Positions 1 to 36,383 of a DNA stretch of 36,383 bases are shown here, one piece after another. Made by a program: the position numbers and the translations under genes. The notes under the pieces were generated by a model. That model had not been told where the DNA came from. It ran no database searches and saw nothing but the letters and a program-made list of their open reading frames with translations. The stretch covers positions 1 through 36,383 of the forward strand of contig JAIEQF010000049.1 of assembly GCA_019747895.1 (NCBI GenBank), read 5' to 3'. Numbering within the stretch: position 1 is the first letter of the stretch; the number at the start of each line of letters is the position of its first letter. The stretch is from Chthoniobacterales bacterium (lineage in GTDB: Bacteria > Verrucomicrobiota > Verrucomicrobiia > Chthoniobacterales > UBA6821).

Positions 1-311
1 CTGGCAAGCCCTTAACAAACACCTTCACTTTTTCGCTCTTTCCTAAGAGCTACCGGTCACATGCCCTTATAGTAAATGCGGTTGTTTCAAAATTAGAATT
101 TTTGTGAATCATTCATATAATCAGCAAATTGCAAATAATTATGATTTTTACTTATTAATCTATCCAACAATTCTTCTCTGTAAAAACTGCCCAAATTTCT
201 CCTTTTTTAGCTAATAATTGAGACAATTAAGAGCCATTTTTAGCCTTTTAGATCGTTGTGATTTCACTGAATTCAAGTGCATCTCAATGGAGCACAGTTT
301 GATATGAATTT
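1..311. other. Gene-poor left edge with a possible C-terminal gene fragment
   Basis: No complete gene is visible here. On the minus strand, positions 206 down to 93 give an open stretch of about 37 codons that ends in TAA and reads like the C-terminus of a protein (it includes GSFYREELLDRL and LQFADYMND), but it has an in-frame TAA just upstream and no start codon. It may be the end of a decayed cluster gene. I do not recognise the family. Confidence 0.25.
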
Positions 312-986
312 TCAATCGGCACGTAATGGCTTTTGTGCTACTAAAAAAAATTGCTTTCCTAATATTTTCCACGCTAGAGGAACTTTTAAATAGAGCCATA
401 CTAAAAGTGGATGCGTCGGAAGAGCTCCATAAACTGTATAGGGCAAAAAGCGAGATTGACATAATTCTATTTTAAATCCCTTAAATATTAATACTTCGCT
501 TAATGAAAGATGTGTTAATCCTAAGTGATGATCGTAAAAATCCCAATATTGACCAGCAAGATAGCGCAAATTAGGGCCTAAAATAAGCACCCTTCCTCCT
601 GGCTTAAGTCCCTTCATAATCTCATCTAAAAAAATATTTAAAGTTTTTTTATCAGGAAGATGTTCCAAAAAATTTGAAATAAAAATAATATCCGCTTCTG
701 CTGTAATGAAATTCCCTAATTGAGTAGCTTCACATTGGCAAAAAATAATATCTGAATTCAAATATTTTTTTGAATCTAAATTCAAATCAATACCTATTTT
801 TTTAGAGGCTAGAATATGATTCAAAAATTCACCATAACCACATGCAACATCCACAACCACATCTGATGTCCTTATGAATTTTTGAAAAAAATCTTTGCAG
901 AGTATATTCCAAATTTGATTCTTTCGCTCTCGTTTGCTTTCTATAAAGCGCATCTCATACAATTTTGATAGATCTTTACTGTTCAT
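312..986 (-). CDS. Class I SAM-dependent methyltransferase
   Basis: A 224-residue cytoplasmic protein of the Methyltransf_11/23 type. The SAM-binding motif I is VVDVACGYGEF at residues 44-54, followed by the acidic ribose-binding Asp in IGIDLN near residue 67 and by the post-motif FISNFLEHLPD near 102-112. The later LKPGGRVLILGPN (about 127-139) is the usual strand 5 region. ATG is preceded by GAGG at good spacing. Methyltransferases like this commonly accompany DPM1-like GT2 genes in polysaccharide clusters, and such a GT2 gene is the next one upstream in the reading direction, separated by an IS remnant. The acceptor is not deducible: it could be a sugar of the glycan or a lipid-linked intermediate. 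Confidence 0.85.
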   Translation of the reverse strand: MNSKDLSKLYEMRFIESKRERKNQIWNILCKDFFQKFIRTSDVVVDVACGYGEFLNHILASKKIGIDLNLDSKKYLNSDIIFCQCEATQLGNFITAEADIIFISNFLEHLPDKKTLNIFLDEIMKGLKPGGRVLILGPNLRYLAGQYWDFYDHHLGLTHLSLSEVLIFKGFKIELCQSRFLPYTVYGALPTHPLLVWLYLKVPLAWKILGKQFFLVAQKPLRAD

Positions 987-1079
987 TGTTGCCTCGAATC
1001 GTATATACGCTTCGCGTATGAAATTTAGGGTTTGACTTTTTTCTGGAGAAGTTCATTTGGAAAGGGCATCCCAATTAAG

Positions 1080-1246
1080 ATGAACGGATTAACACTCACA
1101 GCAGAAGAAAGTCAGTTGCTAAGAAATGCACATCGCCGCTACAAAGATAAACGAGCAGCGGATCGGATAAAAGCAATTTATTCATTGGGCAGTCGGCAGA
1201 AGATGTGATGTCCATTCTTATGGTGGATGAGGAGACGCTTCGCCAC
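1080..1246 (+). pseudogene. IS630-family transposase N-terminal remnant
   Basis: An ATG at 1080 opens MNGLTLTAEESQLLRNAHRR followed by KDKRAADRIKAIYSLG, the N-terminal helix-turn-helix region typical of IS630-type transposases. After about 1189 the frame shifts by one base: SAEDVMSILMVDEETLRH, the expected continuation, is read in another plus frame to about 1246. Homology then stops abruptly against the 3' end of the neighbouring glycosyltransferase gene. The remnant is therefore both frameshifted and truncated and cannot make transposase. A small ATACGC/GCGTAT hairpin lies upstream at 1005-1019. Identification rests on the recalled family consensus. Confidence 0.6.
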
Positions 1247-1255
1247 GGGCATATA

Positions 1256-2023
1256 TTATTTTTGTTTGTCCCTTCTATAGTCACCTTGACTAAAATATTT
1301 CTCAAGCCAAAGATAGAGGCAAATGAAAAGATAACGACTCCCCATCTCTTTAATCTTGAGTTTTGCTACTCCATATTTGCGATTAGACCATTTGATTGGA
1401 ACTACTGCCCAAGAATATCCTCTTATAATGGCCTTTAGCGGAATTTCAACAGTAAGATTAAAATGAGGAGCTATGAGCGGGCGACATCCCTTAATGACTG
1501 ATCTTCGATATGCTTTAAAAGCATTTGTTGTATCATTTATCGGAATAGCAAAAAGTGTTTTTATAAACCAATTGGCGCAACGATTAATAAGTAGTTTTAT
1601 TTTTGGATAATTACTCACGTGACTTCCTTTCATAAAACGGCTACCAAAAACACATTCGTAACCTTGGTCATTAAGTAAATTCCAATATTTAACAGCATCA
1701 TGCGGTGAATCAGATGCATCAGCCATCATGATAACGACAGCATCGCCTTGCATTTGATCAAGTCCATAGACAATTGCTCTTCCAAAGCCATGCTCTCCCT
1801 CATTGCGCAATGGTCGAAGCGTTGGGAGTATTTTTTTTAACTGCTGTAGCGTATTCCAGGTGCCATCGCTTGAGTCATCATCAACCACCAAAATTTCGTG
1901 CGCAATTCCTGCAGCTTGGAATGTTTCATAAATGCCACGCAATGTTCCTGGAAGTGATTCCTCTTCATCACGAGCGGGAATGACAACCGAATAAAGTTTT
2001 AAAGTTCCTGGTAGATGAATCAT
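1256..2023 (-). CDS. Family 2 glycosyltransferase, DPM1-like
   Basis: A 255-residue GT-A fold transferase resembling bacterial dolichyl-phosphate-mannose-synthase-like enzymes, which move a sugar from a nucleotide donor to a polyprenyl phosphate or lipid-linked acceptor at the inner face of the membrane. SVVIPARDEEESLPG begins near residue 12, the nucleotide-binding VVDDDSSDGT is at 46-55 and the metal-binding region MMADASD is near 99-105. No transmembrane pair follows the catalytic domain, so it is the short form. It starts 9 bases after the upstream epimerase stop, consistent with an operon. The ATG has only a weak ribosome-binding site. Its end abuts the IS630 remnant, but the C-terminus (LYLWLEKYFSQGDYRR) looks natural. 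Confidence 0.85.
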   Translation of the reverse strand: MIHLPGTLKLYSVVIPARDEEESLPGTLRGIYETFQAAGIAHEILVVDDDSSDGTWNTLQQLKKILPTLRPLRNEGEHGFGRAIVYGLDQMQGDAVVIMMADASDSPHDAVKYWNLLNDQGYECVFGSRFMKGSHVSNYPKIKLLINRCANWFIKTLFAIPINDTTNAFKAYRRSVIKGCRPLIAPHFNLTVEIPLKAIIRGYSWAVVPIKWSNRKYGVAKLKIKEMGSRYLFICLYLWLEKYFSQGDYRRDKQK

Positions 2024-2032
2024 TTAGCAAAC

Positions 2033-3106
2033 TTAAAAAGGCGCCGATAATTGCAACCACTCTGGGTGAGCTTCTGCATGTTGCGCGATTTCTTCTAAAG
2101 TTTCTTCAGTGCTATGTGTTGGTTTCCATTTCCAAAGTTGTTCTGCTTTTCTCGAATCAAGCACCATCCAAGGAATATCGAAAAATCTTTTTTCATTGCT
2201 AGAAGCAATATCGTGATAGCCAAATCGAGTGGCACACCAATCGGATAGCTGTTGAAGAGAGTATGCAGATTCAATGCCTCCTGAGCAGTTAACAACTCGG
2301 TCAGAAATGGATGGATATTTTCTATGAAGTTGTAATGAAATAAGTACGGCGAGATCATGAGGGTGAAGGCAGTCGCGAACTTGATATCCACTCCCATTGA
2401 AACCGATGTATTTGAGTGGCTGCTTTCTCAAGTAACTATTGATCCAGTAGGAAAAAATTCCTTGTTCGGACCTTCCAAATTGTCCTGCACCTGCAAGAAC
2501 GCCACAACGATTAATCAGAACCGGAAAATCAAAAACCTCTCCATATTCTAAAGCCAGTAATTCTGAAGATTTTTTCGTTGATCCATAGAGAGAGATGGGA
2601 GGTTCAGTAGAAAATAATTCATCAATGCCATGTGCCGACACACCTGTAGGTAATGATGCGCCTTGCGCTAATCGAAACGCCTTACTATCAATTTCAACGG
2701 GTAGTTCAACTAAAGGAGCTATTGAATAAACGCGGCTTGTGCTTAGCAAAATTAATTGAGCCTGATGCTGCTTGCAGTATTCAAGCAGGTTGATCGTTCC
2801 ATAGAGATTATGTTCTACGAGCTGACGAGAACTCATCTTTCCATCAACACCAGCTAATACACTTGGATTAGCGGCAGCATCAATAACAACATCAGCTTTA
2901 GGCATCTGCTCCAGATCGCTCACATTACGAAGGTCCCCGTGAAAAATTTTGGCTCCAAGTTTTTTTAACTTCTGACGATTGGACCCACTTCCTGGACGGA
3001 TGAAGTTATCGATCCCAAAAATCTCGAGATTACTGTGCCGTTCTTTTAAGGCATGCGCAATGGCATTGCCAACAAATCCACAAATACCAGTGATGAGGAT
3101 CTTCAT
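2033..3106 (-). CDS. NAD-dependent sugar epimerase/dehydratase, extended SDR
   Basis: A 357-residue extended short-chain dehydrogenase/reductase that probably epimerises or dehydrates a nucleotide-activated sugar for the glycan. The Rossmann glycine motif GICGFVG is at residues 7-13. The catalytic Ser/Thr region LLSTSRVYS is near 120-128 and the YxxxK pair is Y174/K178 in SLYGSTKK. The INRCGVLAGAGQFG and YQVRDCLHPHDL stretches resemble the CDP-paratose/CDP-tyvelose epimerase group. It lies in tandem with a second epimerase of the same broad group (18-base gap), so the two probably act on the same sugar pathway. The exact substrate cannot be told from sequence. Confidence 0.8.
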   Translation of the reverse strand: MKILITGICGFVGNAIAHALKERHSNLEIFGIDNFIRPGSGSNRQKLKKLGAKIFHGDLRNVSDLEQMPKADVVIDAAANPSVLAGVDGKMSSRQLVEHNLYGTINLLEYCKQHQAQLILLSTSRVYSIAPLVELPVEIDSKAFRLAQGASLPTGVSAHGIDELFSTEPPISLYGSTKKSSELLALEYGEVFDFPVLINRCGVLAGAGQFGRSEQGIFSYWINSYLRKQPLKYIGFNGSGYQVRDCLHPHDLAVLISLQLHRKYPSISDRVVNCSGGIESAYSLQQLSDWCATRFGYHDIASSNEKRFFDIPWMVLDSRKAEQLWKWKPTHSTEETLEEIAQHAEAHPEWLQLSAPF

Positions 3107-3124
3107 TATTTTAGTAAAAACATC

Positions 3125-4198
3125 TTAGCGTTGTTCCTGCCATGCCTCTACAATTTGATGTATAGTTTCTTGAAGTGATTGAGTGATATTCCAAGAAGGA
3201 TAATGTTCCTGCATCTTGCGGAGATCAGAATAGTAACAAATATGGTCGCCAATGCGAGCCTGATCTACATAAAAAAATTGCTGTTTCTTGCCTGTAACTT
3301 CCTCTGTTAATCTAAAAGCTTCCAAAACAGAACAAGAATTCTTTTTTCCCCCACCTAAATTATAGACCTCTCCAATACGAGGTGCATTAATAAATGCATC
3401 TATAAAAAAAGCAACATCAAGTGAATGAATATTATCTCTAACTTGTTTTCCTTTATACCCATAAATTTTGTATTCTTTTTTTTCCAGGTTGCATTTAATC
3501 AGATAGGAAAGAAATCCATGAAGTTCCACGCCTGCATGATTTGGTCCCGTGAGGCAGCCCCCACGTAAACAGCAAGTTGGCATTCCAAAATAGCGCCCAT
3601 ATTCTTGCACCATCACATCAGCAGCTACTTTTGATGCCCCAAAAAGCGAATGGGTTGATTGATCTATTGTGAAACTCTCAGCGATTCCGTGCTCATATGC
3701 ATCATCAGCGTAATCGTACCGATATTCGAATTCTTTTATCGCAATAAGATTGGGAGCGTCTCCATAAACTTTATTCGTTGACATATGAATAAAAGGAGAT
3801 TCTGGACAAAACTGTCGCGCTGCCTCGAGAAGATTCATCGTCCCAACTGCATTTGTATCAAAATCCTCAAATGGAATTGCTGCTGCACGATCATGTGAAG
3901 GCTGCGCGGCTGAATGAATAATGGCACTAGGTCTTAACTGTTTTACTAATTCCAAAATTCCTCCGCGATCTCGAATGTCTAATTCATGATGTGCAAAATT
4001 AGGAACTTCTTTAACGAGACGTTCTTGATTCCAACGTGTATCACCTTGTTCCCCAAAAAAAACAGCTCGCTGATTATTATCAATTCCATGAACTTGATAA
4101 CCAAGCGCTGTTCCAAAATAACGCACAACTTCAGAACCGATAAGGCCTGAAGAGCCAGTTACTATAAGGCTTTTTTGCATTTGAAACACATTTTTCAT
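3125..4198 (-). CDS. NAD-dependent epimerase, CDP-paratose 2-epimerase-like
   Basis: An extended SDR related to tyvelose epimerase (CDP-paratose 2-epimerase). I place the start at the ATG at 4198, preceded by GGAAAAGTCTT, because the longer reading needs a TTG and adds a non-conserved leader. In this numbering the NAD-binding motif GSSGLIG is at 15-21 and MSTNKVYG at 139-146. The position normally held by the catalytic Tyr of YxxxK is Phe (SLFGASK, F186/K190). My recollection is that a subfamily of these epimerases carries Phe here, so it need not be a loss of function, but the chemistry may differ. [13 protein letters not shown] near 260-272 (start renumbered) is strongly conserved in the family. 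Neighbours are a GT-C transferase and a second epimerase. Confidence 0.8.
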
Positions 4199-4239
4199 AA
4201 GACTTTTCCAATCAATACAACATCCCTTTTTGACATAAA

Positions 4240-5814
4240 TCAAAGACTTTTCCTATAGGAATAAAGATTCATTCCTCCGGAGGTAAATACTAAATCAAAA
4301 TTATGATAAGTATTTAATAAATGTTTTAAAATTTGATCATTTTTTGCAGTGTTTCCTCCCGTATTTGTGTTAGATACAATTGCCGCAACAGTGATGTTCC
4401 CATAAATTTTTTTATCATCTAAAATGGAACTTGCCTGCTCAAATGTAAGCCAATTAGGAACCAGCACCGCTTTTCTTTGAGAATAATAAGGAATCTCAGG
4501 GCTCCAATCTTGACCTATAATTATTACTACAGAATCCACCGGGGTCACGGCTTGAATCTTATGAGAAATTTCTAACCTTGGGTCCTTGTCACCATTATGC
4601 TCTACCTCGATGATACTTTTATAGTAATCACGGTAAAATACAACACAGTCAGATGATATAACAAACCCAAAAAATAATATAAAAAGATAAAAATTTATTT
4701 TTGAGTCACTTTTCAGCTGAATGGAATAGAGAGCATATGACAAGCACAGAATTAGCCAAATATCATTAGCATATTGATAATAGTCGTGAATGATATGCAA
4801 ATTTGTAAAAATTAGCATTGGGATAAAAAATAAGACTAATAACCCCAGCATGAAATAACTTTGGTTTTTTTTACAGTAAAGAAATCCCACTAGTATGATT
4901 AGAATACTGTAAGAAAAACCTAGCGCGTGCGTTAGTATTCTCTTCCATAATACATCAGCCCAAAAGTAATAACTAACTCGCTGAGAAAAAGTGCCAAAAC
5001 TCCACACTTCAAGATTTTTAGATGTTAAAAAGTTAGCTATTCGATTCGATTGCTTCAAACAATCTGCATGATGCGTCCACCACATTAAGCATATCAAACA
5101 AATAAAAAAAATAACCCCTATTGGAATGGTTTTTATTAAAACATTCCTAAAATTAAATTTTTTTTTTGTATTTGATAACAGCAGACAGCTTAAAAAAATG
5201 GCAGATATTGCAAATGATGGAAAAGTAGTAATTTTTATTAATGTGCATAACATTCCAAAAAGTAATGTCCAAAAATACCATTTCCAACTAAATGTCTTGA
5301 AGTAGCGAACAGAAGACCATAAAAATAAGAAGCCTGCTAAAAGTGCTGTAGACTCTATCATGAACGCTCTACTCCAATATAGGTAACATGGAGATAGAAG
5401 AATTAAGATAGTTGATATATAGAAATACTCTCGATCAATTTTAAGTTCTTTGATAATTTCAGAAAGAGGAAAAAAACATACTAGAAAAAAGAGGAAGCTT
5501 AGTAATCTCCCCGAAAGATCTAATGGGATCCTGCTAATACCATGAAATCCCGCAACAATCATTTGAAAAATAGGAAATTCAAATGGAACAGACCAGGGAC
5601 AGCCTAATATAGGCGTTTCATAAGAAAAAATACTATTTAAAATGTTATGAAAATCAAACCAATATGCAGTTATTGCAGTTTGGGTTTGCCTAAAAGAATG
5701 CAAGCCTAACAGAGGTTCATTGGCATATTTAAGATTAAAAATAGCAACAACTGCAACAAGAAGTAAGATGATCGCTTCGTAAATAAATTTAGCGTTAGTT
5801 TTATTATTTTTCAT
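4240..5814 (-). CDS. GT-C type integral membrane glycosyltransferase, putative
   Basis: A 524-residue polytopic membrane protein with roughly ten hydrophobic segments, a first periplasmic loop containing [13 protein letters not shown] shortly after TM1, and a soluble C-terminal tail that begins after about residue 410. This layout matches PMT/ArnT-like GT-C enzymes that use polyprenyl-linked sugars in the periplasm, and the SFRQ-Q-A loop recurs in uncharacterised members of that group. The ATG is preceded by a GGAT-type site. The gene is clearly more AT-rich than the galE/rfb genes of the cluster, as expected for a variable O-antigen gene. The acceptor (glycan side branch or lipid) is unknown. 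A polymerase (Wzy-like) role is a less likely alternative. Confidence 0.6.
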
Positions 5815-5861
5815 TTATCCAAAATAGATTACACCTTCTGAAATTTTAACTTCCTGAATAT

Positions 5862-6821
5862 TTATTCTACAGATAACCAGATACTTCCTCCTTGATCCAT
5901 TAAACAAAGAGGCATTTTTTCTAAAAAAAACTGTGGGTGAAAATAATGCATAAAAGTATTCATTAATCTAACCTTGAATTTACTATTATATTGCAAAAAA
6001 GATCTTAGCACGTAAATTTCATTCCAAGCAATTCCTCTCATAATCCAGTCTTGAGGATATTCAAATGGATAAAAAATATCATGAAAATGAATATAGACCC
6101 CTTTATTGAGGCAAGGCAATATCCTAGAAAAGAGATGATTAACATCGCTATTAACTTTACTTACATGCGTTGAATCAATAAAAAGAATATCGTTTTTTTC
6201 AAGGGTTTTAAATATTCCAACATCGACATCTTGTAGTTTTTTACTAATTATCATTTCTTTGTTTTTGTCTTCTTTATTTATTAGAGTTAATAAAAGATTA
6301 GGGTGGGGCTCAATAAATATAGTTTTTATTCTGCCATCAAAATATAATTCATTTGTATCAAGCGTCATACAAGATGAGTATCCAGATCCTATTTCAATGA
6401 TTTTTTTTGGTTTTAAATTTCTAATCATACAATGTAATAAAATAGCATCTGAATATGAGTAGTTAGGATTTTTAAAGTAGTATCTTAATCCTTCAGCTTT
6501 TGTTGCTTTAAAAGGCATATGTTTATAGAACTGAGCGAGCTCATTGAGAAGCTCTAGTTGCTCTTCTTCATAAAGATTTATACCAGGAAAATCCCGTGGT
6601 GGTTTTCCAAAAATTTTTAACTCATCTTGTTTTATTTCTGCCAAGCAAGGGATTGGAGAATAAAAATGACCCGGAGGAAAATCAAAATGTTTCGGTAATT
6701 CATTCTTTTTTTCTTGAAAGCAAGCTTCTTCTAACATAGCAAAATATTTTTTAATTAAGTTGATTGGTTTATTTTTTTTATGCTTTTTATCTATTAACAA
6801 GCTGTTTAAAAATAGGATCAC
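5862..6821 (-). CDS. Class I SAM-dependent methyltransferase in glycan cluster
   Basis: Up to 319 residues. The core Rossmann domain carries IIEIGSGYSS at 141-150 as motif I, FIEPHP near 169-174, FIDSTH at 214-219 and FHDIFYPFEYP at 246-256, a pattern found in Methyltransf_24-like enzymes of sugar-biosynthesis clusters. The start is uncertain: a GTG at 6821 gives a 35-base overlap with the upstream glycosyltransferase, and an ATG at residue 29 is an alternative; neither has a clear ribosome-binding site. The N-terminal ~110 residues carry no motif I know. It lies between a GT2 and a GT-C gene, so O-methylation of a glycan sugar is the likeliest role, by context only. Confidence 0.75.
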   Translation of the reverse strand: MILFLNSLLIDKKHKKNKPINLIKKYFAMLEEACFQEKKNELPKHFDFPPGHFYSPIPCLAEIKQDELKIFGKPPRDFPGINLYEEEQLELLNELAQFYKHMPFKATKAEGLRYYFKNPNYSYSDAILLHCMIRNLKPKKIIEIGSGYSSCMTLDTNELYFDGRIKTIFIEPHPNLLLTLINKEDKNKEMIISKKLQDVDVGIFKTLEKNDILFIDSTHVSKVNSDVNHLFSRILPCLNKGVYIHFHDIFYPFEYPQDWIMRGIAWNEIYVLRSFLQYNSKFKVRLMNTFMHYFHPQFFLEKMPLCLMDQGGSIWLSVE

Positions 6822-7701
6822 TAATTTTTTGATAAAACTCTTTTTTACTATTGGATGCCATTCTTATTAGCATGAAAAATGGAATCATATAATTTGAATT
6901 TTTATTTTTAACAACTTGGTTAATATAATAAAATTGTTGATGTAGCATATTATCCAAAGTAATCCTTTCTTTAATTTCTATAAGACTATTAGCAATCACA
7001 GCAGCTATTTCAAAGTCAACATGAGATACTTCTTCTTTTATTGTATTAGTCTTATGAATTCTATATTGAATATGCTTCTCTTTATCTTCTGTGATAGAAG
7101 TGGTTATCTTTAATACGTCTATAATAAAATCTAAATCGTGACAGTATCTAAGACTCTGAAATTTACTTGATAGATTCCATAGTTTTTTTGAAAAAACAAA
7201 GTTGGAAGTTGTCACTATATAGTTTTCGTGGAGGAGAGATATTATTAGATTGTTGCATTTTGATTTAAATTTTCTTGCTCGATCAAGCCAATCTACCGCT
7301 ATACCGTTACGTTGAAATTCTCCGTGTTCATTAATAAGATCTACTCCACCAAAAATAAACTCAGCATGAGAAGAATTAGAGAATAAGTTTGTGCACCTTT
7401 CAAGTTTCTCAGGGTAAAAAATATCATCGGAGTTTAAAATTGCTATATGTTCGTTTTTTGCTAGCTCAATGAGTTTATTTAGCGTCTTGTGAGCACCTTG
7501 ATTCGTTTGCTTAAAGACTTTAATTTTAGAGCACGAGGAAGCTATTTTTTGAGCCACATGAAAACTATTATCTGTTGAGCCATCATCAATAATAAGAATT
7601 TCATCTGCAGGGTATGACTGATTAAGAATACTTTCTATTGCTTCAGCAATATACTGCTCATGATTGTATAAAGGAATAACAACCGAGTAATTAATTTTCA
7701 T
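6787..7701 (-). CDS. Family 2 glycosyltransferase
   Basis: A 304-residue cytoplasmic GT-A transferase. SVVIPLYNHE occupies residues 6-15, the nucleotide-binding IIDDGSTDNS 37-46, and the metal-binding NSDD 90-93. These are the hallmarks of GT2 enzymes that extend O-antigen chains from nucleotide-sugar donors. The C-terminal third is variable, as usual, and probably sets acceptor choice. Its 3' end overlaps the following methyltransferase by up to 35 bases. Upstream, 74 bases separate it from the acyltransferase gene. The linkage and donor sugar cannot be predicted. Confidence 0.88.
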   Translation of the reverse strand: MKINYSVVIPLYNHEQYIAEAIESILNQSYPADEILIIDDGSTDNSFHVAQKIASSCSKIKVFKQTNQGAHKTLNKLIELAKNEHIAILNSDDIFYPEKLERCTNLFSNSSHAEFIFGGVDLINEHGEFQRNGIAVDWLDRARKFKSKCNNLIISLLHENYIVTTSNFVFSKKLWNLSSKFQSLRYCHDLDFIIDVLKITTSITEDKEKHIQYRIHKTNTIKEEVSHVDFEIAAVIANSLIEIKERITLDNMLHQQFYYINQVVKNKNSNYMIPFFMLIRMASNSKKEFYQKISDPIFKQLVNR

Positions 7702-7775
7702 AATTCATAAAAATGGAAAAATTGCTTCACTAGCCAATGTATTAGCTAATTAATTAATTTTAGGATAAATCTAAT

Positions 7776-8336
7776 TTATTGAATATCCGTATCAAACAGT
7801 GGAAAATATTTTGTTTCATATTTTATATCTTTTGACCTTTCGTTAATGATGCGAGCTGGATTGCCTGCTGCCACTTTATATGGTGGTACACTTTTAGTCA
7901 CAACAGCTCCTGCGCCAATAACAGCGCCTTCACCAACAGTAACTCCAGGGAGAATGATTGCGCGTGCTCCTATCCAGACATTGCTTTCTATTATTACAGG
8001 TTTACAAATACATGAAAAATTTGGACATTGATAATTATGGCTTAGTGTTTGTATATGAGTGTAATGAGATATATTAACATTATCTCCAATCGTTAGAGGA
8101 ACGCGTCCATCTAAATAACAAAATCTATTAATAACACTATTACTTCCAATTTTGATATGCTTCCCAGTAATAAAAGAGTCTGTACATATACTTGAATTTT
8201 TACCTATTTTAACATTACAAAAACTTTTAAGATACCAGTGTCGGAGAAAATAAGATGGACACTTCATTGCAACTCTATTTGCAATAGTAAATACTAACGC
8301 TGTCATGTAATTACTAATCAAAATGTATATTCCCAT
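7776..8336 (-). CDS. Left-handed beta-helix acyltransferase (hexapeptide repeat)
   Basis: About 186 residues from the ATG at 8336; a longer reading from TTG at 8363 is possible. Hexapeptide repeats (VKIGKN, IKIGSN, LTIGDN, VTVGEG, AVIGAG) run through most of the protein, and the C-terminal NVWIGARAIILPGVTVGEG and AAGNPARII signature is that of CatB/NodL/WbbJ-like O-acetyltransferases. These use acetyl-CoA to acetylate a sugar hydroxyl. The start overlaps the 3' end of the giant glycosyltransferase gene by 23 bases, indicating coupled translation. A role in O-acetylating the glycan or a precursor sugar is inferred from position. Confidence 0.82.
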   Translation of the reverse strand: MGIYILISNYMTALVFTIANRVAMKCPSYFLRHWYLKSFCNVKIGKNSSICTDSFITGKHIKIGSNSVINRFCYLDGRVPLTIGDNVNISHYTHIQTLSHNYQCPNFSCICKPVIIESNVWIGARAIILPGVTVGEGAVIGAGAVVTKSVPPYKVAAGNPARIINERSKDIKYETKYFPLFDTDIQ

Positions 8337-11300
8337 TTTTTCTATTAAGAACTTGTTCAACAACTGTTAGATATTTTTCTATAACTAAATTATAGTTATA
8401 ACATTTTATTATTTTACTTCTTCCTAGAAGACCGCTTTTTGTCCATTGTTTTTTATTTTCAACAAAATTACACATCGCCTGCGCTAAGAGTTCAGTTGTT
8501 TTATAATCCCTGGGAGAATAGGCAAGATCATTAAGCAGATTACATGAAAGAAACTTACTGTCTCCATATTCATTGGGAATAAGAATTCCAATATCGTTTT
8601 CTTCGATTACGGCAGAAGCCCCTCCTGTATCTGTACAAATCATAGGCTTGCCATAATACATCGCTTCGTTCATTGCGATACTCCATCCCTCAATAAATGA
8701 AGGAAGAATAAAAGCGTCTGAAAATTTAAAAATATCTTTTATATTAGCAAAGTACCCTGGCATTAAAAAATTGTTTTCCAGTCGTTGTTTTTTAAGATGC
8801 TGCTTTAGTTCTTTTAGATGAGGCAAATAAACTTCATTACCAAGACACAATACTTTTACATTTTCATGCTTATTAATGACTCTTTTTAATGCTGAAGCTA
8901 ATAGGTAATGCCCTTTATGCAAATTATAAGATGCAGGATTAATGAACACATAATCGTTATTGTTCAAATTAAAATCTTCTCTTGTATATTCTGATATGCC
9001 ATTTTTGTTGTTAAAATCTTCTTCTATTTTTAACCCATTTGGAATAGTCACGATCTTATCAGAGCTTATTCCCAAATTTGAAGCAGCATATTCCGCGGCT
9101 TTATCAGAAACGGATATATATTTATTAACATATTTATCATTAGCAATAAACTCATTTCTTTGATCAGGACTTAAGATTGCATACACATTATGGATAAACG
9201 TTATATTTGGTATCTTATTTTTTTGATATAATCGATATCCATCAGAAGAAAAATGGGAAAAAGAGATGGCAGGATTATGCTGATCAATTAGTTGCTGTAA
9301 TCTTATGGGATTATTTGATGATATTTTTACCACTTCAATCCCAGCTTGTCGCGCCTTCTCTCCTAGATGTCCAATAACTCCACTTGTAATAATGATAGGA
9401 TAATGCCCTCGGTTTTTAAATTCTATAGCTGAATCAAGAACCACTTGTTGCAAGCCACCTTTGTCAAATGAACATAATTCAATTAACATGGATAATTTCT
9501 CGTCTTTTTTGTTTTTGATTTCTTGTTGTAGATGATCTTCAAATCGCAACCTATTATTTTTTAAAGAAGTTATTATCTTTTCTAATTTTTCTTTTCCAAC
9601 ATCCATACTATAGGCTTCTGTTGCATACTTGAGAGAGTTTTTGCTTATGTTGTTCCAAGTCTCTTCATTTAAATAAAGAGCTATTACTTTTTCTGCAAAA
9701 TCATAATCGTCCTTAGCAATCAGTATATTTACTCCGTTTGTTAGTCCCATTCCCTCAACGCCTACTTCAGTGGAAACGCATGGGACCCCAAATGAAAGAC
9801 TAGTTGCAATTTTCCCTTTAATCCCTGCTCCAAATCTAAGAGGGACAATAGACAGCTTTGCTTTTTCAAAGTCCTCTTCCAAATTATGAACATATCCTTT
9901 AACATTTATTCCATTTTTATTATTTAGTGATAATACTTTTTTGGACGGATTGCTGCCTATAATTGTTAACGTGATATTTGGATTTTTTTGTAAAATCAAA
10001 GGCCATACTTTTTCTGCAAAATAAGTCACTGCATCTACATTGGGACGATGATCAAAACTCCCTATAAATAACAGCCCATTTCTTTCTTTAAAATTATTTT
10101 TTTTTCCAGGAATATCTCTAATAAAAGGCATCGTTACCACATTCGCTAGAGGAGCTTCTTGCCTTATTAAATGTTCCTCCTTTTCACTAAGTACAATTGA
10201 TAAATCAACTTTTTTCATCAACCCAATCTCTTTTAACTTAGTTTGCTCTGAGCTGCAGATATGCTTTCTAAAACGAGAGAGCTCTCCTTCTCTAGCTTCT
10301 CTCAAATAATGCAAATCAACAGGGCAAAAGATAACTTTTGCTTTAAGTTCAAAATTTTTGATCAGTTGAAAAAAATATTCTGCCCAATAAATCCTATACA
10401 AAAATATAATATCAAATTGATTGCCTTCTAGTTGGAGGTATTGCTCAACAGATTCAATGTCTTCTCTATGCAAGCATACTATTCCATGCTTCATGAGTTC
10501 TTCAGAATAACCCTCTTTATATTTAAGGTCGGCAGGAATAAACACTATGATGTGCCCCATTTCCTTTAGTGCTATCATCTTCTTATAAATATCAATAGAT
10601 CCACCGTCACGATCTGGCGTTGGAGTTGAATGATTAATAAATAAAATTTTTAGCTGGCTGCTATTTGCTTTTGTTAAAGCGCAACCAATCTTTAGCTGAT
10701 AATTTTTATGCTGACGGTTTAAAATTTCATTCCTTCTTTTCCTATAATTAGCCAACACTGGCAGGATTAGATTATAAAAGAAATTTTTCTTGTTTTCCAT
10801 TATTACATTCAATCGACTGCCTTTAATGAACTGGTAGATTTTTTTAATTATTGGTGCATTTTTTTGCTCAATAATTTTTTCTTTCTCAGCAAGCTGGGAT
10901 TCTTTTTCTTGAAGCTTCCATTTTTGTTCTGCAATCATAAATTCTTGTTCTTTTAATAAATTCTCTTTTTGGACAAGTTCTTGATTGGTGCTTTGAAGTT
11001 GATGCTCTTTTTCTAAAACAAGTCCTTTTTGTTGCTCCATCAGCTTTTCTTGTTGAAGAAGCTCTTTTACTTTTATCTCCAATTGGTTCTCTTGTTCATG
11101 GATCAGCTTGCTTTTTTGATTGATCAGATTTTCTTGTTCAGCAAGAAGAGCATCTTTTTTTTGAATATCTATGTTCTGTTGTGAAAGAATAATTTTCTGC
11201 TCGTTTAACAGAATTTCTTTTTGAGCAAGCTGATCACTCATGCTTCGGTATCCTTCAGTTTCATGAAGCAGTTGCTCACACAATGTTGAATCTATTTGAG

Positions 11301-11997
11301 GTAATTCTGAGTCTGAACAGATTGCAATGAGATAAATTGGATGAAACGGTTGTTTGCTAGTTCCTGCCTCGGCGAGCAACTTATTGGCCTCGTATATTCT
11401 TCCAAAATAATTTGGCCCTTCTGTATCTAGAATATTTGATCCATAAGTAATCCGCTGGCCTAGAATTTTTTGGTTTTTAAAATAAGCACCTAAAAGGCTT
11501 TCAAATTCATTTCTATAGAGTTCGTTAACATGAAATTGATTATGGTGCTTTGGAACCTCTGTGTATTCATGCTTATCGGGCGTTGAAACAATCAAGATTC
11601 CGCCTGGAGTCAACACCCTCTTAATTTCAGAAAGCATTTTTTGATGATCGTCCAGATGCTCGATGGTTTCGAAGCTTACCACGACATCTACGCTATGATC
11701 TAACAGAGGAATTTGCTCGCACCTGCCCTTTTTAAAAAAAAGGTTCTCCTTACGATACTTTTTCTGCGCATGCTCAATCGTACCTGAATCAATATCAACT
11801 CCAACTACTGATGCTGCTGTTCTAGACAACATTTCACTCCCATATCCTTCTCCGCTTGCAATGTCCAAAACCCTTTTTCCTTTTACAATCTCTGAAGCAA
11901 GGGCATACCGGTGTAGATGCTCTAATGCGATATCACCTCGTAATTGAGGAACATAGCGTTCACCGGTCCAAGGAAGATCTGAAAGCTCATTGTTCAT
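8314..11997 (-). CDS. Methyltransferase / coiled-coil / GT4 / GT4 fusion protein
   Basis: A 1227-residue multidomain protein. Residues ~10-190 are a class I methyltransferase (motif I VLDIASGEGYGSE at 43-55, EHLDDH near 113-118). Residues ~240-380 are an almost uninterrupted Glu/Gln/Lys/Leu-rich coiled coil. Residues ~448-812 form a first GT4 (GT-B) transferase with RFGAGIKGKI near 721-730, and ~835-1218 a second GT4 with EGWSIAMNE (the EX7E motif) at 1103-1111. It overlaps wzt by ATGA and has AAGGA upstream of its ATG. In ABC-transporter O-antigen systems, a terminal methyltransferase or kinase joined to a coiled coil (WbdD) caps the chain and measures length. The same arrangement next to Wzt suggests a related job here, with two elongating transferases attached. 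No kinase domain is visible. Confidence 0.85.
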   Translation of the reverse strand: MNNELSDLPWTGERYVPQLRGDIALEHLHRYALASEIVKGKRVLDIASGEGYGSEMLSRTAASVVGVDIDSGTIEHAQKKYRKENLFFKKGRCEQIPLLDHSVDVVVSFETIEHLDDHQKMLSEIKRVLTPGGILIVSTPDKHEYTEVPKHHNQFHVNELYRNEFESLLGAYFKNQKILGQRITYGSNILDTEGPNYFGRIYEANKLLAEAGTSKQPFHPIYLIAICSDSELPQIDSTLCEQLLHETEGYRSMSDQLAQKEILLNEQKIILSQQNIDIQKKDALLAEQENLINQKSKLIHEQENQLEIKVKELLQQEKLMEQQKGLVLEKEHQLQSTNQELVQKENLLKEQEFMIAEQKWKLQEKESQLAEKEKIIEQKNAPIIKKIYQFIKGSRLNVIMENKKNFFYNLILPVLANYRKRRNEILNRQHKNYQLKIGCALTKANSSQLKILFINHSTPTPDRDGGSIDIYKKMIALKEMGHIIVFIPADLKYKEGYSEELMKHGIVCLHREDIESVEQYLQLEGNQFDIIFLYRIYWAEYFFQLIKNFELKAKVIFCPVDLHYLREAREGELSRFRKHICSSEQTKLKEIGLMKKVDLSIVLSEKEEHLIRQEAPLANVVTMPFIRDIPGKKNNFKERNGLLFIGSFDHRPNVDAVTYFAEKVWPLILQKNPNITLTIIGSNPSKKVLSLNNKNGINVKGYVHNLEEDFEKAKLSIVPLRFGAGIKGKIATSLSFGVPCVSTEVGVEGMGLTNGVNILIAKDDYDFAEKVIALYLNEETWNNISKNSLKYATEAYSMDVGKEKLEKIITSLKNNRLRFEDHLQQEIKNKKDEKLSMLIELCSFDKGGLQQVVLDSAIEFKNRGHYPIIITSGVIGHLGEKARQAGIEVVKISSNNPIRLQQLIDQHNPAISFSHFSSDGYRLYQKNKIPNITFIHNVYAILSPDQRNEFIANDKYVNKYISVSDKAAEYAASNLGISSDKIVTIPNGLKIEEDFNNKNGISEYTREDFNLNNNDYVFINPASYNLHKGHYLLASALKRVINKHENVKVLCLGNEVYLPHLKELKQHLKKQRLENNFLMPGYFANIKDIFKFSDAFILPSFIEGWSIAMNEAMYYGKPMICTDTGGASAVIEENDIGILIPNEYGDSKFLSCNLLNDLAYSPRDYKTTELLAQAMCNFVENKKQWTKSGLLGRSKIIKCYNYNLVIEKYLTVVEQVLNRKNGNIHFD

Positions 11998-13391
11998 AGA
12001 TTTCCTTTTTCTACATTTAACATAATATCCTGCATTGGAATTCCAACAATTCCACTACACACACTAGTTGTATCCGATCTAAGCTGCAAAGCACCATGAA
12101 CCCAATGATGTTGGACATGTTGATGCTGTGTTCCGTTAGCTATGGCCACTTCAATACTATAATTACCTTTAGCGAGTCTTGGCATTTGAAAATGAAATTG
12201 CGCAATAAGTTTTTCTCCTGGATGGCATTTTAGCGGCCTTTCATGGTAGGAAAGAAACGTGTTATCGCCAAATAAAATTTGCCCCAAATGGTCTTTAAAG
12301 TAAAACCCTACAATAGGCGATTCCAAAACTTCATCACACTCTATGGTAATTCGCAAAGCAACTTCTTCTCCACCAACGATCCAATTTAAACGGTTTCCAT
12401 TTTCATCGAGCAATTCTACTTGAATGATCTTGGCCCCTCCTTTTCCAAAAGAATGATCATCCACATCAAATTGAAAAACCTGAATATCATTTCTCAGGTT
12501 CGTCTTATTGATCCAATCTGAACGGACATCTTTGAAAATTTGTTGCTTCGGTTTTTCGGTAAATTTTTTAGTAAGTGAAGGTGTTTTTTTGATTCTGCTT
12601 TCTCCTTGCTGCTCTTCATATAAATTTTCCAAATAAAGTTCTGCAATCTCTTTTGGGGTTCCGGCTGCAAGCATTTTCCCCTTTTCTAACCAAATCGCCC
12701 TATCACAAATACTCTTCACTGCAGCTGTATCATGGCTGACAAAAATTAATGTGCGCTCTTTAATAAACTCTCGAATAAAGCGCATGCATTTTTGGCTAAA
12801 GAATGCATCTCCTACGCTCAACGCTTCATCGATAATCAGAATATCGGCATCAACATGAGCAATGACGGCAAAAGCTAATCTGACTGCCATACCGCTTGAA
12901 TAGGTCTTCACCGGTTGATTGATAAAATCACCGATATCAGCAAAGGCTTCTATTTTTTCAAAACGTTCTTCGGTCTCTTCACGCGTCAGGCCTAGGATCG
13001 ATGCGTTCAAGAAAACATTTTCCCGTCCGGTAAATTCAGGATTAAAACCACTTCCCAATTCAAGAAGCGCAGCCACTCTCCCGTTAACGGTTACTGATCC
13101 GCTGGAAGGTTGAAGTGTTCCCGCAATAATTTGAAGCAGTGTTGATTTGCCCGATCCGTTACGTCCAATGATACCGACTGCCTCTCCCTTTTTGATTTCA
13201 AAGGAAATATTATTCAGCGCATAAAATTCCGAGCAAAGTCCCTGCAGGCGTTGGTCTATTTTTTTTCTAAAAAAAGGAAACATCTCTCCTGCCAGTTGCA
13301 TCATGGGATGCTTCAACCGCGCCGCAGGATCACGCCAAATGGTGTAAGCCTTGGAAACATTTTTAACAGAAATGACCGGATCGAAAGACAT
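11994..13391 (-). CDS. wzt: Polysaccharide ABC transporter ATP-binding protein Wzt
   Basis: A 465-residue ATPase of the O-antigen exporter. Walker A is GRNGSGKST at 76-84, the ABC signature YSSGM at 164-168, Walker B ILIID at 184-188 followed by E189, and the switch His is H220. The N-terminal 50 residues before the usual core (DPAARLKHPM) are typical of Wzt/TagH proteins. A C-terminal extension (~300-465) corresponds to the Wzt_C carbohydrate-binding beta-sandwich, which in characterised systems recognises the capped end of the glycan. That fits the methyltransferase/coiled-coil gene directly downstream, which overlaps by 4 bases. The start lies 3 bases after the VapC-like stop. Confidence 0.93.
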   Translation of the reverse strand: MSFDPVISVKNVSKAYTIWRDPAARLKHPMMQLAGEMFPFFRKKIDQRLQGLCSEFYALNNISFEIKKGEAVGIIGRNGSGKSTLLQIIAGTLQPSSGSVTVNGRVAALLELGSGFNPEFTGRENVFLNASILGLTREETEERFEKIEAFADIGDFINQPVKTYSSGMAVRLAFAVIAHVDADILIIDEALSVGDAFFSQKCMRFIREFIKERTLIFVSHDTAAVKSICDRAIWLEKGKMLAAGTPKEIAELYLENLYEEQQGESRIKKTPSLTKKFTEKPKQQIFKDVRSDWINKTNLRNDIQVFQFDVDDHSFGKGGAKIIQVELLDENGNRLNWIVGGEEVALRITIECDEVLESPIVGFYFKDHLGQILFGDNTFLSYHERPLKCHPGEKLIAQFHFQMPRLAKGNYSIEVAIANGTQHQHVQHHWVHGALQLRSDTTSVCSGIVGIPMQDIMLNVEKGNL

Positions 13392-13394
13392 TAA

Positions 13395-13814
13395 TTATTC
13401 TTTAAAAGGGTTCACAATGGTTAGCCCTTGAATTGTTTGACCGTGATTTAAATCTTCTGTCATTAATATTCCACATCGAGCTGCTAAGGCACTGCTGATA
13501 ATAAGCGAATCCCAAAAGGAAAACTGATGAATGGCACTCACCTCAATAGCATCTTCAATAATATTAGGACGAATGAGAATGACTTCAAAACAACTTTGCC
13601 ACTCTCTGCAAAGTTGTTTAACAATCAAAGAATCTCTTCGAAATTTTTTAAGATCAACAGCAATATATTCTTGAAGTACTTGTGTTGAAATCACTCCATT
13701 CCTCTGTTTGTTAGCTAATCTTGTAACTCTTCTAGCTTTTTCTTGTTTTTCTGGATCCCTTGTATCTACTGAATAAATCAAAATATTAGCATCAAAAAAT
13801 ATTTTAGAGGTCAT
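13395..13814 (-). CDS. PIN-domain toxin, VapC-like
   Basis: A 139-residue PIN-fold ribonuclease. The four acidic residues expected in the active site are visible: D8 in FFDANILIY, E49 in VLQEYI, D102 in FWDSLI and D121 (with E120) in TEDLNHG. A strong AGGAG lies just upstream of its ATG, and it overlaps the antitoxin gene by 11 bases, the usual coupling in VapBC modules. It probably cleaves a specific RNA when free of its antitoxin. The unusual point is location: the pair sits between wzm and wzt, with only 3 bases to the wzt start, so it may share transcripts with the exporter genes. Confidence 0.85.
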   Translation of the reverse strand: MTSKIFFDANILIYSVDTRDPEKQEKARRVTRLANKQRNGVISTQVLQEYIAVDLKKFRRDSLIVKQLCREWQSCFEVILIRPNIIEDAIEVSAIHQFSFWDSLIISSALAARCGILMTEDLNHGQTIQGLTIVNPFKE

Positions 13815-14031
13815 AGATCTCCTCTCGGCAAAATTTATAATTCTCGAGTTGAGAAGGATATTTGTCTGCTAATTCAAAAAGTCGCTCTATCCCCTTTTCG
13901 TCAGTAGATACCGTTACTTTTTGTTTTAAAAAATCTCTCACCAATTGATTCAAAGTAGTATGATGCTGCTGAGCATAAGAACGAGCGAGAGCAATAATAT
14001 CATCTTCTATCGATAAAGTTATATTTTTCAT
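13804..14031 (-). CDS. Antitoxin of VapBC-type pair, ribbon-helix-helix
   Basis: A 75-residue protein starting MKNITLSIEDDIIALARSYA, a ribbon-helix-helix N-terminus with the beta strand ITLSIED and helices ending at FLKQKV. The rest (residues ~40-75) is the toxin-binding tail. I use the ATG at 14031 rather than an upstream GTG because the family begins at MKN and because a well-spaced promoter places the transcription start almost at this ATG. It should repress its own promoter together with the PIN toxin. The antitoxin-before-toxin order is standard. Confidence 0.8.
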   Translation of the reverse strand: MKNITLSIEDDIIALARSYAQQHHTTLNQLVRDFLKQKVTVSTDEKGIERLFELADKYPSQLENYKFCREEIYDL

Positions 14032-14037
14032 GACCAC

Positions 14038-14065
14038 ATAGTACGTGCACACATTTTATTGTCAA
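14038..14065 (-). promoter_or_regulatory. Promoter of the toxin-antitoxin pair, probably leaderless
   Basis: On the minus strand a perfect TTGACA (14065-14060) is followed after 16 bases by TACTAT (14043-14038). The expected start of transcription falls at or next to the antitoxin ATG at 14031, predicting an mRNA with little or no leader. The spacer contains the palindrome GTGCAC, a possible autoregulatory operator. Confidence 0.5.
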
Positions 14066-14093
14066 CTTGGCTCACAACCTTTATATCACAACC

Positions 14094-14948
14094 TCATAAT
14101 ACATCAGCAAAAGCAGACTTCACTTTCATAAAAAAACCATACCCAATCATCATCACGACGAGGCTCAAGAGCAGTTGAACTCCGTACATTTTCCAATCAA
14201 TCCATTGACCAAAGACCAACGCATCACGCGCCATCGAAATTAAAACAGCAGCAGAATTCAGCATCGCTACCCACCGCCAAGCCTCTGGAATAGCAACAAT
14301 GGGGAAAAAGATCGCACTCGTAAACATCAGAATCGTAATAACCGCAGGCATCACTGCTCCAATATCGCGCAAAAAAACTCCCAATGCTGAAATGATCCAA
14401 GTCAATCCCAAGCAATAAAAGACGACGGGAATAAAAACAAAAAAGAGCGACAGCGCCGCCCATGAAATCATTCCTTGTGAAATCATGATCAGGAAAAGAA
14501 GTGGCACAAAACCAATCGCTGTATGAACCAGCGTCGCCACGACCATAGCGATCGGTAAAATTTCTAAAGGGAAAATCACCTTCGTCACAAAATTTGTATT
14601 CTGTACGATGAGCATTGGCGCAGAAGCAATAGAGCCTGCAATCAAATCCCAAACCAGCATGCCGCAAAAAAGCCCTAGCACAAATTGCATCTTCGTCTCT
14701 CCTGGATGCCCGTAAGAGCCTTTAAAAATAAACCCAAAAACTACGGTGTAAACCGCCAGCATGAGGAGAGGTGTAAAAAAAGACCAGCAGAGCCCTAGCA
14801 AAGTTCCTTTGTAGCGCTTTTCAATTTCGCGTTTTGTGAACTGCCTCAACAGGGAAACATTTGGCATCAGTTTTGCCACGATTTTCCATGGGAGCAAAAG
14901 CTCCGCGAAAGAAAGGCGTTGCGAGGAATTGTAGGTTGAAACGATCAT
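14094..14948 (-). CDS. wzm: Polysaccharide ABC transporter permease Wzm
   Basis: A 284-residue ABC-2 type permease with about six membrane segments. The N-terminal amphipathic region ending in REIEKRYKGTLLGLCWSFFT (about 41-60) is the classic start of Wzm/TagG/KpsM proteins, with the conserved R-Y-tract and LG-W. With Wzt it forms the channel that moves the finished undecaprenyl-linked chain to the periplasm. It is separated from wzt by the toxin-antitoxin pair rather than adjacent, which is unusual. A purine-rich AAGAAGAAGAG precedes the ATG. The 147-base gap to rfbC holds two similar palindromes. Confidence 0.93.
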   Translation of the reverse strand: MIVSTYNSSQRLSFAELLLPWKIVAKLMPNVSLLRQFTKREIEKRYKGTLLGLCWSFFTPLLMLAVYTVVFGFIFKGSYGHPGETKMQFVLGLFCGMLVWDLIAGSIASAPMLIVQNTNFVTKVIFPLEILPIAMVVATLVHTAIGFVPLLFLIMISQGMISWAALSLFFVFIPVVFYCLGLTWIISALGVFLRDIGAVMPAVITILMFTSAIFFPIVAIPEAWRWVAMLNSAAVLISMARDALVFGQWIDWKMYGVQLLLSLVVMMIGYGFFMKVKSAFADVL

Positions 14949-15018
14949 CTCTTCTTCTTTTTAATAGGATGCTCTGGATTTTAAGCCTTTTTTAAAACAT
15001 TAGGGTTTTCATTTTTGC

Positions 15019-15096
15019 GGTCGAAATTTCCGACCTCAAATTATTTTGATCCCTCTTTGCGCGTGTACAATTTCTTGAAGTCGAAAATTTCGACTT
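15019..15096. repeat. Two related GTCGAAA/TTTCGAC palindromes before wzm
   Basis: GGTCGAAATTTCCGACC at 15019-15035 and AAGTCGAAAATTTCGACTT at 15078-15096 share a GTCGAAA..TTTC.GAC core. The second is a perfect 19-base palindrome that begins with the last bases of rfbC. They lie in the only sizeable gap between rfbC and wzm. Neither is followed by a T-run on the minus strand, so paired operator sites or a short repeat family are both possible; a terminator is less likely. Confidence 0.45.
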
Positions 15097-15653
15097 TAAT
15101 ATAAAATTTCCTCTTTTGCTTTTTCTAAGGAAATCCCAGCTCCATCTTTTTCAGAAAGTTTAAACTCGCCGAGCTCTTCTAAAGGCCATGAGACGCTTAT
15201 TTCCGGATCATTCCATGCTAATGTTCGTTCGTGCTCAGGAGCATAATAATCTGTTGTTTTATAAAGCACATCGCCGCTTTTGCTCAGCGTCAAGAATCCA
15301 TGGGCAAAGCCAGGGGGAATCCAAAGTTGTTTTCGATTTTCTTCCGAAAGCTCAAAGCTCTCCCATTTTCCAAAAGTTGATGAGCCTTGCCGCAAATCAA
15401 CCACCACATCAAAAATTTTTCCGCGAATCACACTCACGAGCTTTCCCTGCGGTTGCTTGACTTGATAGTGCAAGCCTCGCAATACACCTTGTACTGAATG
15501 GCTATGGTTAGCTTGAACAAAGGTGACATCAAGACCAACTTTTTTTAAAAAATCACGCTGATTGTAACTTTCATAAAAAAATCCGCGCTCGTCGCCAAAA
15601 ACCATTGGCTCAAGGATCAAGAGCCCTTCCATACTTGTCTTTGTTACTTTCAT
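15096..15653 (-). CDS. rfbC: dTDP-4-dehydrorhamnose 3,5-epimerase
   Basis: A 185-residue cupin enzyme, full length for RmlC. It epimerises dTDP-4-keto-6-deoxyglucose at C3 and C5 in dTDP-L-rhamnose synthesis. The catalytic His is in RGLHYQ (H62), followed by [18 protein letters not shown] (D86 at its end), the [13 protein letters not shown] motif near 112-124 and the [11 protein letters not shown] region around 132-142 with the active-site Tyr. It overlaps rfbA by ATGA. RfbB and RfbD, the other two enzymes, are not in this window, so they must be encoded elsewhere, or the pathway leads to another dTDP-6-deoxysugar. Confidence 0.95.
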
Positions 15654-16525
15654 TTTTCTTGTAAGACCTGTTTCAAATATTTTCCGTAACTGTTGTTCAA
15701 AAGTGGTTTCGCCAATTTTTCCAGCTGCTCCGCTGTGATGAAGCCACGATGATAAGCAATTTCCTCAGGACAGGCAATCTTAAGTCCCTGGCGATGTTCA
15801 ATCGTTTGGATAAAATTGCTAGCCTCAATCAGGCTTTCATGTGTCCCGGTGTCAAGCCAGGCATAACCCCGCCCCATCAGCTCGACGTGCATCTCTTGTT
15901 TTTTTAAGTACATCTGATTGAGATCGGTAATTTCCAATTCTCCACGCGATGATGGCTTCAACTCTTTCACCATCTCGACAACATCTCGATCATAAAAATA
16001 AAGTCCCGTCACTGCGTAGTTGCTTTTGGCATGTGCCGGCTTCTCGACAATTTCGACAGCCTTTCCTTGCTCATCAAAAGAAACGACTCCATACCGCTCT
16101 GGATCTTGAACCCGATAGGCAAAAACAGTTGCTCCTTCATTTCGTTTATTGGCGCGTTCTAATTGATGCGAAAAATCTTGGCCGTAAAAAATATTATCTC
16201 CCAAGATCAACGTCGAAAGCTCATTTCCAATAAAATTTTCTCCAATGAGAAATGCCTGGGCAAGGCCTTCGGGACAAGGTTGCACGGCATATTGAAAACT
16301 CATACCCCAATCGCTCCCATCTTTCAGCAGTCGCTCAAAGTGAGGAAGATCGTGAGGCGTGGAAATAATGAGGACATCCTTAATACCAGCCAGCATCAAT
16401 GTGCTCAGCGGATAATAGATCATTGGTTTATCATAGACGGGCAAAAGCTGTTTAGAAACAACCTGCGTCACGGGATAAAGCCTCGTCCCTGATCCGCCTG
16501 CTAAAATAATGCCCTTACGTTTCAT
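15650..16525 (-). CDS. rfbA: Glucose-1-phosphate thymidylyltransferase
   Basis: A 291-residue nucleotidyltransferase (RmlA), normal length. It joins dTTP and glucose-1-phosphate to make dTDP-glucose, the first step of the dTDP-rhamnose route. The nucleotide-binding signature GGSGTRLYP is at 10-18, followed by [26 protein letters not shown] near 108-115, [20 protein letters not shown] near 160-179 and [10 protein letters not shown] near 222-231, all diagnostic of RmlA. It is translationally coupled to rfbC by a 4-base overlap and follows galE after 43 bases. Confidence 0.96.
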
Positions 16526-16568
16526 AAAAATAATTCACTTTTTCTTCAATTCCAACTTGATACTTAAA

Positions 16569-17573
16569 TTACTGACAGCTTTGCTGCCATCTCCAACTAT
16601 CGCAACACATTTCTTGAAGGCCTCGTACGGCTTTCCATCCAAGTGTTCGCTCAGCAGCAGTCGGATCTGCCCAGCAAGCCGCGACGTCTCCTGTGCGCCG
16701 AGGAACAATCTTGCAAGGAACTTTTTCTCCAGTTGCTTTTTCAAATGCAGCGACCATTTCTAAAACAGAATACCCCTTTCCTGTCCCTAAGTTAAGCGTG
16801 GCCATTTCTGATGTGGTTGCCCCGCGGAGCGCGGCAATATGCCCCTCGGCCAGATCCATCACATGGATATAATCTCGCACGGCGCTCCCATCCTTGGTTG
16901 GATAATCATCTCCAAAAATGGAAAGTTCCTTGCGAACGCCTGCTGCGGCCTGTGTGAGATAAGGCATCAAATTACTAGGAATTCCCTGTGGTCTTTCTCC
17001 AATCAATCCACTCGGATGCGCCCCAATCGGATTAAAATAACGCAGACAAGTTACACTCCAGCTGGAATCAGCTTGCACAAGATCAGCCAAAATTTCTTCT
17101 ACCATGAATTTGGAACGTCCATAAGGATTGACGGGAGAACAAAGAGCGCTTTCTTTGATCGGCAGCTCTTCAGCAGCCCCATAGACAGCAGCAGAGGAAG
17201 AAAAAACCAACTTCTTTACCTTGGCTTTTTCCATAATACGTAGCAGCGTCAATGAGCCACCAACATTAACATCATAATATTTCACCGGCTCAGCAACGGA
17301 TTCTCCTACGGCCTTGAGTCCTGCAAAATGAATGACAGCCTCACACTGATGATCCTCTAGCGCTTGTTGCAACAATGCTTCGTCACGAATATCGCCTTGG
17401 ATAACATTCAATGATTTTTTTGTCAGAGCTTCTATTTTTTGAATAACCGAAGCACTACTGTTGCAAAAATTATCAAAAATGATTGGGGTGTAACCGGCCT
17501 CGCATAAAGCCACACAGGTATGCGAGCCGATGTAGCCAGCCCCGCCGGTTATCAAAATATTTTTTTTATTCAC
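16569..17573 (-). CDS. galE: UDP-glucose 4-epimerase
   Basis: A 334-residue extended SDR. The NAD motif GGAGYIG is at 10-16, the catalytic Ser in SSSAAVYG at 125-132, and the YxxxK pair Y151/K155 in YGRSK. The substrate-binding RYFNPIGAHPSGLIGE is around 184-199 and the C-terminal LGTGKGYSVLEM is characteristic of GalE. It interconverts UDP-glucose and UDP-galactose and so supplies galactose for the glycan. It starts 3 bases after the preceding membrane-protein gene, indicating one transcript. The last ten residues (DSWRWQQSCQ) retain the usual W.W ending. Confidence 0.95.
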   Translation of the reverse strand: MNKKNILITGGAGYIGSHTCVALCEAGYTPIIFDNFCNSSASVIQKIEALTKKSLNVIQGDIRDEALLQQALEDHQCEAVIHFAGLKAVGESVAEPVKYYDVNVGGSLTLLRIMEKAKVKKLVFSSSAAVYGAAEELPIKESALCSPVNPYGRSKFMVEEILADLVQADSSWSVTCLRYFNPIGAHPSGLIGERPQGIPSNLMPYLTQAAAGVRKELSIFGDDYPTKDGSAVRDYIHVMDLAEGHIAALRGATTSEMATLNLGTGKGYSVLEMVAAFEKATGEKVPCKIVPRRTGDVAACWADPTAAERTLGWKAVRGLQEMCCDSWRWQQSCQ

Positions 17574-17576
17574 TTT

Positions 17577-19265
17577 TTAAAACGAGCTTGCTTGCATCTC
17601 TCGGAGCAATCGTTGATCAACGAGCCAATAATGAAAACGATCAACTTCTCTAACGCCATCCAGAGTCGCGCAATGATCAAAGTTTTTCCCTTTCCAATCA
17701 ATCCCTAATATCACTTGCTGAGGAAGCTTTGAAAAAAATTCCTGCTCCATCGGGTAGTGATTTAAAAAAGGCACGAGGCGCTGCAAAAAGTCGTCGCGAT
17801 TTTCAGGCGTCACTGTAATGCAAGAACCTGGAAGCAGCATGACAGGACTTTTCTGACTGACTTCAAGAGGCACTGAAAAATAGAACCGATGCAACACAGG
17901 AAAAGGAACCGCTAAGAAAAAAATAATTCCAATGAGAAAGGCCAAGCCTTTTCCTTCTCTCAAATTTTTTCCATCATGATTCTTTTTTTCCTTTTTGGAA
18001 AAAGTAGATTGCAACAGCACAGCACATCCGATTGAAGCAAAGAGAGCTTGAAAAGGAACGGTCACAGCAAAAGGCCTCTCTGCAGCATCCCAGGGCGGCG
18101 CAAAGGGAATAGAAAATAAAATGCCAGCTGCTATCAACGTCAAACACGAGGCATAAGGCCGAAGCTCTTCCTTCTTCCACAAAGCCACAAGTCCGACGAT
18201 AGCCAAGAGCAACAGCAAGGTTGCGGGTCGCGATTCATGCCCGAACATAAATAAGATGCGCCGACCGAGCGCTTCCTTGTAAGCTCGGAACGCCCCAAAA
18301 ACCAGGCGCTGCGGCTCTTCTTTAATCAACCTAATATTTTCTTGCATCACCAACGGAGCATTATAGTGCGACCAACCAAGGGCATCAGACCACTTACCTC
18401 CCGTTAACATGCCATAAAGCGTGAAAGAAAAATTTCCATTCACGATTACCTTCCCCTCGTAAACAGAGCGGGAGAGGAGCGTGTTCGAAGCAAAAGCCGC
18501 CATCACCATCACACTTGCTAGCACTCCACCGACGATCGCTCTTTTCAACGCTGCTGCTGACTTTGAGGTCCAACCAGCCCAACCCACACTCGCTGCATAG
18601 ACGATCATCAGCGGCAAAACAAACATCGGACCAGGCCGCGCCACCAATCCCAATGCCAAAATAAAAATCCCCAACTGCAACATCCAGAAATTTCGTTTTG
18701 GAAGGGCGATCAAAAAGGCGCTTGCAGCGAGAAGACCACAGAGTATTCCAAAATTTTCCGTCATGATGAGCCCAGCACAACGCTCACGAAAAAAAAGTCC
18801 ACACACCAGCGCCACAACGCTGGCACCAGCACCCCCTATCAAGCGAGCCACAAGGCGCAACAACAAAGCAAGAGCCGCTGCAAAAAAAATCCAACTTACT
18901 ATTTCTGCACACAACAGATTGAGACCGGTGATATTGAGGAGCGATGAGAAAAAAGCAGGGTAAAGAAAGCGCCCATTCATTCCAAAATGCGTCACTCCGC
19001 GAGTCGCCATTTCTGCTGCTTGAGCAAAATGAGCGGCGGCATCACTCCAAGGAATCACGCCAGCGAGAAGAAATGATTCATCGGAAGCATGCGAGATTCC
19101 AAAATAAATCGCAGCGGCCGCAACAGGAACGAGCGCCAAAAAAAGCGCCAGACCACGTCCCTGCCAGCCTCGTCTCTTACTTGCAAAGCCGATTATAGCG
19201 GCCCAGAGCAAGGGCATCCAAAGCGTCAGAAAAAAAAGGTCGGCAAAATTTATTAGGAATGACAT
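17577..19265 (-). CDS. Polytopic membrane protein, putative GT-C glycosyltransferase
   Basis: A 562-residue protein with about ten to twelve transmembrane segments and a soluble C-terminal domain (about 455-562) rich in aromatic residues. After the second segment a loop carries IPWSDAAAHFAQA, with an acidic residue in the first large periplasmic loop as in GT-C enzymes, and GRFLYPAFFSSLL follows. It lies directly upstream of galE (3-base gap). No closer family is recognised. Its base composition is less AT-rich than the 4.2-11 kb glycan genes, more like the flanking plus-strand genes. Confidence 0.55.
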   Translation of the reverse strand: MSFLINFADLFFLTLWMPLLWAAIIGFASKRRGWQGRGLALFLALVPVAAAAIYFGISHASDESFLLAGVIPWSDAAAHFAQAAEMATRGVTHFGMNGRFLYPAFFSSLLNITGLNLLCAEIVSWIFFAAALALLLRLVARLIGGAGASVVALVCGLFFRERCAGLIMTENFGILCGLLAASAFLIALPKRNFWMLQLGIFILALGLVARPGPMFVLPLMIVYAASVGWAGWTSKSAAALKRAIVGGVLASVMVMAAFASNTLLSRSVYEGKVIVNGNFSFTLYGMLTGGKWSDALGWSHYNAPLVMQENIRLIKEEPQRLVFGAFRAYKEALGRRILFMFGHESRPATLLLLLAIVGLVALWKKEELRPYASCLTLIAAGILFSIPFAPPWDAAERPFAVTVPFQALFASIGCAVLLQSTFSKKEKKNHDGKNLREGKGLAFLIGIIFFLAVPFPVLHRFYFSVPLEVSQKSPVMLLPGSCITVTPENRDDFLQRLVPFLNHYPMEQEFFSKLPQQVILGIDWKGKNFDHCATLDGVREVDRFHYWLVDQRLLREMQASSF

Positions 19266-19273
19266 AAGACATT

Positions 19274-19344
19274 AATTAACCGCAAAGAACGCAAAGGGTA
19301 CAAAGAAAGAAAAAATAAATTCTTTGCGTTCTTTGTGGTTAATT
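19274..19344. repeat. Long hairpin of the CGCAAAGAACGCAAAG type
   Basis: Two 23-base arms (19274-19296 and 19322-19344), identical as inverted repeats except for one base, enclose a 25-base loop. The arm contains CCGCAAAGAACGCAAAG, a short repeat I recognise as common between genes in many bacterial genomes. It fills most of the 105-base gap between two minus-strand genes. With no T-run, it looks like a REP-like element rather than a simple terminator. Confidence 0.6.
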
Positions 19345-19370
19345 TCTTTTTTTGTGTTCGTTGTAGTTCA

Positions 19371-20735
19371 TCACACAAACTTCAATTTCCTCGCTGCAAA
19401 AATAATCATCCTCAACAGCAGCATGCCAGCGCTCCATCGGGTGATATTGGTTGTTCCATACGTCCGTTCCCGATAGCGCACAGGAATATCGCGGATTTTG
19501 AGATTCAATTTGCTCGCCCCGAAGAGCAGATCAAAATCACCAAAAGGATCAAATTCCCCAAAGTAAGATCGGTTCGCAGCAATTTTAAGATAATTTTCCT
19601 TCATAATCACCTTGGTCCCGCAGAGCGTGTCTTTGACTTGCTGCCCGAGCAACCACGAAAAAATAATGCCAAAAATTTTATTCACACAAAGATTACAAAA
19701 CTGCATTGCCTTTTCTTCCATCGGATAAACGAGCCGACTTCCATTCGCAAACTCACAGGAACCATTGGCAACAGCATGATAAAATTTGGGCAGATCTTCG
19801 GGCGGCATGGTCAAATCAGCATCCAAGATCATCACAATCTCTCCTTCTGCCAACGCATATCCCGTACGCATGGCATCTCCTTTGCCTCGCCCTGGCTGCT
19901 GTGCGATTTTGATGCGTCGTTCTGGATGCTCCGTCTGCACCTTTTGAATCGCAGTCCACGTATCATCAGTTGAATTTCCTTCGACAAAAATCAACTCCGT
20001 CCAAGCTCCCATCTCCGGCGTGCGCGCAATAGCGGCCTCAATATTTCCTGACTCGTTGCGAGCAGGGATGATAACGGAAACTGTTTTAGCAACTTCCCTC
20101 TTCACCTCGCGTGGTCGGGCAACAAAGATGATCGTCAAACAACAAGCGGGCAAGAGCGGAGCTATCCAACGATTGAGAAAAGGTGCAATCAACGGAATCT
20201 CTATGGGACAAAGAATGCGAGCCTCTTTTCGAATAGTCTCCCAATCGGCTAACTCGATCAGATTTTCTAGATCATGCCGTGAAAGCCAATTGGAGGCTTC
20301 TTGAGGAGCACGGAGACGAAGCCATGTCGCCACTGCGAGCACGGGCCGCCAAAGCGTATTGTAACAGCTAATGACAAGGCGAGTCGAAGGCAGCGCATAA
20401 GAACGAACCTTTTCTAAAACGGCTTGCACATCCTCCACGTGATTCAACGTATCAGCTAGCAAGATGTAATCTGGCGTTACGGTTGGAGTAAAAAATTCTC
20501 CCTTCGCCACGATAACTTCTGCATCAGGATTCAGTGTGGCCGCAGCTGCAACAGCGACGGCATCAGCATCAATTCCTGTTTTGCGAGCTCCATGCAGCTG
20601 CTGAAGCAAAACTCCTTCGCCAGATCCAATCTCGAGCAATGACGCATCCTTAGAGATAATTAGATTGAGATAATGAGCAAGTGTCTTGCGATAGGCGCGT
20701 GCAGCCCACGAAAGACGGGAAGAAGATGAGGTCAT
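19371..20735 (-). CDS. Methyltransferase-GT2 glycosyltransferase fusion
   Basis: Two domains in one 454-residue chain, starting at the ATG at 20735 (a TTG ten codons upstream is the alternative). Residues ~15-210 are a class I methyltransferase-like domain with LLEIGSGEG at 33-41 and YILLADTLNHVEDVQ near 90-104. Residues ~220-454 are a GT2 transferase with VSVIIPARNESGNI, VEGNSTDDT near 251-259 and the DADLTMPPED metal site at 305-314, of the dolichyl-phosphate-hexose synthase type; it ends with a hydrophobic segment. It is the first gene of the minus-strand cluster, divergent from the plus-strand genes. A fused architecture suggests that methylation and sugar transfer act on one lipid-linked intermediate. 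Confidence 0.8.
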   Translation of the reverse strand: MTSSSSRLSWAARAYRKTLAHYLNLIISKDASLLEIGSGEGVLLQQLHGARKTGIDADAVAVAAAATLNPDAEVIVAKGEFFTPTVTPDYILLADTLNHVEDVQAVLEKVRSYALPSTRLVISCYNTLWRPVLAVATWLRLRAPQEASNWLSRHDLENLIELADWETIRKEARILCPIEIPLIAPFLNRWIAPLLPACCLTIIFVARPREVKREVAKTVSVIIPARNESGNIEAAIARTPEMGAWTELIFVEGNSTDDTWTAIQKVQTEHPERRIKIAQQPGRGKGDAMRTGYALAEGEIVMILDADLTMPPEDLPKFYHAVANGSCEFANGSRLVYPMEEKAMQFCNLCVNKIFGIIFSWLLGQQVKDTLCGTKVIMKENYLKIAANRSYFGEFDPFGDFDLLFGASKLNLKIRDIPVRYRERTYGTTNITRWSAGMLLLRMIIFAARKLKFV

Positions 20736-20845
20736 CAGGAAAGAATAAACAGTGCTGCTGCGCAATACCAGTTCGAGATGTTAAAAAAATCGAACAAACC
20801 TCCTTTCAACTTGTCAAGCTTGTTGCCAACAATCTACCCACTCGC

Positions 20846-21257
20846 TCTTCAAATTTTTTCCTTTTCGTATTCGCTCTAGCAGTTCGAGCATTCTATGTTT
20901 CAGCCATGACGCCAGAAGGCGACACCCCAGACACCATCGGTGAGACCTGGGAGGTCATCATTCAAGCCAACGCTCAGCAAGTTATCACAGTGCATCTCAA
21001 TGAAAAGCTTGCCGTCAAGATTCACCAAGTTCTTGAGGATAGACTAGATTCTGATTTTTCTTTTAAAAATAGATGACCAAACGCTCTTAAAACCAATATT
21101 CTATGGCTTGCTACGCAACTTTTCACCGGCAGTGTATGATTCCTACCTATGGGTTTTTCAGCCTCTTGCCGCAGGAGAAGCAACGCTCACTTTTAGTAAG
21201 AATCATTGACTCTCTTCAGAAGAGTTCGCAGAATTTACAATCAATGTTGCGGAGTAG
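20846..21257 (+). pseudogene. Decayed small secreted protein, chagasin (I42)-like
   Basis: A hydrophobic, signal-like stretch (FFLFVFALAVRAFYVSA) is followed by VITVHLNEKLAVKI and then a TGA at 21074. A one-base frame change near 21065-21076 gives a continuation that includes LWVFQPLAAGEATLTF, interrupted by an in-frame TGA at 21207-21209. The same frame resumes with EEFAEFTINVAE and a TAG at 21255. The order of a Gly/Asn-flanked early strand, then F-P-AGEA-L-F, then F-I-V at the end matches the chagasin-type cysteine-protease inhibitor pattern. No convincing start codon remains. One frameshift plus one nonsense codon make it a pseudogene. The family call is an inference. Confidence 0.4.
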
Positions 21258-21295
21258 GGTTAATCCCACGAATTCGGAAATCACTACATTCTGCC

Positions 21296-21320
21296 GTTAT
21301 TCCCACTAACGCTGGAATGA
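21296..21320. repeat. Short REP-like hairpin, copy 1
   Basis: GTTATTCCCACTAACGCTGGAAT shares most bases with the perfect ATTCCAGC/GCTGGAAT hairpin at 32557-32578. It lies about 90 bases upstream of the ArnT-like gene. It is probably one copy of a dispersed palindromic repeat; this copy has a degenerate stem. Confidence 0.45.
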
Positions 21321-21406
21321 CGTTCAGTAGAACTGTCACAAATTTGGGATGAGCTTTTTTGCTCAGACACTAGTCAGATTCACGCTGATCCGCTAACATC
21401 AGCTAC

Positions 21407-23185
21407 ATGCAACCGTTGACCGCTTCTGATCACCTCTCTCCAAAAAAGCATTTCTCATTTGCTCAACTCTTCTTAGCACTCTTCGCTATCTTCGTCTATT
21501 TCTACGGACTCGGGAGTGATCACCTTGCCACCAACGGTGACGAACTCCTCTACGCACAGATCGTCCGTGCAACCGCTCAGAGCGAGCATTGGCTGCCACT
21601 TCAATCTCCCATCGCTTATCATCGCAATACTAAACCGCCGTTACTTTTTTGGCAGGGAATAATTTCTACTGATTGGGCAAAAAATTGGTCTCTCTGGAAT
21701 CTACGCTGGCCCAATGTTGTTTACACGCTCCTCACCGCATTCTTGCTTTTTCTGTTGGGTCGACGCCTCACAAAACGGGCTGATGTCGGCCTTCTAGCGG
21801 CATTGATTTTCTTAAGCTTTTTTGGAACATTCCGTTATGGCCGCTGTTTTCTCACGAGTGCCCCTGAAATTTTTTGGCTCTTCCTTCCACTTTTTATTTT
21901 GCTTCAATGTCCACGCGCCTCTTCCTCATGGAAGATAGCTCCTTTATCAGGCTTCATTATTGGGGTGGGACTGCTTTACAAATCGTTTGCACTAATTGTT
22001 CCCGTTGCTGCCGGGAAAGCCTGGTGTCACTTGCATGCCCATTCTTACGATTTTAAAAAATGGCTTCGTCATGACGCCATCAAACTCTTCGCTATCATTT
22101 TCGTAGCACTCGGTGTTTTTTCACTCTGGTTTTTGCTCGACCCTCATCCACAAGCTATTCTCCACGATTTTATCATCCGCGAAAACCTTGGGAAGTTTGA
22201 CACTGGAAGAGGAAATTATTTTTGGAATTTTTTTATCGGCAGCTCCAGCATCTGGCGCAATGTCATTGCCTATCCTCTCAACGCTGGCCTGCTGGCTCCC
22301 CCTCTCGTGGCGCTCTTTGTGCTTCAATTGGGGTCAGTGTTCAAATTTCAAATTTTTCTTAATAAATTCTGCCATTTCGATGTTAGCAAAATTAGAAATT
22401 TGAACACTGACCCCAATTTATGCTATGAAGAGGCGCTCCTCTGGATTTGGGTGATCACGGTTTTTACTGTCTTCTCTCTCCCTAATCAACGCGATGAACG
22501 CTATCTCCTGCTCGCGATGCCTGCCCTGGCCGTCCTCTTAGCACTGCATTGGGAAAAGATTCCGCGCTGGACCTTCGCCCTGACTCTCGTGGCTGTCTTT
22601 GTCATTACCGCGGGCCTTGCTGGCCTAGCGGTCTTGTTGGAATATCATCTCTCCTCTCCAATTTGGCATTTTTATCATTATCCGATCACCTATTGGTTTC
22701 TCTTAGGCATCACGATGGGAACTGCTCTCTACGGGCTTATGAAGACGGCGCCCACACGAAGCCTCGTTTGTCCCTGCATTTTATTGCTCTATCTTTGCTA
22801 CGCTGCCTTTCTCTCGCCATTTGATGGACCGCTCGGTCAGTTTGATCAGAGTGCTCGTGATGCGATTCGCGGCAAAAAGATTTGGGTTCCCGTGAATTTC
22901 AACGCTCGCGAAGAGTCCTATCGCTTTTTACTTCCTGAAAGTCCTGCTCTCCTCCCTTATGATTACAAAGCGAGCATCACCATTGATGCGATGAAAGCGA
23001 AACTCCCTCGTTTCATTGTCAGCCTCCCGTTGACCGACCAGAGTGGCGATAACCTTCAAGGAGCCCGCTTGCTGGGACGCCGGCTCAACCTCATTGATCG
23101 CTTCAATGCTCAAGAAACGCAAGCAATCCTGATGGGCAACATCGCCCCCTATCTTTTTCATCAAGACCTCTTGATTGAACGATAG
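21407..23185 (+). CDS. ArnT/PMT-like GT-C glycosyltransferase with in-frame palindrome
   Basis: A 592-residue polytopic membrane enzyme. After TM1 the periplasmic loop carries NGDELLYAQ with the catalytic-type acidic pair D45/E46, and KPPLLFWQ at 76-83 is the conserved motif of ArnT and related enzymes. About ten membrane segments follow, then a soluble tail after residue ~470. Such enzymes move a sugar from polyprenyl phosphate to lipid A, protein or glycan on the periplasmic side. Residues ~307-337 come from a 93-base palindromic element that adds 31 codons without breaking the frame; the inserted hydrophilic segment sits next to a membrane span. The ATG at 21407 has no strong ribosome-binding site. 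It is transcribed away from the O-antigen cluster. Confidence 0.75.
   Translation: MQPLTASDHLSPKKHFSFAQLFLALFAIFVYFYGLGSDHLATNGDELLYAQIVRATAQSEHWLPLQSPIAYHRNTKPPLLFWQGIISTDWAKNWSLWNLRWPNVVYTLLTAFLLFLLGRRLTKRADVGLLAALIFLSFFGTFRYGRCFLTSAPEIFWLFLPLFILLQCPRASSSWKIAPLSGFIIGVGLLYKSFALIVPVAAGKAWCHLHAHSYDFKKWLRHDAIKLFAIIFVALGVFSLWFLLDPHPQAILHDFIIRENLGKFDTGRGNYFWNFFIGSSSIWRNVIAYPLNAGLLAPPLVALFVLQLGSVFKFQIFLNKFCHFDVSKIRNLNTDPNLCYEEALLWIWVITVFTVFSLPNQRDERYLLLAMPALAVLLALHWEKIPRWTFALTLVAVFVITAGLAGLAVLLEYHLSSPIWHFYHYPITYWFLLGITMGTALYGLMKTAPTRSLVCPCILLLYLCYAAFLSPFDGPLGQFDQSARDAIRGKKIWVPVNFNAREESYRFLLPESPALLPYDYKASITIDAMKAKLPRFIVSLPLTDQSGDNLQGARLLGRRLNLIDRFNAQETQAILMGNIAPYLFHQDLLIER
22326..22418. repeat. 93-bp palindromic element inside the ArnT-like gene
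   Basis: Perfect 24-base inverted arms (22326-22349 and 22395-22418) beginning AATTGGGGTCAGTGTTC enclose a 45-base AT-rich centre. The length is 31 codons and both arms are read as protein (LGSVFKFQIF ... IRNLNTDPNL) within the glycosyltransferase. It shares the GGGGTCAGT end with the element at 28005-28095. Confidence 0.85.
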
Positions 23186-23223
23186 CGAAAGATTATCCTT
23201 CTTTTTCAATCCCCTCAAAGAAC

Positions 23224-25059
23224 ATGAAGTCACTTTTTTGTTATACACTTCCACTTGTACTGGCCACCTCTTCGCTTGTTGCAGGACCGAAACCGATTTT
23301 TGAAAAAAAGTCTGGCTCACCAGAAACAGTGGATCCAAAAACTTCCGTAGAACAAAGAACAGAAATCTCACGGAGAGAACATGACTCTCTCTCTCCTGGT
23401 GATGGCACAGATGATGCCTCGTCATTGCAGCAGCGTAATTCTGGTGCTTCTGCCAGCATCGCTGAGAGGAAATCTTCTAAAGATATTTCTGCACTTGACA
23501 CATTGCAAAACCCAGCTCAAAACCATGGCATGGAATCAACGGGTACTCCCACTCCCTCTTGTTTCGACGCTTTCATCATAGAAGATTACATTCCTGGAGG
23601 ATCGTCTGCGAAATCAAAATCTGCTAATGGGAGAATGGCAGTCGTCCCTTCTTCTACGACTCATGACACTGATCGACAACGACGTCTTCTTGAAAAGAAT
23701 ATCGCTGGAGTAAAAACAGCTCACACCGCCCTTCAACAACAAACTGAACAAACGGCTAACAGTCCTGGCTTTGTTGTTAAATCGACAATAGCCAGCCTGA
23801 CTCGTTGCGTTAAGCCACCCTCAAGCAAAAAACTAGCCGCAAACATAGCAGCCGTAGAGAAGGCACAAGACGATCTCAATACCATTGTCACTCAATTTGG
23901 TGCGCAGGACCTGAATGAGCTTTTTAACGAGATTACAGAAGTCCCATCAACAATTAATATTTTCGATGCTGAACAGGGAGTCAGAGAAAAAGCCCCGATG
24001 GCCCAATCTTTTAAATTTGGAATGCTAATCCGGAAAGAGCTCCAGCAACTCCAACAAAAAACAATTGCTGATAAGTTAGCTGGTAAAGTGGGAGATTTTG
24101 GAAGAAGCAATCCTTTTGGAGATATGCTGACTGATTTAGATCGAACCGAAGGAAGGGACAATATACGTTTTTCGGTCATAGATGGAGGAATAACAACACT
24201 CCTTAATCAAAAAAGCGGACAAGCTAATCTTGCAACATTTCGAAATTTTGCAGGAAACAATATTCTAGAACAAGTGCAACCCATGGAAGTTGCCATTGCT
24301 TCTGTCATGCATCAAGCAGGGCAGTCTGATTTTGAACGTATAAAATTTGGGGAACATCGAGATTCAACGGCGCCAAACTCTCTTCCCTTTTTTACAGAGG
24401 GAGTAAACTCGAAGCTTTGGCGTCCTTATCGTACTGATTCTACATTCGGACCTATACTCATGAAGCTCTTTGCTGGAACAACCAGAAAAGAATCACAATC
24501 TTATGATCTTGAAAAAATCACCCCTGAATCTGGATCTCCTGTTTTTAAATTAACAGCTACTTGCTCTCAATCCGCAGCAAATGCTGATTTTGAGCACACT
24601 TTAGCCAGGGATGTCGTCTATCAATTTGAAGAAAATCATTCTTTTAATTCAAGCCATCCTATTTCAGAAGAGAACTCTCCTATCACAATAAAATGCTTAG
24701 AGGGAAAGATCGTTCAATCGTTTGAGGACAAGCGAACCCCTGAAGAATTCAATCATCAAGCAGCTCTATACAATCTTACGGCTTATCAAAGAAGATTAGA
24801 CGAACTAGGAGATCCCCGCCAAATTGAGACTGAATATCAAAATAGAATTCAATTTCTCGCAAGCAGGGCAGCCTATCGACCAGGCGCTATCATGACCCAA
24901 GATCGCAATGCTGCAGAAGCAAAGTTACAGCAATTGAGAAAAGCTCAAGAAGACGTTGAAACGGCTCGACAAGCGGTCACCCATTCTCAAAGAAGACTCG
25001 ATGGAATTTCTGATGATGAGACTGACTCACAGGCTGGATTTGAAGATGACGATAACTAG
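23224..25059 (+). CDS. Large exported protein of unknown function
   Basis: 611 residues. MKSLFCYTLPLVLATSSLVA is a good Sec signal peptide, cleavable after A20. Residues ~25-130 are low-complexity and Ser/Thr/Asp-rich, with several predicted-disordered stretches. The middle (~150-480) is mixed helix and strand, with no family I recognise. Residues ~500-600 are helical and charged (KLQQLRKAQEDVETARQAV), probably a coiled coil, and the protein ends in an acidic tail (ETDSQAGFEDDDN). It starts 38 bases after the ArnT-like gene and may be cotranscribed with it. Convergent neighbours on the other strand begin 16 bases beyond its end. A secreted or periplasmic structural role, or a host-directed effector, are both possible and neither is supported directly. 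Confidence 0.65.
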   Translation: MKSLFCYTLPLVLATSSLVAGPKPIFEKKSGSPETVDPKTSVEQRTEISRREHDSLSPGDGTDDASSLQQRNSGASASIAERKSSKDISALDTLQNPAQNHGMESTGTPTPSCFDAFIIEDYIPGGSSAKSKSANGRMAVVPSSTTHDTDRQRRLLEKNIAGVKTAHTALQQQTEQTANSPGFVVKSTIASLTRCVKPPSSKKLAANIAAVEKAQDDLNTIVTQFGAQDLNELFNEITEVPSTINIFDAEQGVREKAPMAQSFKFGMLIRKELQQLQQKTIADKLAGKVGDFGRSNPFGDMLTDLDRTEGRDNIRFSVIDGGITTLLNQKSGQANLATFRNFAGNNILEQVQPMEVAIASVMHQAGQSDFERIKFGEHRDSTAPNSLPFFTEGVNSKLWRPYRTDSTFGPILMKLFAGTTRKESQSYDLEKITPESGSPVFKLTATCSQSAANADFEHTLARDVVYQFEENHSFNSSHPISEENSPITIKCLEGKIVQSFEDKRTPEEFNHQAALYNLTAYQRRLDELGDPRQIETEYQNRIQFLASRAAYRPGAIMTQDRNAAEAKLQQLRKAQEDVETARQAVTHSQRRLDGISDDETDSQAGFEDDDN

Positions 25060-25075
25060 CTTCTCGCCGCAAAGG

Positions 25076-25468
25076 CTAATGTTTTCTTAGAAGCATTCCT
25101 TCCTTGGCCATCATGCCAAAAGCAATCACTCCATAAATCGGATCGATCACGTAATCCCAAAGATTGGCAGAAGCTTGGAGCTGAAAAGCAAAGGCGCCAA
25201 GGGCTAGCAGGAGCAGCACGCCGAAAGCATTTTTTTTCCAAAGAAGAAAAATCGTGATCACCGCAACTGCGGCGACAAGCCCGTTGCAAGACCATCCCCA
25301 GCTGCAGGTGTCGATATGAGTAAGGCCGAGCGCCGAGGGATACAACACCAAACTCGCTGCCACTCCAAAAATCCAAACAGCCCTCCAATCACGCGCGGAG
25401 AAAATTTTTCGCTTAAAAAAATTTTCATAAATTACAACAGCTACTAGTCCAAAAAATGGGATGCTCAT
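25076..25468 (-). CDS. Small integral membrane protein, unknown
   Basis: 130 residues with about four hydrophobic segments (residues ~2-15, 30-47, 62-78, 82-98). A Cys/Trp-rich loop, IDTCSWGWSCNG, lies between the second and third. It has no motif that names a function. It starts at an ATG with no strong ribosome-binding site and sits downstream of a palindromic repeat region. It is convergent with the large exported protein gene, and no obvious terminator separates the two. The codon pattern and clean hydrophobic periodicity argue that this, rather than the overlapping frames, is the real gene. Confidence 0.55.
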   Translation of the reverse strand: MSIPFFGLVAVVIYENFFKRKIFSARDWRAVWIFGVAASLVLYPSALGLTHIDTCSWGWSCNGLVAAVAVITIFLLWKKNAFGVLLLLALGAFAFQLQASANLWDYVIDPIYGVIAFGMMAKEGMLLRKH

Positions 25469-25477
25469 GCGAGCAGG

Positions 25478-25502
25478 GTAGAGGTTGCAGGTTGCAGGTT
25501 AC
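25478..25502. repeat. Tandem GGTTGCA microrepeat
   Basis: AGGTTGCAGGTTGCAGGTTACAG contains three consecutive 7-base units, the last with one change. It lies just upstream of the small membrane protein start and could vary in copy number by slippage. Confidence 0.6.
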
Positions 25503-25559
25503 AGAGAATTTTTTGCTGAGAAACTTGCTAATTTGAGATGAAACTTCCATCCAAATTTG

Positions 25560-25701
25560 AAACTGCCTCAGTAATTCGCTGAGGCTAGTGAAGAGCAAGG
25601 CGCCTCGGAGCACAGACGCTGAGCGTATATCAATACGTGAAGCGGCAAGCACCGAAGTAACGCAGCTATTCGCAGCCTCAGTAGAATTAATGAGGCAGTT
25701 T
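25560..25701. repeat. 142-bp imperfect palindromic element at the porin 3' end
   Basis: The ends are AAACTGCCTCA (25560) and TGAGGCAGTTT (25701), perfect inverted repeats. The homology continues inward through about 28 bases with few mismatches (GAGGC blocks) and again around the centre, where CGTAT and ATACG flank the axis. The whole element could fold into one long hairpin. The porin stop codon overlaps its right edge, so it has inserted exactly at that gene's end. No transposase is encoded; it looks like a MITE or REP-class element. Confidence 0.65.
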
Positions 25702-27154
25702 ACAAAATGATTCCCACTTGAAATCCCAGCACCAACGCATTAGGAGTGGTGCCAACCCCAGCTGGATTAATAATCCACATCGCATCGGGCTGAATGTAAC
25801 TATATTTGGTAACATTGATCCGATACCCAGCTTCGTAGAGCAGCTCGTATGTTGGATTGATAGATCCCCCTTGATAGGGCACTTTCGCCTGACTCGGCCC
25901 CAAATCTCCGTAAGCACAGCCAAGAATCGTGAAGTCATTGCGTCTGCCTGGAATAAGCCCGGTATAAACTAAACCTCCATTCACTTGAAAAGGAATGAGC
26001 GCAATGTTGTCTTGTGGCGCTAACGTCAGCACCGACCAGCCAACAAGACCTTCGTTGCTGTCGCAATTAGGACGATAGATCGTTTGATCCCCGTGCCAAT
26101 AAAAGGCATACGCTCCTGGAACTTTGGTGCGGCTATTAAATTGAGGATATTCATACGTTGAATAGTAGCCCCCCATCCAATAATGTCCGATAAAACCTTT
26201 TGGAACCGCCTGCCCAGGGACCTGTCGCGCTGAGCGATTTTTTTTTCGCTGCTCCTCAGCAATTTTTTCTTCAGCAGAAATGGGATCTGGTTTAAAAAAT
26301 TCAGGATCCCACTCATATTGCGCTAAGAGCATCACTCCATCATTTTGTGTAAAATTCCAATTTAATCCGTTCACAGAATTGGGCGTCACTTGATAAGCAC
26401 CAGCGCGGAATACCGTTGATTCAGGAAGTTTTAATTTAAGACGACTAGCCCAGACGGCATTTGGAGGCGCTGAAAACCGGCCATCTACAGCGAGTGACTG
26501 AGGCCGTCCATCAATGCCTCGACTCATGTAGAGCCAGTAGAGCGGGGAAGTATCAAAGTCATCGGCTGCGACAAAGCGCCCTGCCTTAAAATTGATCCGT
26601 TCATCACGAGATTTCTGCTCCCAATACATTTCATAAAACCGAAAGGTTTCTGAACCTCCATAGACCTGTTGCACCGTAAATAAATTTTTTACATTTTGTT
26701 GAGAAAGGCTCACTCCATCTCGCTGAAGAGCACTGATCATAAAATACCCGCCCTGCCAGCCAACTAACTTTTCGGCATTCATGAGAATGTTAAAAGCAAT
26801 GTTATCGCAATAAGTAAACCCGCCGGGATATTTTCCTCCAACGGGATTACCAGCGCTGTCTGAAGTGTACGTAATCGAAGGCTCGATCCCTCGCTCTTTT
26901 AAAAAGTCACGACTTCCCAACCAACTACCCGAAGCATATTGATATTCCAACACCGTGTGGGGGATTCGGGCCAGTGCCGCATAGGGAGAGAGAGTTCCTG
27001 GCTGCAACGAATCCTGTGTCGCCAGCAAAGGAGCAGAACGGCTCTCTTCGAGCAATCGGGAATAAGAAATGGGGTTATTCGTACCACCACTCGGAAATAT
27101 CGTAGCGAAACAAAATAAAAAAGAGGCCAAAATCACGGGCTATAACATACGCAT
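25700..27154 (-). CDS. OprB-family carbohydrate porin with an early amber codon
   Basis: An outer-membrane beta-barrel of the OprB type. The N-terminal domain with YASGSWLGSRDFLKERGIEP and FNILMNAEKLVGWQGGYF is characteristic, followed by alternating aromatic strands to the end. It would admit sugars, which suits the sialidase-like gene upstream. The likely native start is the ATG at 27154, 8 bases after the sialidase stop, but its fifth codon is TAG (27142-27140): MRML, stop, then P and VILASFLFCFATIF. A GTG at 27136 allows a 478-residue product whose signal peptide lacks the positive n-region. The C-terminus ends GFQVGIIL rather than the Phe usual for barrels, and the palindrome begins at the stop. 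Both ends are thus suspect, and the gene may be inactive or need suppression. Confidence 0.75.
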
Positions 27155-27162
27155 CGTTATTG

Positions 27163-28434
27163 CTAATGCAACACCTTGTTTGAATAAGCCCATGCCTCAT
27201 TAAACATTACATGTCGAATGTGGCGCCGATTCCAACTGTAAAGAAGATGAATCATGCCATCGTGTGTTCGGAAAAAATAAGGATAGGAAAAATCACCTTT
27301 TGAATCTTCGACAATCGTTGCGATACGTTGCCAGGTTTTTCCAGCATCATGAGAAATGGCCAATCGAAGATTATTGCGAGCAGAAGTCGCCGTGTCATTG
27401 AAGGCCAAAAGAAGATCTCCATTAAAAAGCCGGATCGAAGCAATACCTGAATCGTGGTTTGGCAAATCGATTGGCTGCGGAGCTGACCACGATTTTCCGG
27501 CGTCGTTGGTTTCACTGCGCCAAATTTTTCCTGACGTTTGATAATCACGACAAAAAGTAACGGCACGCTTTTCATCAATAGCCGTCACCGAAGGCTGAAA
27601 ACAAGAGCATCCGCCAGCGATGCGGCTTTTGCTTGCTACAAAAGAACCTTTCCCATCAGGGCGTAACCAGAGTAGCTCTGGAAACTTTCCTAAAAATTCT
27701 TGATAGATGGGAACCATCCACCCTCCGCCAACGAGGGGCGTCGGGGCATTTTTTACTAACTCACTCAAATTAAAAAAAGGACTCAAGAGAAGCCGCCGAC
27801 TTTTAGCCCAGGCTTTTCCTTGATCGCGCGAGGATGTAAGATTGAGCTGACTTCCCGACCACTTTCCAACAGAAACCGTCACATAAAGCAACTGCAACAC
27901 TCCATCATCACCAGAAAAAACCAGCGCATTCCCAAGCCCCTTCACATAACACCCAAGCTCCCGCGATGCTTCCTCCCGCGTCATCATCACAAAGGGGTCA
28001 GCAAAGGGGTCAGTTCCGTTATTTCGATAATTTGGTGCCAGGTCATTTAATAGATGGTATGGCACCAAATTATCGAAATAACGGAACTGACCCCTATGAC
28101 GGAACTGACCCCTATGACTTATCGAACAATAAATTTTGACATCCGGCTGAAGCTCGCCACTTCCAGCGTACCATGTCGTCACTAAGGCCCCATCAGGCAA
28201 CTCGGTCATCGAGGCGACATGAGCCATGCGATAGGTTGCATTCGGATCAATGGTCTCCTCTTGATAAAAAGGAGCTTCATTTTGAGAGGCAACTGATGAC
28301 GCCATTTGAAAACGAGGAGGATTTTCTAAAATAGAATTTTTGTTTTTAAAAAAAATAAATCCTGTCACCAAGATCGTCAACAGCATGAAGACCCAATGCC
28401 ACTTCCAAAAATGAAATGCCTCGCTCGATAACAT
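27163..28434 (-). CDS. Sialidase-like BNR protein with an in-frame repeat insert
   Basis: A 423-residue protein with an N-terminal membrane anchor or signal (about 14-30) and a six-bladed-propeller pattern. Three Asp-box motifs (S-x-D-x-G-x-x-W) are visible at 201-209, 308-316 and 360-368 (ISHDAGKTW). AHVASMTELPDG near 71-82 is the usual first-blade motif of BNR_2 sialidase-like proteins. Activity on sialic acid is not established: many relatives act on other glycans. Residues ~105-145 (from HRGQFRHRGQF to NNGTDPFAD) are encoded by a palindromic repeat with tandem edges, so they interrupt a conserved part of blade 1. It is followed 8 bases later by the porin gene, suggesting uptake of released sugar. 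Confidence 0.75.
   Translation of the reverse strand: MLSSEAFHFWKWHWVFMLLTILVTGFIFFKNKNSILENPPRFQMASSVASQNEAPFYQEETIDPNATYRMAHVASMTELPDGALVTTWYAGSGELQPDVKIYCSISHRGQFRHRGQFRYFDNLVPYHLLNDLAPNYRNNGTDPFADPFVMMTREEASRELGCYVKGLGNALVFSGDDGVLQLLYVTVSVGKWSGSQLNLTSSRDQGKAWAKSRRLLLSPFFNLSELVKNAPTPLVGGGWMVPIYQEFLGKFPELLWLRPDGKGSFVASKSRIAGGCSCFQPSVTAIDEKRAVTFCRDYQTSGKIWRSETNDAGKSWSAPQPIDLPNHDSGIASIRLFNGDLLLAFNDTATSARNNLRLAISHDAGKTWQRIATIVEDSKGDFSYPYFFRTHDGMIHLLYSWNRRHIRHVMFNEAWAYSNKVLH
27990..28116. repeat. Palindromic element with tandem edges inside the sialidase-like gene
   Basis: Perfect 36-base inverted arms (28005-28040 and 28060-28095) with a 19-base loop start AGGGGTCAGTTCCGTTATTT. The left edge carries a 12-base tandem duplication (CAAAGGGGTCAG at 27990 and 28002), and the right edge an 18-base one (ACGGAACTGACCCCTATG at 28081 and 28099). 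It is translated in frame and leaves the gene open. The GGGGTCAGT end is shared with the 22326-22418 element. Confidence 0.9.
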
Positions 28435-28484
28435 CTTGTTAGATTAAAAAAAGTGTGACCTCAACGCAAGAGGCGATCAGTTTC

Positions 28485-29146
28485 TTATTGTGACGCCAAA
28501 GGCGGATAAAGCGGCTCATAGTTTTGCGTGAGAGCCTTGTAAACATTCAGCTTCCCTCCCGTGATGACCTTTCCTTCATAAGCAGAAGTTTTGTCAACCG
28601 AAGTGAAAAGGCGTCTAACGAGGCACTCTTCAGATCTACGCGATAGAGCGGCGCATCAGGCGTCACTCGTGTGATCGCTATCGCGGAAGATCCGCATTGT
28701 TTTAAAAATTTTTGAGGATCCATGCCAGCAGGAAGTCTCACCAGCAAATGGTCCGCAACCATCTCGGCACGTCCCACTAATTGTTGAGTTTTGTCATTAA
28801 TAATCTCTTCCATTCGAATCATCGGATACTTGAAATGCGTTTTGAGAAGCCGTAGTCGTGTTTTTTCACCAGGCCGAGGCCCTGCTATTTCTGAGGCTTC
28901 CACGATGATCGCTCCTTTAAATTCCCGTTCCTCTTCCGCTGAAAGATGATCTAGTGGTGCCGGAGGCCGCAACTGTGTTGCATGCAATGGAGGCAATTTT
29001 AATATCATCAGCGATTACTTCTGAACCTGACAACAAGAGCCTTGCCGCAAAGCGTGCGGAGGCGTGTGATTTTTGACCAACTGAAGTGAAACAAAAAAAA
29101 GCCCGATCGCGACAAAAAATATTAATAAAAGATAACGTGGTTTCAT
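28485..29146 (-). pseudogene. Subtilase pseudogene: propeptide joined to C-terminus, catalytic domain lost
   Basis: ATG at 29146 opens a signal anchor (MKPRYLLLIFFVAIGLFFVS) that ends in an in-frame TAA at 29017-29015. The same frame continues with RPPAPLDHLSAEEE, EMVADHLLVRLPAG and ITRVTPDAPLYRVDL, matching the propeptide of the intact subtilase upstream. Near 28605 it jumps, in another frame, to SVDKTSAYEGKVITGGKLNV and KALTQNYEPLYPP, ending at TAA 28485; this aligns with the last ~35 residues of the same subtilase. The whole catalytic region (Asp, His and Ser motifs, roughly 330 codons) is absent. It is a tandem-duplicate subtilase reduced by an internal deletion plus a stop codon. A separate inhibitor-like propeptide from the ATG at 29008 is conceivable but less likely. 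Confidence 0.8.
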
Positions 29147-29152
29147 GAAAAT

Positions 29153-30826
29153 TTATTTCTCTGCACCAGCTGGATAGGGGTCCGTTAACGCCCTCCCAAT
29201 ATTGAGAACACCTCCGCTGATGGTTTTTTCTTCTAAAGAAGGAACTTTATCAGTCGCTACCAAAACACGCCAAATTAAAGATTGATGTGATTCGTTAGGA
29301 AATTGTTCTTTGAGCAATGCTAACGTCCCTGTCACAAAGCAAGCTGCCATCGAGGTTCCATCGGCAATCATGTAAGAGTTGTCGGCAGCAGCTCCCGTTG
29401 AAAAAATATTCTCTCCTGGAGCAGCCAGATGAACGGATTTCGCGCCATAGTTGGAAAAAGAGGTCAATTCTCCAACACCAGTGGAAGCAGCCACGGCGAC
29501 AATGTTATCGAGAGGATAACTTGCAGGGTAAGATCTATGCGCCCCTTGGCTATTATCAGCGCCCTCATTTCCAACACTCGCAACAATAATAATACCAGCT
29601 TCACGAGCACGAATGACCGCGGAATACTCAGCATTCGAAGGCATCGTCGCACCAATGCTGCAATTGAAGAGCATCGCGCCATGATTGCGCGCATAGTCCA
29701 TACAAACAACTTCCTCACCGACAGTTCCTGCACCGTTATCATCTTGGCATTTACACGCCATCAATTGAACTTTCCAAGCCACTCCAGCGACACCGACTCC
29801 ATTATTGCCAACGGCACCAATGATCCCGGAGCAATGAGTCCCGTGTCCGTAGTGATCCTCCACATCTCCATCTTCAATAATCTGATAAGACACCTGCCCA
29901 ATTGCATTCGTACTTCGATCAATTCCAAGATGAATCCCATGAAGATCCCCCATCGTCGGGGCAGGATTATTCCAAATATTTCCCGCGAGATCTTCGTGCG
30001 TTGTACGAATCCCAGAATCAAGAACAGCAACAATGACATGTTCAGCAGAGGTGCGAACATCCCATGCCTCTTCAGCATGAGCTCCTATATACGATTGCAT
30101 CACATTGCGAAAGGGATCAAAAGCTGAACAAGCTCCCTGCAAGCCCCATTGCTTGGGCAGAAAATAGGGATCATTGGGAATGGCTTGCGTGTGATTCATC
30201 AGATCAGGCTCACAAAGTGCTCCTGGCACCTCAGATCCTTTCCCTAGGCCGCGAGGAAGAGCATTCAAGGAAGGTGAAATCAAATCGACGCGATAAAGTG
30301 GGGCATCAGGGGTCACGCGCGTGATCAACGTCGCTTGCAGCCCCATTTTTTTCAAAAAAGCTTCTGCCGTTGTGCCCGGAGGAAGCGTTACCAAAAAATG
30401 ATCCGCCACCATCTCAGCACGCGTGATCACGCCGCTACCATCGATGAGTTCTTCGGTACGAACGAAGGGATATTTAAAATTTGTTTTTAAAATGCGCAGT
30501 CGTATTTTTTGATCTGCCTCCGGGCCTTCTACTTCTGTGGCTTCAACGACGACCGCTCCAGGAAAATGCCTCAACTCATCCTCGGAAGGATGGTCGAGTG
30601 GAGCAGGAACTCTAGCAGAAGCACGAGGCTCCGGAGAAACGGTTGATGAAAGTTTCTGCTTTTGTTGCTGTGTGATCAGCACGGAAAGATGCGGATCAAA
30701 AGCCTTGGGAGCAGCATCTAAAGAATGATGCGGCGAAAAAAAACCTGGCCGCGTTACCCAAAAAGCAACAAGGATCAGCACCATAATGAAGACAGCGACA
30801 AGAAGTCGTAGGAGGATAGCTTTCAT
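29153..30826 (-). CDS. Subtilisin-like serine protease (S8), exported
   Basis: 557 residues. An N-terminal membrane segment (about 5-25) is followed by a linker, then a propeptide-like domain (about 75-195, with ADHFLVTLPPGTTAEAFLKK) and an S8 catalytic domain (about 215-550). The triad is D270 in VAVLDSGI, H328 in GHGTHCSG and S492 in GTSMAACF, with the oxyanion Asn N420 in VASVGNEG. All are intact, so the enzyme should be active outside the cytoplasm after propeptide removal. The C-terminus TISGGVLNIGRALTDP is the usual end of the fold. A decayed paralogue lies immediately downstream. Only about 12 bases separate the ATG from the T-run of the preceding terminator. Small inhibitor-like exported proteins are encoded nearby. 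Confidence 0.93.
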   Translation of the reverse strand: MKAILLRLLVAVFIMVLILVAFWVTRPGFFSPHHSLDAAPKAFDPHLSVLITQQQKQKLSSTVSPEPRASARVPAPLDHPSEDELRHFPGAVVVEATEVEGPEADQKIRLRILKTNFKYPFVRTEELIDGSGVITRAEMVADHFLVTLPPGTTAEAFLKKMGLQATLITRVTPDAPLYRVDLISPSLNALPRGLGKGSEVPGALCEPDLMNHTQAIPNDPYFLPKQWGLQGACSAFDPFRNVMQSYIGAHAEEAWDVRTSAEHVIVAVLDSGIRTTHEDLAGNIWNNPAPTMGDLHGIHLGIDRSTNAIGQVSYQIIEDGDVEDHYGHGTHCSGIIGAVGNNGVGVAGVAWKVQLMACKCQDDNGAGTVGEEVVCMDYARNHGAMLFNCSIGATMPSNAEYSAVIRAREAGIIIVASVGNEGADNSQGAHRSYPASYPLDNIVAVAASTGVGELTSFSNYGAKSVHLAAPGENIFSTGAAADNSYMIADGTSMAACFVTGTLALLKEQFPNESHQSLIWRVLVATDKVPSLEEKTISGGVLNIGRALTDPYPAGAEK

Positions 30827-30836
30827 GGGCGAAAGT

Positions 30837-30878
30837 TAAAAAAGAAAAAGCCCCAATTGAAAAACAATCGGGGCTTTA
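30837..30878 (-). terminator. Rho-independent terminator between the secreted protein and subtilase genes
   Basis: On the minus strand, AAAGCCCCGATTG and CAATTGGGGCTTT form a 13-pair stem with a TTTTT loop (30877-30847), followed by TTTCTTTTTT to about 30837. The stem and T-run are strong. It ends transcription from the 344-residue gene; the subtilase ATG follows at 30826. Confidence 0.85.
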
Positions 30879-30895
30879 AAGAGTTTTAGTGAATT

Positions 30896-31930
30896 TTATT
30901 TATTCGAAGCATCAGCTGAAGGAGCCACAGGAGCTTGATCCAACCCACGTGCTGTCACTTCTGCATTGGTCAAGAGATAGTCACTGAGGTGCGCTACCCA
31001 CATATCCCAATATTGGGCATCATTATTATTAGGATCTTGAATCTTGTGATTAATGATTCGGTTGTTAAGGGTCACTTTTGCTCCTTCTACAAAGGCATTC
31101 ATGATCGTGGCATCGTTGGCTCCTTCTTCAGGAGTTTTCATGTTGAGCAACACTTGAAGCAATCCCCAGCCTTGGCCATTAAATTCTTCTGTTCCACCAA
31201 GGCGTCCTTCGCCTTTAAAGTTCACGTAATCAATCAAAGCGTAGACACCAGAAGGATTGGAGCAATGCGCCACGAGATCAAAATTTTCCTGCACCAGTGC
31301 GCTCTGGTCGGCAGTAAGGCCAGTCAAGAGAGAGCCAGGAGAGCTAGGATCCATCGCTCGTTGAAGTCGTTCTGCAATGCAGAATGCTTGAGCGCGAACA
31401 AATTTCTCCTTGGAAAGATGGGTGCGCAGCCAACTCATCTTCTTGCCATTAAAGTCAGCATCAAATTCTTCTTTGCTGCTCCAAGGACAATCCTTCAACA
31501 TCCATGGCTTGATCTTGCATCCGAGTTCTTGCAAGCGTTGAGCCACTGTTGACCAATCTGCTTGGAACATGGAGCTCGAACCTTCTGGAAGCCAGATATT
31601 CTGGGCAATGCCAAGGTACATGAATTGATGATCAGCATCCGAGCCATCCCATTTGGTCAACCCATCTACAGTCCCGCCAGCACAATTATTCCACATGCGA
31701 CAACCGAGACTGAGTAATTGATCTTTATTCAAACCAAGAGGTCCTGCGCTATCACCTGGATCTTGGACTGCCGGCTGATCTGCCGTTGAAGTGGAAGTAG
31801 TCTGTGTGGAAAGAGGCCAAAATGGTGGATGATCAGGCGTTGGAAGAACAAATTTCTGCGCTGAAAGATTGCTCAGTCCGATAATGGAAAAAACAATTGC
31901 TAACAAAGTAAAAAGGCGTGTTGTTTTCAT
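30896..31930 (-). CDS. Secreted protein of unknown function with GQGWGLLQVL motif
   Basis: 344 residues. MKTTRLFTLLAIVFSIIGLSNLSA is a clear signal peptide cleaved before QKFVLP. A Pro/Ser/Thr-rich linker (about 30-65) leads to a globular domain with paired cysteines (GCRMWNNCAGG, LGCKIKPWMLKDC) and IDYVNFKGEG followed by GQGWGLLQVL near 265. I recall this last motif pair from uncharacterised exported proteins of Gram-negative bacteria. A lysozyme-like fold is only a suspicion. A good terminator follows. It lies upstream of the subtilase, and 133 bases without a gene separate it from the next gene upstream. Confidence 0.65.
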   Translation of the reverse strand: MKTTRLFTLLAIVFSIIGLSNLSAQKFVLPTPDHPPFWPLSTQTTSTSTADQPAVQDPGDSAGPLGLNKDQLLSLGCRMWNNCAGGTVDGLTKWDGSDADHQFMYLGIAQNIWLPEGSSSMFQADWSTVAQRLQELGCKIKPWMLKDCPWSSKEEFDADFNGKKMSWLRTHLSKEKFVRAQAFCIAERLQRAMDPSSPGSLLTGLTADQSALVQENFDLVAHCSNPSGVYALIDYVNFKGEGRLGGTEEFNGQGWGLLQVLLNMKTPEEGANDATIMNAFVEGAKVTLNNRIINHKIQDPNNNDAQYWDMWVAHLSDYLLTNAEVTARGLDQAPVAPSADASNK

Positions 31931-32063
31931 AATTTTTTAATCTTTTTCTAAAATGTGTTATTTAAACCTACTCGCTTACTTAGGATTCGCAAGTGGAAAT
32001 AATATTTATCGGAAAGGAGTATTGTTTTGTAACAAAGGGGCAATTTAAACTACTGCAACGCGA

Positions 32064-32549
32064 TCAATGACTCGATCTGACAAAAAGTTCTGAGTCAATT
32101 TGCTCAAAGGCATTTTGGTAAAGGGCTGCATCGAGAACCTGCTTCTCGTCCTTATACTTCTCCAGATGCCCATCTTTATGATGATGCATCATCGTTCCAC
32201 TATCCCAACGAGAGCCACTTGCTTTTTTAACAAAGCTCAAACGAACTCGGGTCATGCCTCCAATCGTCTCTACAAAAGCTGTCCCTGTAAACTGAGTGTC
32301 TGATTGCAGCAAGCTTTTTGCACTGATGAAACCAGTTGCTTGATCGGCGCTGACAATGTTGTAGCCAAGGTTTTGAAACACCGACATCACGCTCGCAAAG
32401 ACGAGTTCTTTTGGTGCTTTGTACTCGCGTGTCTGCAGGCTTTGGATTTCCAAGGGCGTCAGTTGTGGTCCCTGCATCTCCTGGAGAAGAGCACAGCTAG
32501 AAAGTGATAGCGCAAGTATGCTGAGAAATAAAAGTGGAAGCGTTGCCAT
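32064..32549 (-). CDS. Putative outer-membrane lipoprotein
   Basis: About 161 residues from the ATG at 32549 (the longer reading adds a leader encoded by a REP hairpin). MATLPLLFLSILALSLSSC ends in a lipobox with Cys at 19. The mature part has one globular domain with VFASVMSVFQNLGYNIVSAD near 53-72, a small alpha/beta module seen in uncharacterised lipoproteins. It is followed by a His-rich loop (MMHHHKDGH) that might bind metal. It is downstream of the broken BamE-like lipoprotein gene, and the pair probably formed an operon. No function can be named. Confidence 0.6.
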   Translation of the reverse strand: MATLPLLFLSILALSLSSCALLQEMQGPQLTPLEIQSLQTREYKAPKELVFASVMSVFQNLGYNIVSADQATGFISAKSLLQSDTQFTGTAFVETIGGMTRVRLSFVKKASGSRWDSGTMMHHHKDGHLEKYKDEKQVLDAALYQNAFEQIDSELFVRSSH

Positions 32550-32556
32550 AAAAACG

Positions 32557-32582
32557 TTATTCCAGCAAACGCTGGAATCCAG
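32557..32582. repeat. Short REP-like hairpin, copy 2
   Basis: ATTCCAGC (32559-32566) and GCTGGAAT (32571-32578) form a perfect 8-pair stem with an AAAC loop, immediately upstream of the lipoprotein ATG. The flanking CGTTATTCC and AACGCTGGAAT are shared with 21296-21320. It may affect translation of the lipoprotein gene. Confidence 0.6.
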
Positions 32583-32638
32583 TGGCTCTCGATATAAAAC
32601 TGATGCCCTCATAAAATAAATTTTTCTTTGTTGTCCTT

Positions 32639-33228
32639 TTAAAAGTTAGAAGTTCTGCTATTGAAGTCCTCCACAACATCATGGCTGTTAAATTTGATGA
32701 TCAATGTGATCATACGAGAAGTATTTTCAAAACCAGATTGGTGCCTCGATTGGCCAACTAAGAAGAGTGTCCAAAAACCGGAAATGGCATCTCGTTGTGA
32801 CGCCTGCATCGCACGTTGATAAGTCCAGACCTCGCGACCAGCGCCATCACGCGTCACGACATTGGGCGAACCAAATTTTTCTAGCACCTCGATTTTCGTT
32901 GTGCTGCCGGAATGAAGATTCATCTCCACGTTATAGTCAAATTACTTAGAAATTACAGGGAAGAACGCAGGAATTTTTAGAAAAGGCCAGGCCGAAGACC
33001 CAGCGCTATCTAAACGATAACGTGACGGGATGAGAGCGCAGTCTTTTCCTAAAAAGGACAAGTCAATTGCTTGTAAGTTCTAAGTAATTTGACTATACCT
33101 TGCGTGAGGCTGGAGTTCATTGTCATTACCGGTTGCAGCATCGAGGTGCAGCCGGAAAATAAACCGAGTGATACTAACAAGAGGCTCTTTTGTATTGTCG
33201 CGCCAAACAAATTATTTAATTTTTTCAC
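32639..33228 (-). pseudogene. BamE-like lipoprotein gene split by a palindromic insertion
   Basis: From a GTG at 33228 (AAGGA upstream) the frame gives a lipoprotein signal (KSLLLVSLGLFSGC) and MLQPVMTMNSSLTQG, then runs into a 166-bp palindrome and stops at 33049. Beyond the palindrome, YNVEMNLHSGSTTKIEVLEK followed by FGSPNVVTRDGAGREVWTYQ resumes in an open frame to the stop at 32639. This second part is the SmpA/OmlA (BamE) domain: it has the typical G-T-K-V-FG-P and V-W-Y positions. The two halves are the leader and body of one lipoprotein. A truncated cytoplasmic domain could still be made from the ATG at 32929, but it would not be exported. Confidence 0.7.
32932..33097. repeat. 166-bp palindromic MITE-like insertion
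   Basis: Perfect 20-base terminal inverted repeats (TATAGTCAAATTACTTAGAA at 32932-32951 and its complement at 33078-33097) extend inward with mismatches, including a second matching block TTTTTAG(G)AAAAG in each arm. The element carries no ORF and separates the signal peptide from the body of the BamE-like lipoprotein. The pattern is that of a non-autonomous transposable element. Confidence 0.8.
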
Positions 33229-33282
33229 AAGTGTCCTTTTAAACTTGGACACATGAAAAAGTTTTTCGTTCAAAAAAAATGA

Positions 33283-33822
33283 CTAATCAATAATAACCTG
33301 GAGCGAAGAGTAGTAGCGCGGGTAAGTCTGAGAAATCAAGGAAAGGGTTGCTTTTCCTGAATCGTTGCCAGCTTGGTATGAATAAATGTTATAAAAATTA
33401 TTAAAACTGGAACCGGTGCATTTGAGAGGAGTGCAATCAAGCACCCAATTTTCCCAACCGTCCCAATCGTCAACTTTTATCTCACTCTGAACATTATAAT
33501 TTGTCCCCAGGGTCCCCTTCCCTGCTTGCTGATAAAAAAGCCATTTTTTGTTTAAGGTCACAACAAGCTTTTGCCCTGGCAGTAAATGAATCGACTGAGC
33601 ATCCATCACCTGGCATTTTGCTGAATTAACATGGTTTCCTTCGAGCGGAATGAGCTCCAGCGAGAATTTTTTATCGGAAGCAATTTTTGTTGGCGCGGCA
33701 ATCAGAGCGCAGCTGCTAACTTCTGCTTGCGCCTCCAGCTTTTCCATGGATGAAAAAAAGATAAAGCCTAACGCGGCAACGCTCATGAAAAGATCCATGT
33801 TTCCTCTGTGATTTTTGTTCAT
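33283..33822 (-). CDS. Small exported protein, chagasin-like features
   Basis: 179 residues with a signal peptide ending near AQAEVSS. An ATG eight codons in, at 33798, has a strong AGAGGAA site and is an alternative start, although it loses the positive n-region. The mature part is mostly beta: LLPGQKLVVTLNKKW near 90-104, then SGKATLSLISQ and a terminal LQVIID. The spacing of G-Q-L-V-L, later G-A-L and a final hydrophobic strand resembles chagasin (I42) inhibitors and the two proteins encoded upstream of it. Three cysteines are present in the mature part. The inhibitor call is an inference; similarity to the other two is weak. Confidence 0.5.
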   Translation of the reverse strand: MNKNHRGNMDLFMSVAALGFIFFSSMEKLEAQAEVSSCALIAAPTKIASDKKFSLELIPLEGNHVNSAKCQVMDAQSIHLLPGQKLVVTLNKKWLFYQQAGKGTLGTNYNVQSEIKVDDWDGWENWVLDCTPLKCTGSSFNNFYNIYSYQAGNDSGKATLSLISQTYPRYYSSLQVIID

Positions 33823-34256
33823 CTGTATTGTATAACGTTTTTAGGTTTCAATGGCAAAGGCCTTTAAAAACCAAAAATCCACTCAGATTGCCCCAGAGAG
33901 AGGAAAAAAAGGCCTAATTTCTACAGAGAGGAATGCTCGAGAAGCTTCAATACCAAAAAATAAAATTATTAGCAACCTGCTGATCATCATGTCAATTTGA
34001 TACATTCTTGATACTAAACCAACCTTGTTTTGGGCGCTATGACCACAACACCCCCTCAAAAATCGGGGCTACAAAGGGCATTTACGGAGGTTTTTTTGAA
34101 AGAGAGGTTCAAATTTTGGAGAGGCCGGGTTTTGCTAAAATTTATAACAAATTTGCCATGAAGACATTGCTAATAAATTTGAAATTCGAAGACTGACCTC
34201 ACTTCTAGTCGCAATAAAAGTTTCTATCTTATTGCGAGTGCCCCCTGAAAAAGACG
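33823..34256. other. 434-base gene-free stretch with a degenerate palindrome
   Basis: No gene is supported. Positions 34101-34201 look like a decayed relative of the 22326-22418 element: GAAATTCGAAGACTGACCTCA at the right end differs from that element's arm at only a few of 21 positions, and ACAAATTTGCCAT and GGTTCAAATTT also correspond. A separate hairpin, TCGCAATAA/TTATTGCGA, occupies 34209-34237 just beyond the 3' end of the next minus-strand gene. It has no T-run. Confidence 0.45.
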
Positions 34257-34892
34257 TCATTTTGTTGTGACAAAAATATTCTTCACGTTGATTTTTTTAC
34301 CGGTCCCGCTGCATCTGTCGGTCGCTATTATCCCGTTATCATCGATACAATAGACCATCTCCAAACGTGTTTCTCCTGCGTGATTATTTTTTAAATGATA
34401 CGTAATATATTGTTCATTTTCCATAAGTTGAAAATCAGCATCCAAAGGACGTTTTGCTATTGGTGATAGGAAGTTAACCCACCCTCCGGAATTAAGCGTG
34501 TACAAGTCAAACTTAACCTCATTAGTCTCGCTAGGATATGGTCCCATCTTAGTAATGCCACCATTCCACAAGCCCTCAGGATTACCAAGATGGATAAGAA
34601 GATCTTGACCTTTTTCTAACGTAATTGATAGCGGCTTTAATAACTGAGCTCCATCATACTTTTCTGGGTTACTCCAAGAAGATGTATTTTTAGGACTTGA
34701 TACATCCCATGGTGTATTGACCAAATCAGCAACAGTTACTTCATAAGCGGGAATAGGGCTTATTGGACCACTCTTCTCTTGGACATATGTCCCAATATTT
34801 GAATCAGCAGCAGCTTGTTGACTTGAATTTTGCCCGGCTAAGCAAGCAGAGACTGTCATTGCGATTGATGCTAGTAGTAATAATTTTTTCAT
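34257..34892 (-). CDS. Putative lipoprotein with chagasin (I42)-like domain
   Basis: 211 residues. MKKLLLLASIAMTVSAC ends in a plausible lipobox (Cys17). The mature domain has VTVADLVN near 53-60, then PLSITLEKGQDLLIHLGN near 90-107, YITYHLKNNHAGETRLEMVY near 158-177 and a final NVKNIFVTT strand. ITLE(K/R)GQDL is shared with the gene at 35168, so the two are paralogues. The order G-Q-L-I-L, AG-T-L-Y and a terminal beta strand follows the chagasin inhibitor pattern. If correct, it would inhibit papain-like cysteine proteases in the periplasm or outside. Three mature cysteines are also present. Confidence 0.55.
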   Translation of the reverse strand: MKKLLLLASIAMTVSACLAGQNSSQQAAADSNIGTYVQEKSGPISPIPAYEVTVADLVNTPWDVSSPKNTSSWSNPEKYDGAQLLKPLSITLEKGQDLLIHLGNPEGLWNGGITKMGPYPSETNEVKFDLYTLNSGGWVNFLSPIAKRPLDADFQLMENEQYITYHLKNNHAGETRLEMVYCIDDNGIIATDRCSGTGKKINVKNIFVTTK

Positions 34893-35095
34893 AATGTTGG
34901 TTGGATTCTTAGTTGTAAAGCTGATGATATAAAATATGAATACGCTTCAGAAAGAAAAACATTCGAAAAATTTAACTTTCCCATAGATATTCTTTCTATG
35001 TTAGACACACAAAGCAATATTTCGTTCAAAAAAATCGCATCATTCTGATTCGATACAAAAACAATCCCGACTAGTTTCCTAATCGGGGCCGTGTT
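34893..35095 (-). terminator. Spacer with a terminator-like hairpin related to the rrn terminator
   Basis: The minus-strand hairpin CCCCGATTAGGAAACTAGTCGGG (35087-35064) is followed by ATTGTTTTTG. It shares the TAGGAAACTAG core with the rrn terminator at 35847-35888 but has a different closing stem, so it appears to be a diverged copy. The rest of the spacer is AT-rich with no gene. Confidence 0.55.
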
Positions 35096-35154
35096 AAAAA
35101 AGGACAGGCCCAGCTAATTTCCTAGCTGGGCCTGTTAATACTGGCGACGTCCTA
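35096..35154 (-). repeat. Second copy of the rrn terminator plus 5S tail
   Basis: Fifty-nine bases match 35847-35905 at 57 positions: a run of A (U-tract on the minus strand), the ACAGGCCCAGCTAG hairpin and the last bases of 5S rRNA (ACTGGCGACGTCCTA). It lies 751 bases downstream of the true end of the rrn operon, directly behind the 35168 gene, for which it can serve as terminator. Confidence 0.9.
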
Positions 35155-35167
35155 TTGCTAATGTTAT

Positions 35168-35761
35168 TTATTTGAAGTGAATGATCACAGGTTGAACATT
35201 CACATCAACATCCTGAAAAGCTCCAATGGATTTGCCTTTTTTGCAATAACTAAACTGCCAGTAAAAATCACGATAATATCCTCCTGTGAATTCATTTTTC
35301 CAAATTAATTCAACAGATGCTCCGTCAAATGGATGGATATCGCCATGATGATCTGGATCTAATTTATTTATATCAAGCTGTGCTCCGAGTTTAGAGATTT
35401 CTGTTTCCAAAGAGAGTGGGGCTGTCATCCAATTTTGGTCCGCAATGCATAACTCACCAAACTCTTCTGCACATTGACCCCAAGAATAAGAAGATGCTTG
35501 GGTAATTTTATTCACTTGATTAACCTTTATCACAAGGTCTTGTCCCCGTTCTAAGGTAATTTCAAGAGGAGCCTTCCAATGTTTCCCTCCACCAGGATAA
35601 TCTGAGCTACCAGGAGGTTGCCTCCAATAATCCAAGAGGTGATCAAGGGTTACAACCTGGGAGTTCCAATGCCCATCTTCTGAAGGCATTCCTTTGGCAA
35701 AGGGGGCAGCAATGGCTACAACAGTCATTATTATTTTTAATAGGTAAATATTTTTTTTCAT
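35168..35761 (-). CDS. Small exported protein, chagasin-like, paralogue of 34257
   Basis: About 197 residues from the ATG at 35761 (MKKNIYLLKIIMTVVAIAAP is a signal peptide; longer readings begin at a TTG or at the ATG at 35767). PLEITLERGQDLVIKVNQVN mirrors ITLEKGQDL in the protein encoded downstream, and SSYSWGQ follows where chagasins have a Thr-Gly-Tyr-x-Trp-like segment. A late YWQFSYCKKG and a final VDVNVQPVIIHF strand complete the pattern. The gene sits between two 59-base copies of the rrn terminator/5S tail, so it may be transcribed by read-through from the rrn operon or from its own promoter. The inhibitor role is inferred. Confidence 0.55.
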   Translation of the reverse strand: MKKNIYLLKIIMTVVAIAAPFAKGMPSEDGHWNSQVVTLDHLLDYWRQPPGSSDYPGGGKHWKAPLEITLERGQDLVIKVNQVNKITQASSYSWGQCAEEFGELCIADQNWMTAPLSLETEISKLGAQLDINKLDPDHHGDIHPFDGASVELIWKNEFTGGYYRDFYWQFSYCKKGKSIGAFQDVDVNVQPVIIHFK

Positions 35762-35846
35762 AATCATAAAATGTAATTTGATTGATATTATCTTAGTGTT
35801 AGACCATTTCAATAAGAATTCGTTCAAATTCTTTTGAAAGATTTAT

Positions 35847-35888
35847 AAAAAAGGACAGGCCCAACTAGTTTCCTAGCTGGGCCTGTTA
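35847..35888 (-). terminator. Rho-independent terminator of the rRNA operon
   Basis: On the minus strand ACAGGCCCAGCTAG, a GAAA-containing loop and CTAGTTGGGCCTGT form a long stem, followed by CC and TTTTTT. It begins a few bases after the 3' end of 5S rRNA. Confidence 0.92.
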
Positions 35889-35890
35889 AT

Positions 35891-36005
35891 ACTGGCGACG
35901 TCCTACTCTCGCACAACCTATAGATGCACTACCATCGGGGCTGCAGCGTTTCACTTCCGTGTTCGGGATGGGAACGGGTGGTTCCGCTGCGCTAAGATCA
36001 CCAGA
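35891..36005 (-). rRNA. rrf: 5S ribosomal RNA
   Basis: The reverse strand reads CTGGTGATCTTAGCGC at the 5' end, GGAACCACCCGTTCCCATCC and GAACACGGAAGTGAAAC in the conserved loops, and GAGAGTAGGACGTCGCCAG at the 3' end. CTGGTGA pairs with TCGCCAG to close helix I. The length is about 115 bases. It is cotranscribed after 23S rRNA and followed directly by the terminator. Confidence 0.96.
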
Positions 36006-36189
36006 GGACGAAACTCTATCTGCTTTTAAAAAAATTTAAAGCAAATAAAATTGCGGATCTCTAGAGACCAAAGCTTGTCGTCAATATTTCAAAGAACAAT
36101 CCTTGGAAAAGTTCCAGTGATAATTCGCTGAATTCTGCAGATAGTAGTAAAATATACCCATTTTTGATGAGCTGATTTGTTTGAACGAA
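36006..36189 (-). other. 23S-5S internal transcribed spacer
   Basis: About 184 AT-rich bases between 23S and 5S rRNA. I see no tRNA gene or ORF in it. It should contain processing stems for the flanking rRNAs, but I cannot define them exactly. Confidence 0.7.

Positions 36190-36383
<194 letters not shown>

Follow-up and report, generated by a model that had tools for sequence, protein, structure and literature searches.

The gene at 21407-23185 on the plus strand of the window (the whole stretch of DNA that was analysed, 36,383 nt) encodes an ArnT/PMT-like GT-C glycosyltransferase of 592 aa and carries an insertion. The annotation was based on the ORF, Pfam and Foldseek. The protein matched Pfam PMT (E = 3e-10), its AlphaFold (AF2) model had a mean pLDDT of 85, and the top PDB match of this model in Foldseek was ArnT 5F15 (E = 1.4e-9). 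These results agree with the ArnT-like host named in the earlier note and place the protein in the PMT/ArnT family and fold. The protein fell short of the NCBIfam ArnT equivalog cut-off; therefore, ArnT substrate specificity is not claimed for it. The organism is a freshwater bacterium of the Chthoniobacterales type of Verrucomicrobiota, represented by a fragmented, MAG-like assembly of 55 contigs. Its relatives are Verrucomicrobiota, and the genome is indeed unrelated to Rickettsia, as had been supposed.

The insertion, termed F1, is a palindromic element of 93 bp with GGGGTCAG ends, located in frame at 22326-22418 (no strand assigned). It consists of a perfect left arm of 24 nt (AATTGGGGTCAGTGTTCAAATTTC; 22326-22349, plus strand), a copy-specific centre of 45 nt between the perfect arms (22350-22394, no strand), and a perfect right arm of 24 nt (22395-22418, minus strand), where the gene reads ..NLNTDPN. 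The perfect 24-base inverted arms first noticed inside this gene were thus confirmed at these coordinates, and on extension they reached 39 nt at 90%. When the window was resampled five times under a first-order Markov model, the longest perfect inverted repeat (gap <60) was 10-12 nt, versus 24 nt here. The 19-mer GGGGTCAGTGTTCAAATTT, with three mismatches allowed, is expected ~0.01 times in the window and was seen as both arms of the element. These resamples, together with the other copies in the genome, ruled out a coincidental inverted repeat. Folded as RNA, the element gave -42.5 kcal/mol (z = -9.7). It sits within an uninterrupted ORF of 592 codons that has no stop and no frameshift; only one of its six frames is free of stops, and the gene uses exactly that frame. 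Of the intergenic F1 copies, four were tested, and in each of them all six frames were closed. The predicted peptides at the insert are VFKFQIFLNK and IRNLNTDPNLCYEE.

Alignment with homologues showed that the element is absent from this site in them. The interval from G294 to W346 comprised 29 residues in 101 of 104 aligned sequences (from Verrucomicrobiota, Gallionellaceae and others) and 53 in the window protein; the remaining two (L070 and L186) come from one congener genome, G003, and have 117. A native loop common to homologues was ruled out by the 101 sequences with 29 residues. The same residues in homologues, which the earlier note had named as evidence against an insertion, were not found among the 104 sequences. 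At this position the closest relative has FVMTFFRRKELSYEE, and the window protein has FVLQLGSVFKF...NLNTDPNLCYEE. The element was said to add 31 codons; it does span that length and keeps the frame, but it stands in place of ~21 bp. The ~7 host residues that read TFFRRKE in the closest relative are gone, leaving the protein on balance 24 residues (+72 bp) longer. No target-site duplication was seen at the ArnT insertion, and the loss of ~21 bp is not the signature of a clean insertion. In the AF2 model, the insert residues had pLDDT values of ~50-61 and lay between helices 281-321 and 336-357. Basic stretches in homologues at this position (KRRHH, FRRKE) suggest that the loop with its insert is on the cytoplasmic side. 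Most likely the insert is translated and forms an additional, disordered loop that affects the protein little.

The ArnT-like gene is intact and constrained. Relative to its closest orthologue, in congener G005, dN/dS was 0.095. When the changes were polarized by G002, the window branch had 13.7 nonsynonymous and 32.3 synonymous changes, and the G005 branch had 6 and 40. Mild relaxation of constraint on the window branch is possible, because replacement was higher there than on the sister branch. Decay elsewhere in the gene, the second observation that was to speak against a tolerated insertion, was not found.

The arm was searched for across the genome, and the other F1 copies that were recovered support the proposal that the palindrome is a repeat. 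Exact 19-mer arms were present in C17, C34 (the ArnT copy), C38 (two copies) and C49 (nested); C36 has a variant, a pair with two mismatches, and C48 a half copy, giving a total of about six F1 loci. The reversed-pattern control for the arm yielded zero copies. The arm was present also in congeners G002 and G005; among a further 387 genomes sampled from the phylum, none had it with up to one mismatch allowed. One of the C38 copies is missing from G005, and the neighbouring C38 copy is common to both genomes. The newer copy matches the G005 orthologue of its neighbour over 99 bp at 98%, indicating recent copying. Judged from such sequence comparisons, the F1 family is demonstrably mobile. Through the newer C38 copy (L047 2066-2145), the ABC-ATPase gene upstream has acquired a new C-terminal tail and stop codon. 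With its inverted ends, several dispersed copies and no transposase gene, F1 has these features of a MITE. A lone degenerate F1-like half arm with three mismatches lies in intergenic DNA of the window at 34182-34200 (minus strand). Nested palindromes with concentric GGGGTCAG arms were observed at L125 (G002:C145 3363-3593) and at L048 2245-2367 (C49).

The insertion is not an isolated event. Besides the palindrome in ArnT, the genome has no fewer than six in-frame palindromes of the GGGTCAG type, one of them in this window. The census was guided by GGGTCAG/CTGACCC pairs; being pattern-based, it is incomplete, and the long copy at 28002-28098 escaped the pattern. Genes with in-frame palindromes included those for TilS (C27), NadE and HemC (both C39), AroA (C44) and an AddA/UvrD-like helicase (C19), and the NadD gene (C51) has two tandem half-units that are common to G005. 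A hand count in this incomplete census of the genome gave ~17 paired elements, of which 6, ArnT included, are in frame. The right end is read as TDP in all seven intragenic copies, and the TDP frame is one of the two in which CTGACCC has no stop. G005 has no element at the TilS, NadE, HemC and AddA sites; G002 has different palindromes at the same place in HemC, AroA and AddA. We observed in AroA of G002 (L128, G002:C177) an in-frame perfect palindrome and about five tandem GACCCCTTTGCT units, which form FADP repeats. The second in-frame GGGGTCAG palindrome of the window lies in a BNR_2/sialidase-like gene (423 aa; 27163-28434, minus strand). It extends over 28002-28098 (no strand), with 48-nt arms and a 1-nt centre, and is absent from 53 BNR homologues. 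The G005 protein has a different palindrome at this site and aligns closely over the rest of its length.

Y1_Tnp genes numbered two in G000, two in G002 and one in G005; none was detected in G001, G003 or G004. The counts of GGGTCAG pairs were 12, 9 and 3 in the former three genomes and 0, 0 and 1 in the latter three, the single pair being a 19-bp match. The presence of Y1 tracked the palindrome-rich genomes exactly, in three of six congeners, although these numbers are small. Three intact Y1 ORFs of 316-321 aa contained HFH and YxxxNP motifs and were flanked by inverted repeats of 52, 49 and 58 nt with AGGGGTC[AG]G, 87-93% complementary; classical IS200/IS605 elements are not known to have inverted ends. 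The ~320-aa Y1 protein scored under the NCBIfam REP_Tyr_transpos cut-off, and no PDB chain matched it by sequence.

Several intragenic palindromes resembled the ends of these Y1 units. One half of the palindrome at 28002-28098 matched the left end of the intact, RAYT-like C47 Y1 unit (45/49), and the other half matched the right end (43/46 columns); deletion of the transposase gene from the middle would leave just such a structure, as in a MITE. The G002 HemC palindrome matched the end of one G002 Y1 unit (43/47), the G002 AroA palindrome matched the other (37/37), and the G005 BNR palindrome matched the flank of the G005 Y1 gene (41/45). The ends of the 28002-28098, G002 HemC and G002 AroA palindromes match Y1 units, a relationship by which these three are classed as putative MITEs. 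F1 arms had only GGGGTCAGT in common with any Y1 unit found, and the local alignment score was no better than that of the best shuffles; the reading that F1 was copied directly from the end of a known Y1 unit was therefore rejected. The repeats flanking the Y1 genes are related GGGGTC[AG]G sequences, not F1 arms. For the ArnT copy, the putative tie to Y1 consists of the common GGGGTCAGT end and the co-occurrence and nothing else, from which we infer that F1 was moved by a Y1 enzyme.

The ArnT gene of G003 carries at the same loop an unrelated in-frame palindrome of 184 bp with TTAACCCGGATATTTCA ends (L070, G003:C52:24272-24455). Because the palindromes in the window and in G003 are unrelated, two different palindromes landed independently in one ArnT loop. 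The arm motif of the TTAACCCGGATATTTCA family was counted 185/191 times (forward/reverse) in G003, 234/237 in G004 and 5/6 in this genome. With hundreds of motifs in G003 and G004 and no Y1 gene found there, the TTAACCCGGATATTTCA palindromes likely have a mobilizer other than Y1. Two other inverted repeats were observed in the window. That at 32927-33102 belongs to another family, TATAGTCAAATTACTTAGAAATTACAGGGAA, with 104-nt spacing; TATAGTCAAATTACTTAGAAATTACAGGGAA copies at L052 874-1044 and 4259-4428 lie close to either side of an ORF (3320-4309) that is transposase-like. The repeat at 19274-19344 (23 nt at 96%, AATTAACCGCAAAGAACGCAAAG) is at a gene boundary.

We consider it quite probable that the 93-bp element is a non-autonomous, MITE- or REP-like mobile palindrome with GGGGTC[AG]G ends that inserted into a loop of the ArnT-like protein and survived in a stop-free frame, and that its class is apparently Y1-derived. 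The insertion would have occurred after the lineage split from its closest sequenced relative, swapping out ~21 bp of the segment for a loop that links two membrane helices. Its survival would reflect the coincidence of the single stop-free frame with the frame of the gene, and a loop tolerant of extra residues. The GGGGTC[AG]G class would be derived from, and mobilized by, Y1 (HUH) units with 49-58-bp inverted ends; these units would give rise to short two-ended derivatives, which may move as hairpin-bearing single strands. Y1 enzymes elsewhere act on hairpin-bearing single strands. Insertions that break genes would be lost, and those in intergenic DNA, or in a stop-free frame in a tolerant loop, would persist. 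Resident ends may also be targets or templates for new elements, as suggested by the nested or tandem GGGGTCAG ends (C49, C17, G002 C145, and the FADP repeats in G002 AroA) and by the different elements at shared sites. A broader scheme, which we put forward only tentatively, is that palindromic MITEs are made in this genus by a Y1 (HUH) transposase whose type has not so far been linked to repeats, and that they enter the same permissive loops in housekeeping proteins again and again. The resident palindrome would be swapped in each species for a version made from the ends of its own transposase, and transposition would diversify the loops with the frame kept.

The open frame could instead be luck, in a decaying insertion within a gene that is turning into a pseudogene. 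The slightly raised nonsynonymous count on the window branch is consistent with this, and with one frame in six open, openness by chance is possible; however, a gene of 592 codons without stop or frameshift and with dN/dS of 0.095 does not look like one in decay, and palindromes in the same frame are found in the housekeeping genes for TilS, NadE, AroA and HemC, which are unlikely all to be pseudogenes. We regard such decay as improbable. A somewhat more plausible alternative, though still an unlikely one, is that the palindrome spread without a Y1 transposase, through recombination, replication slippage or gene conversion between repeats, with hairpin templating keeping the arms identical. 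This would accommodate the absence of a Y1 unit matching F1, and arm-to-arm templating is suggested both by the nested and tandem ends in C49, C17 and G002 C145 and by the matched copy-specific flanks TTTTGGGG..CCCCAAAA, AATTGGGG..CCCCAATT and AAATAGGGG..CCCCTATTT. New copies at unlinked empty sites nevertheless require a mobilization step, and the other intragenic palindromes resemble deletion derivatives of Y1 units. It is hardly credible that the insert is skipped in expression, through ribosome bypassing at the hairpin or RNA-level removal, to give a protein without it. The mRNA hairpin is very strong, as skipping would have it, but bypass is unnecessary with an open frame, the reading frame shows no apparent take-off/landing codon pair, and the 93 bp have no intron-like features.

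The origin and the mobilizer of coding palindromes in bacterial proteins have been in question since the Rickettsia elements. A single genus here combines in-frame insertions with sites that are empty in close relatives, with candidate parent Y1 units that are intact in the same genomes, and with different elements at the same loop in sister species; this combination makes the origin of such palindromes directly testable. The insertions also mark permissive loops in conserved enzymes.

The earlier note described in-frame palindromes as best known from Rickettsia; they are known there, but also in Opitutus terrae, in tnpA_REP genes and in other bacteria. Rickettsia palindromic elements (RPE) are in-frame palindromes in unrelated protein genes (Ogata 2000, 2002, as cited in PMC10969869 and PMC3733652). 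The elements described here are likewise short in-frame palindromes in protein genes and absent from homologues. They differ in their Verrucomicrobiota host, in their GGGGTC[AG]G ends and in the link of several members to a Y1 transposase unit. Intragenic REPs have been reported in many bacteria, those of the GTAG type being most numerous in Opitutus terrae, of the same phylum, and two Xanthomonas species have different REPs at roughly the same place in recB (PMC3733652). Our elements resemble GTAG/CGTC REPs as intragenic palindromes in the same phylum with a hypothesized Y1/RAYT tie; some REPs supply stop codons to neighbouring genes, as does copy 1 of C38. They differ in their size of 50-100 bp and their long arms. 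Assignment of F1 to the classical GTAG/CGTC REPs was rejected: its ends are GGGGTCAG, and the foot tag GT[AG]G or CGTC is missing. REPs and REPINs usually exceed 100 copies per genome, versus about six loci for F1.

REPs occur in frame inside subclass 2.4 tnpA_REP genes, and Y1 subclasses 2.1 and 2.3 are stated to have yielded no REP-like sequences (PMC6006769). As in the TnpA_REP/RAYT REPtron, a Y1 gene with HuH and Y---NP motifs is flanked here by inverted palindromic repeats and accompanied by dispersed copies; unlike in the REPtron, the elements have no GT[AG]G guide. MITEs are internally deleted derivatives with inverted ends and can make in-frame fusions (review PMC10969869). Inverted ends, internal deletion and in-frame placement are found here too; the difference lies in the candidate parent, here a Y1 (HUH) unit. 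The literature search yielded nothing relevant on GGGGTCAG palindromes. In-frame palindromes were already known; what is new is the family and its lineage, with another tag and a candidate parent unit for several members.

Follow-up and report, generated by a model that had tools for sequence, protein, structure and literature searches.

Repeated 5S rRNA tails and terminators around a gene at the rrn operon end of an uncultured Chthoniobacterales bacterium: an arrangement that looks like local duplication

Introduction

When a protein-coding gene lies directly behind an rRNA operon and the tail of the 5S rRNA gene is found on both of its sides, has the gene been captured from elsewhere, or has the end of the operon been duplicated around it? 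The question is raised by the window analysed here, a stretch of 36,383 nucleotides which is contig C34 of the 2.06-Mb draft genome (55 contigs, 96 % complete) of an uncultured bacterium of the order Chthoniobacterales. A description of such an arrangement was not found among the papers listed by a literature search. The evidence presented below makes it look like ordinary local duplication rather than the capture of a foreign gene.

The repeated 5S tail and terminator

Read along the minus strand, the locus consists of the 23S rRNA gene, the 5S rRNA gene, a first terminator (T1), gene 1, a second terminator with an orphan 5S tail (T2), a third terminator (T3), gene 2 and gene 3, and all elements from 23S to gene 2 are encoded on that strand. 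The 23S gene is represented by its 3' part (36191..36383, minus strand; Rfam RF02541, 165 bits), truncated at position 36383, where the contig ends. The 5S gene (35890..36005, minus strand; Rfam RF00001, 87.7 bits) is the only one detected in the draft genome, and the rrn operon is likewise the only one found.

The initial annotation had described a 59-base repeat around one gene, with copies 751 bases apart. When the comparison was recomputed, 35096-35154 was identical to its counterpart at 57 of the 59 positions, and the fullest extent of the repeat was 60 nt (35095-35154 versus 35846-35905, 58/60 identical, spacing 751 nt). Approximately 16 nt of it are the 3' end of 5S, the remainder being trailer and terminator. 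Copy 1, delimited by repeat comparison and predicted fold (35846..35905, minus strand; T1 stem 35855-35886), is the genuine 5S end, and copy 2 (35095..35154, minus strand; T2 stem 35104-35135) is an orphan tail with its terminator, directly 3' of gene 1. Beyond the 60 nt the flanks of the two copies are unrelated and the edges are sharp.

The genome was searched for the repeated segment with a 26-nt probe covering the junction of 5S and trailer, which matched the two repeat copies and nothing else in 2.06 Mb (≤3 mismatches). The initial annotation had allowed that many unrelated terminators of the genome might share the segment; both the junction probe and the stem-loop described below are confined to the rrn-end locus, and a general terminator family is ruled out.

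The genome is a draft, and the contig breaks off inside 23S at 36383, a typical break point, as might be expected if the repeat had arisen through an error of assembly or binning. The copies differ at two sites, however, and the sequence immediately preceding the orphan tail has no run of bases in common with the true 5S context. There is thus no overlap on which an assembler could join the sequences, so that some real molecule should carry gene 1 beside a 5S tail, and we regard such an error as very unlikely.

The three terminator hairpins

The stem-loop pattern SSSNNNTAGGAAAYTANNNSSS had three matches in the genome, all of them at the rrn-end locus, and none in the reversed control. One of the three is T3 (35061..35092, minus strand), the third and more diverged hairpin that had been noticed earlier. 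A GC-rich stem, a short loop and a T-run, the features of intrinsic (rho-independent) terminators, are found in T1, T2 and T3. T1 and T2 are both predicted to fold into a stem of 14 pairs, and both differences between the two hairpins preserve the pairing; T3 is predicted to be weaker, with mismatches in the lower stem and a shorter T-run.

Aligned from TTAAC through the loop, T3 and T1 gave a score of 21, the best of 300 shuffles reaching 12. The match of T3 to the rrn terminator of the same-genus genome G003 was similar (24/26, score 22, best shuffle 13), and to that of G001, also of the genus, it showed no resemblance (288 of 300 shuffles as good). Pattern SSSNNNTAGGAAAYTANNNSSS occurs once in the same-genus genome G004, at the rrn end, and in three of the remaining 36 genomes searched, with one unrelated-looking match each. 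T3 is best read as an old copy of the rrn terminator, because it matches the G003 terminator and T1 and because the pattern is confined to rrn ends in this genome and in G004. The rrn-end hairpin of G004 is identical to T1 letter for letter, and both T1/T2 differences sit in copy 2, so that copy 2 is probably the derived one; it is probably also younger than T3.

T2 and T3 abut, the T-run of T2 meeting the 'TTTAAC' that lies ahead of T3. An overlap of this kind is what a deletion between similar terminators would give, and every terminator of the locus is of the rrn type, which would fit a former tandem array of three units, each comprising 5S tail, terminator, promoter and gene, that lost its middle gene through a deletion between T2 and T3, so that two terminators were left adjacent. 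This history needs one extra gene and one exact deletion, with no remnant between T2 and T3, and tails that are 97 % identical go badly with genes as far apart as 1 and 2, except if the unit that was lost had been a recent one. We consider it unlikely.

The rrn terminators examined from the genus and from family f1 have GTCCTTTTT at their end, a sequence with the potential to pair with the AGGAC that 5S carries close to its 3' end. In the predicted folds this pairing was seen for T1 and for the G003 and G004 terminators, and it was absent in T2.

Genes 1, 2 and 3

Gene 1 (35168..35761, minus strand) encodes a protein of 197 amino acids with an N-terminus that, judged by eye, is signal-peptide-like. 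Gene 2 (34257..34892, minus strand) encodes a lipoprotein-like protein of 211 amino acids, and gene 3 (33283..33822, minus strand) one of 179 amino acids with a signal-like N-terminus. Neither gene 1 nor gene 2 belongs to a Pfam or NCBIfam family. Gene 1 had been called inhibitor-like; the open frame is real, but no Pfam inhibitor family matched it even at E 10, and a resemblance to chagasin-type (I42) inhibitors was considered but dropped for want of profile support.

The mature parts of the gene 1 and gene 2 products aligned with a score of 59, which 2 of 3000 shuffles equalled, and BLASTP gave an E value of 5e-5. The proteins are 27 % identical in a gapped alignment and have the motif PLxITLExGQDLxI in common. 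Gene 1 thus resembles gene 2 in position, length, promoter-like box and, weakly, in protein sequence, and the two are likely diverged paralogues. Gene 3 is possibly a more distant member of the group, being weakly similar to gene 2 (4/3000 shuffles as good) and showing no similarity above chance to gene 1 (648/3000). A profile built from genes 1, 2 and 3 matched those three genes alone across 20 genomes. Structure predictions were too poor for a comparison of folds (mean pLDDT 33.1 for gene 1 and 45.3 for gene 2).

No relative of gene 1 was found in 146 other genomes of the order, in genome_contigs, or among plasmids, phages and viral contigs. Gene 2 had one weak match (E 0.008), in G003. Since gene 2 is thus nearly an orphan as well, gene 1 is not distinguished by being one.

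Promoter-like boxes and transcription

Pattern searches revealed a box of the form TTTGAACGAA-N14-GTCTAACA (GAAC-N17-GTCTAA, ECF-like) upstream of gene 1 (35797..35828, minus strand) and of gene 2 (34999..35030, minus strand), and these are the two places in the genome at which it occurs exactly. With up to three mismatches there were ten matches in the genome and three in the reversed control. Of the seven matches outside the window, six coincide with or immediately precede a same-strand open frame, the frame beginning inside the box in one of them, and the seventh lies within another gene. In three cases the start codon follows 3-4 nt after the box, which would mean leaderless messages.

The GTCTAA form of the -10 element and this spacing occur in ECF/sigma-E promoters. 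With GAAC and GTCTAA 17 nt apart, ahead of genes for envelope or secreted proteins, the boxes resemble such promoters as far as sequence alone can tell, and they are treated here as putative promoters of the ECF/sigma-E type. For the sigma-E type promoters of Salmonella, a -35 element GGAACTTTT and a -10 element GTCAAA are given in PMC1804206. A sigma-70-like match upstream of gene 1 (35812-35785) is weaker and was equally common in shuffled sequences.

Between terminator and gene, the upstream regions of genes 1 and 2 aligned with a score of 18, the best value being 16 both among 400 shuffles and among 1734 control windows. A gapped test of the promoter regions was not significant (60.5 versus a shuffle maximum of 66) and an ungapped one was borderline (30/45, the best of 60 shuffles also reaching 30). 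Because similar boxes stand ahead of other genes, the box common to genes 1 and 2 may be a sign that a single sigma factor regulates both instead of a sign of shared descent, and the upstream similarity was counted only lightly in favour of duplication.

A weaker third box (33243-33274) was observed ahead of a lipoprotein-like frame. Together with the boxes at 34999-35030 and 35797-35828 and those of loci L058-L063, it may belong to an ECF-type regulon of mostly secreted-looking proteins. L060, a gene behind a similar box, had a faint similarity to gene 2 (4/500 shuffles as good); the corresponding values were 15/500 for gene 1 and 201/500 for gene 3.

The initial annotation had remarked that the layout puts the gene directly behind a strongly transcribed rrn operon. 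T1 retains its 14-pair stem and U-run in the predicted fold, and gene 1 has a promoter-like box of its own, so that nothing points to a dependence of gene 1 on transcription from rrn; read-through from rrn as the purpose of the layout is unsupported. In Enterococcus faecium, according to PMC11702846, a vanHAX insertion downstream of an rRNA operon came with a disrupted rrn terminator and with co-transcription of the genes and rRNA. The present locus is like the one outlined there in having a protein gene directly downstream of 5S, and unlike it in its intact T1 and in the separate promoter-like box of gene 1.

Comparison with relatives

The 5S-tail pattern was searched with at most one mismatch in 38 genomes, including the genome of the window (G000), and was matched in 23 of them; the other 15 may be drafts in which the operon end is missing, and absence there means little. 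Two tails close together were seen in G000 only, other second matches being on separate contigs or, in G028, far apart. An arrangement ancestral to all relatives, which the initial annotation had held to be a possible objection, is not what was found, paired tails occurring in 0 of the 37 other genomes searched. In genome_contigs nine stretches, one of them from Porphyromonas, had one match each.

The rrn end is visible in three of the five other genomes of the genus (G001, G003 and G004), each with a single tail and with downstream DNA unrelated to the window; searches of G002 and G005 revealed no 5S end. Eleven stretches of relatives were compared and had no synteny with the window past 5S, apart from the MITE-like element described below. 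The only protein matches from the rrn-end stretches of relatives fell on window genes at 8-13 kb, a long way from rrn. No empty site could be located, since even within the genus the DNA past 5S bears no relation to that of the window.

G004 and G003 (L028:715-760, L029:925-960) have in common a repeat-like sequence resembling ATATTTCATATTGATCGTGACGAGGAGG, noted by eye soon after the rrn terminator.

Insertion or duplication

Islands integrate at the ends of tRNA genes and leave a copy of the 3' end of the RNA gene at their far side. The present locus has the same outward form, a direct repeat that places the 3' end of an RNA gene on both sides of the enclosed DNA, and a cassette of gene 1 with 5S tail and terminator could have been inserted at the 5S end through recombination, either homologous or site-specific; the incoming tail would have completed 5S, and the tail and terminator already present would have been displaced downstream. 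A true end, a gene and an orphan tail are the product expected if a circle bearing the segment had entered by one crossover, the order of divergence (T1 and T2 young, T3 old) fits repeated insertion at one point, and gene 1 is without relatives in the collections searched. Unlike tRNA-end islands, however, the locus has no integrase and encloses a single gene which resembles its neighbour. The 751-nt unit contains no recombinase, its sole gene being gene 1 with no Pfam or NCBIfam family; no orphan tail was found in viral contigs, in plasmids or beside an rrn end of the other genomes searched; and the lack of relatives is not distinctive when gene 2 is nearly an orphan too. Insertion is therefore considered unlikely. 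A broader form of the idea is improbable: the 5S 3' end would be a recurrent insertion point in the lineage, where cassettes with 5S tail and terminator rebuild 5S and push older terminators outward, T1, T2 and T3 marking successive events in a fast-evolving locus of secreted proteins. If repeated insertion at 5S were true, bacterial chromosomes would have growth points at rrn ends as well as at tRNA ends.

The reading we prefer, with a probability of roughly 55 %, is local duplication in two steps, an old duplication of a unit of terminator, promoter and gene followed by a younger ectopic copy of 5S tail and terminator between the units. T1, T2 and T3 are repeats in direct orientation with homologous content, as local tandem duplication would leave. 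From the repeats, their uniqueness, the hairpins of the predicted folds and the promoter-like boxes we infer the order of events, the mechanism and the activity of promoters and terminators as follows. The rrn operon end would have served as template. In the older event, a unit reaching from the 5S trailer (TTAAC) through terminator and promoter to a gene for a secreted protein would have been duplicated, so that T1 came to be followed by gene 1 and T3 by gene 2, with strong divergence since then. In the younger event, ~60 nt comprising T1 and the final ~16 nt of 5S would have been copied to the boundary of gene 1 and T3, where they became T2; this would probably have happened once the lineage had separated from the nearest species that has the same terminator. 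A template switch or microhomology-mediated repair would be a natural mechanism because the T-run of T2 meets 'TTTAAC' before T3. The units would be insulated from each other: T1 would stop rRNA transcription, gene 1 would be transcribed from its own ECF-like promoter and end at T2-T3, and gene 2 would initiate at its own promoter.

Against local duplication, the protein similarity of genes 1 and 2 is weak, T3 is unlike the terminator of G001, no relative retains an intermediate state, and a ~60-nt copy right after gene 1 requires an ad hoc template switch. Of the two origins offered in the initial annotation, duplication at the operon end agrees with the presence, at this locus only, of one old copy beside two that are nearly identical; capture or site-specific insertion is unsupported, gene 1 resembling its neighbour gene 2 and no recombinase or mobile-element relative having been found. 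A 5S tail that flanks a gene on both sides is thus by itself no evidence of capture.

Multiple copies of 5S or terminator at rrn ends are exemplified by E. coli rrnD, which has two 5S genes. As in rrnD, distal parts of rrn are duplicated in tandem near the operon end, but the copied part in the present locus is limited to the terminator and ~16 nt from the 5S end, and a protein gene lies between. The locus is a clear case of an rrn terminator apparently serving a second time, as a spacer that separates adjacent lineage-specific genes.

A MITE-like element near the locus

A MITE-like element of ~166 bp with imperfect inverted ends (TATAGTCAAATTACTTAGAA...) was observed at 32932-33097. Among the matches listed for the genome, 40 are near full-length copies at 96-100 %, including the one in the window, and there are 121 matches when fragments are included. 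G001 has 109 matches, the full-length ones among those listed being at 80-87 %, and there are fewer in G002-G005; none was found in 14 genomes outside the genus. These counts and identities suggest recent activity of the element and a distribution limited to the genus. It apparently interrupts a lipoprotein gene (32639-33235), with a signal-like start and a lipobox-like cysteine on one side and, on the other, a frame containing TTKIEVLEKFG, which is reminiscent of BamE/SmpA; the latter frame runs into stops within and before the element. In G001 a related copy (L030:9357-9522) is found ~80 nt past the 5S end.
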